DNA from: a virus
Length of the DNA: 64,000 bases
Direction: 5' to 3' (one strand)
Virus record (IMG/VR): IMGVR_UViG_3300032236_001024
Span: 1 to 64,000 of that record
Shown: positions 1 to 64,000 of the stretch, in pieces
How positions within the stretch are numbered: position 1 is the stretch's first letter
How the letters are laid out: every line of letters begins with the position of its first letter
Made by a program: the position numbers and the translations under genes
Notes under the pieces: model-generated
Told to the model about the DNA's origin: nothing
Databases searched by the model: none
Seen by the model: only the letters and a program-made list of their open reading frames with translations

Positions 1-627
1 ATGCTCTTCAAATAGACCCTTCAATCCAGTAAGGAATGATTCAGTTACTTGAGCACGGATGTTGTTTTCTACTGCAAGCTTATTCTCAGAAATCCACTCT
101 GCTACTGCATAGTTTAGATATGAGTCGATGTTTTCCATCATATCTGACTTGATTTCTTCATATGATTCTTCAAGCTTTGATTCGAATTCTTCTTCTAGAC
201 GAGCAGCTTCAATTCCAACTCTAGTTGAAACAGCAGCTTCGAATAGTGTACCAACCTTAAGTCTAAAATCTTCTGAAAGATCAGATGAGTCACCGAAAAG
301 AAGTTCAAGGTCTTCCTTTACTGACTGCATGGAATCTCCATTAGCTTTTGACTTGATAGTAGCCATGTTCTTTGCAGAATTGTCACCAGTTGCAAGATTT
401 GCATTGTTATTAAAAAGTTCATCTGGCTCAGGAACACCCATAGCAACCATTACCTGTGAAAGATCATCCTTACCAAGCTGTGAAGCATATGCGACCATTC
501 TTGAAATTAGATCAGAACGAGATACATCAGTTGGCTTTGCGGCAATCGTAGCTTGATTAGATGCAGCAGCATCTTCTTCAAGATTGATTTCCTCTACCTC
601 TTCAATGTTGTTTAGTTCATCAGACAT
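1..627 (-). CDS. 22: Prohead core scaffolding protein, gp22-like (C-terminus cut by window edge)
   Basis: Minus-strand frame opening at ATG 627-625 behind an AGGAGA ribosome site and staying open to base 1, giving 209 visible residues. The protein is acidic, helical and low in complexity (N-terminus MSDELNNIEEVEEINLEED), as expected of the scaffold that fills the T4 prohead and is later degraded. It directly follows the prohead protease gene, the T4 order 21-22-23, so the major capsid gene should lie just outside the window. A site TLFEA fits the gp21 cleavage consensus (L/I)xE-A. A late promoter CATAAATA lies at 666-659. Function rests on position and composition rather than on a catalytic motif. 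Confidence 0.85.
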   Translation of the reverse strand, partial: MSDELNNIEEVEEINLEEDAAASNQATIAAKPTDVSRSDLISRMVAYASQLGKDDLSQVMVAMGVPEPDELFNNNANLATGDNSAKNMATIKSKANGDSMQSVKEDLELLFGDSSDLSEDFRLKVGTLFEAAVSTRVGIEAARLEEEFESKLEESYEEIKSDMMENIDSYLNYAVAEWISENKLAVENNIRAQVTESFLTGLKGLFEEH

Positions 628-658
628 TATTTTCTCCTATAAAATTTTATATGTAAAT

Positions 659-666
659 TATTTATG
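659..666 (-). promoter_or_regulatory. T4-type late promoter for gene 22
   Basis: Minus-strand CATAAATA in the 43-bp gap between genes 21 and 22, about 32 bp before the gene 22 start. It matches the T4 late -10 element with C at the first position, a variant seen three more times in this window. Confidence 0.6.
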
Positions 667-670
667 TTTT

Positions 671-1342
671 TTAAAACTTTGAAATTAGATGCTGAAATAC
701 TCTCAGCTTTGCTTCTTCAAGTTGTTGTTTGGAAGGTTTATTGATAACCTTCGCAGCTACTTCTTCAATATGCTTCTTAGCTGCTTCTATCTTCTGTGCT
801 TTAATTAAACCATTGTCCCAAATCCAATCAACGCCTTCCATGATGCCATTTACAAAAGCATCAGGAGCGGATGGATCAGCAACAATATCAGCGGCTGTAG
901 CAAGATAGAAATCATCCTGAACAACATGAATACCATCCTTTTCTACAATTGATCCCATACCTCTTGTAGAAACACCAAGCTGAACACCACTCTCAATAAG
1001 GTTACGAGCGATTGTTCCCATAGGAGTATTAAGAATCTTTGCCTTGCCCATGAAGTCGTTGCCTTCTTGTGTAAGACTTACAATACAGTGTGAAACTCTA
1101 TCAAGGTTAATAGAAGGTCCATCTGGATGACCTAGTTCACCCAAGGCTCTATTCTTATTAACATAATGTTCGTTATAACGATTGACTTCACGAGCAACAG
1201 ATTCGCACTTATACATACGACCATTTCTGTTCTTCTGTTCAGTCTGGATGAAAGGACCGACAATATACATTGTCTTCTGACCTTCTCTTCCTTCTTCTGT
1301 AATACATTTTACTTGTTCGTTTAATTCTGTGATGAGTTTCAT
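671..1342 (-). CDS. 21: Prohead maturation protease, gp21-like
   Basis: 223 residues, the expected size for gp21. It is the serine protease of the S77/S78-like herpesvirus-assemblin fold that cleaves scaffold and capsid proteins in the prohead. Visible features are GELGHP with the probable catalytic His72, GVSTRGMG with the probable nucleophile Ser125, and the conserved stretch ADPSAPDAFVNGIMEG after it. It sits between core-protein genes and scaffold gene 22, as in T4. Several neighbouring core proteins contain (L/I)xE-A sites that it could cut. Identification is firm. Confidence 0.93.
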   Translation of the reverse strand: MKLITELNEQVKCITEEGREGQKTMYIVGPFIQTEQKNRNGRMYKCESVAREVNRYNEHYVNKNRALGELGHPDGPSINLDRVSHCIVSLTQEGNDFMGKAKILNTPMGTIARNLIESGVQLGVSTRGMGSIVEKDGIHVVQDDFYLATAADIVADPSAPDAFVNGIMEGVDWIWDNGLIKAQKIEAAKKHIEEVAAKVINKPSKQQLEEAKLRVFQHLISKF

Positions 1343-1353
1343 TTATCAGTTCC

Positions 1354-1602
1354 TTAATTCTTATATGCGACTGCAGTGGCTCTTAAATTTACGCCAAATA
1401 AAGTATCTGTTGTATCTTTTGCTACAGTCATTGACTCATATGCTGCTAATGTAGTATTAGCATATGTAGCAGTAGTATTTGCTATGGTTAAAATTGTGAC
1501 TGAATTGTTAGAATTAAAAACTCTAACCAATTTATTTGCACCAACTGTATTTGCAGTTGATAATGATACTTCTGTTCCTAAAAATTTATAAACAGCTGAC
1601 AT
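1354..1602 (-). CDS. Small hypothetical protein in prohead core cluster
   Basis: 82 residues, Thr/Ala/Val-rich, with alternating hydrophobic and polar residues that suggest a small beta protein. No signal peptide or membrane segment. It lies 11 bp from gene 21 and 3 bp from the upstream 434-aa gene, so it is part of the head transcript. Because it is uncharged, it differs from the highly charged core proteins around it. It could be a minor capsid or decoration component, but nothing in the sequence proves this. Confidence 0.6.
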   Translation of the reverse strand: MSAVYKFLGTEVSLSTANTVGANKLVRVFNSNNSVTILTIANTTATYANTTLAAYESMTVAKDTTDTLFGVNLRATAVAYKN

Positions 1603-1605
1603 TTT

Positions 1606-2910
1606 TTAAAATCCTTGTTCTTCTGCAAATTTAATTAGTTGATCAAATCCTTCTTCAGTCTCTAGCTTTTCCATAAACTTTAATTTATTTTTTTCTGAAA
1701 GACTTTCATATAATCTATTTAGTTTTTCTTCTGCCATATTGGCATGTGTTTGTTCATCACCACCAACAGACTTTAATCCTTGTGAAGGAGGGAGAACAAT
1801 TTTTTCTTTTGATACAAGAGGATCAGTTTTTAATTTATTAATACTGTCTTGCATCATATTTACTTTACCAATTGCTTCATGCATATGCTTTGCACGAATC
1901 TTAGCGAGAACTGCACCAGCTACTTTTTCACCTTTTTCTTTTGAACCATAACGAGTTGCAGCATCTTTAGCTATCTTGGCAAAATTCTTACCTTTTTCAC
2001 CAATATCTTTTCCAGCACGAGCATCTTTTGCAGAATATACAGCTTCACCAAGTGGAGGTATAGCTGCACTTTTCTTTCCAATTTCAATTTCTGTTCTTGG
2101 TTGATGACGCTTTACAAGTTCTACTCTTCCATCTTTACCAATTCTTGTGGTAGTTTTAATATCACGAGAAGCAGTGTTTAATGTTCTTACATCAGCCGAT
2201 TCAGCAGCAACTTGAGTTTCTCTACCAGATTTAATTTTTTCTAATGCCTGCTTATGCTTTTGATATTTCATACGAAGATTGTCTGGTATAGGTCTTCCTT
2301 TTTTCTTAAGGAGAGAAATCTGTCTTGATGTTCTTTCAGCCCAAAATTCGTGGAACTGTCTATCTTGTCCAGCTTCTGCCAATTCAACTTCTTCATTCAT
2401 ATTCTGTGCTTTACTGGCAATCCCTTGTCTCTTCTTTGTGTAGATATCATGTAGATGCTTCTTGATTCTAAAATGATCAATTCTATCTTTCACATCATAA
2501 CCGGGATTCTTCATTTCCTTGCTTATAGTATCTACCTTCTTATATAATTCTTTAGTTTTTTTCAAATCTTCTCTGGCTTGTGGTATCATACTTTTAGGTT
2601 TGGCATTTTTATCCACAGCTTCAATAATTTCTACTTCTTCTTTTTTAAAATATTCTTTGGGACGATCACTTTTCATAAGGTCATCATATGACTGTGCATA
2701 TTTTTTTGCTTTTTCAGCATGACGCATTGCTCTATCAATAGAACTTTGATCTTTATTTCTTACACCATAATCATAAAAATAATGAGCATTAGTTACATTA
2801 GACTTTGCAAGTCTTCCATGCTCATCCCATGCTGTATCAGCTTGAGGTTTATCACGAGTAGAAGCAACTTTTGGTCTTAGATATTGATCAAAATCTGGTT
2901 TCTTATCCAT
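1606..2910 (-). CDS. Highly charged head-core protein, putative internal/scaffold protein
   Basis: 434 residues, very rich in Lys, Glu and Asp, predicted mostly helical, no recognisable enzyme motif. It occupies the T4 gene 68 position, between the portal and the prohead protease. It contains at least three matches to the T4 protease consensus (L/I)xE-A/G: EIIEA near residue 97, ELAEA near 180 and PLGEA near 288. This pattern suits a core or internal protein processed during maturation. The product name is inferred from position, composition and cleavage sites. Confidence 0.6.
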   Translation of the reverse strand: MDKKPDFDQYLRPKVASTRDKPQADTAWDEHGRLAKSNVTNAHYFYDYGVRNKDQSSIDRAMRHAEKAKKYAQSYDDLMKSDRPKEYFKKEEVEIIEAVDKNAKPKSMIPQAREDLKKTKELYKKVDTISKEMKNPGYDVKDRIDHFRIKKHLHDIYTKKRQGIASKAQNMNEEVELAEAGQDRQFHEFWAERTSRQISLLKKKGRPIPDNLRMKYQKHKQALEKIKSGRETQVAAESADVRTLNTASRDIKTTTRIGKDGRVELVKRHQPRTEIEIGKKSAAIPPLGEAVYSAKDARAGKDIGEKGKNFAKIAKDAATRYGSKEKGEKVAGAVLAKIRAKHMHEAIGKVNMMQDSINKLKTDPLVSKEKIVLPPSQGLKSVGGDEQTHANMAEEKLNRLYESLSEKNKLKFMEKLETEEGFDQLIKFAEEQGF

Positions 2911-2913
2911 CTC

Positions 2914-4224
2914 TTACTTACCTCTGTTTAAAAAACCACGCTTGTTAAGCGTTGCCCAAGCAATCTTTTTTGCCTTTTCTGGTGATTTACCAGCTTCAAT
3001 TTCACTCTTTTCGATGTGCTTTTCCATACGGTCAACCTTAGCACCTTCTTCGACATGTTCTACTTCTTCAGTAGCCTTTACCTTTGGCTCAGGGAAACCA
3101 TGCTTTTTATCTCCCCACTTCTTAAGAAGTGCAAGATCAATTCCCTTTTTTCTCTTTTCAGAAGTTGGTGCATCATCACCATAATATGCATCACGACTGC
3201 TTGTTTTAGCCTTTTGAATATATCTGGTAGCAAGATCACGAGAAATTTCATGAATGGCTTCACGATAACCTTCATCCATTGATTTCTTGGCAGCTTCTGT
3301 CTTTTCAGCAAATTCAATTACGGCTTGTTCTTCCATAATTCTTTTTACTTCAGTTCTCAAGATTGCCTTAGCAGTATCACATGCATCATCATAATCTTCT
3401 GTGAAATACTCATCTTCAGTTGAAGGATTGATTACAAGATAATTTCCCTTTGTATCTTCATGAACTGAGATCATATGATCGCCAATCTTGAATGACTTAA
3501 CATGTGAGAATACGTTTTCTTCAATCTGTTCAACTTCTTCAGCCATTTCTTTCTTCTTAGTAAGAAGTTCCTTCCAATCAGTCTTTTCTTTCTTCTTCTT
3601 TTCAGGATGATATGGAGCATCTGGATTTGGTTTCTTCTTACCACCAGCTTCATAACGCTTATAATATTCGTCTTCACCCTTAGCTTCTTCGACTGATTCT
3701 ACTTCTTCTTTCTTAAGATACTTGCCAATAACCTTACGTCTATTCTTTAGATAAGAATCAGTTGAGTCAACCTTACCATCGTTGTTAACATCAGAATCTT
3801 CTTTTCCAACTGGATCAAGTGCTGGCTTTTTCTTTTTTCCTTTAGAGTCATAACGAGCTTCATACTCAGCCTGACCTTTCATCTTCCATTCTTTTTCATC
3901 AAGCTGTTCAGTTTCTTCTTCAACTGCTTCAACTTCTTCCTTAACATCTTTATCCTTTTCAGGATAATCATTTGTTACCTTAAGGTTCTTGTCGTACACT
4001 TCCTTGGATTCATCATCTGGACCATTTTCATATGATGCAGTTGGTGGGTCTAACTTACGATCTCTTCCATTGAAAAGAAAATCTTGATCAGTAATTCCTG
4101 GCACCATATCTCTATTCGATGGTTTAACTTCACCATGTAATGCCTTGAAATTTTGTTCGCCTTGTGAAAGAGGCTGTGCAACTTCCATAATAGAACTAAT
4201 AGTGCTGAGTACTGACTTTGCCAT
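2914..4224 (-). CDS. Charged head-core protein with dockerin-like calcium loop
   Basis: 436 residues, strongly acidic/basic. Two imperfect internal repeats begin [15 protein letters not shown] (about residue 120) and [14 protein letters not shown] (about residue 185). Between them is [12 protein letters not shown] (145-156), a dockerin/EF-hand-like calcium-binding loop. The C-terminal 40 residues form a helix pair ([20 protein letters not shown]) that I recall from other aquatic phage structural proteins. It lies in the T4 67/68 slot of the head operon. Likely a prohead core or internal protein; the biochemical role is unknown. Confidence 0.6.
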
Positions 4225-4230
4225 TGTTAA

Positions 4231-4422
4231 TTATCCTTCGTGATCTTCGTTATCTGATGTTGCGGTTGGTGGAACAAAAAGTCTAGCAGAAACATCAGCG
4301 ACCATTGACTCAACATGATCTGTAATACGTGACTGCATTTCTGCGTCTAACGCACTACGTAGATTTACTGCGTCTTTATTCCATGCATGGACTAAAATGT
4401 TTTCAAGGTTCTCATTATTCAT
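4231..4422 (-). CDS. 67: Prohead core protein, gp67-like
   Basis: 63 residues starting MNNENLENILVHAW. The pattern of a central amphipathic helix (LRSALDAEMQSRITDHVESM) followed by a short acidic tail resembles T4 gp67, a small prohead core protein, and the gene sits directly after portal gene 20 exactly as 67 does. T4 gp67 has a longer acidic tail, so the homologue here is short. The assignment depends mainly on synteny. Confidence 0.55.
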   Translation of the reverse strand: MNNENLENILVHAWNKDAVNLRSALDAEMQSRITDHVESMVADVSARLFVPPTATSDNEDHEG

Positions 4423-4452
4423 CTATTTTCTCCAATAAAAATTCTGTTTCTT

Positions 4453-4460
4453 TATTTATA
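4453..4460 (-). promoter_or_regulatory. T4-type late promoter upstream of the prohead core genes
   Basis: Perfect minus-strand TATAAATA in the gap between portal gene 20 (stop at 4466) and the gp67-like start at 4422, about 30 bp before that start. It allows separate transcription of the core, protease and scaffold genes. Confidence 0.65.
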
Positions 4461-4465
4461 ATTCT

Positions 4466-6076
4466 TTAGTGTGCGCTACCTTTACCGGGAATATTTGCTT
4501 TATTATTGGTATTATTAGGCTTTTGTTGCGCTTGTTGATCTTGTTCTTGTTGTTTCATACCAGCAAATCCTTGATTTACTTCTGAATCAGGAACCATCAT
4601 TTCTGGTGGTGGCATTTCTTCTGCCATCTCTTGCATCATTTCTGCAATTTCTTCATCTGTCTGTTGTAGAACATTTCTACGAATCCACATATCAGAATAA
4701 TACTTACCAATATATGGTTGAATCATATTGAGAGTATTAAGTCTGTTGGTAATAATTTCTGCATCTTTAAATTCCTCAAAATGATTGTCGATCTTGAAAT
4801 CAAAATTTAATTGATTTGAAATTTCAGGCCAATCTGCTTCTGCTACAATACCTTTAAGAATTAATTGTTTCTCAAGTGTCTTCAAAAGCAATTGTTGAAA
4901 ACGTCTACGCAGTCTTCCTACAAACTTAGTGAACTTCACTTCATCTCTTGAAATTTCTGCAGAACGACCAAGATTAAATCCAGCTTGTCCTGGTTCCAAT
5001 CTTGACATAGGAACATTCAATGCCTGATATAATTTTTTCTGAAAGTACTGAACATCTGATAGTTCACCAAGATTTTGACCAGCTGGAAGAGTAGTAATTT
5101 CAGTACCACGATTGCCTTCACGACGAGGTAGCCAATAATCCTCAAGCATAGTCATATACTTTCGATCATCACGCACTTCACCAGTAGAAGCATCATATAC
5201 AAGGCGATTCTTATGGCGAACCATCATATCTCTAAGATACTGTTCTGCCTTAAGCTTTGGAAGATTACCAACGTCAATATAGAAAATTCTTCTTTCAGGA
5301 GCACGAGAAATACGATAGATGACTGTAGCATCCTCAAGTGTTCTCAACTGATTTAATGGCTTGATTGCTTTCTGAAGATAAGAATAAACAAGCTTATTAT
5401 TGCTATCCATCATACCAGATGTGACATGAAGAATAGAATCAACAGAAATTCTTAGACCAGATGTATTTGTGTCTAAAGGAAGACCTCCATTACCACCAGC
5501 TGGAAGAAAACTTCTTTCATTGTATACGAAGTATTCTTTTTGAGTATCAAATACTGTGGCTTGTCCTTTTGGTCTTTTCTTTACTTCTCTTATTTTACGA
5601 ATTTTTCTTGGATCAAGATAACGAAGTTCTTTAATACCATCTCTTGGTCTTGCTTCATCAATGATGATATGATAATACATACGTCCATCGATGTACCATC
5701 TTTTGAAGATATCATATGCTTCATTTTGAAAATTAAATAAATCAAGAACATTAGAGAACTCTTCTCTGATAAGTTCTTTTACATTGTCGCTATATTCAAG
5801 TTTATCTGTATTAATAGAAACAATCTCATCAGCATCAGCGTCAATAGCTTCATTGACGATATCATCAATGGCTTGTTCTATCTCTGGCTGTAATGAAATT
5901 TCTCTGTATTTGGCAACTAATTCTGATTCTGTTCTTGCAGTACCATCTAGGTCAACGAATGTGCCATAAGCACCACCAGCTGCAACAACAACAGCGCCAT
6001 CGTCCTTTATCTCTGGAGCAAAGGATTCAATAGGTTCTTCAGTTTTTCTTTTGATTTCAAATCCAAAAAGTTGCAT
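4466..6076 (-). CDS. 20: Portal vertex protein, gp20-like
   Basis: 536 residues against about 520 for T4 gp20. This is the dodecameric portal through which DNA is packaged and to which the neck attaches. The body (ARTESELVAKYREISLQPEI, then DIVNEAI and WYIDGRMYYH) is the typical T4-like portal N-terminal region. A conserved central region with RTLEDATVIYRISRAPERR and an Asn/Gln-rich C-terminal tail follow. The gene lies between tube gene 19 and the core genes, as in T4. A hairpin and a late promoter lie just upstream. Confidence 0.95.
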   Translation of the reverse strand: MQLFGFEIKRKTEEPIESFAPEIKDDGAVVVAAGGAYGTFVDLDGTARTESELVAKYREISLQPEIEQAIDDIVNEAIDADADEIVSINTDKLEYSDNVKELIREEFSNVLDLFNFQNEAYDIFKRWYIDGRMYYHIIIDEARPRDGIKELRYLDPRKIRKIREVKKRPKGQATVFDTQKEYFVYNERSFLPAGGNGGLPLDTNTSGLRISVDSILHVTSGMMDSNNKLVYSYLQKAIKPLNQLRTLEDATVIYRISRAPERRIFYIDVGNLPKLKAEQYLRDMMVRHKNRLVYDASTGEVRDDRKYMTMLEDYWLPRREGNRGTEITTLPAGQNLGELSDVQYFQKKLYQALNVPMSRLEPGQAGFNLGRSAEISRDEVKFTKFVGRLRRRFQQLLLKTLEKQLILKGIVAEADWPEISNQLNFDFKIDNHFEEFKDAEIITNRLNTLNMIQPYIGKYYSDMWIRRNVLQQTDEEIAEMMQEMAEEMPPPEMMVPDSEVNQGFAGMKQQEQDQQAQQKPNNTNNKANIPGKGSAH

Positions 6077-6099
6077 AATAATATTTTTCCTTAAGAAAA

Positions 6100-6130
6100 G
6101 AGAGCCGTTACTCTATTTATAACGGCTCTC
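6100..6130 (-). terminator. Terminator hairpin between genes 19 and 20
   Basis: Perfect 11-bp inverted repeat: arms 6100-6110 and 6120-6130 around a 9-nt loop. On the minus transcript the stem is followed by UUUUC. It lies after the gene 19 stop and before gene 20. The late-promoter octamer at 6121-6114 overlaps the first arm and the loop. Confidence 0.75.
6114..6121 (-). promoter_or_regulatory. T4-type late promoter for gene 20, embedded in the hairpin
   Basis: Perfect minus-strand TATAAATA that starts in the first arm of the terminator stem and runs through the loop. Initiation would fall inside the second arm, so transcripts from this promoter cannot form the hairpin. Confidence 0.6.
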
Positions 6131-6140
6131 GATTACTTAA

Positions 6141-6692
6141 TTATGATCCGCCAGCATTACCAGTAACGCCATTCACGATTTCGAATGTGTCATACTGGAA
6201 TGTTACTTGGAACTCTTCGATTTCATCAACAGATGCCCACTGCAAATCAATTGTAGAAATTGCTTCTGGATAAATTCCATTGAACTGATATGTTCTTAGA
6301 ACTTCTCCAGCCTTGCCATACTGAGTTACAGTTGCCTGTGACTTGTATTCTGCAGGAGCGCCAGTAGGTAGTGCTGTGACATTTTGCTGATAGAGATTAA
6401 TATAGTTATTCCACTGTTCCATTGCATCTCTCACAGCAAAGTCTTCGTCATTGATAATGGTTACTGTCCATGGATCAAAACGACGATCACCAGCCATCTT
6501 AAGTCTTCTTCCAAAGTAAGGAACCTCAATTAGACCAAGTTGTGAACTTGGAATTTGAGCTACCTTACAAAGAAATGGGAGCTTAATATCAGCAACCGGA
6601 TTAATTGGGTTGCTGATGATTACTTGGAAGAGGGATGGTCTTGCGCCACCAAATTGAAGGCGTGATCTGATATCATTAATATTGAATGCCAT
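6141..6692 (-). CDS. 19: Tail tube protein, gp19-like
   Basis: 183 residues (T4 gp19 is 163), the stacked-ring protein of the inner tail tube. The start MAFNINDIRSRLQFGGARPS and the sequence KVAQIPSSQLGLIEVPYFGR followed by DRRFDPWTVTIINDEDF are characteristic of the T4-like tube family. It sits 14 bp downstream of sheath gene 18 and before portal gene 20, the T4 order. A strong terminator hairpin follows the stop codon. Confidence 0.95.
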   Translation of the reverse strand: MAFNINDIRSRLQFGGARPSLFQVIISNPINPVADIKLPFLCKVAQIPSSQLGLIEVPYFGRRLKMAGDRRFDPWTVTIINDEDFAVRDAMEQWNNYINLYQQNVTALPTGAPAEYKSQATVTQYGKAGEVLRTYQFNGIYPEAISTIDLQWASVDEIEEFQVTFQYDTFEIVNGVTGNAGGS

Positions 6693-6706
6693 TTTATTTC
6701 TCCCTC

Positions 6707-8821
6707 TTAGAACTTACCAACAATTTCTTCGAACTCAACACCAGTGCGTACAGCAACGAAGTTAAGCTGGATGAAATTGATTGAACGTGCGGGCTTAATG
6801 TAAATGTCACCTCTGAATTCGTTTCTGTCAATAACTTCTGGAGTATTGTTTGTTGTGTCACAAACAACTCTGAAATCATAGATTCCACGACGACCTTGAA
6901 TGTCACGAAGATATGGTTCTACAAGATTGCGGAATGCTGCTCTTGTAAAATCATCGTTAAATTCAAATAGAGTTGACTTAGCAGCTGTTGCAATTGCTTT
7001 CTCAAGTACGATGAACAATCTACGTACATTGATACGATCAAATGCAGATGGTCTTGAAAGCAATGTCTTATCACCATAAAGAAGCGTTCCCTGTCCTTGT
7101 AGTGTTACTACAGGATTGATTCCGTTACGATAAAGAACATCACGTTCAGTTTTATTTGGATTATAAGAAAGTTTTACAACATTCTTGATAACACCTCTGT
7201 TCAATCCAGCTGGTGAGAACCATGGATCACGAACATTGTCAGTACGAACACAGAGACCAGCAATATCACCATTGAGTGGAACCCAACGATAAACATCATT
7301 GTACTTGTCATACTGATACTTATAGCCAGAATCTAGTACTGCATAAGATGTTGAAGTCAATGCATTTCTGAATGCAAGAACATTGTTCATTTCTTGACCG
7401 GGGGCATTTACTGTGTTATTCAATTCAGGTGAAATAAATGCTACACAATCTTTTCTATATTCACAGATATTATCTATGATATAGTTTGCAAGTGTTTCGC
7501 CAATATTTCCTCTTGACTTACCACCAAGAATCAATGAAACATCTACATCTTCAGATGACTTATACTTGTCATATGCAGTCATTAACTTTGATGTAGAAAT
7601 AGCTGTTTCACTATCACCATCTGCACCATTATTAAATGATAATGATAAATTAGTTGTAATACCTGGTGCAAGAGAAGTATTGTCAGAATTTTTTTCAGTT
7701 GCTTCGAGTGGTCTAGTTGACCATACATAACGTGATCTATTGTTTAGAACATCTCTATAGTAGATCGAACCACCTTGTTCACTCTTGGCATCCTTTGCAA
7801 CAGAAACATTGCTCCAAACTTCAAGAATTTCACCAGGAATTCCTGTAATCTTACCATCTTCGTCTGAAACAACGACATGAATTTCATCTCTTACTGAATT
7901 ATTTGCATTTCTATCATCGACATACTTAGTACTAGTAGGAGCAGTATCTACAGCATTGTGGTATTCCCAATACTTAGTACCAAATGAAGTTGTTGTTCCA
8001 GTAGAAACAAGATTTCCGCTAATAGTAAGGTCATCTTTTTGTCTAAATGTTTCTACAAATGTAAGTGGGAAATATGAATATCCCCATGTATGTGTAGCAT
8101 TTGAAGTTGGAACTGTTACAACACTACCAATACTCTGAATAGTCATATATTGTGTACCAATAGTGCTATTTCCTACAAGAAGCTTATCACCAACAATAAA
8201 TTTTCCGTTTAAATCAGCAGCAGCAACACTAGAAAATGTGTTGGCAAGATGTTGATAAAATACATTTGCTGTAGATGAACCTACAGGCAAACTAAACGAA
8301 TAATAAGTATTTGATGATGAAACAGAAGTATTTGATCCATTATATGCTACAATAGTGCTTTGATAAGCATTTGATGATGGACAAATTGAAATTTTCAATG
8401 AATTTCCATGATGACCAGCATACTTAGCAACAAAGTAAACATTTGCATACGTTGCTGAAGCTTCAAAAGATGATTTTTGTGTCTGATAATCGCTTAAATT
8501 TTTAACTACAATATTGCCAGGAGTTGAAACTCCACTATTTGCATAAGCATTATAAGTAGTTGCAGATGCTGCTCTTGTTACATATAGCTGATTGCCATAT
8601 GCCAAAAAGTTTGCAGCTGTGAAAAATGATTCGTAATTGTTGGCAGTTGGCTTACCAAAAACTGATACTAACTCATCCTCAGAAGAGACAAGAACTCTCT
8701 CTTCGATTGGACCCCATTTGAAAACTCCAGCTGTTCCACCAAAAGTAGAAGAGACTGCAGGAACAATGGTTGTTAGATCAATTTCAGATACGTTAACGCC
8801 TGGGCTAACTTGAAATGGCAT
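6707..8821 (-). CDS. 18: Contractile tail sheath protein, gp18-like
   Basis: 704 residues (T4 gp18 is 659). The N-terminus PFQVSPGVNVSEIDLTTIVP is the classic sheath linker strand. The C-terminal domain contains RNGINPVVTLQGQGTLLYGD, then RLFIVLEKAI and FEFNDDFTRAAFR, conserved in phage sheath proteins. The middle third (about residues 110-340) is the variable surface-exposed insertion. It is preceded by an AGGAGA ribosome site and a late promoter at 8875-8868, and is cotranscribed with tube gene 19. Confidence 0.96.
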   Translation of the reverse strand: MPFQVSPGVNVSEIDLTTIVPAVSSTFGGTAGVFKWGPIEERVLVSSEDELVSVFGKPTANNYESFFTAANFLAYGNQLYVTRAASATTYNAYANSGVSTPGNIVVKNLSDYQTQKSSFEASATYANVYFVAKYAGHHGNSLKISICPSSNAYQSTIVAYNGSNTSVSSSNTYYSFSLPVGSSTANVFYQHLANTFSSVAAADLNGKFIVGDKLLVGNSTIGTQYMTIQSIGSVVTVPTSNATHTWGYSYFPLTFVETFRQKDDLTISGNLVSTGTTTSFGTKYWEYHNAVDTAPTSTKYVDDRNANNSVRDEIHVVVSDEDGKITGIPGEILEVWSNVSVAKDAKSEQGGSIYYRDVLNNRSRYVWSTRPLEATEKNSDNTSLAPGITTNLSLSFNNGADGDSETAISTSKLMTAYDKYKSSEDVDVSLILGGKSRGNIGETLANYIIDNICEYRKDCVAFISPELNNTVNAPGQEMNNVLAFRNALTSTSYAVLDSGYKYQYDKYNDVYRWVPLNGDIAGLCVRTDNVRDPWFSPAGLNRGVIKNVVKLSYNPNKTERDVLYRNGINPVVTLQGQGTLLYGDKTLLSRPSAFDRINVRRLFIVLEKAIATAAKSTLFEFNDDFTRAAFRNLVEPYLRDIQGRRGIYDFRVVCDTTNNTPEVIDRNEFRGDIYIKPARSINFIQLNFVAVRTGVEFEEIVGKF

Positions 8822-8867
8822 TGTTTTCTCCTTTTTATAATAAAAATCATATACTAATTCGTATGAT

Positions 8868-8875
8868 TATTTATA
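8868..8875 (-). promoter_or_regulatory. T4-type late promoter for sheath gene 18
   Basis: Perfect minus-strand TATAAATA in the 60-bp gap between the terminase C-part and gene 18, 46 bp before the sheath start. Confidence 0.65.
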
Positions 8876-8881
8876 AAAACA

Positions 8882-10015
8882 TCAATTTAGCAAAAATCTT
8901 TCGAATTCGCTTGAACTCATAACCTTATCCTCAAAATCATCCTCTCTGCCATCATCTATAATGCCAAATGGAGTGAAATCTTCCTCAACTTCTTCCTCAA
9001 TTCTTCTGCGGATATCAGTATTTGATACATCTTTAAAATAATTTTGACTTACCATCCAAGCAAACAACACCAAACACATTACCAAATCATCATGATGACC
9101 TTCTTCCGCATTATAGGTATTTTTGTCTACCGCATAGGTCGAAAGTTCATTTATTATATCATAATCATTTAAAATTATTTTATCCGATTCAATAAGGGTT
9201 TTTAAGTTAGCGCATCCTATTCTTTTGGTGATTTGGGTTGTTTTTATTCCTAATCTATTTTGATTGCCATCTGTACCTATAGCAGTGCCTTTTCTTCCAC
9301 TCATTCTGGTCATTACTATGTTTTCATATTCCAAATCTTGGTGTAGAATGTTGACAACCTGTGAACCTATATTTATTTCCACTAAAATAGAGGCATCATT
9401 GTAGTATCTGCCAATATTTGCTATCAAGGTAGGGAAAACTAACTGTGACATATTTGCATCTTTAAATGTAGCAACTACTTCATATGGTACTGTAGAACAA
9501 TCAGTAACTACAAGAGCAGACGAATCCATACCCAACCCCTCACTCACATCTACTGTTATTGCATATACATGGTCTTTAATTGGATGCTTATAGATTTTTA
9601 CTTCATGTGGATTGTCGATTGGACGCATATAAACCAATCTGGAAAGTACAGTTGGGTGAATAAGAGTATTAGAAGACCCTAAGAATTCGCAATTGTGTGA
9701 TAAAATATCGTTAGCATAAAACTGCTCATTTTCTACCCCAACAATATCAAAATATTCAAATTCTCCATCTTTATAATCTAAAAAAAATATTTTTGATTTT
9801 TCATTTTTACATATGATAATGTCGTCGTTCTTAAGATCAATAGATTTTTTCCACCCATCTACAGTCATAATTCTATGGGTAAGAGAACATTTTAATTGAC
9901 TACCATTTTCTAAATAAATTTCAATTTGTCCATTTTTTTTAATTTTTTGTACACCTTTAAAAGGTAAATAGCCTTCAGATGTTTCTATTAATATATTATT
10001 ATTTTTAAAGAACAT
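8882..10015 (-). CDS. 17: Large terminase C-terminal part: split-intein IntC plus nuclease domain (gp17 C-extein)
   Basis: 377 residues. Residues 1-108 are the C-terminal fragment of a split intein: a B-block-like segment with LKCSLTHRIM (Thr/His near residues 46-47), then EQFYANDILSHN ending in the expected His-Asn before Cys109. From Cys109 on it is the gp17 nuclease domain, with VDVSEG (Asp156), VEIN and HHDDLVM supplying the acidic catalytic residues. The IntC start MFFKNNNILI closely resembles the AceL-TerL intein fragment. An AGGA site lies before the ATG, inside the end of the HNH gene, so it is translated on its own. Protein trans-splicing with the N-part should restore a continuous 535-residue terminase. 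Confidence 0.9.
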   Translation of the reverse strand: MFFKNNNILIETSEGYLPFKGVQKIKKNGQIEIYLENGSQLKCSLTHRIMTVDGWKKSIDLKNDDIIICKNEKSKIFFLDYKDGEFEYFDIVGVENEQFYANDILSHNCEFLGSSNTLIHPTVLSRLVYMRPIDNPHEVKIYKHPIKDHVYAITVDVSEGLGMDSSALVVTDCSTVPYEVVATFKDANMSQLVFPTLIANIGRYYNDASILVEINIGSQVVNILHQDLEYENIVMTRMSGRKGTAIGTDGNQNRLGIKTTQITKRIGCANLKTLIESDKIILNDYDIINELSTYAVDKNTYNAEEGHHDDLVMCLVLFAWMVSQNYFKDVSNTDIRRRIEEEVEEDFTPFGIIDDGREDDFEDKVMSSSEFERFLLN

Positions 10016-10565
10016 TTCGTTTTCCTGTAATTATATTATATAATTGTGTTTCAGTTACGTTATATTCCTTGTGAAATTCTTTAGAAAAAGCTCTCTCATA
10101 AGTAATTTTTCTTCCATTTTTTGATATATCGCCTACCCCTTTTAAAGTAATTTTATTATTATATTTTTCTAAAATTAGACAACATTCATGATCAGTAATT
10201 TTAACTTTGCCAAATCTTTTTCCTTTTCTATTATTTTTAATTTCTTCTGAAAAAGAATACTTTTTTCCTTTATTCCAAGGAATTGTTCCTTTTGGAACCC
10301 CGCCAATATTTGGTCTTTTCTTTCCCTTTTGTAAATTTGAAGAATAATCTGGACCAAATCCAATTCTTTTAGCAATTAATGCAGCTGCAAACCAATCTTC
10401 TTGCTCTAAATGAATATCAAAATGTTCTCTTATTGTAACTAATTGTAAATTTTCTATGTTATTATTTTTATGATTACCATCTATATGATGTATTTCATAA
10501 GAAAACCCATTTTCATCAGTTGGTATTTTGCCGTGTGTATTTTCCCAAATTTTTCTATAATGCAT
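10005..10565 (-). CDS. Free-standing HNH homing endonuclease between the terminase halves
   Basis: 186 residues. The HNH core is EIHHIDGNHKNNNIENLQLV (His26/His27, Asn36 and Asn39) followed by EHFDIH. The second half has a NUMOD3-like stretch (PWNKGKKYSFSEEIKNNRKG) and a C-terminal helix-turn-helix-like segment (NVTETQLYNIITGKRN), as in DNA-binding modules of phage homing endonucleases. It lies 25 bp after the N-part and overlaps the start of the C-part by 11 bp. It probably cleaves intein-free terminase genes and so spreads the whole cassette. The target site cannot be read from the sequence. Confidence 0.88.
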   Translation of the reverse strand: MHYRKIWENTHGKIPTDENGFSYEIHHIDGNHKNNNIENLQLVTIREHFDIHLEQEDWFAAALIAKRIGFGPDYSSNLQKGKKRPNIGGVPKGTIPWNKGKKYSFSEEIKNNRKGKRFGKVKITDHECCLILEKYNNKITLKGVGDISKNGRKITYERAFSKEFHKEYNVTETQLYNIITGKRNVL

Positions 10566-10590
10566 ATAATTTAATCCTACAAAATTGCAT

Positions 10591-11475
10591 TCATAATATA
10601 TTTATAATTTCTTTGATTGCAACTTTTTTGGAAATGCCATCTATTGAAATATTAATTTCTGTATCACCATCTAAACATTCAAACTCTTGACGGAACTGGT
10701 CAACAGAAGTATTACGGATAGTCTCTACTTTCCATGCTTCATCTCGACCGGGAACATCTGACCAATGAACGTCAACACGAGCATAAGAATTTTCATTATT
10801 AACAGAGTCCATCCAAATTTTATAGAACAAGTTCATTCCATTTGGAGTAGAAGTTATCAGAAGCTTTGATGTGTTACCAGACGAAATAGTGGGGAATACT
10901 GAGGCAAAAAACGTATCTTGGATATTTCTTGGAACGAATGCAAATTCGTCAAGATAAATCAAGTTATAGGATTGACCACGGATAGCAGATGATGAGGTAG
11001 CAGATGCAAGTATTTTAGAGCCATTTTCCAATTCAATATTTCCCTTATTCCACTCAACAACACCTTGCTGCATCCACTTTGGCAACCATTCATAAGCGAG
11101 TTGGACTCTCGACAAAATTTCTTTTGCCTGAACTTGTTTATTGGCAAGAACAGCAATGTTATAATTTTCATTAAATAATATTTTATGTAAAAGATAACCA
11201 ACGACGCCTGTAGTTTTTCCAACCTGACGAGGCATTTTACATATGGTAAAACGATTATCGTCAAATACCTTAAACATCTTTTTCTGATATTCATAAGGTT
11301 TAAATGATACAAGACCTTTATCAACACTTACAATTTTAACATAATTTTCACAAAAATAATTAACATCTTTAGCGCATTTCACATATTCTAGAATTTGATC
11401 TGCCGTAAATTCTAATGTTACATCTTTACGCTTTAGATTTTTATTACCAAGATATATTTCGTTCGTATTACTCAT
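10591..11475 (-). CDS. 17: Large terminase N-terminal part: ATPase domain plus split-intein IntN (gp17 N-extein)
   Basis: 294 residues. Residues 1-266 are the packaging ATPase: Walker A MPRQVGKTT (Lys87), Walker B LIYLDEF (Asp176-Glu177) and coupling motif LLITSTPNG. At QFRQEFE-Cys267 the terminase sequence stops and an intein A block begins (CLDGDTEINI); 28 residues later a TGA stop ends the frame. T4 gp17 continues at the equivalent position QEHT-CAFEGT, which matches the start of the downstream gene (CEFLGS). The gene is therefore a split-intein half and not a simple truncation. It lies 7 bp after the ParB-like gene. Confidence 0.92.
   Translation of the reverse strand: MSNTNEIYLGNKNLKRKDVTLEFTADQILEYVKCAKDVNYFCENYVKIVSVDKGLVSFKPYEYQKKMFKVFDDNRFTICKMPRQVGKTTGVVGYLLHKILFNENYNIAVLANKQVQAKEILSRVQLAYEWLPKWMQQGVVEWNKGNIELENGSKILASATSSSAIRGQSYNLIYLDEFAFVPRNIQDTFFASVFPTISSGNTSKLLITSTPNGMNLFYKIWMDSVNNENSYARVDVHWSDVPGRDEAWKVETIRNTSVDQFRQEFECLDGDTEINISIDGISKKVAIKEIINIL
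10599..10606 (-). promoter_or_regulatory. Late-promoter octamer at the end of the terminase N-part
   Basis: Perfect minus-strand TATAAATA overlapping the last IntN codons, 34 bp before the HNH start. It could drive the HNH and terminase C-part independently. Because it is also coding sequence (Ile-Ile-Asn-Ile), chance occurrence is possible. Confidence 0.45.
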
Positions 11476-11482
11476 AATTTAA

Positions 11483-11866
11483 TCAATCTCTATCAGTAAC
11501 GTGATACGCCCACATATGAGTTTCACCTTTTTTCAAAGCATCTCTATATCTATGATGACCATCAACAATTTTCCCATTTTCAATTACTATAGGTGGTCTT
11601 GTTTCTGAAGACATTTTACTATATTTTGCTTGTTTTTTATTACTAGGAATATTATGGTCAGCATCACCAGATTTTATATCACTTAATGGTGTTTTCTTTA
11701 ATTTTGCTTCAGCACCACGAAAATAATCAACCATGAGACCATGATCAACATCATCAGAAGATGTTCTTTCTATATGATCTGCAATATCATGTTCATCCTT
11801 CAGATGATGTTCATATCCTTTAGGAGGTTCATTACTTTCAAATATAAAATTTTTAAATGTCTTCAT
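11483..11866 (-). CDS. ParB-like nuclease/sulfiredoxin-fold protein inserted between terminase genes
   Basis: 127 residues. The C-terminal half contains PPIVIENGKIVDGHHRYRDA (about residues 90-110), the hallmark of the ParB N-terminal/sulfiredoxin-like fold (substrate loop, then GxHRxxA). The N-terminus MKTFKNFIFE followed by a His/Asp-rich stretch is a leader type I associate with aquatic phage proteins. It lies between small terminase 16 (14-bp overlap) and large terminase 17, a pair that is adjacent in T4. The fold assignment is good; DNA-binding, nuclease or CTPase activity is not established. Confidence 0.7.
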   Translation of the reverse strand: MKTFKNFIFESNEPPKGYEHHLKDEHDIADHIERTSSDDVDHGLMVDYFRGAEAKLKKTPLSDIKSGDADHNIPSNKKQAKYSKMSSETRPPIVIENGKIVDGHHRYRDALKKGETHMWAYHVTDRD

Positions 11867-12260
11867 TTGCCTTATCTTTTATCATTTTTAATAGTTCAGT
11901 GGATGATCCAACAAACAAATTATTATTCACTGTCTTATTGCCTTCATTGTTATTATCAGGCTTTGTCAATTCTTTGTTCTTCTTAGCCAAATCCATCAGG
12001 TCTTTGTTAGCATCAGCAAGTGTTTTGATAAGATTAGTAACAACCTCAAATGCTCTTGGCGACTCAGATTGTCTGGCAATATCCACAATATCTTCTAGGG
12101 CTGATGTGCCTTTTTCAATAATGTCGTACATATTTTGACGGGCATATTCATAGTCGTTCTTTTCTGTTTTTGCTGGCAAGAAAACAGGATTTGGTGCAGG
12201 AGGAATTGGAGGAATTCCAAGAGAATTTGATATTATATCTTTATTTGGCATTTGAATCAC
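11853..12260 (-). CDS. 16: Small terminase subunit, gp16-like
   Basis: 135 residues (T4 gp16 is 164). The central helical region YEYARQNMYDIIEKGTSALE followed by SESPRAFEVVTNLIKTLADA matches the coiled-coil oligomerisation core of T4-like small terminases (RRNMHFQQQM, ADSPRHMEVFATLM in T4). A Pro-rich N-terminal segment precedes it and an Asn/Lys-rich tail follows. The start overlaps the end of gene 15 by 20 bp, so translation is probably coupled. It regulates and stimulates the large terminase encoded two genes downstream. Confidence 0.88.
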   Translation of the reverse strand: MIQMPNKDIISNSLGIPPIPPAPNPVFLPAKTEKNDYEYARQNMYDIIEKGTSALEDIVDIARQSESPRAFEVVTNLIKTLADANKDLMDLAKKNKELTKPDNNNEGNKTVNNNLFVGSSTELLKMIKDKANEDI

Positions 12261-13053
12261 TCACAGTTACGATGAACCCATAAGAATCTGTTTCATCAAT
12301 TTGAGAAAGAGCAACTGATAATTCTGCATTAGATGTTGGTTCACCATCTACTGTAAGCCCAGGTCTAATCAAAGTAGTAACAATACCAGTATTTGCAGTC
12401 GTATCAGGATATATTCTAACATCAGCAATCTTAATAATTTTACTTTCTGTGACAGGACCATAGAAATAACATTTCATAGTAAATGAAAGAGAAAATGTTA
12501 AAACTCTTCTTACTGTAAAATCAGAAGCATAACTATCATCAATTTCTACATTGTCTAATACAATTGGTATATCAGTCGCATTATCATAATCAGACAAAAG
12601 TCTTGCAGTTACTGTCCATTCTGGTGTAAAATAAGGAAGTATTTGTTCTACAATTCTTAATCCATCTTCCATTGTTTTCACCATAATATCTAGTCTAAAA
12701 CCTAGATTATATGGAGCAGGATTATATACTTTCTTGTAAGTATTAATGCCATTTATTTCTTTTCTAGAAGCAATTTTATTAATTGTTGAAAGTTTTCTAC
12801 TAGGATCATAATTTACTGAAGTAATCTCAAATGACATGCGTGGTAATCTAATTGCAGTTAATGCTGCAGCTTCTGGATTATCTTCAATACGAGCAAGAAA
12901 TTTTTCTCTAGGCCCATATGCAATAGGAATTTTAAATGACTGTTCAAGAACACCAGCATCATTTACTCTTTCAATTTTGATATTATTGAAAAGAGTGCCA
13001 AATATGACAACATATTTTTTAAATAGTGAATTATAAAATGGTGATGATAACAT
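12241..13053 (-). CDS. 15: Tail sheath stabiliser and completion protein, gp15-like
   Basis: 270 residues, almost the same as T4 gp15 (272). The N-terminus MLSSPFYNSLFKKYVVIFGT parallels T4 MFGYFYNSSFRRYATLMGDL, and IVEQILPYFTPEWTVT parallels IVEQILPYFQPHFNTT. This hexameric protein caps the tube and sheath at the head-proximal end. Gene order 14-15-16 is that of T4, and the start touches the end of gene 14 by one base. Confidence 0.94.
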   Translation of the reverse strand: MLSSPFYNSLFKKYVVIFGTLFNNIKIERVNDAGVLEQSFKIPIAYGPREKFLARIEDNPEAAALTAIRLPRMSFEITSVNYDPSRKLSTINKIASRKEINGINTYKKVYNPAPYNLGFRLDIMVKTMEDGLRIVEQILPYFTPEWTVTARLLSDYDNATDIPIVLDNVEIDDSYASDFTVRRVLTFSLSFTMKCYFYGPVTESKIIKIADVRIYPDTTANTGIVTTLIRPGLTVDGEPTSNAELSVALSQIDETDSYGFIVTVSDSNAK

Positions 13054-13781
13054 TACGCTCTTTTCTCCAACTCACTAAATGGGTCACGCTCAGAAAAATC
13101 TAGGAAGTCTATACCTTCAGTTTCAAAATAATCATTCTGAGAACCTTCATCCAATCTGTTTATGCTATATTCTTCTTCCAGAATATCAAATCCAGCTTCA
13201 TCTAATAGAACAACACCAGTTTCTGTGGTGAAAACATAAGGATCGACAGTAGTTAAGAATGCATTATATGTATTATCAATTATATCAATGCCAGTATTAA
13301 ATACCTCATTGGAATATTCAAATAGCTCACAAACAACATCATAGAATTGTAATGCGCCCATCTGATAAAATATAGGTTTTTTATTGACATATTTTATATG
13401 ATAAAGTGCTTTATTAAATGGGAACCAAATTAAATCATTTTCAATCGGTCTATCTCTTCTTAATATAGAGCCAACTTCATTATCAAATACTCTCATTGCA
13501 ATAGAGAATGTAATTTGATCTCTTACTTCAACGCCAAATTTAGAAAGGAATTCACCATCACCTTCAAATCCATCAACATTCTTGATATACATTTCAACAA
13601 GAATTGCTCCACCATATTCAGTGACTGATTGCTCTCTGAAAGTGTTGTCTCTGGTAACAATTTTTCTTGGCACATAATAGGTATCTACACCATGAATTTT
13701 TATAGATTCAATGATAAGGTTCTCTATTAAGTTCTGTTCACCAGAAGAAGAAAAATTATTAAAATAGAAGCTAGTTGCCAT
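13053..13781 (-). CDS. 14: Neck protein, gp14-like
   Basis: 242 residues (T4 gp14 is 256). It begins MATSFYFNNFSSSGEQNLIE and contains VDTYYVPR, FGVEVRDQITFSI and ENDLIWFPFNKALYHIKYV, characteristic of T4-like gp14. With gp13 it forms the head-tail connector ring on the portal. Its start is adjacent to the stop of the HD-hydrolase gene (one-base overlap), so translation is probably coupled. Confidence 0.94.
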   Translation of the reverse strand: MATSFYFNNFSSSGEQNLIENLIIESIKIHGVDTYYVPRKIVTRDNTFREQSVTEYGGAILVEMYIKNVDGFEGDGEFLSKFGVEVRDQITFSIAMRVFDNEVGSILRRDRPIENDLIWFPFNKALYHIKYVNKKPIFYQMGALQFYDVVCELFEYSNEVFNTGIDIIDNTYNAFLTTVDPYVFTTETGVVLLDEAGFDILEEEYSINRLDEGSQNDYFETEGIDFLDFSERDPFSELEKRA

Positions 13782-14338
13782 TAGTGATCCAATTCAGCCA
13801 ATTTATGGCGTATAGCTGCAATAATTTTCATATGAGTTTTTGATAAAACTCTTTCTTTTTCTATATAGTTCATTATGTTGAGAGTTTCTTTCTTATACTT
13901 CTCACGCCAAGCAGCATTCTTTGCTGTTTTTAAATCAGAAACATTATCAAGTCTGTCAGCAAGTTTAATTACCAATGCATAACTTGTCATTTTCTTCATT
14001 TTTTGGGACAAATATTCTGTTTTACCAACCTTTGCAATCTCTTCTTTGTCAGAAGTTAATTCCTGCACAAGAGAAGCAACAAGAGCACCAAACATTTTTT
14101 CTAAATCTTCTTTAGTTGTATTGGTGTCTTCAATGGTATCATGAGTATATGCAGCACTTATAAGAGCGTCAAGATTATGTGATTTTTTGAATTGTTTGAC
14201 AAGTGCAGCAACTCTTTCTGGATGACGAATATAAGAAGAGCCATCTGATCTTGTTTGACCAGCGTGTGCTCTGGCAGCATAATTCCATGCACTCTTTATA
14301 TCTTCGTCTAATTGAACAAATAAATTAAATGGTAACAT
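13781..14338 (-). CDS. MESH1/SpoT-type HD hydrolase, putative (p)ppGpp hydrolase
   Basis: 185 residues. The pattern is that of the small single-domain (p)ppGpp hydrolases: AARAHAGQTRSDGSSYIRHP (His39), AAYTHDTIEDT (His66-Asp67, Glu70-Asp71) and ALVIKLADRLDNV (Asp128). All metal-binding and catalytic residues expected from human/fly MESH1 and SpoT are present, and there is no synthetase domain. Family knowledge predicts removal of the 3-prime pyrophosphate from (p)ppGpp, or another nucleotide such as NADPH. It is placed between neck genes 13 and 14, so it is expressed late with virion genes. The substrate remains inference. Confidence 0.85.
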   Translation of the reverse strand: MLPFNLFVQLDEDIKSAWNYAARAHAGQTRSDGSSYIRHPERVAALVKQFKKSHNLDALISAAYTHDTIEDTNTTKEDLEKMFGALVASLVQELTSDKEEIAKVGKTEYLSQKMKKMTSYALVIKLADRLDNVSDLKTAKNAAWREKYKKETLNIMNYIEKERVLSKTHMKIIAAIRHKLAELDH

Positions 14339-14342
14339 TATT

Positions 14343-15083
14343 TTATCCTATGAGATCGCTAACAGGCAAGCTGTAACTACTAATCATTTCTGCTTCTAAT
14401 TTATCAATTGCATCATGTGCATCTTGATAAATCTTTTCACCATTAAAAGTTACACCACCAGGCAACTGCATACCAACAAACTTGGTAAGATTAGTTCCCC
14501 ACTGCTTCTTAATTAACTCAGAAGCATATCTCTGAAGCCATCTATCATTCCATACATCTGTAAATTCTGCAGGATCGACAATTTGATAAGCTTCTACTAC
14601 AAGAAATTGACCAACAATAATTTTATCCCAGTTAACATCAATATAAAGTTTATTAGTATTTCTGTTATATCTAATTGGTTGTTTTCCAACAAGAAGACCT
14701 TCTAGCAATTGAAGTTGTTGGAATGCCATATAATATGGAACCATAGACTGATATGTCAATGTGTAGAGATCGTTCAAAGCAATCTGATATCTGATATTAA
14801 AGATATTATTTGATGAAATATAATCACCAATATCAAATATATTGACAGCACCAATAATGTTTTGTGGAAGAGTGATATACTTGTTTGTTATATCTTCTGC
14901 TGTAAATTGATGCTTATAATATATTTTTTCAGTACCATCAAAATGATAATCCCAATAATACTTCAATGCTTCATCAATACGATCCTCAACCTGATCATCA
15001 TCAACATTGATTTCGATAACTGGTTTCCCAAGTTTACGAAGACAGTATTCTTTGAATTGCTCTCTAGTAGTTAATGTTGCCAT
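14343..15083 (-). CDS. 13: Neck protein, gp13-like
   Basis: 246 residues (T4 gp13 is 309). It starts MATLTTREQFKEYCLRKLGK and continues VIEINVDDDQVEDRIDEALK, the conserved opening of T4-like gp13, followed by NRNTNKLYIDVNWDKI and LIKKQWGTNLTKF. It acts with gp14 at the head-tail joint. A late promoter variant (CATAAATA, 15112-15105) lies just upstream. Confidence 0.94.
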   Translation of the reverse strand: MATLTTREQFKEYCLRKLGKPVIEINVDDDQVEDRIDEALKYYWDYHFDGTEKIYYKHQFTAEDITNKYITLPQNIIGAVNIFDIGDYISSNNIFNIRYQIALNDLYTLTYQSMVPYYMAFQQLQLLEGLLVGKQPIRYNRNTNKLYIDVNWDKIIVGQFLVVEAYQIVDPAEFTDVWNDRWLQRYASELIKKQWGTNLTKFVGMQLPGGVTFNGEKIYQDAHDAIDKLEAEMISSYSLPVSDLIG

Positions 15084-15104
15084 TTTTATAATACCTTTTT
15101 TAAG

Positions 15105-15112
15105 TATTTATG
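15105..15112 (-). promoter_or_regulatory. Late promoter variant for gene 13
   Basis: Minus-strand CATAAATA about 22 bp before gene 13; it overlaps the last codons of the 94-aa gene upstream. Confidence 0.5.
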
Positions 15113-15392
15113 ATTTAGTTAGCGCAGCAAGTTGTGAGGTTAAAAATTCCAATTGTGTTTGAATTTGCTCCACTGTAATTTGTGTTATTGTGGTTTCAGG
15201 TAGTAAAAATTCAATAAATTCATCATTCAATGAATAATACCATTGATTTGCAATAATATTACTACCACAATCAACCCAAAATAAATCTTCATGAACTTCA
15301 AATTCATTTTCACAAACTTCTGCAATTCTGCTACCAATAATTTCATTATTACTATTATAAATTTTTTCATTTGATGATATTAAAGCTTTCAT
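15108..15392 (-). CDS. Small fibre-associated protein (hypothetical)
   Basis: 94 residues, one base after the 1057-aa fibre gene. The middle (IAEVCENEFEVHEDLFWVDC) resembles short proteins that follow tail-fibre genes in aquatic T4-like phages. The last 25 residues form a short heptad-like helix (QIQTQLEFLTSQLAALTKS). It may help assemble or cap the preceding fibre. No catalytic motif. Family recognition is from memory of similar proteins and is tentative. Confidence 0.55.
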   Translation of the reverse strand: MKALISSNEKIYNSNNEIIGSRIAEVCENEFEVHEDLFWVDCGSNIIANQWYYSLNDEFIEFLLPETTITQITVEQIQTQLEFLTSQLAALTKS

Positions 15393-15393
15393 T

Positions 15394-18300
15394 TTAATAC
15401 TCCACTATTACAACACCAGGAGAACCAGAAGCACCATTGGTATTGCCGCCTCCTCCACCAGCACCATAAGCTATACCAATAGTAGAACTTGTGGAATAAC
15501 CACCTCCAGAACCACCCCCTCCAAAAATGGAACTTCCTCCAGTACCACCAGCGTAATTACTCCCACCAGCAGTGTATATACCAGAACCTCCGGAACCTCC
15601 ACCATAATTAATAATACCACCCGAACCAATTCCTCCACTAGAACCACCGCCAGTAGCATATAAACCGCCTTTTCCTCCGGTTGCAGAACAATAAGAACCA
15701 AATGAAGAAGTTCCGCCATCAAATCCTTGTGAACTTGTGCCACCACCATTACCAGCATTGCCAATAGTTAATCGAATAGAGTCAAAAGGATTTACTGTTA
15801 TTATTTTTATTGCGGTTCCACCAGCACCGCCACCACCGCCACCCCAATCGCCACCAGATGCTCCACCACCACCACCGCCACCAACAACAGTTACTTTAAT
15901 TTTGGTGATATTATTAGGAACATTAAATAATTGAGCACTACCAGTGTATTCGAATACTTTAATATTAGTAAATCCACCACCAGTTCCACTACCACCACTT
16001 CCTGGTGATCCAGTATAACCAACTGCAACAGATGCACCAGATGATCCAGTATATGCTCTAGAACCAGTATATCCTTTTGCACCATCACCTATAACACTTA
16101 CTGTTCTTGTATGAAAATTGTCTGGAATACCAGCAAATGAAAATTCATGTTCAGATTGTAAAAAGAATTTTAATTTATATGGTGCTAAAGGAATCGTAGA
16201 ATCGTAAAAATCAGTTCCAAAGAAACTACCATTAGAATTTAATGGTACTGAATTCCAAAAACCTCCTGTATCAGTAACTTTAGCTATTTGTTTTCCTGTA
16301 AAATCTTCAATCGTGTAGTAAAATTGATCTCCAGGTTTACCATCGGTAATCGACCAACCAAAAGTTTGATTTTGTACTACAGAAGATGGATATGTTATTT
16401 TAACATTATTAATAACAGTAGTACTCAATTTTACTACAGCGCCTGAAGAAAAATTAAATCTTAATGATAACTTTCCTACATATCGATAATCAAAAAATGT
16501 ATTATTTAATTTAGTTACATTTCCATCTGAATCAACTGGTTGAAATGTTAATGAAGTATTAAGCCATGGCATATTGTTGCCAGTAATGTATAAATCATAA
16601 TATTCATTTGGTTGTGCGCCAGTAATATAAAAATCAAATGGTTGACCGTATATTATTGTTGATGGGAATGATATACTCAATCCTTTTGCACCACCTGATC
16701 CCCTATATCCTACAGAACCTCTATAACCTTCTAACCCTCGTGATCCATTAAATCCAACAGAACCTTGATAGCCATTAGTTCCTCTTGCACCAGATGATCC
16801 TTGATAACCAATATTTCCTAATGATCCTTGATAACCTTCAGAACCACGATAACCAACGGAACCACGATATCCTGCTCCTGCAGAACCAGTATATCCATCT
16901 TTACCTTGCGAACCTTGATATCCAACAGAAGATGAATAACCTATTGATCCTCTATAACCTGTCAGACCAATACCTAATGAACCAGTATATCCAACAAACC
17001 CAGCTGAACCTTGAAATCCAACAGAACCATTATAACCTACTGAACCACGAACACCTGGTCCTAATGAACCAGTGTATCCAATTATTCCTTGAGAACCTCT
17101 AAATCCTTCAGAACCTTTATAGCCTGAACAGCCTGTATATCCTATTGTTCCTTGAAATCCAGAACTTCCACGATAACCAGCCGAACCTTGAAATCCTACT
17201 GAGCCAAAATAACCTGTTGATCCTCTGACACCTGGTCCTAATGAACCAACATAACCAACTGGTCCTATATCACCAACAGAACCACGATAACCGACTGAAC
17301 CACGAACACCTGGTCCTAATGAACCAACATAACCAACTTCACCTTGTGAACCTTTGAATCCAGTATTTCCACGAAGACCAAGCGAACCTTGATAACCTGC
17401 CGATCCTTGATAACCTTCTGATCCTTGAAATCCTACTGATCCTTGAAACCCTACGGAACCTGAATAACCTCTAGAACCTCTATATCCTTCAGAACCTTGA
17501 TAACCTTCTGATCCTTTATAACCTACTGAACCTTTATAACCTACCGATCCAGTATAGCCAACTATACCTTGTGAACCTTGATAGCCTTCAGAGCCTTTAT
17601 AACCTGCAGAACCTTTATAGCCAGTAACTCCCGGTCCTAATGAACCTGTATATCCAACAAATCCAGCTGAACCTTGAAATCCTACTGAGCCTGAATAACC
17701 TCTAGAACCTCTATATCCTTCAGACCCTTGATAACCTTCAGAGCCTTTATATCCTTCTGAACCTTTATAACCTTCTGACCCACGATAGCCAGTTAATCCT
17801 TGACCCAAAGAACCAGTATATCCAACAATACCAGATGAGCCTCGAAATCCTACAGAACCTTGATAACCTGGACCTCCAGAACCAGTAAAACCAACTATTC
17901 CTTGTGAACCTATAAATCCTACAGAACCTCTATATCCTGCAGAACCTTGATAACCTTCTGATCCTTGATAACCTTCACTTCCTTTGTATCCTTCAGAACC
18001 CTTATATCCTTCCGATCCACGATAACCAGTAAGTCCTGGTCCACCAGAACCAGTATAACCTACCGATCCTTGATAACCTTCTGATCCACGATAACCAGTA
18101 ACTCCTGGTCCTAACGAACCTGTATATCCAACACTACCAGATGAACCTTGATAACCTTCTGATCCACGATAACCAGTAGTTCCTGGTCCACCTGAACCAA
18201 CATATCCAGTATCGCCTCTTGAACCTCTAAAACCTTCTGATCCACGATATCCTGCTGATCCCTGAACACCTGGTCCTAATGATCCAGTATAACCAACAAT

Positions 18301-18567
18301 ACCTATATCACCAACAGAACCACGATAACCCACCGATCCTTGAACACCAGGACCACCTGAACCAGTATAACCAGTTGGTCCTACATCACCAACCGATCCA
18401 CGATATCCTACAGAACCATTATAACCAGGCAAACCATTGACAGCACCAGAAGACCCAGTGTATCCAATACTCAAACTTGTAATACTTGCTATACTTGCAA
18501 CTAATTCTGCAAAATTAGCATTCAAATCTGATGCTTTTAAATAATCAAATTGTGCCCAAATTTTCAT
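15394..18567 (-). CDS. Collagen-like tail fibre with polyglycine C-terminal tip
   Basis: 1057 residues. After a short N-terminal anchor (about 1-55) come about 600 residues of a hexapeptide repeat G-(Y/F)-x-G-S-x. This keeps Gly at every third position, as in collagen, but has almost no proline. Residues about 660-870 form a non-repetitive beta-rich insert. Residues about 895-1057 form an extremely Gly-rich domain with runs of seven glycines and the ending GSPGVVIVEY, as in polyglycine-II-type adhesin tips. Long exact DNA repeats occur inside the gene. It is probably a trimeric receptor-binding fibre; the receptor is unknown. Confidence 0.85.
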   Translation of the reverse strand: MKIWAQFDYLKASDLNANFAELVASIASITSLSIGYTGSSGAVNGLPGYNGSVGYRGSVGDVGPTGYTGSGGPGVQGSVGYRGSVGDIGIVGYTGSLGPGVQGSAGYRGSEGFRGSRGDTGYVGSGGPGTTGYRGSEGYQGSSGSVGYTGSLGPGVTGYRGSEGYQGSVGYTGSGGPGLTGYRGSEGYKGSEGYKGSEGYQGSEGYQGSAGYRGSVGFIGSQGIVGFTGSGGPGYQGSVGFRGSSGIVGYTGSLGQGLTGYRGSEGYKGSEGYKGSEGYQGSEGYRGSRGYSGSVGFQGSAGFVGYTGSLGPGVTGYKGSAGYKGSEGYQGSQGIVGYTGSVGYKGSVGYKGSEGYQGSEGYRGSRGYSGSVGFQGSVGFQGSEGYQGSAGYQGSLGLRGNTGFKGSQGEVGYVGSLGPGVRGSVGYRGSVGDIGPVGYVGSLGPGVRGSTGYFGSVGFQGSAGYRGSSGFQGTIGYTGCSGYKGSEGFRGSQGIIGYTGSLGPGVRGSVGYNGSVGFQGSAGFVGYTGSLGIGLTGYRGSIGYSSSVGYQGSQGKDGYTGSAGAGYRGSVGYRGSEGYQGSLGNIGYQGSSGARGTNGYQGSVGFNGSRGLEGYRGSVGYRGSGGAKGLSISFPSTIIYGQPFDFYITGAQPNEYYDLYITGNNMPWLNTSLTFQPVDSDGNVTKLNNTFFDYRYVGKLSLRFNFSSGAVVKLSTTVINNVKITYPSSVVQNQTFGWSITDGKPGDQFYYTIEDFTGKQIAKVTDTGGFWNSVPLNSNGSFFGTDFYDSTIPLAPYKLKFFLQSEHEFSFAGIPDNFHTRTVSVIGDGAKGYTGSRAYTGSSGASVAVGYTGSPGSGGSGTGGGFTNIKVFEYTGSAQLFNVPNNITKIKVTVVGGGGGGGASGGDWGGGGGGAGGTAIKIITVNPFDSIRLTIGNAGNGGGTSSQGFDGGTSSFGSYCSATGGKGGLYATGGGSSGGIGSGGIINYGGGSGGSGIYTAGGSNYAGGTGGSSIFGGGGSGGGYSTSSTIGIAYGAGGGGGNTNGASGSPGVVIVEY
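17460..17724. repeat. Example of exact direct repeats inside the collagen-like region
   Basis: A 34-bp segment at 17460-17493 recurs without mismatch at 17691-17724, offset by 231 bp (77 codons, in frame). The whole region 16690-18450 is built from 18-bp units of this type, so in-frame gain or loss of units by recombination is expected. Confidence 0.8.
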
Positions 18568-18574
18568 TAAATTA

Positions 18575-18949
18575 TTATCCTAGTATTGACTTACCATCTA
18601 ATATATCATGTAAAGAATTATCAAGAATAAACTTACCCCCACCACCAACTGATCCACCACCTCCACCACCTCCTCCACCACCTTCCATTGGAACTGTGGT
18701 AGAGGGACTTCCTGTTATTATCACAGCACCACAACCAGTAACACTTGTTATTGCAGCAACATATTGTCCTTCTGATTTTACTCTTGGCGAAGCAGTAGTA
18801 ATTGAAGTAATACCATGTGTTGGGCAACTATGAGCATCGCCCAATCTTGCAACTAGAATACCATCACATCTGAATTTAGTTCCATATGAAATGATAGTTC
18901 CGCCATGGTCGCTAGTATCACCTAATCTTGCTACTGGTTGTTGTGACAT
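18575..18949 (-). CDS. PAAR-motif spike-tip protein
   Basis: 124 residues. Residues 1-85 form a PAAR domain: VARLGDTSDHGG (His15), CDGILVARLGDAHSCPTHG (Cys42, His45) and TGCGAVIITGSP. These supply the His/Cys set that binds the tip metal ion. This domain sharpens the membrane-piercing spike of contractile tails (T4 gp5.4 is the counterpart). A run of nine glycines (about 90-99) links it to a short C-terminal extension rich in Leu/Ile/Asp. It lies among fibre and lysis genes, far from the spike genes at 33.8-37.3 kb. Confidence 0.9.
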   Translation of the reverse strand: MSQQPVARLGDTSDHGGTIISYGTKFRCDGILVARLGDAHSCPTHGITSITTASPRVKSEGQYVAAITSVTGCGAVIITGSPSTTVPMEGGGGGGGGGGSVGGGGKFILDNSLHDILDGKSILG

Positions 18950-18954
18950 TCAAA

Positions 18955-19578
18955 TTATTCTATTCCTAAAATTTCTTTAAATTCTTCAAGATGCTCTTTG
19001 CGATCTTCAAGACCAATAGTTCCACCATTGACTTTCTTAGTGACACGTACAATATCATCCGTATCTGCAAGTTCATTACATCCATTGTTTGCCCAGAACC
19101 ATGCAGCTGATTCTAATGCACCACCAGCTGTCTGAAGATATTCAACTGCTTCATCAAGGGGCATTTCAAGAGTTTCTGCAAGTGATTCGTAGTTATTTCG
19201 ACCAGTTAACTGAATCAAACCACGACCACAAAATCTCCATCCATCACCAGACTCAGGCGATCCATTGCCCATACGATTAGCATAAACAACATTTGCAATC
19301 TTCTCTGGTTTTCTTGCATACTCATCTGCATCTCTTCCAGCATTTTTAAAATACTTAGGGAAAATCTTATTCAATCCATCAGAAGAATAGTTCAAGTTTT
19401 CTTGCATTAATCTGAATCCACCTGACTCATGAGCGCACTGTGCAAGAAAATGTGCAAGTCTTAGTGGTGTATTGATTTCATAATACTCAGAAAGTAGATC
19501 GTAGTTATTTGCAATTGCTTCTGCAATATCCTGTCTTGCGGTTGGGCATATTTCTTTGATTTGTTCTACTGTAATCAT
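18955..19578 (-). CDS. GH19-family endolysin (chitinase-like muramidase)
   Basis: 207 residues, a single catalytic domain. LAHFLAQCAHESGGF carries the general acid Glu51, NLNYSS follows the second Glu (Glu60), and GRGLIQLTGRNNY is the conserved substrate-binding segment. These are standard GH19 endolysin features. It cleaves the peptidoglycan backbone during lysis. There is no signal peptide, so a holin is needed; none was recognised in the window. It sits between the PAAR and collar-fibre genes. Confidence 0.92.
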   Translation of the reverse strand: MITVEQIKEICPTARQDIAEAIANNYDLLSEYYEINTPLRLAHFLAQCAHESGGFRLMQENLNYSSDGLNKIFPKYFKNAGRDADEYARKPEKIANVVYANRMGNGSPESGDGWRFCGRGLIQLTGRNNYESLAETLEMPLDEAVEYLQTAGGALESAAWFWANNGCNELADTDDIVRVTKKVNGGTIGLEDRKEHLEEFKEILGIE

Positions 19579-19589
19579 TGTTTACCTCT

Positions 19590-21197
19590 TTATATTGTAT
19601 CGTTATACATTATGAATGCTATTTCTGTTGTGGGTGGTTCATAATCAAATGATGTTCCAATAGTTGCATTTAGGTCAGTTCCATTTATAGTATTAGCTAA
19701 AGATGGAGCATGATTATGTCTTGTAGTATTTGTTGAATCTGAGATAGCATCATAAAAAGAAGAATGACTTCCCATATCCACTTTTCCACCTGCACCAAGT
19801 ACTGGTACAGGAGAACCAAGTTTTGCATGACCATGTTGCCAATTTATAGTTTCTACATCAATATTTGTTATAGTTATTTTACTTGAAGAATTTTCAAAAA
19901 CACCATTTGTTACATCATCTTGAGTAAAATTTAAAAATGGATATCTTCCTCTTAAATCTGGAGTTCCATTTTGTCCATCACAAAAATACCATCCTTTAGG
20001 AAGAGTATTTTTTCCAGAACTATTTGGTCCAGTAAATCCAGAATATTTACCAATGCTATAACCAATTATCAATCCATTAACAATTGGTGAGTATGGATTA
20101 GTTGATAAAAATGCTTTTAATCTATTTGATTTCAATTGCATATTATATGTATATGTGACATTATGTGTATGTGAAATTGTATCTGGACCAATTGGTGATC
20201 TAATATTAGACAATAATTTTGTTGCGCCCATTGATTCGGGGATAACATCAAATTTCCTATCCGCAATACTAGAAGCATATTTTACAACATTATCATTTTT
20301 GTGATCATGATAACCAGAATACTCTGAATAAATTTGAAAATTTATATTATTCGCAAATTTATTTTTTATATTCATAGCGCCAATATTATTTGGTTCTAGA
20401 TTAGATTTAGTTTGTGAAAAAGTTATTGGCAAAGCATAACCATTGGCAGATTGATCAAAATATGAATTTGCGGTTATATCGTATGGACTATAATACCCAG
20501 AAGGTAGAGTACTATTGCCATAATACATAACAATTATATCTTTTGGAATATATGTAATAATTTTCATACTCAATTTTGGGTCTTTCATAATAGGATCGAC
20601 AAAAAAACTTCCAAATGATTGAGATATATAACTTTCATTAGATTGTTTTAAATAATTTGAACTTCCAGGATTTATATCAATTAAATTTTTATACAAATTT
20701 TTAACTGTGTGAGTATGTCCCTCATGAGGGTAATTATAAGAATTTATAGAAAAAGTTGCAGGCTTAGTTTTATAATCTACTTTATAATCATTCATAAGAG
20801 GAGGAATCATATTTCTTCCTACCAAATTATAACTATGCGCTCCACCAGTAAATAATAAAGTTGATTGATTTGCAGACATATTTGTATTTGCATCATATCG
20901 CAAATCACATAAAGAGGGCCAATTATTAGCATCAGATACACATCTGACAACATAATTTATATTTTGTAGTGTTTTTTTGTTAGGAGAATAATAACTAGAT
21001 ATATCTGGAGCAGATGCTGCCCCAAGCTGATATTGACTAAAAACTTTTGGGTTGGCAGTCGTTACACTCGTTGAAGATGGATCAACTCCATGAGTAGCAA
21101 GATTTGATCCATTCCAATCACTAATTCTATGCCAAAACAAAATAGAATAATCTGGCAATGAATTCATTGGTTTTGCAGGTGGTGGTGATACAGCCAT
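19590..21197 (-). CDS. Tail fibre with collar domain and HxH motifs
   Basis: 535 residues. Near residue 405 there is PKGWYFCDGQNGTPDLRGRY, the phage tail-collar motif. HxH-type pairs recur along the protein (HEGHTHT, YHDHK, SHTHN, QHGHA, RHNHA), resembling the metal-coordinating motifs of the T4 gp37 needle and gp12. This indicates a trimeric, metal-stapled fibre or adhesin, possibly the functional counterpart of gp12 or the gp37 tip. The N-terminus is Pro-rich, without a collagen-like part. The receptor is not predictable. Confidence 0.78.
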   Translation of the reverse strand: MAVSPPPAKPMNSLPDYSILFWHRISDWNGSNLATHGVDPSSTSVTTANPKVFSQYQLGAASAPDISSYYSPNKKTLQNINYVVRCVSDANNWPSLCDLRYDANTNMSANQSTLLFTGGAHSYNLVGRNMIPPLMNDYKVDYKTKPATFSINSYNYPHEGHTHTVKNLYKNLIDINPGSSNYLKQSNESYISQSFGSFFVDPIMKDPKLSMKIITYIPKDIIVMYYGNSTLPSGYYSPYDITANSYFDQSANGYALPITFSQTKSNLEPNNIGAMNIKNKFANNINFQIYSEYSGYHDHKNDNVVKYASSIADRKFDVIPESMGATKLLSNIRSPIGPDTISHTHNVTYTYNMQLKSNRLKAFLSTNPYSPIVNGLIIGYSIGKYSGFTGPNSSGKNTLPKGWYFCDGQNGTPDLRGRYPFLNFTQDDVTNGVFENSSSKITITNIDVETINWQHGHAKLGSPVPVLGAGGKVDMGSHSSFYDAISDSTNTTRHNHAPSLANTINGTDLNATIGTSFDYEPPTTEIAFIMYNDTI

Positions 21198-21213
21198 TTT
21201 TTAATCTTTCAAT

Positions 21214-22260
21214 TTATGATGTAGGGAATCCACTAGCGCCCATAGTTCCAAGCCATGTTGTACCAGCATTATAAGTGTAAATGATGACACTATCAGTATA
21301 TCCGTCTTCTGTTGAAAGTAGTGGACCATTATTTGGATCAATTCCATTTGACCAATATAAATTTGGATTTAGAGACCAATCTAATGTCAACCCACCACCA
21401 TTTGATTGTTTAAAGAATATCGTCATAGTATAAAGTGTGCCATTAACTAAATTTGACTCATCTAAAATTATATTTGTTATAGGTGAATCTAATGTAATAA
21501 CATTAATATTTGATAACGATGGATTGAGTGTTATTGATGATGTTACAACATATGTTGATGTATACTCGCCAAATCCTCTAAATGTAGGATTTTTAATTAT
21601 ATTTGAGTTGAAATTGACAACAGATATTCCAACATTTGAAGTCACAACATCATTTGGTTCAAACATCAATGCATCTCTTGTGTCATTTACTCTGACATAT
21701 CTTCCACCATAATCATTATACACGGGATATTTTTCAAATGTATCTGGATTTAGAACATCAGAAAGACTCAAGAATGAAATAGGTCCGATAGTTCCAACCG
21801 AACCAGTATATCCAACTGATCCGAAATAACCTCCAGACCCCTGATAACCTACTGGACCTCGATTTCCATCTGCACCAGTATTTCCATCTAAACCTTGAGA
21901 ACCCATATAACCATTTGCACCAGCAAGTCCATCCGCACCAGCTGATCCCTGATAACCAACATCTCCTTGAATTCCATCTGCACCAACTGATCCAGTATAA
22001 CCAATTAATCCTTGATCACCAATCGATCCTTTATAACCAGCTTCTCCAGCAGGTCCAGTATCACCTTGTGAACCTTTATATCCTTCAGAACCTCTATAAC
22101 CAGTTACTCCTAAAGAACCTCTATAACCAGTTAATGCAAGTTCTGGTGCATATATCCATCTGGTTCCAGTGGATGTTAGAACTAATACCGAATTAGCTGC
22201 AGCTGTTGTGCCGTCTGGCTGTGTACTATCAATTTGTGAGACGAAAATTTTGGTTGCCAT
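21214..22260 (-). CDS. Short collagen-like tail fibre
   Basis: 348 residues. The N-terminal 42 residues include the anchor-like ATKIFVSQIDSTQPDG, a typical start of T4-like fibre proteins. Residues 43-155 are a GYxGSx/GxxG collagen-like stretch. Residues about 160-348 form a globular beta domain (begins GPISFLSLSDVLNPDTF). First gene of the leftward fibre-lysis-neck unit, preceded by AGGA and a perfect late promoter at 22300-22293. Probably a receptor-binding or fibre-adaptor protein. Confidence 0.8.
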   Translation of the reverse strand: MATKIFVSQIDSTQPDGTTAAANSVLVLTSTGTRWIYAPELALTGYRGSLGVTGYRGSEGYKGSQGDTGPAGEAGYKGSIGDQGLIGYTGSVGADGIQGDVGYQGSAGADGLAGANGYMGSQGLDGNTGADGNRGPVGYQGSGGYFGSVGYTGSVGTIGPISFLSLSDVLNPDTFEKYPVYNDYGGRYVRVNDTRDALMFEPNDVVTSNVGISVVNFNSNIIKNPTFRGFGEYTSTYVVTSSITLNPSLSNINVITLDSPITNIILDESNLVNGTLYTMTIFFKQSNGGGLTLDWSLNPNLYWSNGIDPNNGPLLSTEDGYTDSVIIYTYNAGTTWLGTMGASGFPTS

Positions 22261-22524
22261 GGAAATTCCTCAGAAAAACATTTGTTTCATTGTATTTATA
22301 TTTCCCGTGAAGGATAAGAAAACTAAATAAGGGTGATCATATATTTGATCGTCAAAAGGTATAGGCGTTGATGGTAAATTGTTTATTTAATATTGCCCCC
22401 TCACAAAAAGAGAAAAACTTCTCTTTGCTTGCCTTCGAATCTATCTCACAAAAATTAAATCAATCAGAAGTAATGACTTTTCGTTCAGAAAGGCAATACT
22501 CCCATAATTAGTAAAGAGGTACAC
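22261..22524. promoter_or_regulatory. Divergent intergenic control region
   Basis: 264 bp between the leftward fibre unit and rightward phoH. Visible elements: the perfect leftward late promoter at 22300-22293, a GATCA/TGATC hairpin near 22336-22351, and an AT-rich 8-bp stem (22407-22414 with 22419-22426, 4-nt loop). An AGAGG ribosome site lies before the phoH ATG. I see no convincing early or middle promoter for phoH and no small gene. Confidence 0.5.
22293..22300 (-). promoter_or_regulatory. T4-type late promoter for the leftward fibre-to-neck unit
   Basis: Perfect minus-strand TATAAATA, 33 bp before the start of the 348-aa fibre gene. Confidence 0.7.
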
Positions 22525-23325
22525 ATGGATAGACTTTCTCGTGCAGAAAAAAGAATGAACAGAAAACAAAAGAGAAATGAAGAAAAAACAGTAATATCCA
22601 ATGGACTAAAAATAAAAAGTGTAAAACCAAAGACAGATAACCAAGAATTGGTCTTTAAAGACTTCACAAATGGGAAAAATTTACTTATACATGGACTACC
22701 AGGCACGGGAAAATCATTTATTTCATTATATCTAGCACTATCAGAGATAGAAAATTTCAGAAATTATCACAAAGTTGTTATTATTAGGTCAGTCGTCCCA
22801 TCCAGAGATATGGGATTCTTACCAGGAAATATTAAAGAAAAATCAAAAGTTTACGAGCAACCATACCAAGAAATCTGTAGAGAACTGTATGGACGAGGCG
22901 ATGCCTACGATATCCTAAAGAATAAGGGAATGATTGAATTCCAAACATCTTCTTTCTTGAGGGGGTTGACATTGGATCATTCTATCATTATAGTAGACGA
23001 ATGCCAAAATATGACATACTCAGAACTTTCTACAATCATCACCAGAACAGGTCAAAATTCCAAGATTATCTTCTGTGGTGACTACCGACAAACCGATTTG
23101 AAACATGATGATGAAAAGCAAGGCGTATTTTATTTCATGAAAATTCTTAAGAATATGCACAAATACTTCAGTTGCATCGAATTTATGGAAGAAGATATTG
23201 TTCGCTCTGGTCTAGTAAAAGATTTCATTATTACAAAAAGCAAATTTGACAGAAACCTTTATAACATGGTGCAAATGCATGTGGAAACCGAATTCAGAAA
23301 AGAACAAAACCTTTCAACACACTAA
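22525..23325 (+). CDS. phoH: PhoH-like P-loop ATPase
   Basis: 266 residues. A basic N-terminal segment precedes Walker A GLPGTGKS (57-64), VIIRSVVPSRDMGFLPG, Walker B IIIVDECQN (Asp158-Glu159) and the sensor region IIFCGDYRQTD. These define the PhoH family, a helicase-superfamily-related ATPase very common in marine phages. Its phage role is unsettled: it has been linked to phosphate stress and possibly RNA metabolism. An AGAGG site precedes the ATG. Its end overlaps the start region of the nuclease gene. First gene of the rightward replication island. Confidence 0.92.
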   Translation: MDRLSRAEKRMNRKQKRNEEKTVISNGLKIKSVKPKTDNQELVFKDFTNGKNLLIHGLPGTGKSFISLYLALSEIENFRNYHKVVIIRSVVPSRDMGFLPGNIKEKSKVYEQPYQEICRELYGRGDAYDILKNKGMIEFQTSSFLRGLTLDHSIIIVDECQNMTYSELSTIITRTGQNSKIIFCGDYRQTDLKHDDEKQGVFYFMKILKNMHKYFSCIEFMEEDIVRSGLVKDFIITKSKFDRNLYNMVQMHVETEFRKEQNLSTH

Positions 23326-23974
23326 CAAAATAATTGTTGAGAAGGTAGAACAAATCAACACAGACTCCGGTAGGTTTTATCAAACTCCTACCGGAAATCG
23401 TTACCCATCTGTCACAACTGTTGTTGGATTGATGAACAGAGATGCTATCATGGAATGGCGTAGGCGTGTTGGTGCAGAGGAAGCAAACAAGATTTCTTCC
23501 AAAGCTGCTTCTCGTGGTACTCGTGTCCACAAGATTTGTGAAGAATATATCAACAACGAAGATGTATTTAATAAGAAGTACAGCATCATTGACCTAGAAA
23601 GTTTCTCTAGGTTGAGGAAAGTTATTGATGAGAAGATTGACAATGTGCATCTTCAAGAGGTAAAACTATATTCTGACTATCTCAAGATGGCTGGAACAGT
23701 TGACTGTGTTGCTGAATATGAAGGAAAGTTGTCCATCATTGATTTCAAGACAGCGATGAAGCCAAAAGAAAAGAGTTACATCACTAATTACTTCTGTCAA
23801 GCATCTGCTTATGCTATCATGTATGAAGAGAGAACTGGTATTCCTGTTGGGCAGATTGTAGTAATGATTTCTGTTGATGATGAGGAACCACAAATCTTTG
23901 TAGAAAAACGGGATGACTATGTGGACAAGTTGATGGAAGTAAGAAAGCAATATACCGATAAGTATGGCGTTTAA
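23279..23974 (+). CDS. PD-(D/E)XK nuclease (RecB-type)
   Basis: About 231 residues from ATG 23279; a TTG at 23246 would add 11 residues. The catalytic core is AGTVDCVAEYEGKLSIIDFK, giving the Asp...(D/E)xK signature. It is preceded by RGTRVHKICEEY and followed by YFCQASAYAIMYEE, as in Cas4/RecB-like single-domain exonucleases. Sequence resembling family N-termini begins only at about 23330 (VEKVEQINTDSGRFYQTPTG), just past the phoH stop, where no ATG, GTG or TTG is in frame. The 5-prime end is therefore uncertain. It probably trims DNA in replication or recombination. Confidence 0.8.
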   Translation: MWKPNSEKNKTFQHTNKIIVEKVEQINTDSGRFYQTPTGNRYPSVTTVVGLMNRDAIMEWRRRVGAEEANKISSKAASRGTRVHKICEEYINNEDVFNKKYSIIDLESFSRLRKVIDEKIDNVHLQEVKLYSDYLKMAGTVDCVAEYEGKLSIIDFKTAMKPKEKSYITNYFCQASAYAIMYEERTGIPVGQIVVMISVDDEEPQIFVEKRDDYVDKLMEVRKQYTDKYGV

Positions 23975-23979
23975 TCTAC

Positions 23980-24010
23980 TTGACATATATTAAACCTCGT
24001 GTTATAAATA
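23980..24010 (+). promoter_or_regulatory. Dual sigma70/late promoter of the tmRNA
   Basis: TTGACA at 23980-23985, a 17-bp spacer, then TATAAA at 24003-24008: almost perfect bacterial sigma70 consensus. The same -10 is the T4 late octamer TATAAATA (24003-24010). Initiation is expected near 24016, directly before the acceptor piece of the tmRNA. Confidence 0.75.
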
Positions 24011-24015
24011 TGATA

Positions 24016-24304
24016 CTTGGTTGTTGAGGCGCACGGAATAGACAATTCGGACTGGGGGGCAGTACCCCACGCCTCCACCATAAGTACACTGGGGACTTTT
24101 GCTCGCTTTAGAGGATTGGTTCTTATTCCGCAAAGTGAGTGTAACAGTGTACTTTTGATGGGGGCGAAATAGGCTCGACGGGTTGTAGTAAAGGTACGAA
24201 GAGACTAAGTAAACTCGTAAATGCAAACGACAACAATGCATATGATGTGGCTCTAGCAGCCTAATCGGAGTTCGAGGAACACTTGGCAACAGAAGTTCCT
24301 CACC
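24016..24304 (+). ncRNA. ssrA: Circularly permuted, two-piece tmRNA
   Basis: The acceptor piece comes first and ends CGCCTCC-ACCA (24070-24080). The coding piece starts GGGGGCG (24160-24166) and continues AAATAGGCTCGACGGG. The two ends pair as a 7-bp acceptor stem with a G-U third pair (alanine identity). P2 forms between 24042-24048 and 24180-24186. A 10-bp perfect inverted repeat (24082-24091 with 24145-24154) closes the intervening segment. The tag frame at 24223-24264 encodes ANDNNAYDVALAA. Permuted tmRNA is the alphaproteobacterial form and is processed into two RNAs. A non-standard T-loop (GGCAGTA, 24058-24064) is the one weak spot. The 5-prime end is inferred from the promoter. Confidence 0.92.
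24223..24264 (+). other. tmRNA proteolysis tag reading frame
   Basis: GCA resume codon to TAA, 13 sense codons: ANDNNAYDVALAA. The ANDN beginning is shared with alphaproteobacterial tags (Caulobacter ANDNFAEEFAVAA) and the LAA end is a ClpXP/ClpAP recognition signal. Confidence 0.9.
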
Positions 24305-24310
24305 TTTTTT
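24274..24310 (+). terminator. Rho-independent terminator of the tmRNA
   Basis: Stem GAGGAAC (24274-24280) with GTTCCTC (24295-24301), then ACC and six T residues (24305-24310). It lies just after the tag stop and before the gp33-like gene, so it may also form the 3-prime hairpin of the coding piece. Confidence 0.75.
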
Positions 24311-24325
24311 AAAGCAGGATTAATC

Positions 24326-24559
24326 ATGAAAATTATTAATATTAAGACACCATCTGATTTTGTTATTGAAATTGAGATGATTGTGAAGGATAAAAGTTGT
24401 GAATATATTGATGCTGTTATGTTGTATTGTGAAAAACATAACATAGAAGTAGAAACTGCAGCAGACCTAATCAAACATAATTCAGTACTCAAAGCAAAGC
24501 TTCAATATGAAGCAGAATCATTGAATATGATGAGGAAAACTAACAGACTTCCAATCTAA
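24326..24559 (+). CDS. 33: Late-transcription co-activator, gp33-like
   Basis: 77 residues. The sequence around EYIDAVMLYCEKHNIEVETAADLI followed by KSKLQ-type residues and the ending TNRLPI is the pattern I recognise in gp33 proteins of aquatic T4-like phages. T4 gp33 (112 residues) bridges the sliding clamp and RNA polymerase at late promoters. Its position, just before gp59 and gp32, is the T4 order 33-59-32. It follows the tmRNA terminator by 16 bp and has an AGGA site. Confidence 0.72.
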   Translation: MKIINIKTPSDFVIEIEMIVKDKSCEYIDAVMLYCEKHNIEVETAADLIKHNSVLKAKLQYEAESLNMMRKTNRLPI

Positions 24560-24569
24560 GGAGTTTATC

Positions 24570-24839
24570 ATGGGATTTAGAAGTACAACAAAAACAGCCT
24601 ATATCGAAACTGAAGTTGATGTTGATCTGGATGACTTTGATATTGATGATATCATTGAATATGTCGAGGAAAAAGGTTATACTGTTCTTGAAGGAAAGTC
24701 AGCTACGAATATGGATGATTTGGATAGTCGTATTTGGAAACTCTATCAGTCATGGAAACTTGATGGGGATGAGCGTCTTAGCTTTTGGAACGAGTGTCAT
24801 TCTTTCTTCTCAGATTACTATAATAAAGTAAGTTCATGA
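24570..24839 (+). CDS. Small acidic hypothetical protein
   Basis: 89 residues, preceded by AAGGAG. The N-terminal half is very acidic (VDVDLDDFDIDDIIEYVEEK); the C-terminal half is aromatic (IWKLYQSWKLDG, FWNECHSFFSDYY). It is inserted between the gp33-like gene and gene 59, which are adjacent in T4, and overlaps gene 59 by four bases (ATGA). A DNA-mimic or protein-binding role is possible but unproven. Confidence 0.6.
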   Translation: MGFRSTTKTAYIETEVDVDLDDFDIDDIIEYVEEKGYTVLEGKSATNMDDLDSRIWKLYQSWKLDGDERLSFWNECHSFFSDYYNKVSS

Positions 24840-25408
24840 CACCTTTTGAAGCGTACAAACAGTATCTTGCTATCAAACAACATTTCACTCTTCCATCTTA
24901 TGATTACTTCAAGTATAATGGTAAGGTAAGAGCAAACGAATCATCATTTGAAAGTCGCAAGGACAAGTATATGTTCTACAAACTTTCAAAGAAGGAAGAA
25001 TTGCACGAGTTTCTTGTGGCAAATCTTTCAGAACATCCAAACATTTGGGTAGGCGATCTAGTCTCAGACGAGTGTGACCTTACCTATAAAAAGTTTCTAC
25101 TGCGAAAAGAATCATTGACATATCTCTTTAAGAATGATATAGATCAACTTCTTGAAGACTTTGATTCTAACTTCAAGGTAGAAGATGGGGAATACCCCCA
25201 TTTACTAAAGCTTCTTATTCGACAGAAGATCAACAAAGAAACATTTATTATTATTAATGATTGTGTGAGTTTCTTTGCTTCTTGGAATAAGAAGATTCTT
25301 GATCCAGTTCTTTGGCCTACCATAGCTATGAACTGTAGTAAACTACGTCCTTTTCTAAATATAGAAAATGATAAATACTGTGTAATCTTGAGAAATAAGT
25401 TTTCTTGA
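24836..25408 (+). CDS. 59: Replicative helicase loader, gp59-like
   Basis: 190 residues (T4 gp59 is 217). It begins MTPFEAYKQYLAIKQHFTLP followed by SYDYFKYNGKVRA and FESRKDKYMFYKLSKK, strongly matching the T4-like gp59 N-terminal domain. It loads the gp41 helicase onto gp32-coated single-stranded DNA at forks. The next gene, 32, encodes that partner. The start overlaps the preceding stop (ATGA), indicating coupled translation. Confidence 0.93.
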   Translation: MTPFEAYKQYLAIKQHFTLPSYDYFKYNGKVRANESSFESRKDKYMFYKLSKKEELHEFLVANLSEHPNIWVGDLVSDECDLTYKKFLLRKESLTYLFKNDIDQLLEDFDSNFKVEDGEYPHLLKLLIRQKINKETFIIINDCVSFFASWNKKILDPVLWPTIAMNCSKLRPFLNIENDKYCVILRNKFS

Positions 25409-25462
25409 TTACATATACATCGTCTAAACAATCGTAAACACATCGTACATACGGAGATAAAC
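25409..25462 (+). promoter_or_regulatory. Gene 32 leader with spaced ATCGT repeats
   Basis: The 54-bp leader contains ATCGT three times, at 25419, 25431 and 25442 (spacing 12 and 11 bp), then CGGAGA as ribosome site. T4 gene 32 is autoregulated at its leader mRNA, so these could be part of a control element. This is inference from spacing only. Confidence 0.35.
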
Positions 25463-26407
25463 ATGTCTACATTTGAAGCACTTAAGAGCAACCGCAAGTC
25501 TCAGTTTGATAAGCTTAACAGCGAGATTGCCAAGCTAAATTCCCCCCAAAGCAATAACGAAGATGATCGTTTCTGGAAGCCTGATATTGATAAGGCTGGA
25601 AATGGTTATGCTGTCATTCGTTTCCTTCCTGCACCTTCTGGTGAGGATGTTCCTTTCACTCGTATCTGGGATCATGGATTTCAGGGACCGGGAGGATGGT
25701 ATATTGAGAAGTCTTTGACTACTTTTGGTCCCGGCACCGCTGATCCTTGCACTGAGTATAACTCACAGCTTTGGAATTCTGGTATTGAGTCTAACAAGGA
25801 AATCGTTCGTAAGCAGAAGCGTCGTTTGAGCTATTACTCTAACATTTATGTCGTTTCTGATCCTAACCGTCCTCAGAACGAAGGCAAGGTCTTCCTCTAC
25901 AAGTATGGTAAGAAGATTTTTGAGAAGCTTAATGAAGCTATGCATCCTGCATTTGATGAACAGGGTCGTAGTCCTGAACATCCTCAGTATGATCCTTCCA
26001 ATGCATTCAATCCTTTTGATCTTTGGGAAGGTGCAAACCTCAAGCTTAAGATTCGTAAGGTTGATGGTTATCCAAACTATGATAAGTCAGAGTTTGATCG
26101 TACTGGACCTCTTGTTAGGGATGATGAACAGCTTGAGAAAATTTGGAAGTCTGAGTATTCACTCACTGAACTTCTTGATCCCAAGAACTTCAAGTCTTAT
26201 GATGAGTTGAAAAAGCGTTTGGAAAAGGCTCTTGGTCTTACTGTCGAAACCAACAAGAAGGCTACACCTCATAGCGATGATCAGGATTATGCTACATCGC
26301 CTAAGATGGCTGCTATGAAGGAAGCACCAAAGGCTTCTACTCCTTGGGATTCTGCAGAGGAAGACGATGAAGACCTGAGTTTCTTCAAGAAGCTTGCTAA
26401 GGACTAA
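25463..26407 (+). CDS. 32: Single-stranded DNA-binding protein, gp32-like
   Basis: 314 residues (T4 gp32 is 301). An N-terminal basic segment STFEALKSNRKSQFDKLNSE for cooperative binding is followed by the OB-fold core with GNGYAVIRFLPAPSGEDVPF. The acidic C-terminus ends DDEDLSFFKKLAKD, the interaction tail. Only one Cys remains in the region of the T4 zinc site (DPCTEYN), so the zinc finger is probably absent. The stop overlaps the convergent tape-measure stop by two bases. Codon usage looks richer in CTT/CGT than neighbours, suggesting high expression. Confidence 0.95.
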   Translation: MSTFEALKSNRKSQFDKLNSEIAKLNSPQSNNEDDRFWKPDIDKAGNGYAVIRFLPAPSGEDVPFTRIWDHGFQGPGGWYIEKSLTTFGPGTADPCTEYNSQLWNSGIESNKEIVRKQKRRLSYYSNIYVVSDPNRPQNEGKVFLYKYGKKIFEKLNEAMHPAFDEQGRSPEHPQYDPSNAFNPFDLWEGANLKLKIRKVDGYPNYDKSEFDRTGPLVRDDEQLEKIWKSEYSLTELLDPKNFKSYDELKKRLEKALGLTVETNKKATPHSDDQDYATSPKMAAMKEAPKASTPWDSAEEDDEDLSFFKKLAKD

Positions 26408-28464
26408 GGAACACCAGCCCCATAGTAATTTCCGTATAAGGCTCTGTCTATATGGGATGACTGTGGGGCTGTTTGTACTGCACCAGATACTCTTGCTGTC
26501 TGTGCTTGACCACCGCCACCACCACTATTATTTGTATTATTAATAATCACAGGTGCAAAAGGTGCAGCTTGTTCTACTGCCATTTTTGCAGACTGCTGAT
26601 TAAATACTTGCTCTCTACCAGATGGAGCCGCATTTACCATATTATCTTGTATAGCAAGAGCCATGTTTCTTGATGTTAATGGTATTCTTTCTTCTTGCGG
26701 ACGAGTTACTGGTGCAGGAGTATTCGTAGTTTCGCCGCCACCAAATATAGATTTGAATGCATTCTTCAGACTATCTGGTATAAATCCAGAAACTAAATCT
26801 ACTGCTTTGCTAGGCAATGATTTAAAGAAATTCCATACACCATTGATTAGAGAACTTACTGATTCGCTTATCTTTCCTGCAAGATCGAATGAAAGTATAT
26901 CATCAATTTCTTTTTTGAGATTGTCAAATACTGATAAAGCCTTGTCTTTTAATAAATTAAATGGCGATAGTACAATGTCGATGATTGAGAAACTGTCCCA
27001 CCAATCAGAAAATGATTTTACTGCATCGTTGAACTTATTAGTTATACTATCTTTTATTGTACCAAAGGTATTCAATATAGAATCAATTGGATGGAAATCA
27101 TTCCACCAATCAGAAAACGCTTTAGTCATATCAGTAAATTTTTGACTTATAGATTTGCCAATATCTTTTACACCATCCCATAAAAGTTTAAATCCATCTT
27201 CAATGACACTCCAACCGTCAGCAAAGAATTTACCTACATCTTTAGCAAAATTTACAATAGTAGTTCCAATATCTTTGATGCTTTGCCATAGAGATGCTGC
27301 TAGATCAACTACATAATTCCATGAATCAGAAGCTTTTTTAGCAACCAGTTTTCCAAAATCAACAAATGCTGTTCCAATATCTTTGATGCTTTGCCATAGG
27401 TATGCTGATAAATCTGTCACATAATCCCATGCTTTGGTTAATTTCTTTCCTGCCCATTCTCCAAATTCTTTGAGATGGGTTCCAAAATCAGATAGCCAGT
27501 CCGTCGCTGCATGGAACCATTCCACAAGTTTATCTGCAAGATTAAAATTATCTAACCATTCACTTAAATCTTTTGCTGTATCTTTAAACCCAAAGAAATT
27601 TAAGAGCATTACTCCAATTCTTCCTATACCTTTAAGAAGAACATCACCTATTGTTCCAATCATACGAACTATTGCATCTCCAATCTTACCTTCTGCAAGA
27701 TCACCAAATACTTTAGCAAGATTATCAAATAGTTTTGCCCAATCTTCACGTTCTAAGGCTAAGAATATACCAGCAAGAATACCAACTGGACCTAAAAATC
27801 TTACTGCAAAACGTGCAAGTCCCATAAGAACAGAACCAATTCCACTTATAAAATTGCCAATTGGTGCAAGAAAACCAAGAAGACCTTTAGCACCATCAAA
27901 AAGATTACTGAGAAATCCACCAGGTTTCTTTGTGTCTTCTTTATTATCATTGGCTGCTAAAGCTGGAATATTTGTTTTTGGTTTATTTGCTTCTCTAGCA
28001 TTCTCAATGCTTTGTAATGTCTGTTTTTCAACAAGTTCGTTTGCTTTTTCTAATATACTATTTTGTTTTTTAGCATAATCAACCAAATGATTAGTACCAT
28101 CCAAAATCTTTTGATTAACATCAATTAATTTTTGAAGAAGACTTTCCATAGGTTTAAATGAAGCAGCTGTTGCTTTATTTTGATCCGCAACACGTTGTGC
28201 TGCATTTACTGCATCATTTTTTCTTGGATCACGACCAAATGCTGGCATAATTGCTCCAAGACCAACAGAATCTAAAACATCAGCGGCAATATTTTTGGGT
28301 TTAAGCCTATCAATATCTGTAGCCTTCATAAATCCAGTTTTTATCGTATTGTATGTGCCTGCAGCAATCGCACCAGCAACACCACCAACTGCTTTAGTTG
28401 TGGAAACTGCTGCTGATCCAACTTTACCAGCTACTTTTTTTGTTAAATTACCTAAATCAGCCAT
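26404..28464 (-). CDS. 29: Tail tape-measure protein (gp29-like role)
   Basis: 686 residues. A helical N-terminal third with a hydrophobic Gly/Ala segment (LLGFLAPIGNFISGIGSVLM, about 210-250) is followed by repeated Trp-rich units such as LWQSIKDIGT and FSDWWNDF, then a Pro/Gln-rich tail. Such length, hydrophobic patches and Trp periodicity are typical of tape measures that set tail length (T4 gp29 is 590). It follows gp26 and a small gene, as tape measures follow their chaperones. At about 1.5 angstrom per residue it fits a tail near 100 nm. Identity with gp29 itself is by role and position. Confidence 0.8.
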   Translation of the reverse strand: MADLGNLTKKVAGKVGSAAVSTTKAVGGVAGAIAAGTYNTIKTGFMKATDIDRLKPKNIAADVLDSVGLGAIMPAFGRDPRKNDAVNAAQRVADQNKATAASFKPMESLLQKLIDVNQKILDGTNHLVDYAKKQNSILEKANELVEKQTLQSIENAREANKPKTNIPALAANDNKEDTKKPGGFLSNLFDGAKGLLGFLAPIGNFISGIGSVLMGLARFAVRFLGPVGILAGIFLALEREDWAKLFDNLAKVFGDLAEGKIGDAIVRMIGTIGDVLLKGIGRIGVMLLNFFGFKDTAKDLSEWLDNFNLADKLVEWFHAATDWLSDFGTHLKEFGEWAGKKLTKAWDYVTDLSAYLWQSIKDIGTAFVDFGKLVAKKASDSWNYVVDLAASLWQSIKDIGTTIVNFAKDVGKFFADGWSVIEDGFKLLWDGVKDIGKSISQKFTDMTKAFSDWWNDFHPIDSILNTFGTIKDSITNKFNDAVKSFSDWWDSFSIIDIVLSPFNLLKDKALSVFDNLKKEIDDILSFDLAGKISESVSSLINGVWNFFKSLPSKAVDLVSGFIPDSLKNAFKSIFGGGETTNTPAPVTRPQEERIPLTSRNMALAIQDNMVNAAPSGREQVFNQQSAKMAVEQAAPFAPVIINNTNNSGGGGGQAQTARVSGAVQTAPQSSHIDRALYGNYYGAGVP
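27263..27399. repeat. Exact direct repeat within the tape-measure gene
   Basis: A 29-bp segment at 27263-27291 recurs exactly at 27371-27399, offset 108 bp (36 codons, in frame). The encoded units LWQSIKDIGT... repeat accordingly. Confidence 0.8.
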
Positions 28465-28470
28465 TTGTTT

Positions 28471-28641
28471 TTATCTTTTGTTGTTTTCTTCTTGATCTTT
28501 TAGATGCCTTAATAATAATTCAACAAATAGGTCACGCTCATATGGGTACATATCATACACCTCTGTCAATGAGTATTTATGATGCTGGACCAAAGAGAAT
28601 AGTGTATTATAATAGACGGCAATATCATTATACCCCGTCAT
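28471..28641 (-). CDS. Small tape-measure-associated protein (56 aa), possible assembly chaperone
   Basis: 56-residue gene. The ATG at 28641-28639 overlaps the TAA of the gp26-like gene (TAATG), and the TAA stop is at 28473-28471, seven bases before the tape-measure ATG. The product runs MTGYNDIAVYYNTLFSLVQH and ends in KDQEENNKR; it contains the segment YPYERDLFVELLLRHLKDQE, which I recall in small baseplate-hub/tape-measure-region proteins of T4-like phages. Overlapping start and position directly before the tape measure suggest a tail assembly chaperone. A CATAAATA sequence inside it is probably coincidental. Confidence 0.75.
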   Translation of the reverse strand: MTGYNDIAVYYNTLFSLVQHHKYSLTEVYDMYPYERDLFVELLLRHLKDQEENNKR

Positions 28642-29333
28642 TATGTAAAAAAACTATTGATTCCCTTTAGCACAACTTCCTTGATTTCACCGTTCTTATT
28701 CTTTAACTTTACTGTATGTTCGACTGAAGGCATAGTCTCAAAAAAATTTTGAATAGAATTCATGCTGTCCATTGGTAGAGTATTAATAAAATCCTGCAAT
28801 TCTTTCTCTGTATATTCTTCATATACAGTATCATCATCATAAATCTTATCGATACACTTGAGAAGCATAATGAATACTGCTTCATCCTTGCCAGCTTCTT
28901 CGACTGCCTTAATTTCTTGAAGGGTTGGATAGCGCATAACAACGCCAATATTATCAAAGAGATTGAACTTGTTGATGTGTCCTTCTGTTCTCTTAACTTC
29001 AATATCATCCAAGTTTATCTTGAACTTGATATTCTCATTATTATCAGGATCATTGTATTCAAGATCAACGATTTCACCAACAGACTTAGCTCTTAACTTG
29101 ATAAAAATGTATTCAATATCAAAGATTGCCAACTTTTCTACATCAATTGGTTCGATAATACAGTTCTGAATAACCTGTTTAACGGTGCTAATAATATCAT
29201 CTGTGTTTTCAGAACTCTTAGCCATGAGAAGAAGCTTCTCTTCTTGGACTGTAAATGGTCTGAAATTGACTCGTTTTTGTGTAGATGGTATAGTAATAGA
29301 ATGTGTAGGATGTTTAATTTTTGGTAGTGCCAT
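28641..29333 (-). CDS. 26: Baseplate hub protein, gp26-like
   Basis: 230 residues (T4 gp26 is 208). The region ITIPSTQKRVNFRPFTVQEE followed by KLLLMAKSSE and FDIEYIFIKLRAKSVGEIVD is the conserved core of the T4-like baseplate hub/assembly family. It lies between the gp54-like gene and the tape measure. Translation of the next 56-aa gene is coupled through TAATG. gp26 versus gp51 cannot be separated with certainty by eye, but gp26 is preferred from size and aquatic-phage synteny. Confidence 0.75.
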   Translation of the reverse strand: MALPKIKHPTHSITIPSTQKRVNFRPFTVQEEKLLLMAKSSENTDDIISTVKQVIQNCIIEPIDVEKLAIFDIEYIFIKLRAKSVGEIVDLEYNDPDNNENIKFKINLDDIEVKRTEGHINKFNLFDNIGVVMRYPTLQEIKAVEEAGKDEAVFIMLLKCIDKIYDDDTVYEEYTEKELQDFINTLPMDSMNSIQNFFETMPSVEHTVKLKNKNGEIKEVVLKGINSFFT

Positions 29334-29354
29334 TTCATTTCACCTCATATTAAA

Positions 29355-30077
29355 TTAAAAATTAATAGTATTTCGACGTAGTGGAGTTGTTGTTCCAATT
29401 TGTTCTCTTACATTAGAAAGATTCGTATCAATTCTTGTTTGAAGAGAAGATGTTGTATTTGTTCTTGAGAAAGAATCAGGATTGATAGTTCCCTGATCTA
29501 ATGTCTCTGAAGTCCAATAAGTATATGTAAACGTAACTGGTATCTTTGTCAAGGTGTCTTGGCTATTCCAATCTACTGTTATTTCGCCAATGTTTATTGG
29601 ATATGCTTCTTGTAGCGATACGCTGAAGATTTTTTCTTCTGTTTCACCATATTGAACCAATTCAATTATACCAAAATAATCTTTTGGATAAGCAAAAGTA
29701 TATGGACCCAATCCATTATTTGTTGTCGAATCTTGAGAAGAATTTTTATTAAAGTTGAAAACTGATTGTAGCCATTTATGCATAAAAGATATTACAGCTC
29801 CATCGTTGTCACAAAAAAAGTTTAAAGTAACATCTTGGTATATTGTAGCGTAAGGTCTTTTTTCTATGTTTCCATAACCAGATGCTCTAATATCATCAGT
29901 TTGATATGCAATACCGGGAATAGATGCAGACTCACACATAAAAGATAGATTTTGAGCTTGTTTAGAATCAGATATTCCTTTTGGATAAGCACGAAAATAC
30001 GCCATAAATCTAGAAGCTTTCGCCAAACCTCCACTATTATTTACTGCAGATTTCATTTCATCTATGCTAAATGCCAT
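29355..30077 (-). CDS. 54: Tail-tube-fold baseplate protein, gp54-like tube initiator
   Basis: 240 residues. The pattern LSFMCESASIPGIAYQTDDI, RPYATIYQDVTLNFFCDNDG and FGIIELVQYGETEEKIFSVS is the tube fold (compare gp19), but the sequence is clearly not a copy of the gp19 gene at 6.1 kb. Tube-fold proteins in the baseplate are gp48 and gp54; a gp48 homologue is present at 31.2 kb, so this is most likely gp54, the platform on which the tube polymerises. Its start is adjacent to the stop of the gp2-like gene. Confidence 0.6.
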   Translation of the reverse strand: MAFSIDEMKSAVNNSGGLAKASRFMAYFRAYPKGISDSKQAQNLSFMCESASIPGIAYQTDDIRASGYGNIEKRPYATIYQDVTLNFFCDNDGAVISFMHKWLQSVFNFNKNSSQDSTTNNGLGPYTFAYPKDYFGIIELVQYGETEEKIFSVSLQEAYPINIGEITVDWNSQDTLTKIPVTFTYTYWTSETLDQGTINPDSFSRTNTTSSLQTRIDTNLSNVREQIGTTTPLRRNTINF

Positions 30078-30673
30078 TAGATTTTTCCTCTAGAATCTCT
30101 GAATACAATTTCTTTGTTTATTCTTGAACCATTCTTTTCGAATTGTTCGAATGGTATGAACAATGCGTAGTCCCATTCACTAGCAGGAATCATAAGAAAT
30201 TTTGTTTGGAGGTGAGAATATAGATATCTCTTGACACAAGGTCTGAAAAATCTGTATCTGGACGCACTATTTAAAATATCGTAGCTGATTTTTAGACGAG
30301 TTGTCTCGTCATATTTGTTATTATTTACCTTATCATACAATGCATCCATGAGTTTTGCTCTAAGAACAGGAGGAAGATAATGGAGATTGATTCCCATAAA
30401 TCCACCTTCTACCGCCTTGAATGGGAAAACTAAAGGATATCTGTCATAAAATGGTAGAGTGACCTTATGCTTTGGGTTGTACATGTATAGATACATGAAA
30501 CCAGGTCTCATAGAAGTTCTTAAATAATCTTTATTGTCCATCATGATATTGCGGACTTTTGAGTTGGCGTTTCTGAATTCGCCAAGCTTTCCTGCCATCC
30601 ACTTCCTTACTTGGTCAGCGGATCGTTTTTCGGCTGGTCTATTTGGGTCTATCTTGTCTGAGAAAAATGGCAT
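30077..30673 (-). CDS. 2: DNA end protector, gp2-like (tentative)
   Basis: 198 residues. It carries RPGFMYLYMYNPKHKVTLPF, YDRYPLVFPF and GGFMGINLHYLPPVLRAKLM, a pattern I recall from proteins annotated gp2 in aquatic T4-like phages. T4 gp2 (274 residues) binds the ends of packaged DNA and protects them from RecBCD. In T4, gene 2 lies directly beside gene 4, and here it directly follows gene 4 with a one-base overlap. The sequence match is from memory, so synteny is the main support. Confidence 0.6.
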   Translation of the reverse strand: MPFFSDKIDPNRPAEKRSADQVRKWMAGKLGEFRNANSKVRNIMMDNKDYLRTSMRPGFMYLYMYNPKHKVTLPFYDRYPLVFPFKAVEGGFMGINLHYLPPVLRAKLMDALYDKVNNNKYDETTRLKISYDILNSASRYRFFRPCVKRYLYSHLQTKFLMIPASEWDYALFIPFEQFEKNGSRINKEIVFRDSRGKI

Positions 30674-31116
30674 TACTTTTTACCGATCCCAAGTTCTTTT
30701 TCAGTCATTATTTTAAATATCCATTTCCTATCAGCACAATATTCTTGTGCTGCTTTCCATTTTGCTGAGTTTACAGCATATGTTTTTACTTCTGTGAGGT
30801 ACTTTTTTGTCATCTTTTTCTGAACTGTAGGAGCATTTACTTGGCATAATGGTTTGATTTCTACCAACATAGTATTTATGTTGTTCTCATTATCCCTAAC
30901 CTTTACCCAAAAATCAGGGAAATATCTATGAATTCTGTTGTCCATAGGGCTAACATAAGGAATAATGATCTCTTCTGATGACCAAGATAATACATTAGGA
31001 TGGGAATCTAAATGACGCATAAACTTAAGTTCCCACAGGCTCCTGTAAACAATATTTGTCGGATTTCCTTTGTATTTTTCTATATTATTGGGTCTAAATT
31101 TTCCTTTATAAGCCAT
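30673..31116 (-). CDS. 4: Head completion protein, gp4-like (TnsA/restriction-endonuclease fold)
   Basis: 147 residues (T4 gp4 is 150). The start AYKGKFRPNNIEKYKGNPTN, IVYRSLWELKFMRHLD, VLSWSSEEIIIPY and HRYFPDFWVK...MLVEIKP match T4-like gp4, which has a TnsA-like nuclease core (Glu, Asp, ExK). It is needed to complete filled heads. It begins the leftward unit from the face-to-face late promoters at 31129-31152. Confidence 0.93.
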   Translation of the reverse strand: MAYKGKFRPNNIEKYKGNPTNIVYRSLWELKFMRHLDSHPNVLSWSSEEIIIPYVSPMDNRIHRYFPDFWVKVRDNENNINTMLVEIKPLCQVNAPTVQKKMTKKYLTEVKTYAVNSAKWKAAQEYCADRKWIFKIMTEKELGIGKK

Positions 31117-31128
31117 TAGTTCTCGCCA

Positions 31129-31136
31129 TATAAATA
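31129..31136 (+). promoter_or_regulatory. Rightward late promoter for genes 48-53-27-5
   Basis: Perfect plus-strand TATAAATA 26 bp before gene 48. Its predicted start (about 31145) falls within the opposing leftward octamer at 31152-31145. Confidence 0.7.
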
Positions 31137-31144
31137 ATGTTGTA

Positions 31145-31152
31145 TATTTATA
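31145..31152 (-). promoter_or_regulatory. Leftward late promoter for gene 4 unit
   Basis: Perfect minus-strand TATAAATA 29 bp before gene 4. It faces the rightward promoter, and its predicted start lies next to or within the rightward octamer. Confidence 0.7.
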
Positions 31153-31161
31153 GAGGATACA

Positions 31162-31941
31162 ATGGCTGTAGAATTAAATTACCCAAAAGAAACATCTTCT
31201 TATAATTCTAGATTGGTATTTAGAAAATATGAAAGACCACGACCTAATTCTCCTGTAACTTCAACAACTGAAGCTACAATACGTTTACCCTTGCCTACAA
31301 CTCTTTCAGATCAGTTTAATATGCAAATTAGTGATGTTCAATTTGATATTTTAGGTAATTTTGGGTCCGCATCTGATATTGCAACTTCAGGTAAAACTAA
31401 ATTGGAACAATATGCTTCTGAAATACGTGGTGGAAGAGGAGCTATCAGTTTAATTAAAGAGATAACTATTGGTGCTGCAGCACTCATGCCGGGAATTTCT
31501 GACACAAAACTTGGTGCTCTTGCTAAATCAGAACTTGGTATAATAAGAAATCCTCACCACACAACACTTTTTGATGGCGTAAGATTAAAAACATATGCAT
31601 TTACATGGAAAATGTCTCCAAAATCTCAAGATGAAGCAAATACTTTAGAAGAAATAGTTAAAAATATTAAGGGATATATGCATCCAGCTATATCTGCTGC
31701 TGGATTCGCTCTTGATTATCCTTCTCTTGCTGAGTTGACATTTGAAGTTGGTGAAAATAAATTAGTTCCTAATGTAAAACCATCTTTCGTAACTTCGTTT
31801 ACAATTAATGGTTCTGCAGGTGGAACCCCAGCTTTTTATAGAGATGGAAAATCTACTATTGTAGAAATGAGTATAGCTTTTCAAGAAATTAACGTTCAAA
31901 CTAGAGAAGATTTTCTAGGCAGACCAGATACAACAGGATAA
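31162..31941 (+). CDS. 48: Baseplate tail-tube cap, gp48-like
   Basis: 259 residues (T4 gp48 is 364). It contains IRLPLPTTLSDQFNMQISDV, NPHHTTLFDGVRLKTYAFTW, KMSPKSQDEANTLEEIVKNI and PSFVTSFTINGSAGGTPAFY, characteristic of T4-like gp48. The protein caps the hub and starts tube assembly. An AGAGG site precedes the ATG. It leads the rightward baseplate unit. Confidence 0.88.
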   Translation: MAVELNYPKETSSYNSRLVFRKYERPRPNSPVTSTTEATIRLPLPTTLSDQFNMQISDVQFDILGNFGSASDIATSGKTKLEQYASEIRGGRGAISLIKEITIGAAALMPGISDTKLGALAKSELGIIRNPHHTTLFDGVRLKTYAFTWKMSPKSQDEANTLEEIVKNIKGYMHPAISAAGFALDYPSLAELTFEVGENKLVPNVKPSFVTSFTINGSAGGTPAFYRDGKSTIVEMSIAFQEINVQTREDFLGRPDTTG

Positions 31942-31944
31942 TAA

Positions 31945-32505
31945 ATGTCTTCATTTAATTATTTTCCAAAAATAACATATAATAATTTGACCTGTATAAA
32001 TCTTTTATCTAAAATATCTATAATTAGAAATTATATGAATTCGCATGATAAATTTTATTCTTATGTTGTGAAAGAAGGCGAACGCCCAGATATTGTTGCC
32101 TATAAACAATATAAGGATTCGTCTTTGGATTGGATAATTTATATTACAAATGATATAATCGATCCTTATACCGGATGGGTTATGGACAGAACAGATTTTA
32201 TTAATTACTTGGAAGACAAATATAATGTAAAGGCAGAAAAACTAACTTCTGTTTCTATACCTTCATCAATTGCATACTATTATTACCAAGGATTGCCTTC
32301 TGATACTGAAGAAGAAATAGCTAGTTATAATTATACAATGACCGCAGAAACTTATGAAATGTTAGGAAGTCCTTCTGGATGGGCTGCGAAAAGCATTTAT
32401 GATTATGAGAATGAAAAAAACGAAGCAAAGAGAACAATAAAAATTCTCCGTCAAGGTTATATTAATGACTTCAAAAAACAATTTAAAGATTTAATTAATG
32501 GCTAA
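31945..32505 (+). CDS. 53: Baseplate wedge protein, gp53-like
   Basis: 186 residues (T4 gp53 is 196). FYSYVVKEGERPDIVAYKQY followed by KDSSLDWIIYITNDIIDPYT is the LysM-like start of T4-like gp53. It joins wedges into the ring around the hub. The next gene (27) overlaps its end by eight bases. Confidence 0.92.
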   Translation: MSSFNYFPKITYNNLTCINLLSKISIIRNYMNSHDKFYSYVVKEGERPDIVAYKQYKDSSLDWIIYITNDIIDPYTGWVMDRTDFINYLEDKYNVKAEKLTSVSIPSSIAYYYYQGLPSDTEEEIASYNYTMTAETYEMLGSPSGWAAKSIYDYENEKNEAKRTIKILRQGYINDFKKQFKDLING

Positions 32506-33862
32506 TTTAAATCCCCTTGAAATAAGATTATCAAAAATTACCATCACAAAATTTGATGGTTCTGATAGACTTGATTTGATTCCTCAATTTGTCGAATTGT
32601 CTGTTTATCAATCCATATTTGAACCTGTGATGAGAGCAGAACTTCTATTGAATGATAACATTGGACTATTTGTTAACTATCCATTCACTGGTGAAGAAGT
32701 TTTAGATATAGAATATCAACAACTTACTGATATTGGTGCTGGCGAATTAGATTCAAAAAGTTTGCAATTTATCATTAAAGGAGTAAGAGAAACTACTTTA
32801 GATGATAGAGCAAGAGCCGTAATGTTTATTGTCGATCTTGTCAGTGTAGAATTTCTTCAAAACGTAAGAAAAATGGTATCACATGCCTACAACGATCTTG
32901 TAGAAAAGATGGCAGAACAAGTATACGACAATTATATCAAGGAAGACACTGATAACAAATTTAAAAAGACAAAAAAATTTACAAAAGAAGAATCTAAAAA
33001 AGTTAGAAGTTTGATTGTTCCTAATCTCAGACCATTTCAAGCTATTCAATGGTTGGCAAAACAAGCTGTGGCTAAAGATACTGATAAAAATTTTCTTTAT
33101 CTTTTTTATGAAGATAATGAAGGATTTAATTTTGTTACCATTCAAAAACTCATCGAAGATGCTCTGAAAGATGCTAAAAATATTGAGGCTGAAAAATACA
33201 AATATATTTCTGATCATGAAATCGAAGATTTGCAAAATGATGATCAGAAATACGCTTTAAAGTTAATTTCAAATATTATAAACAATAAACGTTTCTCGTC
33301 AATAGAAAAGATTGCTGGAGGTTATTTTCAAAATGAACTTTTTGAAATAAGTTTACTTCAAAAAAGTTATAATAGCACTCCTGCAGAACTTCAAAAAGAA
33401 GAATCTAAAGATAATCATTTGGGAGCATATCCACTCAATACGGATGGGTATATAGATTACGTTAAAAATCAAAAAGAAAAAACGGAATATTCAAATCGTA
33501 TTCGTTATTTAATTAATAATTATGAAGATTTGGAAGAAGGTAATAGAACACAACCTCAATATCGTTCAAAATTTGGTAATGCTACTAAATATCTATATGC
33601 TCTAAACCAATTAGATTACACCATTACTGTTCCTGCAAACATGAAATTGAAGGCTGGTCAGATAATTTATTGTGATATTCCAGAAATGCACGGATTTAAT
33701 GAAGTCAATCAAGACAAATATGTTTCTGGGTTTTTTATTATTACAGAAGTAAAACAAGTCATGAGTTTTGGAAATAAGGTGGCTACATCATTAAGAATAA
33801 ACAAAGACGGATATTTAAGCAAATTGGATAAAACTACTTACAACCTTGGAACAGCACAATAA
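32498..33862 (+). CDS. 27: Baseplate hub protein, gp27-like
   Basis: 454 residues (T4 gp27 is 391). PLEIRLSKITITKFDGSDRL, LIPQFVELSVYQSIFEPVMR and AELLLNDNIGLFVNYPFTGE are the N-terminal tube-like domain of gp27. A charged middle insertion rich in Lys/Glu follows. gp27 forms the trimeric cup that carries the gp5 spike, and the gp5 gene follows with a one-base overlap. Confidence 0.93.
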   Translation: MANLNPLEIRLSKITITKFDGSDRLDLIPQFVELSVYQSIFEPVMRAELLLNDNIGLFVNYPFTGEEVLDIEYQQLTDIGAGELDSKSLQFIIKGVRETTLDDRARAVMFIVDLVSVEFLQNVRKMVSHAYNDLVEKMAEQVYDNYIKEDTDNKFKKTKKFTKEESKKVRSLIVPNLRPFQAIQWLAKQAVAKDTDKNFLYLFYEDNEGFNFVTIQKLIEDALKDAKNIEAEKYKYISDHEIEDLQNDDQKYALKLISNIINNKRFSSIEKIAGGYFQNELFEISLLQKSYNSTPAELQKEESKDNHLGAYPLNTDGYIDYVKNQKEKTEYSNRIRYLINNYEDLEEGNRTQPQYRSKFGNATKYLYALNQLDYTITVPANMKLKAGQIIYCDIPEMHGFNEVNQDKYVSGFFIITEVKQVMSFGNKVATSLRINKDGYLSKLDKTTYNLGTAQ

Positions 33863-34821
33863 TGATGATGGATGATTTTTATGGCGATAAATTTAGATGG
33901 TTTGTTGGCGTTGTCAAAGACATTGGCGACGACAGATCACGAGTACGTGTTAGAATATTTGGTATTCATCATACTGAAGATGTGACTAAAGTATCTGATG
34001 GCGATCTTCCTTGGGCTCTTGTTTTATATCCAACGACTGGCGGTCAGACAACTGCAGGGAATGCTAGTCATAATTTAATGCCGGGAGCTTGGGTAGTAGG
34101 GTTTTTCTGTGATGGAATTGATTCGCAACAGCCAATAGTGTTTGGAGTAATCAATGGTGGTATGGAATCAATAAACTCCTCACCAAAACAAAACACAAAT
34201 GTAAATCCATTGTCGCCAAATCAATCTTCTTCAACTCCTTCTTCTACCGTAAATGATTCTACAGGAAGTCCAACAACCACACAATTGAGTGGTGATAGTA
34301 ATGTCCAGAAAGTTTATAACTATTTTTGGGAAAAAATAAAGCAAGAAGGTAAAGTTACTGGCGATTTAAAATGTATTGTAGCTGCTATTTGTGGTAACTT
34401 ACAAGGAGAATCTGGGCAAAGTATTGACCCCCAAGCCTATAATGGTAACGACAAAGGCGAACCATCATATGGAATTGCTCAGTGGAGAGCAGGTAAATAT
34501 GATAGATATACTCCTTTATTAAAGTTTTGTGGGATAACTGCTGAAGTAAAACCACCCAATCTTCCTCCTCTTGAGAAGCAATTAGATTTTATGTGGCACG
34601 AACTACAAACATCAGAAAGATCAGCATATAATAAATTGATTACTTCCACGACTATTCAAGATGCTGTAGCTGGAATGATTTATTTTGAAAGAGATGATTC
34701 TTATAAAAAAATTAGTGGCGGATGGACTGTTGATAGAAAAGCTAGTAGTTACACTAGAAAATTAGAAAATGCAAGAAAAATACTTTCTTCTTTATCATTT
34801 ACAGGAACTCCTTCATCATGA
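33862..34821 (+). CDS. 5: Spike OB-fold plus tail lysozyme, gp5-like N-terminal part
   Basis: 319 residues. Residues 8-100 are the gp5 OB fold (RWFVGVVKDIGDDRSRVRVR, then DLPWALVLYPT and WVVGFFCDG). A Ser/Thr/Pro linker (105-145) follows. Residues 148-310 resemble the phage tail lysozyme domain: IVAAICGNLQGESGQSIDPQ (Glu183 likely catalytic), SYGIAQWRAGKY and EKQLDFMWHEL. Unlike T4 gp5 there is no triple beta-helix; that part is in the gene at 35202. It probably bores the peptidoglycan during contraction. Confidence 0.87.
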   Translation: MMMDDFYGDKFRWFVGVVKDIGDDRSRVRVRIFGIHHTEDVTKVSDGDLPWALVLYPTTGGQTTAGNASHNLMPGAWVVGFFCDGIDSQQPIVFGVINGGMESINSSPKQNTNVNPLSPNQSSSTPSSTVNDSTGSPTTTQLSGDSNVQKVYNYFWEKIKQEGKVTGDLKCIVAAICGNLQGESGQSIDPQAYNGNDKGEPSYGIAQWRAGKYDRYTPLLKFCGITAEVKPPNLPPLEKQLDFMWHELQTSERSAYNKLITSTTIQDAVAGMIYFERDDSYKKISGGWTVDRKASSYTRKLENARKILSSLSFTGTPSS

Positions 34822-35198
34822 ATTTAATGTCAACTTCCGCTCTCACATTTTATAAAAATTTAACTTTTAATTTCTCGAATACATTGAGAAATGAGTCAAT
34901 AAATTTAGAAGACTATGCGTCTAGCGGATATGTAATAGATATTAATGGGGAAATATATTCATCTGGTTCAGTTGGGGGTGATTCAGCAACAGTCATTATT
35001 ATTGGTGGGTCTGATAGGTTTATCAATGAAAAAGCAAATAGACTTGAATCTACATTTTACATGAGTGAACCTCAAAAGCTAACTCTATATAAAGTTATAA
35101 GAGAACTTTCAATGAAAATTGATAGTGCAAATATAACCAGCGATAACGATAAATTGGAACAATCATTATGCGCTCTCTACAGAAATTATTGTGGGTAA
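34818..35198 (+). CDS. Small spike-region protein, degenerate amidase-like
   Basis: 126 residues, starting on the ATGA overlap with the gp5-like gene. SGYVIDINGEIYSSGSVGGD, then ATVIIIGGSDRF and FYMSEPQKLTLYKVI, follows the pattern of the T7-lysozyme/Amidase_2 fold (GYHFVIxRDGTV, SIGVCLVGG, FTPAQ). The zinc-binding His residues of that family are absent. It may be a structural or inhibitory derivative, or an unrelated hub protein. Position between spike genes supports a virion role. Confidence 0.45.
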   Translation: MNLMSTSALTFYKNLTFNFSNTLRNESINLEDYASSGYVIDINGEIYSSGSVGGDSATVIIIGGSDRFINEKANRLESTFYMSEPQKLTLYKVIRELSMKIDSANITSDNDKLEQSLCALYRNYCG

Positions 35199-35201
35199 TA
35201 A

Positions 35202-37292
35202 ATGTCAATAGATAAATTTACAGATAATCCAGAATATGTTAAGAAAATTACTAACAGAGATGGTTCTGGATTAAGTAAGAGTGTTGCTCCTCAACATATT
35301 GATGGAACTGGCAATCCTATTCCTTACTATGAAGTATCCGTAAAAGAAAAACCTGGTCATGCTTCTGATACAACTATTACTCATACAGGACCAGGTGCTG
35401 GCGTATCAACAGGCATAGGAAAATCTACAGACATGCAAGGATTCGTTTCCACTACAGGAAACAGAATCATGTTGGACAATACTTTTGGTTCTGACACTAT
35501 TGTTCTGCAGCATCATTCAGGCGCAACTATAATGATTGACGCTGACGGTTCAATCCATATGATATCTTCTGGTAAAAAAGGTGTTGGTATGGTGGCTCCA
35601 AAAGGAGACGGAACTGTATATGCCAAAAATCATCTTATTCTCAAAGCAGATGGTAAACTAACAATCGAAACAGATGGTGATCTTGATATTAATGTTGGTG
35701 GCGCACTTTCTCTCCATGTTAAAGGTGATATGCACACATATGTTGAAGGATCAATTGAAGAATTTACAGATGGGGCTAAAGTAACTGAAGTTGTCAAGGA
35801 TATGAGTCATACAGTTGGTGGTGACAACAGAATAACCGTTGCTGGTAACATGCACACGCAAGTTACTGGACAAAAAGAAATTGATGTTGGTAAAGATACT
35901 TTTATTCGTTCTGACAAGAATACACTCATCGCAACTCAAGAAACCATGAAGATTATGTCTATTGGTGACATGAGCCATGATACAAAAGCTAAGTTTACGA
36001 CAAAATCAGAAGATGATATGACGCATGAGACCAAAGCAAACTATGCTGTAAAGATCGAAGGTGACGCAACTTTTGATAATAAAGGAACCAATACACTTAA
36101 ATCAGATGGCAATATATCAATCAATACTCAAGGAATGGTATTAGCTAAAGCTGCTGATGCAGTCAGTATAGAAACTCAAGACAATTTTGATCTTAAAGCT
36201 ACTGGCGATACAAAGTTATCAGTTGGTGGAGATTTTAATATTGATACAGATGGTGATCTTATCACTAAATCTGGTGGAGCAACTAGTATTGAAACTCAAG
36301 GAACATTTGACGCAAAATCTGAAGATGATATGAAATTATCATCTGGTGCAATCATGTCAATACAATCAACTGGTGTTGCAGATTTTAGATCATCATCGAC
36401 TGATATTGATGCTGGCGATCCTTCACCTTCTTCACCAAATAGTCCGTCTCCTTTAGAACCAAATGAGGCTGATCCAGCAAACGATACTTCGGATATTAAG
36501 GAGGCACCAAAGGCGCAATATCCACCAGCTGAAACTATTGTAGATAATATGACTACTATTCGTGAGGCTCCAGATTTTCCAAAGAATGCTAAGAGAATGT
36601 CTAAAGGCGAATTCTCACTTTATAAAAATGAAGGAAATACACCAAATCCAAAAGCAGAGGAAGCAGCTTCACCAAATCAAGGTGCAGGCGCACCACCAGT
36701 TATTTCAGGTGGCGACATGGGAGAACCTCAAGCAATTGGAGCTTATGATAAATCTTCGTCTGTATCAAATTCATTTATGGCAGAAAAAAATCCATTGCCA
36801 ATGCCAGCATCTATCTATAATACCAATGAAAAAATATCAAAGCATGTAACTGTTGGTCAAATACTAGGATTGCGTTCAGTTCCTGTTGGAGAACAAAAAG
36901 CTATTATAACAGAAGCAATGCATGTGGCATGGAATATTATTGATCCTCTTATTGAAAAATATGGCGCAAGAGTACAAATAACATCTTGGTATAGAAGTAA
37001 CTCAGGTAATCATGCTAAGGGCGGGGCTGTAGATTTACGTTGTTCTAATAAAAATGATGTACAGACAACATCAGAAATAGCAGCATTCGTGAGAGATAAT
37101 CTTCCATACAGTAAGATTTTGTTAGAAAAAAATGATAGCCCAGGAATTCATGTTCATGTGGAATCTGCACAAGCAGGAAATGCTGGTGGAGGAACAGTAA
37201 TAACATGTTCTGATCCAAAATGCGAATCTAGTGTTTCTGGAATACAGTTACAGTATGCAGTTGCAGCATTAGAAGGAAGAACATATGGCTAG
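35202..37292 (+). CDS. Spike needle (beta-helix) fused to an M15-type peptidase
   Basis: 696 residues. Residues 60-410 carry gp5-C/VgrG-like beta-helix repeats (DGKLTIETDGDLDINVGGAL, HTVGGDNRITVAGNMHT and many SxxDM/TxxEGD units). A Pro/Ser/Asn linker (410-540) leads to a C-terminal domain with WYRSNSGNHAKGGAVDLR (His604, Asp611) and GIHVHVES (His650, His652), the zinc-binding signature of M15 peptidoglycan peptidases. It thus supplies the needle absent from the gp5-like gene plus a second wall-cutting activity. Domain boundaries are estimates. Confidence 0.85.
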   Translation: MSIDKFTDNPEYVKKITNRDGSGLSKSVAPQHIDGTGNPIPYYEVSVKEKPGHASDTTITHTGPGAGVSTGIGKSTDMQGFVSTTGNRIMLDNTFGSDTIVLQHHSGATIMIDADGSIHMISSGKKGVGMVAPKGDGTVYAKNHLILKADGKLTIETDGDLDINVGGALSLHVKGDMHTYVEGSIEEFTDGAKVTEVVKDMSHTVGGDNRITVAGNMHTQVTGQKEIDVGKDTFIRSDKNTLIATQETMKIMSIGDMSHDTKAKFTTKSEDDMTHETKANYAVKIEGDATFDNKGTNTLKSDGNISINTQGMVLAKAADAVSIETQDNFDLKATGDTKLSVGGDFNIDTDGDLITKSGGATSIETQGTFDAKSEDDMKLSSGAIMSIQSTGVADFRSSSTDIDAGDPSPSSPNSPSPLEPNEADPANDTSDIKEAPKAQYPPAETIVDNMTTIREAPDFPKNAKRMSKGEFSLYKNEGNTPNPKAEEAASPNQGAGAPPVISGGDMGEPQAIGAYDKSSSVSNSFMAEKNPLPMPASIYNTNEKISKHVTVGQILGLRSVPVGEQKAIITEAMHVAWNIIDPLIEKYGARVQITSWYRSNSGNHAKGGAVDLRCSNKNDVQTTSEIAAFVRDNLPYSKILLEKNDSPGIHVHVESAQAGNAGGGTVITCSDPKCESSVSGIQLQYAVAALEGRTYG

Positions 37293-38796
37293 TTCATGGG
37301 ATTCAAATGGCAATTCAACTGGAGAAACATCAAATCCAGATATGAACAAAGATACGGCTGCGTATACACAAGTAGGTATGTATAACAACCCAGGTTTCTT
37401 TGGTGATCAATCTATGAAAAATTCTAATGCTGCATTTAATAAAGCAGTTGATATGAGTTCTTCAGTTTCTGGGTTTGGTTCATATTTACAACAACAAAAA
37501 GCACCTTCAAATTATCAAAGAACACCAACAAATTATCTTCTTGTTGATAGAGAAAAAGATGCAATTGCTATAAAATCAAAAGAATTGGCTACATATGGCG
37601 TTGTTCCTGTAGATGTTTTGACTCATTTCTTTTATATTTTAGCTGCGATAGAAAATCAAACAGATATGATTCATATTGCAAAAGTTGTTGGAATACCAGA
37701 ATTGGAAAGCAACATATACATCCGTAATATTATCAAGGTTCTTGGAATAAAAGATATTTACAAGGTAGGATATTTGGCTAATGGAGTATCGTCTGTAATC
37801 AATACTTTTGCGTATAAGTATGCAAATGCTTCTACAGCTTCAAATCCATATAATACAAGTTTTGGTGATGTTGCACAAGCACAAGATTTGGCAAGATCGT
37901 TAGGAATACTTGGTCCCATACTAGTATCTGCAGCTACTAATTTGAACAGCGACACCAGTATTTTGAGAAATACCCCAAATATTTCCTCTTCTGCTATTAA
38001 TCAAACTATAAATTACGCTTTAAAATTGGCATCTGGTTCTTCTACAGGTCTTTCGCCATCTGCATTGACAAATCCATCATCAAATATTGGTCAACTGGCG
38101 TCTAAAGTTGGTTCTACTGTAATTAAAAGTTTATTAAGTTCTCCATCTCTTGGAGGATCATTAAATTCTTTTGGAAGTATGGGATCAGTTGCAGCTGGAC
38201 CATTATTAGAACAAGTTGGTGGGTTTGCAATAGGAAACTTTATGTCTGAGCTTATAACTGGCAAGAGAATACCAACACAAAAAATTGCCAATAATCCTTC
38301 TCTCAGACCACCATCATATCAGGGTAAAGCATTCTTTGGCGAAACACCATGTGCTCTTCCAGCTGTAGATCAATTATTTTGTAGAAAAGTAGGATCATTC
38401 GGCAATGCTGCTGGTGGTAGTGGCACGGATTCGTTTGGTATGCAAAATTTTGCTTCGTATGGCGGAACATCTGATATATCTTCGGTAATCACAAGAATGG
38501 TTTCAGGATCGTCAAATATACCAAGTCCAACTACGTATTATGGGCAAAACATGAACCAGATGATTAGTAATGTCTGTAATGTTTTAAATGTACCAACCAA
38601 TTCTTCAATTGAAATGAGAAGATCAGACAACTCAATTCCATTTTTCATTGGATTGAGTGCAGCTATTGCTGGCGAATCCTTTAGTCCATTTGGTTCAAAA
38701 CCTATTTCTGAAGGATGGAAACTAGCTTCATCAACATCAAACGATATTCAAAGATATAATCCACAATACCTCAACGCATGTAGAACATCATTATAA
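37285..38796 (+). CDS. Baseplate-region structural protein of unknown function
   Basis: 503 residues, overlapping the needle gene by eight bases. Rich in Ser/Asn/Gly, with a defined helical segment (VPVDVLTHFFYILAAIENQT, then IYIRNIIKVLGIKDIYKVGY) and a conserved-looking motif KAFFGETPCALPAVDQLFCR. No enzyme motif or membrane segment. It lies between hub/spike genes and wedge gene 25, so it is probably a hub-associated or ejected virion protein. I do not recognise the family by name. Confidence 0.6.
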   Translation: MASSWDSNGNSTGETSNPDMNKDTAAYTQVGMYNNPGFFGDQSMKNSNAAFNKAVDMSSSVSGFGSYLQQQKAPSNYQRTPTNYLLVDREKDAIAIKSKELATYGVVPVDVLTHFFYILAAIENQTDMIHIAKVVGIPELESNIYIRNIIKVLGIKDIYKVGYLANGVSSVINTFAYKYANASTASNPYNTSFGDVAQAQDLARSLGILGPILVSAATNLNSDTSILRNTPNISSSAINQTINYALKLASGSSTGLSPSALTNPSSNIGQLASKVGSTVIKSLLSSPSLGGSLNSFGSMGSVAAGPLLEQVGGFAIGNFMSELITGKRIPTQKIANNPSLRPPSYQGKAFFGETPCALPAVDQLFCRKVGSFGNAAGGSGTDSFGMQNFASYGGTSDISSVITRMVSGSSNIPSPTTYYGQNMNQMISNVCNVLNVPTNSSIEMRRSDNSIPFFIGLSAAIAGESFSPFGSKPISEGWKLASSTSNDIQRYNPQYLNACRTSL

Positions 38797-38804
38797 ATAA
38801 TAAA

Positions 38805-39194
38805 ATGACAACACAAAACATTTATTCGGACCTCACTACTAATTTTACGACACATCCAATTAAGGGTGATCTAATCTTATTGTCTAATGCAGATGCAGTG
38901 AAGCGTTCTATTATCAATCTGATGTATACAGAACCATATGAAAGATTTTTTAGCCCAAATATTGGGGCTGGTTTAAAATCATATTTGTTTGAAAATATCA
39001 GTCAAGATACTGAATTTATGATAAAAGAAAAAATAAAAGAAGTCATAACTAATTTTGAACCAAGAGCAAATTTGATAAATGTTTCTGTGAAAGCCGTTCC
39101 CGATCAAAATTTATATACTGCTTCTATTGTGTTTTCTATAGTTAATAGTATTAATCCAATAACTCTAGAAGTTATATTACAAAGAGTAAGGTAA
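38805..39194 (+). CDS. 25: Baseplate wedge protein, gp25-like
   Basis: 129 residues (T4 gp25 is 132). SDLTTNFTTHPIKGDLILLS, AVKRSIINLMYTEPYERFFS and PNIGAGLKSYLFE are the gp25/lysozyme-like wedge signature shared by contractile systems. It binds the sheath initiation site. The next gene, 6, overlaps by one base; gp25, gp6 and gp7 form the core wedge bundle. Confidence 0.95.
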   Translation: MTTQNIYSDLTTNFTTHPIKGDLILLSNADAVKRSIINLMYTEPYERFFSPNIGAGLKSYLFENISQDTEFMIKEKIKEVITNFEPRANLINVSVKAVPDQNLYTASIVFSIVNSINPITLEVILQRVR

Positions 39195-40984
39195 TGGCAA
39201 ATACAGGTTTTCTTTCAGTATCTGATGCTAGTTTTGATGGGATCAAACAGAACCTAAAAAACTTTCTAAAAGGCAAAACTGAATTTCAAGACTATAATTT
39301 TGAAGGTTCAAACCTTAACGCTATGTTAGATGTTCTTTCATATAACACTTATATGAATTCATTTTATCTGAACATGGTCGGAAGCGAAATGTTTCTCGAT
39401 ACAGCACAAATGAGACAGTCTGCAGTTTCACATGCAAAAGAATTGAATTATTTACCAAGATCAAGAACATCTGCCAGAGCTTTAGTGACCATGACTATTA
39501 ATACTGGAACAGACATTCCTTCATTTTTAGTAGTCCCAGAAAATTATACTTTAAGAGCAACTATAGATCAGAAGAATCTTGATTTTACCACAGACGAAGA
39601 TATATTGGTATTCAATAACAATGGTGTTTATTCTACTGGTCCAATATATGTATATGAAGGTAAAATTGTAACAGAATATTTTACAGTTGTTGATTCTAGT
39701 ACAAAATATATTTTACAATCTGAAAATATTGATACAAATAGTATTAAAGTTACTATTATAAATTCAGATACAGATTCCTCAAATACTGCATATTCATACA
39801 CCGAAAGTCTTTTAGGATTGACTTCTGCATCAGAAGTCTATTTCTTACAAGGATATGGAGAAAATCAATATGAGATTGTATTTGGTGATGGAATTTCTGG
39901 GAAGAAATTGACCAATGGAAATATAGTAAAAGTAAAATATAGATCAACTAATGGTGAATTAGGTAACAGAGTTTCCAATTTTTCTGTTACAAGAAAGATA
40001 GATGATCTTTATAATGTTTCTGTCTCTACTAATGTTGTAGCAACAGATGGGTCTGAAAGAGAAGAAACAGAGTCTATTAAATTCTATTCACCTAGACATT
40101 TTGCTACTCAAAATAGAGCAGTAATAAAAGAAGATTACATAACACTTATTAGAAATAAGTTTCCTCAGATTAAAACTTTGGGTGTATATGGAGGTGAGAA
40201 CGCCGATCCACCTCAATACGGAAAAGTTATTATAACACCAATTCCATATGGGTCAATACCTTTTGTCTCTTCTCAGTTAAAACAATCTATAATTGATTAT
40301 TTGATGACAAAAACATTAACTACAGAGCCTATAATACGTGACCCAGAATATCTTTATCTTAAGATATCTACCAATGTTTCTTATAATCCAACTTTGACTG
40401 AAAAAACTTCAAATCAATTGATATCGGATATCACACAAAAAATTCAAAATTATGATAGTTTATATTTGACTGAATTTGGAAATGATTTTAGAAAATCAAA
40501 ATTATCATCTATGATAGATTCTGTCGATGGATCGATAGTAAGTAATGATACAATTATTAGAATGATTTATAAAATTACACCTGTTCAGGGTATTTCACAG
40601 AGGTATGATTTCTCATTCTCAAATCCTCTATATAGACCATTTTTAGTTGCGTATCAATCTTCAGAAGAAGAAGTAATACAAAGTAATACATTCTCATATG
40701 TTAAGAATGACTACTTGTACGAAAATGTACTCATAACAGATGATGGCATGGGTAATTTAAGAATTTGTTATACTTATGCTGGTGCTAGAGTTGTTCTTGT
40801 AGATTCTATCGGCACTGTGGATTATGCTACTGGTAAAATGTCATTTGACATTAATCCATATAGCTATAACCAGTCGATAGATTTTTATGCAATTCCAAAT
40901 ACAGCAGATATTACAGTAAATGAAAGTAAATTCTTAAGAATAGATTATAGCAAAATTGTTGTTCTCATGAATCCAGTAGCATAA
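39194..40984 (+). CDS. 6: Baseplate wedge protein, gp6-like
   Basis: 596 residues (T4 gp6 is 660). FLKGKTEFQDYNFEGSNLNA, MLDVLSYNTYMNSFYLNMV, SEMFLDTAQMRQSAVSHAKE and LNYLPRSRTSARA are typical of the gp6/BaseplateJ wedge family. gp6 dimers form the ring that carries the wedges. Follows gene 25 as in many T4-like phages. Confidence 0.95.
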   Translation: MANTGFLSVSDASFDGIKQNLKNFLKGKTEFQDYNFEGSNLNAMLDVLSYNTYMNSFYLNMVGSEMFLDTAQMRQSAVSHAKELNYLPRSRTSARALVTMTINTGTDIPSFLVVPENYTLRATIDQKNLDFTTDEDILVFNNNGVYSTGPIYVYEGKIVTEYFTVVDSSTKYILQSENIDTNSIKVTIINSDTDSSNTAYSYTESLLGLTSASEVYFLQGYGENQYEIVFGDGISGKKLTNGNIVKVKYRSTNGELGNRVSNFSVTRKIDDLYNVSVSTNVVATDGSEREETESIKFYSPRHFATQNRAVIKEDYITLIRNKFPQIKTLGVYGGENADPPQYGKVIITPIPYGSIPFVSSQLKQSIIDYLMTKTLTTEPIIRDPEYLYLKISTNVSYNPTLTEKTSNQLISDITQKIQNYDSLYLTEFGNDFRKSKLSSMIDSVDGSIVSNDTIIRMIYKITPVQGISQRYDFSFSNPLYRPFLVAYQSSEEEVIQSNTFSYVKNDYLYENVLITDDGMGNLRICYTYAGARVVLVDSIGTVDYATGKMSFDINPYSYNQSIDFYAIPNTADITVNESKFLRIDYSKIVVLMNPVA

Positions 40985-40985
40985 A

Positions 40986-42743
40986 ATGTTTGTAGATTTA
41001 AAAAATATTGCTCCTTTAATAGAAAAACAGTTTCCTTCCTTTTATGCTGAAGAAGGTGAAAACTTTCTGCAGTTCATGAAAGCATATTATGAATGGTTAG
41101 ATACTGAAGGACCAGAACAAAAAATTAGAAGACTGGGCGAATATAGAGATATTGACCAGACATTAGATGAATATTTAAAGTATTTCATGTCAAAATACAT
41201 GTATGGAATACCAAAAGAAATTTTATCAGATAAAAAACTTTTAGAAAAGCATATTTTAGACCTTTATCGTTCCAAAGGAACTTCAGAAGGAATGAAGCTT
41301 CTCTTCAGATTACTTTATAATATAGACATTGATATTTACAGACCACAAGTAGACATGCTGAGAACTTCTGGTGGTAAGTGGACTGAAAGAAAGTATATAG
41401 AAGTAAAGTCAAAAAATCTTACAAATCATTATTCTTATTTGAACAAATATATTTACGGGTCTAGTTCTGGTGCAATAGCATATGTCGATGAAGCTATTCA
41501 ATTGTATAGTGGCAATCAAATTTCGCATATTCTTTACATAACAGATTTGCATGTTGGAATAAACGGCGATGAATTTATGGTTGGTGAATATTTAATGTAT
41601 GATGGGTTTACAGATATCTCTGAGGTATCTACTGTTCTTGGTTCCGCCCGTAGCGCAACTGTAGTTAGTTCTGATGCAGAAAATCATATAAACGATACTC
41701 TTACTGCTTATACTGATTCTGGAAAAGGATTAAAAATAGTAGTAAAAAACTTAGCAAATCAATTGTACAAAGGCTATTTAAATTTTAAAATTGTTGACGG
41801 TGGATACGGCTATAGAACAGATTCTGTTATTACATACGGAACTGATCCCACAGGTGCTGGTGCATCATTTAAAATTGCCTCAATTATAAATCCTACAACA
41901 ATAAAATATAATGATGATTTTGTCAAACCTTATTTAAATGTTCCTCTTAATACTAGTTTTAGTGGTCTTGATTTAAAAACATTGTATGACAAAACTACAT
42001 TTCCATTAGCTGCAGCAAACATTAATACAGTAATTGGAAATGCATTAAATATCTATGCTTTAGAAGTCGGTACTATAGGTTCTATAACCGCAACAACATC
42101 TGGCAATCATAAGTATAAAAATGATCTTCAAGTAACAGTAAAAGAACCAAAAGTTATTCCATACGCTATTCCTGACGGCAATGGTGGTATATGGGGTAAT
42201 GATGCAGTCATTACTGCAGAATTGGCTGCATCCAATGGAACTGTTACAGAAGTTAAAGTATTAGCTTCTGGTTATGGGTTTAATACTCAAGATGAACAAA
42301 TATTAACAAGAAATTCTTTAAATGGTAAAGAAGTTAGTTTGAAACTGAATATTGATGGAGTTGGACTTGAAGAAGGTTATTGGGAAGATAATTCAGGATT
42401 CCTGAATTCCGATAAATATATCCAAGATAGTTATTATTATCAAGAGTATTCCTATGAAATTCAGGTTGAAAAATCATTAAACACTTATGTTGATGTGGTG
42501 AAAAAAGTAATGCATCCTCTTGGAAACATTATGTTTGGAAAACCATTAATTATTGATGAAAATACATTAATGTTATCTTTACAAGGCGATAGAGTTAATA
42601 CAAATGTTACAACATCGACTTCAAGTGATTCACGTACATTATTCGATTATGTTATTATTGATAATTCCATGGTTCAATTATTCTGGGATGGATTTGCAAA
42701 TAAATGGAAATATACATCAAATGGTTCAATTTATGTTCAATAA
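40986..42743 (+). CDS. 7: Baseplate wedge protein, gp7-like
   Basis: 585 residues (T4 gp7 is 1032). The N-terminal third (FLQFMKAYYEWLDTEGPEQK, RLGEYRDIDQTLDEYLKYFM and YRSKGTSEGMKLLFRLLYNI) matches the helical wedge-core part of gp7-type proteins (compare P2 gpI). The remainder is a beta-rich extension with Tyr/Gly-rich DGGYGYRT repeats. Together with gp25 and gp6 it should form the wedge core. The shorter length means the T4 outer domains are absent. Position between genes 6 and 8 supports the call. Confidence 0.72.
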   Translation: MFVDLKNIAPLIEKQFPSFYAEEGENFLQFMKAYYEWLDTEGPEQKIRRLGEYRDIDQTLDEYLKYFMSKYMYGIPKEILSDKKLLEKHILDLYRSKGTSEGMKLLFRLLYNIDIDIYRPQVDMLRTSGGKWTERKYIEVKSKNLTNHYSYLNKYIYGSSSGAIAYVDEAIQLYSGNQISHILYITDLHVGINGDEFMVGEYLMYDGFTDISEVSTVLGSARSATVVSSDAENHINDTLTAYTDSGKGLKIVVKNLANQLYKGYLNFKIVDGGYGYRTDSVITYGTDPTGAGASFKIASIINPTTIKYNDDFVKPYLNVPLNTSFSGLDLKTLYDKTTFPLAAANINTVIGNALNIYALEVGTIGSITATTSGNHKYKNDLQVTVKEPKVIPYAIPDGNGGIWGNDAVITAELAASNGTVTEVKVLASGYGFNTQDEQILTRNSLNGKEVSLKLNIDGVGLEEGYWEDNSGFLNSDKYIQDSYYYQEYSYEIQVEKSLNTYVDVVKKVMHPLGNIMFGKPLIIDENTLMLSLQGDRVNTNVTTSTSSDSRTLFDYVIIDNSMVQLFWDGFANKWKYTSNGSIYVQ

Positions 42744-42754
42744 GAAAGTAAGAT

Positions 42755-44260
42755 ATGCCTAGTAGTTTTAACCAAACAATTAAAACAAAAATTATTGAAG
42801 ATTTCATCAAAGATGTTGCTAACACGCAAGTTAGTTATTATATCGGGTTTGGAAAAAATGATGCTTGGAGTGATGATTCAAATCCTCCATTAGCCAATAC
42901 TAGCATTCAATCATATTTCTATGATGTACATAAAAATTTAATATGTGGTAAAAAATTAGATTCGACCAGTGTTTCTCCAATTATTAGAAGAATTGTTTGG
43001 CAGACTGGTACAGTATATAACCAATATGATCATACAGACGCAAACATTTATTATAAAAATTTCTATGTAATAAATTCATATGGAAGAGTGTATAAGTGTT
43101 TATTCAATAATTATGGTTCTGCTTCGACTGTAATGCCAGATGGGAATATGACTCTTGGCGATTTTGATACTGCAGATGGTTATAAATGGAAATATCTATA
43201 CACTATGTCTCCTGCTATGCAGGTAAATTTTGCTTCAGCAGAATTGATGCCAGTTTATACTGATTCTTCGGTAAGTAGTAAATCAGTAGATGGAGCAATT
43301 CATACATGTTTTGTAAGCACTAAAGGAAGCGGGTATGTTTCTGCTAATGGTATAATAGATTCTGTTTTATCTAGTAATGTATTTAAAATTTCAAATACAA
43401 CTTCATCTTCAAATGTTGGAATATACAACAATTCTACATTTTATGTAAATGGTGGAGTTACAAGTTCATCTCGATCTGTAATCGATAAGTACATAAGCAA
43501 TACAAGTGGTAGATATGTATATACAAAAACTCTTATAACAGAATTGGCTGGTTCAACTTATAGTATTTCACCACAAGTTAAATTTACAGGCGATGGTTCA
43601 GATGTATTTGCTATGGCAGTTGTCAATCCTGTTAATGGTGAAATTAGCAAAATAAATGTTATTAATAAAGGCAGTAATTATAGATATTGTACTTCTGAAA
43701 TAATAGCAAATACTTTATATGGCTCTGGAGCAACTTCATATCCAGTTATATCTCCAAAAGGTGGTCATGGTGCAAATAATATGTATGAATTGGGAGCAAA
43801 AACTATAGCAATTTCTCTCTCAACAAACCAATCTGTTGATGGCGGTAAATTTTTAACTTGGTATACTTACAGACAAACTTCTTTGTTATATAATCCAATA
43901 TCTAGTTCTACTGGAAGTGTATATACAGGAACTAATTTTACACAACTTACTAAATTTGTATTGTCTACATTCACTGATAGATTTACAGTTGGAGATACAG
44001 TAAGTAATTATAGTGGAGCATCAGCAACTGTTGTTTATATGGATACTACCAATAAATTATTGTATGTAAAGAACATTGTAAACGGCAGTTTTCATGAAAA
44101 TGATATCATATATTCTAAACAAATAACAGCTACAATATCTACCATAAATAATACTGATATAGCTCCATACAGTGCAGATGTTTTATATTATAATAATATA
44201 AAACCAATTAGTAGAACAGGCATAACAACAGAACAAGTAAAAATATACTTTTCAATCTAA
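42755..44260 (+). CDS. 8: Baseplate wedge protein, gp8-like
   Basis: 501 residues (T4 gp8 is 334). The N-terminal part (VSYYIGFGKNDAWSDDSNPP, RIVWQTGTVYN, YGRVYKCLFNNYG and DGYKWKYLYTMSP) parallels T4 gp8 (ITFGRSEPWS, DGYVWEYLFEIPP). The end LYYNNIKPISRT...VKIYFSI parallels IYMENRPPI...NILFTF. An extra beta-rich insert of about 170 residues explains the greater length. It connects the wedge core to outer baseplate parts. Confidence 0.88.
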   Translation: MPSSFNQTIKTKIIEDFIKDVANTQVSYYIGFGKNDAWSDDSNPPLANTSIQSYFYDVHKNLICGKKLDSTSVSPIIRRIVWQTGTVYNQYDHTDANIYYKNFYVINSYGRVYKCLFNNYGSASTVMPDGNMTLGDFDTADGYKWKYLYTMSPAMQVNFASAELMPVYTDSSVSSKSVDGAIHTCFVSTKGSGYVSANGIIDSVLSSNVFKISNTTSSSNVGIYNNSTFYVNGGVTSSSRSVIDKYISNTSGRYVYTKTLITELAGSTYSISPQVKFTGDGSDVFAMAVVNPVNGEISKINVINKGSNYRYCTSEIIANTLYGSGATSYPVISPKGGHGANNMYELGAKTIAISLSTNQSVDGGKFLTWYTYRQTSLLYNPISSSTGSVYTGTNFTQLTKFVLSTFTDRFTVGDTVSNYSGASATVVYMDTTNKLLYVKNIVNGSFHENDIIYSKQITATISTINNTDIAPYSADVLYYNNIKPISRTGITTEQVKIYFSI

Positions 44261-44269
44261 GGACTAACA

Positions 44270-47230
44270 ATGGCTGAGTTACAAACGAATTTTAATATAG
44301 CACCATTCTATGATGACTATGATGAGGATAAACAGTATTATAGAATTCTGTTTCGTCCTGCCACGGCTGTACAAGCTAGAGAATTGACTCAGCTTCAGAC
44401 TATTCTTCAGAAGCAAATTTCTAGATTTGGAAATAGTATATACAAAGACGGTTCGATCATCGAAGGTTGTGCCTTTATGCGTTCTTCTTTTTATCAGGTA
44501 AAAATTAAAGACAATACTACATCTACAATCGATTTTAATATTATTGTAAATGATGACAATGATGTTGCCAATAGTTATTTACTTGTTTCCAATACAACTG
44601 GAGTTAGAGCAGCTGTATTTAAAGCTTATGCTGGTGCAGAAGATGTTGTGAACCATGGATCGTTAGATACTAATAGGGCTTATGTAAGATATGTAACTTC
44701 AGGCAATAATGCTGGAATAGAAGTTTCACAATTCCAATCTAATGAACAGATTGATGTTTATACCCCAGCACAAGATAAAACTGGTATTTTAAATCCTGCT
44801 AATAAATTGGGTTACATTTATTCTGTAACTTCAAATAGTCTTATTAATGCTATCAGCACTGGATATGGATTGCGTGTAAGTACTGGATCGATATATCAAA
44901 AAGGGTATTTCTTAAAAGTTCTTCCAGCAAGCACTATTATTAAAGAAAATAGTTCAAATGCAGCTGGCATGGTTGTTGGGTTTGACACTAAGGAATATAT
45001 TATTTCTCCGGTAGAAGACGAATCATTGTATGATAATTCTATTGGCAGCACAAATTATAATGCTCCAGGTGCTTATAGACTTAAGCTTGTACCAGAAATA
45101 GTAGCATATGATAAATCAAATAGTGAAGTAATTATTCCTAAAAATTTCTTGACTCTCCTTGAATTTGATGGTGGAGACGGAAGAGTAGTTGAAAACAATA
45201 CTACTCCTCAGTATAGCCTAATTATGGATGAAATGGCAAAAAGAACAGCGGAAGAATCTGGTGATTATGTCATTAAGCCATTCCAAACAGATGTTATTTC
45301 GCATGGAACAAATGCCAATCTATTCTATTATAATGTTTCCGCAGGAATTGGATATGTTGATGGATATAGAGTAGAATTCCTTTCACCAAGAAAGATTTTG
45401 GCTCCTAGAGCTATTACTACAAATTCGCTTTCTAGTCAAATTGTTACTGCAAGCTTTGGCAATTATATTCAAGTAAATAACGTATCAGGCGTTTTTGATT
45501 ATAACAATCTTCAAGAAATGGCAATATATAGTGCACCTCAAAGTGTTTTAGCTAATAATCAGACAAGATCATCTGCAACTGGCACACAAGTCGGGACTGC
45601 AAATATCAGAGCCATGAAGTATGATAGCGGTCGTAAAGGCACACCAAGTGGCGTTCACAATTTTTATATATTTAACATAAAAATGAATGCTGGATATAAT
45701 TTTCAAAAGGATGCAAAGAGTTTTGTTGTAACATCTGCAAACAATTCAAATCCAGATGCCCCAATCAATTCTTTTGCTGACATAGTTACTGATATTAATG
45801 GTAAAGCAAATATAATTGATAGTGCTCTTGCTATTTCAGTTTTTGATACTGGTTTGCCAAGTGTTAAAAGTCTAACAAATTCTAATGGTGAAAACAATAC
45901 AAAATTTGTATATAAGACACTATTAAAACAAACTCTAGCACCTTCAAATGGTAGGGCTACAGCAACATTTTCACCCAATGGTTCAGACAAATTTAATTAT
46001 GGTATAGGACAACTAACCGATAGTGAAACAAATGATATAGATTTTATTTTTGGTTCAGACGGAATTTCTCAACCTGTTATAACTACAACTACTATCGGTG
46101 GTGTATCAAATACAACATGCTCTAATGTAGTATCAACTACCGATTTTACAGGTGTATTTAATGTTGGTCAAGGAATTCAACTTAAAAATACTTCAACTTC
46201 GGCTGTATCTTATCATACAATCAAATCGATAAACACGGCAAATTCAATTACAATTACACCAAATACATCACTTACTGGAACTTTATCACTTCAAAAATTT
46301 ATAAAGGCTGGTACATTGGTTGATATGTCTGGTGCTGGCAACACATTTACAATTAATAGTTTGACTAATGCCACATTGATGTTTGAATTTGATCCAGTAT
46401 CTCCTTATCCTAGCATTATTGCTGCAATTCCAGCAACTAAATCATATTCTCAGGGTATTGAAAAAGTTGTTCATAAGAATAGTTATGTAAAAATAGATTG
46501 TTCGACTCATACAAATACTACAAGAGGACCATGGACACTTGGTCTTCCAGATGTTTATAAAATTGCCAATGTTCATTTTGGCACTGATTATTCGGAAAGC
46601 AATGTTGATAAGAAAGATTGGTTCTATTTAAATAATGGTCAGACAGATTCATATTATGGATTATCACAACTTGTTCTAAATCCAAAATATGCTGGAAGCT
46701 TATCATCATCTTCTAAATTGCTTGTAAAGCTAGATCATTTCACTGCAAATATTACTGCGACTAAAGCAGGATTCTTTAGTGTGGATTCTTATCCAATTGA
46801 TGATACGGATACTGCAGATATAGCATCAACAATCAAGACGGCAGAAGTTCCTGTTTATGTTGATACTTCATTAGTTGCACATGATTTGAGAAATAATATT
46901 GACTTTAGATTCTTCATGGCGAACACTGCAAATGTTGCATCTAGTATATCAAATGCAACAATCAATCCTCCTGTAAATGAAAAAACATTTGTTAAGGGTC
47001 TTTCTGGACAGCAAGTTGTTCCATTGACAGAAGAAAATGTTGTATATGATGTGACATTCTATATGCCAAGAAGTGATATCCTCATGATAACAAGAGATGG
47101 AAGCCTAGATATTAAACTTGGATTGCCAGCTTTAAAGCCACAGCTTCCAACCATAAATAAAACAGGTATGCCAATTGCACAAATTTATGTTCCACCATAT
47201 CCATCATTAACATTTAAAGAAGCAGAATAA
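44270..47230 (+). CDS. Large baseplate/fibre-network protein, DUF4815-like, part 1
   Basis: 986 residues. FNIAPFYDDYDEDKQYYRIL followed by FRPATAVQARELTQLQTILQ is the hallmark start of DUF4815 proteins of aquatic phages. The chain ends YVPPYPSLTFKEAE with TAA. In related phages the same protein appears to continue into sequence like the start of the next gene. The function is structural, probably the outer baseplate. Membership in the family is clear to me; the T4 counterpart (perhaps gp10) is uncertain. Confidence 0.78.
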   Translation: MAELQTNFNIAPFYDDYDEDKQYYRILFRPATAVQARELTQLQTILQKQISRFGNSIYKDGSIIEGCAFMRSSFYQVKIKDNTTSTIDFNIIVNDDNDVANSYLLVSNTTGVRAAVFKAYAGAEDVVNHGSLDTNRAYVRYVTSGNNAGIEVSQFQSNEQIDVYTPAQDKTGILNPANKLGYIYSVTSNSLINAISTGYGLRVSTGSIYQKGYFLKVLPASTIIKENSSNAAGMVVGFDTKEYIISPVEDESLYDNSIGSTNYNAPGAYRLKLVPEIVAYDKSNSEVIIPKNFLTLLEFDGGDGRVVENNTTPQYSLIMDEMAKRTAEESGDYVIKPFQTDVISHGTNANLFYYNVSAGIGYVDGYRVEFLSPRKILAPRAITTNSLSSQIVTASFGNYIQVNNVSGVFDYNNLQEMAIYSAPQSVLANNQTRSSATGTQVGTANIRAMKYDSGRKGTPSGVHNFYIFNIKMNAGYNFQKDAKSFVVTSANNSNPDAPINSFADIVTDINGKANIIDSALAISVFDTGLPSVKSLTNSNGENNTKFVYKTLLKQTLAPSNGRATATFSPNGSDKFNYGIGQLTDSETNDIDFIFGSDGISQPVITTTTIGGVSNTTCSNVVSTTDFTGVFNVGQGIQLKNTSTSAVSYHTIKSINTANSITITPNTSLTGTLSLQKFIKAGTLVDMSGAGNTFTINSLTNATLMFEFDPVSPYPSIIAAIPATKSYSQGIEKVVHKNSYVKIDCSTHTNTTRGPWTLGLPDVYKIANVHFGTDYSESNVDKKDWFYLNNGQTDSYYGLSQLVLNPKYAGSLSSSSKLLVKLDHFTANITATKAGFFSVDSYPIDDTDTADIASTIKTAEVPVYVDTSLVAHDLRNNIDFRFFMANTANVASSISNATINPPVNEKTFVKGLSGQQVVPLTEENVVYDVTFYMPRSDILMITRDGSLDIKLGLPALKPQLPTINKTGMPIAQIYVPPYPSLTFKEAE

Positions 47231-50200
47231 TGACATATAATAGAAAAGACCTTGCAGTTCAAGTTGATATTAAATCAATCAAAGGATATACAATGCGTGA
47301 AATTGGCGCATTGGAAGAAAGAATCAAGAGACTTGAATATTATACAGTTCTTAATGCTCTTGAATTAGAGACAAGAGCACTTTCAATTAAAGATGATACA
47401 GGAACATTAGAACGTTTTAAGAATGGTATTTTTGCTGATCCTTTTAATGATTTTACTATCGGAAATAAAGACGATAAAGAATTTCGTATAGCAATACAAG
47501 GTTCTAAATCTATTGCAAGACCTTTGTTTGAAGAAAATATTCATTCATTTAAGTACTCCCCTTCATATAGTTCAAACATAAAAGTATCTGGTCATCTGGC
47601 AATTCTAGATTATGACCATGAATATTATGGCGGAAATAAGTATGCTACAAGCTATAGAAACTGTGCAGAGTTTTTCTACAAGTATAATGGCAGTTTAACA
47701 CTTTATCCAAATTTTGATAATAGAACTGTAGCAACTACAACAGACGCTCAGATGGTTACAATTGATTTGACTAAAGGGTTTACTGATCTTATAGCAACTG
47801 GTATTGCAAAAAATATTGATACTGTAACTAATGGTTCTACTATTTCTGGGTCTACTACTTCTGATTGGAATGGTGGTGGTTCAAAAACTACGAATCACTG
47901 GACAGAAACAGCTACAAAAACTATTACAGATATTGCAGTAACAACTGGAACTGCAAATCTTACACAGGATGTTGGAACATATGTCACTAATGTTGCTTCT
48001 CTTCCATATATGAGAAGTAGACTTATCGCATGTGTTGCTAGAGGTATGCGTCCAAATACCAGATTGTATGTTTATTTTGATAAATTGGCGGTTTCTGTTA
48101 TGTGTGCTCCAGCATATGTATCATCTTTATATGCTACAAACAATAGAATTGATTCTACTAAAATGGAACCTCTTATAGCCAATGGCAAAGAGAATGAAGT
48201 ATTAGTACAAAATGGTAAATTTGGCGATCCTATAATTTCTAACGCTTATGGTGAAGCATATTTTATCTTCTCTCTTCCTGAAAATACTTTCAGAGGTGGT
48301 GATAGAACTATGATTCTAACCAACGTTGATAGTGTTGCTGCAGAAGATGCCGTTATTACTAGAACTGAGGCAGTTTATACTTCTTCTTCTCTTGCTGTTA
48401 CACAAAACAGTCTTAAGTTCCAAATACAACAGCCAAAATTTACTCCAACTAATATATCTACACCTGTTATTGTAAGAGAATGGGATACATCAACTTATCA
48501 GGAACCTCCATCTGCATATGTTCCTTATGTTCCAGGTGATGTTGGTGGATTTGCAGATGGTGGATGGGTAGCATCCGATTCTGGTAATTGTGGTGGTGAT
48601 GGAGGAGGTGGCGGTGATGGCGGTGGCGGTTGTGGTGATGATCCAATTGCCGAAACATTTGAAATTGCTGATTTATCATCTGTATCTCAACCTGGCATAT
48701 ATCTAACACAGATTGGTGTGTTTTTCAAAAAGAAAAGTCCTACACTAGGTATTAGATGCAGTATCATGGGCACAAACCTTGGGCAACCAGACAGAAATCA
48801 AATTCTTGGATCAGTAGAATTATTACCACAATATGTTTCTGTGAGTGATGATTCTAGTGTAGAAACTTTATTTACTTTTAATAACCCTGTTCTTCTTCAA
48901 GCAGATAAACAATATGCTTTTGTATTGATGCCAGAAGGAAGTAATCCAGATTATGAAATATGGTATTCTGAAATTGGTGGAACAGATATTCTTTCTGGTA
49001 CAGATATCAATAAACAACCATTCAATGGATTGATGTATATCTCTTCTAATAATAGAGGATGGAGTGCAGTACAATCTTCAGATATCAAATTTAATATGTA
49101 TAGAGCTAGATTTAAATATGATACTGGCACACTTTCATTGAGAAATGAGACAGAAGATTATTTAACTCTTAGTGCATATTTAAGAGCCAATACTTCAAAT
49201 CCTGTAAGAGTTGGTGACGTTGTTTATGCAGCAAACACTGCAAATACACGACAAACATTTACAGATACATCACAATATCCATTTGGTATTGTAGAAGCTG
49301 TCGATGAATTGAATGGTAAGTTGATCTTGGAAAAGACAAATGGTCTATTCAGTAATACAACTTATCCAAATCTTAAAATTTATAGAGTATCACAAGTTGG
49401 AAATGTTGCTCAAATAACTCTTTCAAATCTAGTCGCAAACTGTACACTAGGATCAATTGATGATATTCAATATCATAATATAGTTCCAAAATTCAATATT
49501 ATTGAACCAAGTGGCACTTCAATAAAAATGTCATATACTGGTTCGAGTAACAGTTATTACAATTATACAAAAGACAATGATTCTCATATTGTAAAAAATG
49601 AATCATTATATGAATTTAGCGATTATGAAAGAATTCTTAGAAGTTATTCTAATGAAGTTGCTACCAACTCAGCAAATCCAAATTATTATATAAATGGAAC
49701 CGGAACAGCTGAAATAATCTTAAAAACATCTGATCCATATCTTTCACCAGTTGTTGATCTTAATGCAAGAACGATGAATTTTATTAAAAATATAATTAAT
49801 ACCGATTTGACTAATGAAGACACTCGTTATGGTAATGCATTAAACAAGTATATTTCTAAACCTGTCGTTCTTTCACAAGAAGCAGAAGATTTATTAGTTT
49901 ATATAACTGGCTATAGACCATATAGTACTGATATTTTAGTTTATGGAAAATTCTTAAATAAGAATGATACAGATAGTCTTGATTCAAAATCTTGGACATT
50001 AATGAATAACAATAATCTTGGAAGCTATGGTTCTCCACAAGACAGAGAAGATTATAGAGAATATGTATATTCAATGCCTATTTCTAATAATCAATTGATT
50101 GCTGCAACTTCAGTTCCAACGGCTGCTTTCCTTGATAAAGAATCGATTGATCCATTAAATGTTCTTACATATTATGATACAAGAACAGAATTTTATACAG

Positions 50201-50298
50201 GATATAATTCTTTTGCTATTAAGATAGTTCTTACTGGTTCAAATCCTGTAAATATTCCAACAATGCGTGATGTACGAGCAATTGCTCTTATGAGGTAA
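47230..50298 (+). CDS. Large baseplate/fibre-network protein, part 2
   Basis: 1022 residues beginning MTYNRKDLAVQVDIKSIKGY then TMREIGALEERIKRLEYYT, a segment that in DUF4815-type proteins usually lies inside one continuous chain. The start overlaps the previous stop (TAATG). A Gly-rich stretch near residue 450-470 (GNCGGDGGGGGDGGGGCGDD) precedes DPIAETFEIADLSSVSQPGI and a receptor-like beta domain with FFKKKSPTLGIR. Likely co-assembles with part 1. Confidence 0.72.
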   Translation: MTYNRKDLAVQVDIKSIKGYTMREIGALEERIKRLEYYTVLNALELETRALSIKDDTGTLERFKNGIFADPFNDFTIGNKDDKEFRIAIQGSKSIARPLFEENIHSFKYSPSYSSNIKVSGHLAILDYDHEYYGGNKYATSYRNCAEFFYKYNGSLTLYPNFDNRTVATTTDAQMVTIDLTKGFTDLIATGIAKNIDTVTNGSTISGSTTSDWNGGGSKTTNHWTETATKTITDIAVTTGTANLTQDVGTYVTNVASLPYMRSRLIACVARGMRPNTRLYVYFDKLAVSVMCAPAYVSSLYATNNRIDSTKMEPLIANGKENEVLVQNGKFGDPIISNAYGEAYFIFSLPENTFRGGDRTMILTNVDSVAAEDAVITRTEAVYTSSSLAVTQNSLKFQIQQPKFTPTNISTPVIVREWDTSTYQEPPSAYVPYVPGDVGGFADGGWVASDSGNCGGDGGGGGDGGGGCGDDPIAETFEIADLSSVSQPGIYLTQIGVFFKKKSPTLGIRCSIMGTNLGQPDRNQILGSVELLPQYVSVSDDSSVETLFTFNNPVLLQADKQYAFVLMPEGSNPDYEIWYSEIGGTDILSGTDINKQPFNGLMYISSNNRGWSAVQSSDIKFNMYRARFKYDTGTLSLRNETEDYLTLSAYLRANTSNPVRVGDVVYAANTANTRQTFTDTSQYPFGIVEAVDELNGKLILEKTNGLFSNTTYPNLKIYRVSQVGNVAQITLSNLVANCTLGSIDDIQYHNIVPKFNIIEPSGTSIKMSYTGSSNSYYNYTKDNDSHIVKNESLYEFSDYERILRSYSNEVATNSANPNYYINGTGTAEIILKTSDPYLSPVVDLNARTMNFIKNIINTDLTNEDTRYGNALNKYISKPVVLSQEAEDLLVYITGYRPYSTDILVYGKFLNKNDTDSLDSKSWTLMNNNNLGSYGSPQDREDYREYVYSMPISNNQLIAATSVPTAAFLDKESIDPLNVLTYYDTRTEFYTGYNSFAIKIVLTGSNPVNIPTMRDVRAIALMR

Positions 50299-50302
50299 AA
50301 TT

Positions 50303-50530
50303 ATGTCAATTGAAAACAGCAACGAAGGATTTATCAGATCAAGAATAAATAAGGGTGCATTGGTAAATGCAGATCATGATAATTATGTTGCTTATAAAAA
50401 GCAAAGACAACATTTAGCTGAAGTTAATGGTAATATTAGTAAAATAAATAATTTAGAAAATGAATTAGGCAGTATAAAAGAAGAAATGACAGAAATAAAG
50501 CAACTTTTACTTAAGGTACTCAATAAATGA
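50303..50530 (+). CDS. Small coiled-coil protein
   Basis: 75 residues. An N-terminal half (NSNEGFIRSRINKGALVNAD) is followed by a heptad-type helix (NISKINNLENELGSIKEEMT, then EIKQLLLKVLN). It lies between the large DUF4815-like gene and the S74 fibre, overlapping the latter by four bases. It could be an adaptor or trimerisation factor for the fibre. No enzyme motif. Confidence 0.65.
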   Translation: MSIENSNEGFIRSRINKGALVNADHDNYVAYKKQRQHLAEVNGNISKINNLENELGSIKEEMTEIKQLLLKVLNK

Positions 50531-52407
50531 CTATATACATTCCAAGTGTAAATACTTCAACAGATAGCTTTTTAATGTGGATTAACAATTCCAATAAAGC
50601 TTTCTCTGCTTTAAGTAATAATGCTGTCACCACAAATTCTAATAATGCTATTGGTAATTCTGGAATTACAGGACTATTCACTGCAAATGCTCTATTTGCA
50701 AATATTTCATTTAATATTGGGTATAGCACTCAAAATGTTGTTATGTCTAATACTAGCCTTATATTCAATAGTACATCTACAATTAATACTGTTTATACTA
50801 GAGATGGGTTTACTATTAATACAGCCGGAAGTAATACCAGATATACTGGCGCTTCATTAAGTATTGCTGGCACAACAAATGTTAATAGTACTAACGTAAC
50901 TTCAATTAATGCTACATTTTCTAATACAATTGTTGTTGGTAACACAATTATTACTAGAAGTAATATTACAGCAGATACTATTTCTTTTAAAGCATTTAGT
51001 GCAATTTCAGCATTAAAATTTCCTGGAGTTGAAGCTAATTCATCCTTTGATTATTATGGATTAAGATTAAATTGGACTCCAAGTAATGGTCCACCAGCCA
51101 ATACATTTATAAATGGTCAAGGACTTATTACTAGCGGTGACGTAACTGCAAATAATTTTTATGCTAAAAATAATTTTTATATGAGACAGCCTGATGGTGG
51201 TTATGTAAAAGCCTTTACATTACAAACTACAACCACAACTACTACAACAACTCCTCCTTCAGGACCACCTGTAACAACTACAACTACAAAATCAACAGTT
51301 GTCAATGAATCTAATACTGTTTTTGTAAGTCAAAACAATTATTTCTCATATGGGTTAACTTCAAATGGAAATGTTGGTATTGCTGTAGGTATTCCAGATT
51401 TTAAAGGATTGTCACCATTACATATTGCCAGACAACGTACTAGTGGAATTAAAGCATTAAACACTGATAGTATGGCAGTCATAGAATCGGATACTTTAAA
51501 TACATTTGTTGAATTTAGACATAAGGATTCGGTTGGTTCTTCATCTGGTATGATATTTGTTGATACAAGTCAATCAGGTTATTTGGTATATAATACAAAT
51601 TATGGTTCACAAGGCGGAACATTAAGAGCAGGTGCATACAACGCAATAAATTTTGAAGTTGGTGGTACAGACACATTATTTGCAAATGGTGTCGCAAGCA
51701 AACCAGTAATTATGCAAGTATCTCCATCTTATGTTTCTTCAAACGTAGCACTAAGATTGAATGGTTCTACTTCTAGTTATACAGAACTTGTTTCAAATGC
51801 TTCACCAACTGCAGGTGGAATAAGATTTACATTACCTAGCAACACTGGAACAGCCAATTTTGTTATGACTGCTACTGATGGAGCAGGAAAACTTGGCTGG
51901 GCAAATGCAGCTGTTCTTATCACTGGTTCATCTTTAAGTCTCAATACCTTTACTACTAGTTTAAATGGTGTGATTGGAACTAGTCTCAAAGTTCAAACAA
52001 GTTTAGGTGTAGGAACAGAACCATCTGGCGTAGCTGGCGAAATTCGTGCAACAGATGATATTACTGCATTCTTTTCGTCTGACATATCACTCAAGACAAA
52101 CATTAAACCAATTGAAAATGCTCTTGAAAAAATTGATCAAATAAATGGTGTTTCATTTGATTGGACTGATTCACATCTTATTGAACATGGTGGCGAAGAC
52201 GATTACTTCAATAGAAAGCATGACGTAGGTGTTATTGCTCAAGAAATTGAAAAGGTTCTACCAGAAGTCGTTGGTACAAGAGAAAATGGAATTAAAGCTG
52301 TTAAATATGATAGAATTGTTGCCTTACTTATTCAGGGCATTAAAGAATTGAAGTCGGAGCTTGATGAGGTAAAAAGCAAGAATTGTTGTTCTTGTGGAGG
52401 CAAGTAA
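50527..52407 (+). CDS. Tail fibre with C-terminal S74 self-cleaving chaperone
   Basis: 626 residues. Ser/Thr/Asn-rich beta shaft (1-225), a Thr-run linker (nine Thr then PPSGPP, about 230-250), a second beta region, then the S74 intramolecular chaperone from about 518. SDISLKTNIKPIENALEKID holds the Ser518-Asp519 and Lys523 of the self-cleavage site. AQEIEKVLPEVVG and the final coiled coil (LLIQGIKELKSELDEV) complete the domain. The mature fibre should end just before Ser518. The chaperone ends in KNCCSCGGK, a Cys-rich tail. Confidence 0.9.
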   Translation: MTIYIPSVNTSTDSFLMWINNSNKAFSALSNNAVTTNSNNAIGNSGITGLFTANALFANISFNIGYSTQNVVMSNTSLIFNSTSTINTVYTRDGFTINTAGSNTRYTGASLSIAGTTNVNSTNVTSINATFSNTIVVGNTIITRSNITADTISFKAFSAISALKFPGVEANSSFDYYGLRLNWTPSNGPPANTFINGQGLITSGDVTANNFYAKNNFYMRQPDGGYVKAFTLQTTTTTTTTTPPSGPPVTTTTTKSTVVNESNTVFVSQNNYFSYGLTSNGNVGIAVGIPDFKGLSPLHIARQRTSGIKALNTDSMAVIESDTLNTFVEFRHKDSVGSSSGMIFVDTSQSGYLVYNTNYGSQGGTLRAGAYNAINFEVGGTDTLFANGVASKPVIMQVSPSYVSSNVALRLNGSTSSYTELVSNASPTAGGIRFTLPSNTGTANFVMTATDGAGKLGWANAAVLITGSSLSLNTFTTSLNGVIGTSLKVQTSLGVGTEPSGVAGEIRATDDITAFFSSDISLKTNIKPIENALEKIDQINGVSFDWTDSHLIEHGGEDDYFNRKHDVGVIAQEIEKVLPEVVGTRENGIKAVKYDRIVALLIQGIKELKSELDEVKSKNCCSCGGK

Positions 52408-52410
52408 CGC

Positions 52411-55005
52411 ATGACTATCGCACCAGTAAATGTATCAGCTTCAGTAGTTAGTGATGAAGGTGGCTACGAAAGAAACCCAACAGAACTTAAAAATAATGTA
52501 GTTGTAAATAAAAGACCCTTTTCTTTCGGTCAGCATTGGCCTAATGTTATAGAAAGAGATGGCGATGTTGCATTATCAATGTCAAAATTGAAAAATAAGG
52601 TAGTGGCATATAATGTATATGCTTCTGGGTACAAAGCTGAATATCCTTATAACTCAACTCCAGTAATAAGAATTGGTGATAATGCAACTGACACTGATTC
52701 TGGTTTATTTCCATATATGACTGATAATGATTGGTTTTCAGTAGATGTTGCTTTTGTAGCAGAAACTCAATCAATGATATCTAATGAAGTTTTTAGAGTA
52801 TTTTTTAAATACAACTCAAATGGTTTGAATGATATTCCATATGTAAGCGATACAGTAACTTCAATTGTTGCCAAAGGAACTCAATCAAAAAAAGAATGGG
52901 TTACTTTAGGAGATACTAGAGTAGATTATGGAAATTTAGCTTTTATTAGTAGTGCTTTTGATCCTTATGGTATACCAGTAGGTGATAAAAAAGTAGATAG
53001 TTATGATTTATTACCTGATCCAGATTCTACTTTTTCTTCAATTTACACGTATTGGGTAAAGGTAAGTTTGCCTGGTGCAACAAATGAATTATATAGAAAA
53101 TATCAGGTAATGGATAGAAATCTTAATAGTTATGTTTGGCTTCCAGCATCACGTTCACCTAGTCCAGATTTAAATTATAGTGTATACCAAACTACCGGAA
53201 CAGGGACAACAAAAGCTATAATACCATCTAGTATTGGTGGTGATTTAAATGTTTTTGGTATAAATGAACCTTTACCAAGAGGAAATGCTACAGGTGTGGA
53301 TGGTGTATATCCATATTCTGTTGGTGATTATATTACAAAATTAGAATATAATTCTGATAAAAGATTGCAATATATGACATACCAACTACAAAGTGTTTCG
53401 GGTGCTGATTTAGAACCACAATTTAATCTTGTGTGGAAACAGGGCGAACAATATTTTGACAATTTTGATTCTTTTGTAGTTGCTACCGTTGGTCAACAAA
53501 CTACTTATCCATATCCATTAAAACATTTTACAAAGACAAGAGAAAATGTTCCAGAAAGTTCAACAACTGGTGGAACTATAATATATTCTTTACCAACTCA
53601 GCAATCTGAATATAGCTCATTTGTTGTTGGTCGTAAATATTATATAGAAAATTATGGTGCTTCAAACTATGGAACATTTACAGAATATACAATAACATCA
53701 ACAACAGCTTATACTTCAGCTACATCTTTACCAAAAGCAAATGTTGTTGGTCAAAGAGCTTTAGTAGGAACTGGATTTACTTCTACTTCAAAATATTATT
53801 GGTATACTGTTGAACGAGGCACAACAATAACCTCACCTGTTAATGCTAGTGGAAGTACTATAACAACACCTGTAGTTATTCCTATAAAAATATGGACTAG
53901 ATCAGCTACTTATGTAAATTCAATTTCGACGATAGATAAATTAGTAAAATCTTTACCGTTTGCAGATGAAAATCCTGTTGGAACTATTGTTTATATGGAT
54001 ACTGGTAGAGGTTATTTTGATCAATATAAAGTAGTATTAGCAAATCCTAGTAGTTATGAACCAAATGATCGATATGAAAACTTTGAAAATTATGGAAATT
54101 TTCAAACCAGTTATATTGGTGCGAGCAAATATGCTTATAAAGATGATGATGGAACAATTAAAGGATGCCAATACTATGAATGGAAAGGTAATAATGGAGG
54201 AACAACTAAAAAGAAATGGGTATTAACTGACAATTATGACCCAAATCTAAAAGTTGGTAATCCTATTAATTATGTTGCTGGAACTATCAATGATTTGCCA
54301 GACCCAAATCTATATTCTGTCGGAACTACAGTATTATATACAAATTTTGATCGTATAACGAATTATTATTCGGTCGATCTTGATACATCAAATACTAAAA
54401 ATATTTTATGTAAGGTATTTTATCATCCAAAAAATAAAGAGGTATGGGCATCTGCACAATATACTGGAGCATCTACTACTGCTGCAAATAGAAGATGCCA
54501 AGTAATTATAAGAAGAATACAATATTGGCCCCCAGGAACATCAACAATGGATCAAGATTATCCTGCTTATGCTAGTTATTATGGTTATACTCCATATTAT
54601 ACTAATATTGATCCTAAAATAGTAAGAGTATTTCAAGAAATTGATCATAGAGAACCAGATGAAACAACTGCAAAGGCTTATCAATCCTTACTTTCTAGTA
54701 ATCAAATGACTATAGATGGTATTGCAAATGAAAGAATAAATTTAAATCCAAGTGCAAATCCTTTAAATACTAGAATTTTTAATAGTAATCAAAAGCTTAG
54801 AGTAAAAATGGCTACAAGACTTGCAGCTTACAAATATAATGATCCACAACAATACCCATTGTATCCATGCATAACACATGTTAATTATTATGATGATGTT
54901 AAATGGAATGATCCAAGTCTTGGGTTAGGTTCAAAACCACCAAATAATATTACTACTGTCCCATCTGCCGAATGGACATTCGCCACTCGACCATTTACTG
55001 GATAA
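52411..55005 (+). CDS. Large virion protein, probable fibre or baseplate-decoration protein
   Basis: 864 residues, Tyr/Ser/Asn-rich and largely beta, without collagen-like repeats. Conserved-looking segments include RPFSFGQHWPNVIERDGDVA, NDWFSVDVAFVAE and the C-terminal HVNYYDDVKWNDPSLGLG. No catalytic motif. It sits between the S74 fibre and two small beta proteins and is cotranscribed with them. I do not recognise the family; a structural role is inferred from context and composition. Confidence 0.6.
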   Translation: MTIAPVNVSASVVSDEGGYERNPTELKNNVVVNKRPFSFGQHWPNVIERDGDVALSMSKLKNKVVAYNVYASGYKAEYPYNSTPVIRIGDNATDTDSGLFPYMTDNDWFSVDVAFVAETQSMISNEVFRVFFKYNSNGLNDIPYVSDTVTSIVAKGTQSKKEWVTLGDTRVDYGNLAFISSAFDPYGIPVGDKKVDSYDLLPDPDSTFSSIYTYWVKVSLPGATNELYRKYQVMDRNLNSYVWLPASRSPSPDLNYSVYQTTGTGTTKAIIPSSIGGDLNVFGINEPLPRGNATGVDGVYPYSVGDYITKLEYNSDKRLQYMTYQLQSVSGADLEPQFNLVWKQGEQYFDNFDSFVVATVGQQTTYPYPLKHFTKTRENVPESSTTGGTIIYSLPTQQSEYSSFVVGRKYYIENYGASNYGTFTEYTITSTTAYTSATSLPKANVVGQRALVGTGFTSTSKYYWYTVERGTTITSPVNASGSTITTPVVIPIKIWTRSATYVNSISTIDKLVKSLPFADENPVGTIVYMDTGRGYFDQYKVVLANPSSYEPNDRYENFENYGNFQTSYIGASKYAYKDDDGTIKGCQYYEWKGNNGGTTKKKWVLTDNYDPNLKVGNPINYVAGTINDLPDPNLYSVGTTVLYTNFDRITNYYSVDLDTSNTKNILCKVFYHPKNKEVWASAQYTGASTTAANRRCQVIIRRIQYWPPGTSTMDQDYPAYASYYGYTPYYTNIDPKIVRVFQEIDHREPDETTAKAYQSLLSSNQMTIDGIANERINLNPSANPLNTRIFNSNQKLRVKMATRLAAYKYNDPQQYPLYPCITHVNYYDDVKWNDPSLGLGSKPPNNITTVPSAEWTFATRPFTG

Positions 55006-55017
55006 TGGAAAATAAAA

Positions 55018-55347
55018 ATGTCAATAAAAACAAACTTAATAGTAGATCAAGGCGCAAATTTTGTTTACAATATCTATCTGATAGATGCTGATGGCAATCC
55101 TTTTAACATTTCAAATTATACTGCTAATGCTCAGATAAGAAGAACATATACTTCTTATTCATATGTAACGATGAATACTGCTATAACTGGTGTTTCTGGT
55201 CTTATTACTCTTTCTATGAATGCAGCAACGACAGCCAATCTTACAAATACTCGTTATGTATATGATCTTGAATTGAAGAATAGTGCGAATGTAGTTTCTA
55301 GAATTGTAGAAGGAACTGTAACAGTAAATCTTGGAGTGACACGATAA
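55018..55347 (+). CDS. Small Ig/BppU-like beta protein
   Basis: 109 residues. LIVDQGANFVYNIYLIDADG, NPFNISNYTANAQIRRTYTS and ARYVYDLELKNSA-type strands resemble BppU N-terminal/Ig-like modules found in small virion proteins of aquatic T4-like phages. It probably anchors or decorates a fibre. One-base overlap with the next gene. Confidence 0.65.
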   Translation: MSIKTNLIVDQGANFVYNIYLIDADGNPFNISNYTANAQIRRTYTSYSYVTMNTAITGVSGLITLSMNAATTANLTNTRYVYDLELKNSANVVSRIVEGTVTVNLGVTR

Positions 55348-55550
55348 TGCGTGATCAAAGAATTACTGTTACATTATTTAATGGCGTTATAATTACTTTA
55401 GCAAGAACTGTTCCCTTGACGACCACTGTTATCGTCAAGGAAAATAATGGAACTATTGAAACTCTAAATTCACTAAAACAAAGACAGTATGGGCTCTTTG
55501 ATACTCCAACAGTATTGCCTGTAGTTGCACAAGAGCCATTTAGTTTTTAA
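55347..55550 (+). CDS. Small hypothetical protein
   Basis: 67 residues, the last gene of the rightward baseplate-fibre unit. Hydrophobic/threonine-rich first half (RITVTLFNGVIITLARTVPL) suggests beta structure. Its stop directly abuts the convergent glycosyltransferase stop. Function unknown; it may pair with the preceding beta protein. Confidence 0.5.
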   Translation: MRDQRITVTLFNGVIITLARTVPLTTTVIVKENNGTIETLNSLKQRQYGLFDTPTVLPVVAQEPFSF

Positions 55551-58391
55551 TTACTGAACCTTGAATACAAATGATCCCATGTGATCACAGAGTATTGTTG
55601 GGTCTGCCCAAATCCTAAATCCTTTAGCAGAAGCTTTCCTACAGAAATCCAAATCTTCTGAGAAAGTGTTATTATGATCGATAGCAGATGTATAGACAAA
55701 CTGTGGATAACCAATATCTACCATAACCTGCTTCTTGATTAGAACACATCCAAAACCACATGCTCCTGCTTCAACAAGTTCAGTCTTTCCTCTGAGCTTA
55801 TCATAGGGCATATGAGTATAGCCGCCCATATTATTTCTTTCGAAGATTTCGATAGTCTGGTGTTCATGGAACCTCTGGCGATAAATTCCAGAAACGATAT
55901 CTCTATCATATGAAATGAGCTTTGCCAAAGTATCTGGTGGGAAAGAAACATCATAATCAACTGAGAAAAGATAATCCCAATTTCCTTTGACAATCCAATC
56001 TGCAATCAGATTACGAACCTGATCGACATTGTATCCATAAAAGAACTGGAAATCAGCTTCTACATTAGGAGGCAAAATCTGATCATAGATTGCTTTGAAA
56101 GTTGTAGGCTCAATATTCTTTGCAGTAGGAATAGCGATAAGAACACGCTTCTTCCTCGCTGATTCTATAACATTAGCAGCAATACCAGTTCTTTCCAACA
56201 ACTCACCCATAGTTTCAACCTTTGGCATGTTATCTTGTACCAAAGGAGCTTCTTCTACCTTTTTATTCTTCAACCAATCAGTAAAATTTGTTACACGATC
56301 AACCATATCATCACTCACCTTCTTTTCACTTTGTTTAGTTGTAATTTTTTCTGCGTTTTTGTTTTGAAGTTCGCCATGAACTTTATAATCATTTAGTGGG
56401 TTCTTATCATTGTACATATAAAAAATATCTTGGACAGCAACAACTTTGTTTGGGTCAGCTTGCTCAATGATATTATAGAATGTGGCATTGTCTCCACCAG
56501 CCTTGAACCAGTTACCATCTTCGTCCTTAAAGACAGATTCATCGACAGCCTCAACAAGATTCTTTCTAAATACTCTAAGATGAGGATATGGCATACCCCA
56601 ATTAAACTTGTGTAGACGATATGCTCTGAGCTTTCGAATATGTGATGGATATGGCTGTGCAATCAATGGAATGTTATCAGCCATTGACCAACAACTACCA
56701 TACGCATATTCTGTCTTCTCGTTTGCAAAAAGACTATTGTAATAATTGAAGATGTTGTTATCAGGCATGAGTGCATCATCACCATCAAGCAACATAACAA
56801 TATCATCACTTTCAATGTGCTTGAAAGCTTCTATTTGATTGCGAACTGCGCCTTTATTTTCAAGATTTTTTACGACATAAAACTTGAGTTGCAACTCAAC
56901 AGGATATTTAGAAATGCATCTACGAATTTCTTCATAAGAATTGTCTGTAGAGCAATCATCAATAATAATATGTCTATAGTTATCATAATCCTGTGTAGCA
57001 ACAGAATCAATCATATTTTCGATATAATCTTTGCTGTTATAAAGAGGACTTACAATAACAATTCTTTGTTCATTTCCTTCCTTACGAGTATTCCATTCGA
57101 TATTGTTGCTGAACCTGCGACCAAATACACGATGAACTTTATCATTGATGTATGTTACCTTACGGTATTCATCAACTGGTAAGTAAAGCTTAAAGGTTCG
57201 AAAGAACAACTGCTTCCACTGAAGAGCAACAGTATCCCATGTGCATACATCCTTGATGATGTTACAATGATATTGCTTTTGCTGATGTAAATATCTGTTA
57301 TGATATGCATTCAAAGTCATTTCGACAAAGCGATGTACTTGTACATCTGGATTAATATTTGGAAACAAACCATTTGGCTCAATAGCATAATCAATAAAAT
57401 AAGATGAATTTTCGATAGCTGTTTCTTCCAACGCACCAAAACGAGTAGCAAGGATAGGTACATTATAAGCTAATGCTTCTAGTGTAGAGATACCAAATGT
57501 CTCAGGGAAAGCACCAGGAAAAATAAAGAAAGAAGCTTTAGATAATGTCTCAGCAATTTCCTTCTGAGAAATAATACCAGTAAATTCAATATCAATCTGC
57601 TTATACTTTGGGTCTTTGGAAATTACTTGCCACTTCTTTCCCTGATCATCCAAAGGCGCATCTGAACGAAACTGATAAAAACCACCAATGACTTTAAGCT
57701 TTGCGTTTGGAGCATGTTGCTTGACAGCAGGCCAAATTCTATCAATAAGAGGAATCATTCCCTTGGTCAGGGATGCATTATAAACAAAAAGATTTGGGTC
57801 TTTATCTGCGATGTTTACTTCATCAAAATACTTCACCATACCATTTCTGGTCTGGAAAATTTTATTCTTGAGAACTTCAAAGTTTCTACGATTTCCGTGA
57901 TCACAATTTCCAACATATGATGTATGAAAATCACTGAGCGTGAAAATTTTGTCGATATATCCTTGTACTGCAAGGTCTTCTACATTCTGATCACCATTAC
58001 AGAATGTATCATGCATCCAAAGAATTTTCATCTTTGCATTTTTACGAATACCTTCAAACAATTTACAAGGAAATCTTGTTGCGTGATTGTAAGCTTCATA
58101 GTAGTGCTCTGGAACAAAAGGAACAACAGTTCTAGAAGCAATAATAATATCAAAGTTTTCATCTGGTCTAATACTTTCAACAGGGCGATATGTCACACCA
58201 GCATAGACACCGGACTTGGCATCATCCACATCACAAGCATTAAAGACTGTAACAGGAAAACCAAGGTTTGCTAATTCTTTTGACATAAGAATTACAGCTG
58301 ATTCAGAACCACCCAATCCTTTTTTGGAAAGAGTTGTTCCATCATAAACTAGACCAATAAGATCAAGGATTGCAATAGAAGGATATTTCAT
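55551..58391 (-). CDS. Three-domain glycosyltransferase
   Basis: 946 residues. Domain 1 (about 1-400) is a GT-B/GT4 enzyme: GLGGSES (26-32) and the EX7E pair Glu297...Glu305 in FPETFGISTLEAL. Domain 2 (443-660) is GT-A/GT2: RIVIVSPLYNSKDYIENMID, IIIDDCSTDNS and the metal site LLDGDDAL (536-539). Domain 3 (747-946) starts KKRVLIAIPTAK and has SVDYDVSF (DxD-like, 811-814) and EDLDFCRKA. Likely transfers several sugars, to a virion protein or to host envelope glycans. Donors are unknown. Flanked by fibre genes on both sides. Confidence 0.85.
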   Translation of the reverse strand: MKYPSIAILDLIGLVYDGTTLSKKGLGGSESAVILMSKELANLGFPVTVFNACDVDDAKSGVYAGVTYRPVESIRPDENFDIIIASRTVVPFVPEHYYEAYNHATRFPCKLFEGIRKNAKMKILWMHDTFCNGDQNVEDLAVQGYIDKIFTLSDFHTSYVGNCDHGNRRNFEVLKNKIFQTRNGMVKYFDEVNIADKDPNLFVYNASLTKGMIPLIDRIWPAVKQHAPNAKLKVIGGFYQFRSDAPLDDQGKKWQVISKDPKYKQIDIEFTGIISQKEIAETLSKASFFIFPGAFPETFGISTLEALAYNVPILATRFGALEETAIENSSYFIDYAIEPNGLFPNINPDVQVHRFVEMTLNAYHNRYLHQQKQYHCNIIKDVCTWDTVALQWKQLFFRTFKLYLPVDEYRKVTYINDKVHRVFGRRFSNNIEWNTRKEGNEQRIVIVSPLYNSKDYIENMIDSVATQDYDNYRHIIIDDCSTDNSYEEIRRCISKYPVELQLKFYVVKNLENKGAVRNQIEAFKHIESDDIVMLLDGDDALMPDNNIFNYYNSLFANEKTEYAYGSCWSMADNIPLIAQPYPSHIRKLRAYRLHKFNWGMPYPHLRVFRKNLVEAVDESVFKDEDGNWFKAGGDNATFYNIIEQADPNKVVAVQDIFYMYNDKNPLNDYKVHGELQNKNAEKITTKQSEKKVSDDMVDRVTNFTDWLKNKKVEEAPLVQDNMPKVETMGELLERTGIAANVIESARKKRVLIAIPTAKNIEPTTFKAIYDQILPPNVEADFQFFYGYNVDQVRNLIADWIVKGNWDYLFSVDYDVSFPPDTLAKLISYDRDIVSGIYRQRFHEHQTIEIFERNNMGGYTHMPYDKLRGKTELVEAGACGFGCVLIKKQVMVDIGYPQFVYTSAIDHNNTFSEDLDFCRKASAKGFRIWADPTILCDHMGSFVFKVQ

Positions 58392-58407
58392 AACTACCTC
58401 ACGGTTT

Positions 58408-58415
58408 CATAAATA
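58408..58415 (+). promoter_or_regulatory. Rightward late promoter for the terminal fibre unit
   Basis: Plus-strand CATAAATA 42 bp before the 877-aa fibre gene; it faces the leftward element at 58438-58431. Confidence 0.55.
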
Positions 58416-58430
58416 AAGGGATCATGTGTA

Positions 58431-58438
58431 TATTTATG
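58431..58438 (-). promoter_or_regulatory. Leftward late promoter for the glycosyltransferase
   Basis: Minus-strand CATAAATA 39 bp before the glycosyltransferase start; opposed to 58408-58415. Confidence 0.55.
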
Positions 58439-58457
58439 TTCAAAAAATGGGAACGAT

Positions 58458-61091
58458 ATGTCATTAGAAATACGTCATATAGAATTTGTGGGTGATGGAG
58501 AAACTACACGTTTCAATACAGGAATACGTGATATCAATTCTACCAATCTTTTAGTATTTGTCAACGGGTTTATTCAAGCCCCTGGCGTTGATTATCAAGC
58601 TGAATATTATGATGTTTCTTTTGCAGTTGCTCCATTTCTTGGTTCTGATATAGAAATTCGTTATATTAACACAACTGATGTTGGTTATCAAGGTTCTGTA
58701 GGTTATCAGGGTTCTCAAGGATTAGATGGTGCAGAAGGATTACAGGGTCTTGATGGTGTTCAAGGACCAGTAGGTTATCAAGGTTCGACTGGTGAACAAG
58801 GTCCAGCTGGAACTCCTGGTGGTGAAAAAGGTTATACTGGTTCTGAAGGTATAGGCTACACTGGTTCAATAGGTATTGGTTATGCTGGTTCTAAGGGAGA
58901 GGCTGCAGCCCCAAGATCGAGTCAATTAATAACAACAGACAGTGGTTCTGTTTACATTTTAAATGAATATGTTTTAGATTCTAAACATATCATTGTAACA
59001 TTAAATGGTCTTGTACAAATTCCAAATGTAGATTATGTTGTCTTAGATGGAAATCAATTAACATTTTATTCACAAGTTTATCCAAATGTAAATCTCGAAA
59101 TTAAATATTTTGGACCTGCGCCAAGTTATCAAGGATCAGTTGGATTTGTAGGATCAGTTGGTTATCAAGGTTCTATAGGATCAGTTGGTTATCAAGGTTC
59201 TACTGGTATTGTTGGATATAGTGGTTCTGTTGGTGAGCAAGGACCACCAGGTGGTGAAAGAGGATATGTAGGTTCGATAGGTTATACTGGTTCTACTGGT
59301 GCAGGATATACTGGTTCTATAGGACCATCTGGCGCACCAAAAATAACAAAATTATTTACTGCTAATGGTACTGACACATTATTTGATACTGGTGAAACTA
59401 TTACAGAAGCAACAAATGTTTTTGTTATGGTCAATGGTCTTGTTCTTATTCCTAATACAGATTATACAATTGTTGGTGGCACAAAAGTTAATATAACATC
59501 CCCACCATATAGTAGTTCTACTGTTGAAATTAGAATATTTCAATCGGCTGGTTATATTGGTTCAACAGGTTATTATGGGTCTGTTGGATATCAAGGTTCA
59601 GCTGGTGTTAGCTATGTCGGTTCATCTGGATTTGTTGGTTCGGTAGGATTTGTCGGTTCAATTGGTTATCAAGGTTCTATTGGTTATACTGGTTCCATGG
59701 GTCCAATGGGACCACCTAATGGTTATACAGGTTCACAAGGACCAATTGGATATCCAAAAGAAAATCAAGTAATAACTGTAAATGGTACAGATCATATATT
59801 CAATTTAAATAAAAAAATAGACAATACTAAGTCAATATTCGTTTTTATTAATGGTCTTGGTCTTGTTCCAGATGATGATTATACAATAGTAAATGATGGA
59901 ACCCAAATATCTCTAAACACAATACCTTTTAATGGTTCTACAATTGAAATAAGATATTTTGCTGATGCAACTGGTTATCAAGGATCATCTGGTTATAAAG
60001 GTTCAGAAGGTTATCAGGGATCATCTGGATATAAAGGTTCGGAAGGTTATCAAGGCTCTGTAGGTTATCAAGGATCAAAAGGTGCGACCGGAGACCCTGG
60101 TGGTCCACAAGGATATACTGGTTCAGTTGGATATGTTGGATCAATAGGAACAGGTTATGCTGGATCGCAAGGTCCAGCGGGATCACCAAAAGCAAAACAA
60201 GTATTTACAGCTGATGGTATAGTTAAGACTTACACATTGAATACAAATGTTGAAGCTACTCAATCAATATTTGTTATGCTTAATGGTTCTGTTCTTATTC
60301 CAGATGATGACTATACCATTCAAAATAATAATACTCTTATTTTGAATGCATTACCAACTAAAAATTCTAGTATTGAAGTAAGATATTTTGGAAGCACTGG
60401 TTATATTGGTTCTTCTGGTTATCGTGGTTCAGTTGGATATCAAGGTTCAGCTGGTGCAGCTGGTATTGCACAAGCATATGTTTCACCATTTGCTCCTTCT
60501 GTTTCAGAAAGAATTCCTGGCGAATTGTGGTGGGATACTGATAATGGTATTTTAAACATTTATTATGATAGTGAAAAAACTTGGGTAGGACTTGCGGAAG
60601 GACCAAGAGGACCATATGGTTATACTGGTTCGGGTGGATTGGGTTATACTGGTTCAATAGGTATTGGTTATGTCGGATCATTAGGATACACTGGTTCAGT
60701 TGGATTTATTGGTTCAGTTGGTTATGTAGGTTCTAAAGGTTATGCCGGATCATTAGGATTTACAGGATCGATTGGATTTGCAGGATCAGTTGGTTATGTT
60801 GGATCAATTGGTTCTGTAGGTTATGTTGGATCAAAAGGTAATGGTTATAATGGCTCATTCGGATATACTGGTTCTATTGGATATACAGGTTCATCTGGGT
60901 ATATTGGTAAAGATGGTTATTCTGGTTCTGTAGGATATACAGGATCAGTTGGAGATGTTGGAGAAATTGGTTATACTGGTTCGAAAGGATATGGTTGGAC
61001 TGGTCCAGATATAACTATAACAATTTCTACTTTGTTGCCGCCCATTTCTGGTGGAAAAGATGGTGATATATGGTATAGGTATACAGTATAA
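58458..61091 (+). CDS. Modular collagen-like tail fibre with repeated beta modules
   Basis: 877 residues. GYxGSx collagen-like stretches alternate with five copies of a module of about 60 residues patterned T..F.TG...-FVxxNGxxxxPxxDYxI-...-STIEIRYF. The first copy is at the N-terminus (RHIEFVGDGETTRFNTGIRD) and the others follow each collagen-like stretch. After the last module, residues about 675-725 (RIPGELWWDTDNGILNIYYD) and a final collagen-like stretch complete the chain. Its end overlaps the next gene by one base. A trimeric fibre with rigid and flexible segments is likely. Confidence 0.85.
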   Translation: MSLEIRHIEFVGDGETTRFNTGIRDINSTNLLVFVNGFIQAPGVDYQAEYYDVSFAVAPFLGSDIEIRYINTTDVGYQGSVGYQGSQGLDGAEGLQGLDGVQGPVGYQGSTGEQGPAGTPGGEKGYTGSEGIGYTGSIGIGYAGSKGEAAAPRSSQLITTDSGSVYILNEYVLDSKHIIVTLNGLVQIPNVDYVVLDGNQLTFYSQVYPNVNLEIKYFGPAPSYQGSVGFVGSVGYQGSIGSVGYQGSTGIVGYSGSVGEQGPPGGERGYVGSIGYTGSTGAGYTGSIGPSGAPKITKLFTANGTDTLFDTGETITEATNVFVMVNGLVLIPNTDYTIVGGTKVNITSPPYSSSTVEIRIFQSAGYIGSTGYYGSVGYQGSAGVSYVGSSGFVGSVGFVGSIGYQGSIGYTGSMGPMGPPNGYTGSQGPIGYPKENQVITVNGTDHIFNLNKKIDNTKSIFVFINGLGLVPDDDYTIVNDGTQISLNTIPFNGSTIEIRYFADATGYQGSSGYKGSEGYQGSSGYKGSEGYQGSVGYQGSKGATGDPGGPQGYTGSVGYVGSIGTGYAGSQGPAGSPKAKQVFTADGIVKTYTLNTNVEATQSIFVMLNGSVLIPDDDYTIQNNNTLILNALPTKNSSIEVRYFGSTGYIGSSGYRGSVGYQGSAGAAGIAQAYVSPFAPSVSERIPGELWWDTDNGILNIYYDSEKTWVGLAEGPRGPYGYTGSGGLGYTGSIGIGYVGSLGYTGSVGFIGSVGYVGSKGYAGSLGFTGSIGFAGSVGYVGSIGSVGYVGSKGNGYNGSFGYTGSIGYTGSSGYIGKDGYSGSVGYTGSVGDVGEIGYTGSKGYGWTGPDITITISTLLPPISGGKDGDIWYRYTV

Positions 61092-62521
61092 TGCCTGTGT
61101 ATGTAAAAAAAGATAATAAATGGCAAATCGTTGCATCTTCATATAATGAGCCATCACCAACATTATTTAATAATGTGAACGGCGAATGGAGAGAAACTAG
61201 GTCTGGATGGGTAAATGTAAAGGGTGAATGGCAAAAATTTTATCAAAAAACTCCTATGGTAAAAAATAAATTAAAAAATTTTGTTTTTTTAGGTGATTCA
61301 TTATCATATGGAACTGGATTGCCAGTAAGTCAACAATTCACAACATTAATACAAAATCATTTTAATGGAATTGATAATAATGGAAATAATAATGTTGTTA
61401 GATCATTGATGGTTGATGATAGATCAACAACTGGAGGAGAAAATAGATTTATTACATCTTCTGGTGTTAAATATACTAATACTGGCATTTTTTCTCCTGT
61501 ATATGATGATAAAAGAATCAGAAATACAGCAATAACAATACCAGCTGGAGAGTATATTGATATACCTGTAAATAAAGCAAATGGTAAATTATTTAATATA
61601 TCTGTCAGTGGAAAAAATTTTGTTGGTGAGATAAGTTCTGTATGGTTAACTTGGCAGTTTGGTACTCGTGGTTATTTTGAAAATTTAATTTTACATGAAA
61701 CAATAGATAGTAATATTACAACACATGGAAATGTATATTATGGGAATCCGCTTTATGCTAATTTTTGGGGTGGTGATACTGAAAATTTTTATGATTATTC
61801 TATAGATTTCGATTCAAAAGCAACTTATGTTAGAATAAAAGTTACTTCTGGTGAATTACGAATTAATTCTGTTCATAGTATGTCAAATTTTCCACTTTAT
61901 GCATCAGAAAAAAATGTTGGTATTGTTCAAGTAATTGCTAGAGATGGTTATACATTCGAAGATTTTCTTAATGTTCCAAGACAAGAAATTAGAAATAATA
62001 TTCTATATAAACAATATTATGATGATAATACAAATAGTAATGCTACCCCTGTTCTTATAGTCCAAGCTGGACTAATGGATATAGTAAAATTAGGTCGAAA
62101 TGCATTAGATTTTTTTCAGTATTTAGAATACGGAATTTTATTACATCATACTCCAACTAATGATATAGTATATGGAGGATATTCGACAGATTCTAATAGT
62201 ACAAGTATTACAGCATATGATATTGTTTTAACAATACCTCACCCACCAAGTCAATTAAGTCCTTATTTTAAAATTTATAATGAAAACATAAAAGCTATAA
62301 GTGATGTATTTCATTTAATGGCTAATAGACATAATTTGGATGTAGTCGATTTAAGTACACTAGATATGGGGATAGATTGTTATCAACTTACTCTTGATAG
62401 AATAAACCCAAATTACAAAGGTTCTGTAAAAATAGCAAATAAATACATTGAGGATTTAGGTTTAGCTTCATTCCAAAACAATTCAAGTCAAGAATACTTA
62501 TTACCCGCTAGAGGATTATAA
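61091..62521 (+). CDS. SGNH/GDSL-hydrolase-like virion protein with altered active site
   Basis: 476 residues. Three short W-containing repeats (DNKWQIV, NGEWRET, KGEWQKF) form the N-terminal 50 residues. The GDSL block I follows: NFVFLGDSLSYGTGL (Ser70). A beta insert spans about 110-300. The expected block V Asp-x-x-His reads DRINPNYKGSVKIA: Asp436 is present but the His position is Asn439 (AAC). Block III reads VQAGLMD instead of GxND. A glycan-binding or altered esterase role is possible. It is located between collagen-like fibres. Confidence 0.75.
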   Translation: MPVYVKKDNKWQIVASSYNEPSPTLFNNVNGEWRETRSGWVNVKGEWQKFYQKTPMVKNKLKNFVFLGDSLSYGTGLPVSQQFTTLIQNHFNGIDNNGNNNVVRSLMVDDRSTTGGENRFITSSGVKYTNTGIFSPVYDDKRIRNTAITIPAGEYIDIPVNKANGKLFNISVSGKNFVGEISSVWLTWQFGTRGYFENLILHETIDSNITTHGNVYYGNPLYANFWGGDTENFYDYSIDFDSKATYVRIKVTSGELRINSVHSMSNFPLYASEKNVGIVQVIARDGYTFEDFLNVPRQEIRNNILYKQYYDDNTNSNATPVLIVQAGLMDIVKLGRNALDFFQYLEYGILLHHTPTNDIVYGGYSTDSNSTSITAYDIVLTIPHPPSQLSPYFKIYNENIKAISDVFHLMANRHNLDVVDLSTLDMGIDCYQLTLDRINPNYKGSVKIANKYIEDLGLASFQNNSSQEYLLPARGL

Positions 62522-62529
62522 AAAAATAA

Positions 62530-64000
62530 ATGGCACAATTAATTTTTCCAGATAATCCTTTAATTGGGGCTACAACTACTACTGGTGGTTATGTTTGGCA
62601 GTGGGATGGAGAGCGTTGGTTAAAAGTACCAACTGATTATCGTGGTTCTGCCGGATATGTCGGATCATTTGGTTATACTGGTTCTACTGGTGCTGGATTT
62701 ACAGGATCAAGAGGATTTGTAGGTGCTCCTAGTGCAATTCAAATAATAGAATCGACAGGTGCAAGTTCTTACACTCTTGATAGATTAGTTGCAGATGCAT
62801 TATCATTATTCGTTATTGTAAACGGTTCTTTCTTAATAGCAAATGTTGATTATACTGCTTCTAGTAGTACAATAACATTTAACAATATTCCACAAACAAA
62901 ATCTAATATCGAAATTATATTTTGGGATGTAGCTGGTTATTATGGTTCAACTGGTTATCAAGGATCAGCAGGTTATACTGGTTCTGCTGGTGTTGGATAT
63001 ACTGGTTCTGTTGGTGCTGTTGGTTCTGTAGGTTATCAAGGTTCTGTTGGTGTACAAGGACCACCAGGTGGTGAAAGAGGATATGCTGGTTCTAAAGGTG
63101 ATAGAGGTTTCTTTGGCTATAGCGGTTCATCTGGGTATATTGGTTCACAAGGTGATATAGGTTATACTGGATCAGCTAGTACTGTTGTAGGTCCACAAGG
63201 TCCACGAGGTATAAATCCATCAAAAGGAATAGATTTATATAATTCATCATCATATCAAAATTTAACTGGCGTTACAGTAGATACTGCTACAAATTTAAAA
63301 CAAACTGTTGATAGTACTATTAATGATGCTGGTATTGATAATGTATTTTATTTTAATGGTGATGGTGAAAGATATGTTGAAGGCGTATACAAATTAAATT
63401 TATTTGGTTATCAAAGCGTTTCATTATCAGTATACAGTGGTGATGGGCTTTGGGCTCCAATTCCAACAAATCCTATACTTATTGAATATTCTATTGATCC
63501 TGATAATTATGGATGGCAAAATTTTGCTATTATTAATCCATCATTATTAACTATAGGTTTATGGAATACATTAACATTTAATATTCCAAATGAAGCAAAA
63601 AATCCAACTGGTGTTTATTTCCGTTATATCCAATATGTAAATGGTGGAATTGGAAAAGATAATTATCTTTTAACTGATTTAGTTTTAAATCCATTAATTG
63701 GTTATACTGGATCGCAAAGTTATACTGGTTCAGCTGGTTATACTGGTTCGTCTGGTTATCAAGGATCAATCGGTTATTCTGGTTCTGTTGGTGATACTGG
63801 TGGCACTGGTTATCAAGGTTCAGAAGGCTATCAAGGTTCAGAAGGTTATCAAGGGTCTGTTGGATATACTGGTTCTACAGGTAATCGAGGAATTCAAGGT
63901 GAAATAGGTCCAAAAGGTGATACAGGTGATACTGGTTATCAAGGATCAGCAGGATTTAGAGGACAAACAGGATTTAAAGGTTCATATGGTGAACTTGGTG
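62530..64000 (+). CDS. Collagen-like tail fibre (C-terminus beyond window)
   Basis: 490 visible codons, open to the window end. The start AQLIFPDNPLIGATTTTGGY then VWQWDGERWLKVP is a typical short fibre anchor. A GYxGSx stretch is followed by one copy of the beta module seen in the 877-aa fibre (SYTLDRLVADALSLFVIVNG...), more collagen-like sequence, a beta domain (about 235-385) and another collagen-like stretch running out of the window. It begins eight bases after the SGNH-like gene. Confidence 0.85.
   Translation, partial: MAQLIFPDNPLIGATTTTGGYVWQWDGERWLKVPTDYRGSAGYVGSFGYTGSTGAGFTGSRGFVGAPSAIQIIESTGASSYTLDRLVADALSLFVIVNGSFLIANVDYTASSSTITFNNIPQTKSNIEIIFWDVAGYYGSTGYQGSAGYTGSAGVGYTGSVGAVGSVGYQGSVGVQGPPGGERGYAGSKGDRGFFGYSGSSGYIGSQGDIGYTGSASTVVGPQGPRGINPSKGIDLYNSSSYQNLTGVTVDTATNLKQTVDSTINDAGIDNVFYFNGDGERYVEGVYKLNLFGYQSVSLSVYSGDGLWAPIPTNPILIEYSIDPDNYGWQNFAIINPSLLTIGLWNTLTFNIPNEAKNPTGVYFRYIQYVNGGIGKDNYLLTDLVLNPLIGYTGSQSYTGSAGYTGSSGYQGSIGYSGSVGDTGGTGYQGSEGYQGSEGYQGSVGYTGSTGNRGIQGEIGPKGDTGDTGYQGSAGFRGQTGFKGSYGELG

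Follow-up and report, generated by a model that had tools for sequence, protein, structure and literature searches.

The terL gene of a T4-like phage very probably houses a mobile split-intein element that would combine protein trans-splicing, homing by an HNH endonuclease, control of the nuclease gene by a late promoter and an RNA hairpin, and retention of the nuclease through a start signal that lies within its gene.

Organization of the interrupted terL gene

The window is a 64,000-nucleotide stretch that belongs to a 202,141-bp virus record. An earlier, sequence-only reading had placed three open reading frames here with an HNH gene between the two halves of terL, and this arrangement was confirmed on the minus strand. 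The further particulars of that reading also held: a 28-residue IntN that begins CLDGDTEI, a 108-residue IntC that ends ILSHN before Cys, and joined exteins of 535 residues (266 + 269) that meet at QEFE-CEFLG. The features of the locus are listed in the direction of transcription.

10591-11475, minus: TerL-N+IntN open reading frame, 266 + 28 amino acids
10678-11475, minus: TerL N-extein (ATPase part), 266 codons, ending RQEFE (Pfam Terminase_6N; alignment with T4 gp17 runs to its residue 353)
9692-10677, minus: whole inserted element, 986 bp, consisting of IntN, HNH gene and IntC (bounded by its precise absence from L017)
10594-10677, minus: IntN, 28 codons, CLDGDTEI to NIL, with the stop at 10591-10593 (sequence)
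10614-10631, minus: hairpin 5' arm, within the IntN codons (RNAalifold and pair counts, 13 elements)
10599-10606, minus: TATAAATA, predicted late promoter of the T4 type, located in the loop of the hairpin and 33 nt ahead of the HNH start (sequence)
10576-10593, minus: hairpin 3' arm, which resembles the terL homing site at 14/18 positions (pairing and sequence match)
10573-10579, minus: putative ribosome-binding site of the HNH gene, TAGGATT (sequence)
10005-10565, minus: HNH homing-type endonuclease gene, 186 amino acids (Pfam HNH_3)
10008-10217, minus: C-terminal domain (CTD) of the HNH protein, roughly residues 117-186, which likely recognizes the site (common only to GIY-YIG enzymes at the same terL site)
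10023-10026, minus: Shine-Dalgarno AGGA for IntC-TerL-C, within the HNH coding sequence (sequence AGGAAAACGAAATG)
8882-10015, minus: IntC+TerL-C open reading frame, 108 + 269 amino acids
9692-10015, minus: IntC, 108 codons, with block B H47, D90 and C-terminal H107-N108 (invariant residues, fold match)
8882-9691, minus: TerL C-extein (RNase H-like nuclease), 269 codons and stop, first residue Cys+1 (Pfam Terminase_6C; Foldseek match to T4/RB49 gp17)

Pfam identifies Terminase_6N in the N half (E=3.5e-24) and Terminase_6C in the C half (E=4.3e-11), and the joined exteins align to T4 gp17 along nearly the entire length. The gene is cut at residue 266|267, which is equivalent to 353|354 of T4 gp17. 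The T4 junction had been given as QEHT-CAFEG, but T4 gp17 reads QEHT|AAFEG (residues 353|354 in 3ezk) and has Ala as its +1 residue.

The length of the insert, 986 bp, is not divisible by three. IntN, the HNH gene and IntC occupy separate frames in the window, and the HNH and IntC reading frames overlap by 11 bp. The stops and frames of the three open reading frames are identical in the independent metagenome contigs L001-L003 and are therefore not sequencing errors. An in-frame cis intein or a frameshift product in the window was ruled out by the separate frames and the stops conserved in independent contigs. The three genes have the neighbors of a T4-like myovirus, with the terminase small subunit upstream and the tail sheath, tube and portal genes downstream. 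Neither a second intein nor a further HNH relative of the window type was found in the 202,141-bp record. The record also has no psbA, which neither supports nor excludes a cyanobacterial host.

The terL halves carry an atypically split intein

Sequence comparison of IntC with PDB entries retrieved the Cat intein (E=1e-5) and the gp41-1 intein (E=5e-5). An AlphaFold2 model of IntC-TerL-C (pLDDT 78) was compared with known structures by Foldseek; the IntC part matches the gp41-1 and Cat inteins (6qaz, E=5e-8; 6dsl, E=1e-7), which is the HINT fold, and the C half matches T4/RB49 gp17. IntC had been described as close to AceL-TerL. The homology is clear, but the closeness is not borne out: where they align, the window IntC and that of Cat, the AceL/GOS consensus, are 30% identical.

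The residues H47, D90, H107-N108 and Cys+1 (C109) do not vary among 24 IntC-TerL-C proteins that diverge to as little as 36% identity; the alignment excludes position 1 because this residue sits in IntN. Position 1 is Cys in the window IntN; Cys1 is conserved, with Ser1 in some relatives. The dN/dS of IntC between the window and L002 is 0.02, which indicates strong purifying selection. Together, the splicing residues, the modeled fold and the purifying selection on IntC strongly predict that the terL protein halves would trans-splice into a 535-residue TerL. IntN is 28 residues long with its own stop and IntC has its own start, which places the element in the short-IntN, atypically split class. 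These features support assignment of the window element as an atypically split class-1 TerL intein in a fractured gene, of the AceL/GOS/Cat-TerL kind.

An intein-free allele and transfer of the element

The sequence-only reading had proposed a search for intein-free alleles in relatives, and one was found in L017. Its terL precisely lacks the insert and aligns ungapped over 1608/1608 nt at 96.0% identity, with flanks at 94-96%. The best 80 relatives by joined exteins match in one continuous segment, as intein-free alleles should, and Cys at +1 is kept in 74 of the 76 intein-free alleles scored.

The L002 element is 93.8% nucleotide-identical to that of the window, whereas the exteins are only 83-84% identical. 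The corresponding dS values are 0.21 for HNH, 0.50 for IntC and 0.06 for IntN, against 1.11 and 1.32 for the exteins. A dS far lower in the insert than in its flanks shows that the insert moved horizontally, and its passage from one lineage to another postdates their divergence. The differences between the window and L017 are concentrated at the junction, with 24/64 (37.5%) within 203 nt, a share that 0/4000 shuffles reach. The same region holds a mean of 19% and a maximum of 33% of the differences in control allele pairs. Because it is variable in these controls too, the clustering is a weak signal that is only suggestive of co-conversion, and co-conversion was dropped as strong proof of recent homing.

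A family of elements at one terL site

The family was collected by searching 50,697 phage records with tblastn and by scanning viral contigs with a profile. About 70 viral loci, including isolated Vibrio, Providencia and Serratia phages, have an intein at the same terL residue. The full genomic context, which had been presented as specially visible here, can thus be seen at all of these loci. The terL genes of Providencia PSTRCR_127, Serratia 92A1 and Vibrio VP-1, K469, 1.244 and EniLVp02 are annotated merely as terminase or hypothetical.

The nuclease layout varies across the family. A free HNH gene is present in the window, L101, L110-L127, L130, L205 and L206, and a free GIY-YIG gene is present in Providencia PSTRCR_127, Serratia 92A1, L151, L158, L159, L167, L173, L179, L189, L208 and L215. 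GIY-YIG is fused in frame to IntN in Vibrio VP-1, K469, 1.244 and L185, and HNH is fused to IntC in L177. DUF559/MTES_1575-type (Vsr-like) nucleases occur in L137, L162, L169 and L174; L143 and L149 were put in this class by C-terminus similarity, not by Pfam, and several elements of the class have Ser1 instead of Cys1. The split intein stands without a nuclease in Vibrio EniLVp02, L014, L115, L133, L155, L170 and L175, and contiguous, in-frame mini-inteins occupy the same site in L166, L178, L182 and L183. Nuclease type changes at least 16 times on the IntC tree compared with a shuffled mean of 27.9; nuclease type is therefore partly inherited and partly exchanged.

The endonuclease C-terminal domain is restricted to one target site

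The middle gene encodes an HNH_3 protein (Pfam E=9.2e-13) in which H26, H27 and N39 are invariant in alignment A7. Over its first 78 residues it shares 47% identity with the I-TevIII-type endonucleases found in T4-like phages, and a dN/dS of 0.11 between the window and L002 indicates purifying selection. The CTD has no Pfam or PDB match, and the model of the HNH protein has no PDB fold match.

Ten HNH CTDs were built into a profile, and among 4,761 open reading frames from all the loci collected it matches only homing endonuclease genes (HEGs) of the terL split-intein element, GIY-YIG enzymes among them with E values down to 6.5e-17. In the 50,697 phage records, every match at E<=1 (10/10) is to a Vibrio phage and falls at its terL split intein. 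The viral contigs were scanned with a narrow alignment, the all-class CTD alignment being too divergent as a query, and 25/25 CTD loci were located within terL split-intein elements with either HNH or GIY-YIG. No CTD relatives were found in 84,980 cellular genomes. Direct comparison of the L208 GIY-YIG enzyme with the window HNH protein aligns the last ~113 residues with a score of 239 (shuffle maximum 82), and the catalytic N-terminal halves are unrelated. The simplest reading of these comparisons is that the CTD would be a constant target-recognition part on which HNH and GIY-YIG catalytic parts are exchanged. Domain exchange among phage HEGs is generally known (PMC10448857); the new point beyond it is the restriction of the CTD to one target site.

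A predicted late promoter and hairpin precede the HNH gene

The TATAAATA motif is intact (8/8) in 11 of the 13 HNH elements. A single match is marginal in AT-rich sequence (p about 0.05). For seven of the nine copies in the window, a gene on the same strand starts 5-46 nt downstream, compared with 2.4% of random positions. The motif is enclosed by a predicted RNA helix in which 10614-10631, within the IntN codons, pairs with 10576-10593, adjoining and overlapping the HNH ribosome-binding sequence. RNAalifold analysis of the 13 elements gives 16 pairs, 7 of which have compensatory changes. The 18-pair helix has 85% of its cells paired and a covariation of 0.224, compared with 0.119 for shuffled alignments (0/500) and at most 0.105 for slid controls. 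Single-sequence stability is pronounced in L123, L124, L101 and L127 (z -4 to -6) and modest in the window (about -0.9 to -1.5). These data support a covarying hairpin predicted over the HNH start region. A late transcript starting just 3' of TATAAATA would omit the 5' arm.

The genes for I-TevI, I-TevII and I-TevIII are preceded by a late promoter and a hairpin that sequesters the ribosome-binding site (PMC2988022). A late promoter within such a hairpin 5' of the HEG is what I-TevI-type control predicts, and both the sequence and the covariation conform to it. No paper linking split inteins with hairpin or late-promoter control was found in the literature searched.

The IntC-TerL-C reading frame begins before the HNH gene has ended, and its Shine-Dalgarno sequence is also within the HNH coding sequence. 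Because of this placement, a phage that lost the HNH gene would tend to lose with it the start signal for an essential half-gene, and the nuclease should be hard to lose. HEG-less relatives show that HNH loss can still happen.

Proposed mechanism and alternatives

The mechanism proposed for the element starts with two TerL polypeptides that would be made separately. The 28-residue IntN would dock into the nearly complete IntC fold, and Cys1, the block-B His, Asp, the penultimate His, Asn and Cys+1 would then carry out trans-splicing to the 535-residue TerL. In co-infected cells the CTD would direct the HNH enzyme to the conserved DNA that encodes QEFE-CEFLG; the enzyme would cut terL alleles that lack the insert, and repair would copy the element in. 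Most of the enzyme probably comes from transcripts of its own late promoter, TATAAATA, since on terL mRNA that reads through into the HNH gene the hairpin would cover the HNH ribosome-binding region. Translation of IntC-TerL-C would begin within the HNH gene, and nuclease deletion would damage the essential gene. The sequence-only reading had recognized a fractured-gene layout with a homing endonuclease, and this is supported by the intact intein residues, the fold, the empty allele of L017, the lack of intron RNA and the transfer.

The same TerL would result if the insert were a group I or II intron with an HNH gene and the 986 nt were excised from RNA. HNH_3 genes are common in phage introns, and terL introns exist, as in ICP1 (PMC10448857). 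However, no Rfam intron RNA matches at E<=5 across 8000-12500, and both ends of the insert code for conserved intein motifs. The fold of IntC is that of an intein, its dN/dS of 0.02 shows that it evolves as a protein, and the same-site relatives L166, L182 and L183 are contiguous in-frame mini-inteins, so that joining of terL at the RNA level is extremely improbable. Slightly less remote, although still very unlikely, is that both fragments work without splicing, as in nrdA split by mobE of phage Aeh1, and that the intein halves are relics. The T4 353|354 junction is near the ATPase/nuclease domain boundary, which would leave the domains separately encoded. Relics would decay, yet IntC is under strong purifying selection and all splicing residues and Cys+1 are retained across dozens of lineages.

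Two further alternatives accept the split intein and concern the HNH gene. One holds that the gene is an unrelated passenger that does not mobilize the element. HEG-less split versions do persist (L014, L115, L133, L155, L170, L175), and the IntC tree has 16 switches of HEG type. This explanation is unlikely, given that the CTD is found only at the terL intein site under two nuclease types and that the HNH gene, under purifying selection, shows some of the lowest divergence between the window and L002 (dS 0.21). The other is an addition to the control scheme, in which the HNH protein would also repress its own promoter through a copy of the homing site before its gene, as I-TevI does. The best match to an element's own homing site falls within the element at position 77-86, just 5' of the HEG, in 13/13 HNH elements. 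Strong copies without the hairpin are present in the CTD-bearing L163, L180, L167 and L208, and none are present in 8 CTD-less elements. However, the hairpin alone predicts the resemblance in the HNH clade (12.5 vs 12.8 of 18 identities), and at unpaired positions the homing-site base is not favored (12/30, p=0.28). Autorepression is a tentative possibility that we consider somewhat doubtful. The mobile split-intein element described above, with trans-splicing and HNH homing, is strongly preferred as the explanation of the locus.

Comparison with known systems

On balance, we favor the broader view that one T4-like terL site hosts a composite split-intein family that keeps its recognition domain and exchanges its catalytic domain, and that the HNH branch is timed by a late promoter in an RNA hairpin formed by IntN codons, which would be the control scheme of T4 group I introns in a protein-splicing element. 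The locus shows a natural setting for the atypically split TerL inteins that serve as protein-labeling tools, and about 40 distinct natural TerL intein homologues become available to mine. A single site has contiguous, split, nuclease-fused and nuclease-free states and an almost identical allele that lacks the insert, and the start signal of the essential C half lies in the nuclease gene; this makes it an unusually clean case for the origin and persistence of split inteins. The exchange of HNH and GIY-YIG on a constant, site-restricted domain makes modular homing-endonuclease evolution directly testable.

Dassa et al. reportedly described fractured genes in 2009: an essential phage gene is interrupted by two split intein halves with a free-standing HEG between them, an arrangement that the window shares. 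The HEG family first described for fractured genes is said to be EDxHD. The window HEG is HNH_3 (I-TevIII-like), not EDxHD, and DUF559/MTES_1575-type nucleases occur only in the relatives L137, L162, L169 and L174.

AceL-TerL, GOS-TerL and Cat-TerL share with the window the terL host gene, a very short IntN, an IntC of about 104-108 residues and homologous sequence and fold (PMC11766414; Cat PDB 6dsl). Known TerL-type IntN lengths are 25-37 residues (PMC11766414), and the window IntN has 28. The window differs from these inteins in its 30% identity to CatC and in its visible native genome context with an interposed HNH gene. Providencia PSTRCR_127, Serratia 92A1 and Vibrio VP-1, K469, 1.244 and EniLVp02 have an intein at the same terL position, but their nuclease layouts differ. 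The split PolB intein of jumbo phage MIJ3 likewise has an HNH gene between its halves, but the host gene is PolB and the intein is another one (PMC6892783). With I-TevIII and I-TevI/II, the window shares an I-TevIII-like HNH N terminus and a predicted late promoter and ribosome-binding-site-sequestering hairpin before the endonuclease gene (PMC2988022); unlike them, it has a split intein instead of a group I intron, a different C-terminal domain and terL as the target. The wider comparison adds to these systems a precise empty allele, the apparent exchange of nucleases on a site-restricted domain and a predicted late-promoter hairpin.

Variant terL loci

In two related loci (L163 and L180), the region preceding the homing endonuclease gene (element position about 82-115) contains a sequence almost identical to the terL homing site, the DNA around the QEFE-CEFLG junction. 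This copy matches at up to 16 of 17 nt, with the similarity reaching +29, and the gene located 3′ of it encodes the C-terminal domain shared by the HNH and GIY-YIG enzymes at this terL site but has lost the nuclease domain. The homing-site copy may be either an operator or a relic of the gene fracture process.

Threonine replaces cysteine as the first C-extein residue (+1; QEFETEFLG) in 2 of the 76 scored intein-free terL alleles (L026 and L027), which might render these genes unable to host this terL intein. The rearranged terL of L122/L212 consists of an empty-type ExtN-ExtC start, a truncated HNH gene, IntC, and an ExtC with a deletion. This arrangement may be a by-product of recombination or a chimera created in assembly. 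The window has one small gene between terS and terL that is absent from L001-L003, independent metagenome contigs:

11483-11866, minus strand, ParB-like-nuclease-domain gene

The terL of Vibrio phage VP-1 (L008, 843-4188) contains two inteins:

Walker A region (SGK|C), contiguous intein
split intein, GIY-YIG fused to IntN

In Campylobacter phage IBB_35 (L010), terL contains at least two intein-like insertions as well as an ORF annotated as MobE-like, with IntC at the start of this ORF. IntC opens a gene that continues into the C-terminal part of TerL in Campylobacter phages CP39 and PT14_12670_16 (L005 and L012), and the junction lies at a different terL position, a DECAF-type site. The terL of these two phages seems to be divided between distant loci because the N-terminal half is not adjacent to the IntC gene.

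A single 882-residue terL ORF spans IntN and IntC without interruption in L187 (2063-4717). A GIY-YIG gene with NUMOD3 and the C-terminal domain (2898-3530) lies within this intein in a different frame from terL, an arrangement like that of the ShiLan element with its hidden HNH (PMC11855218).
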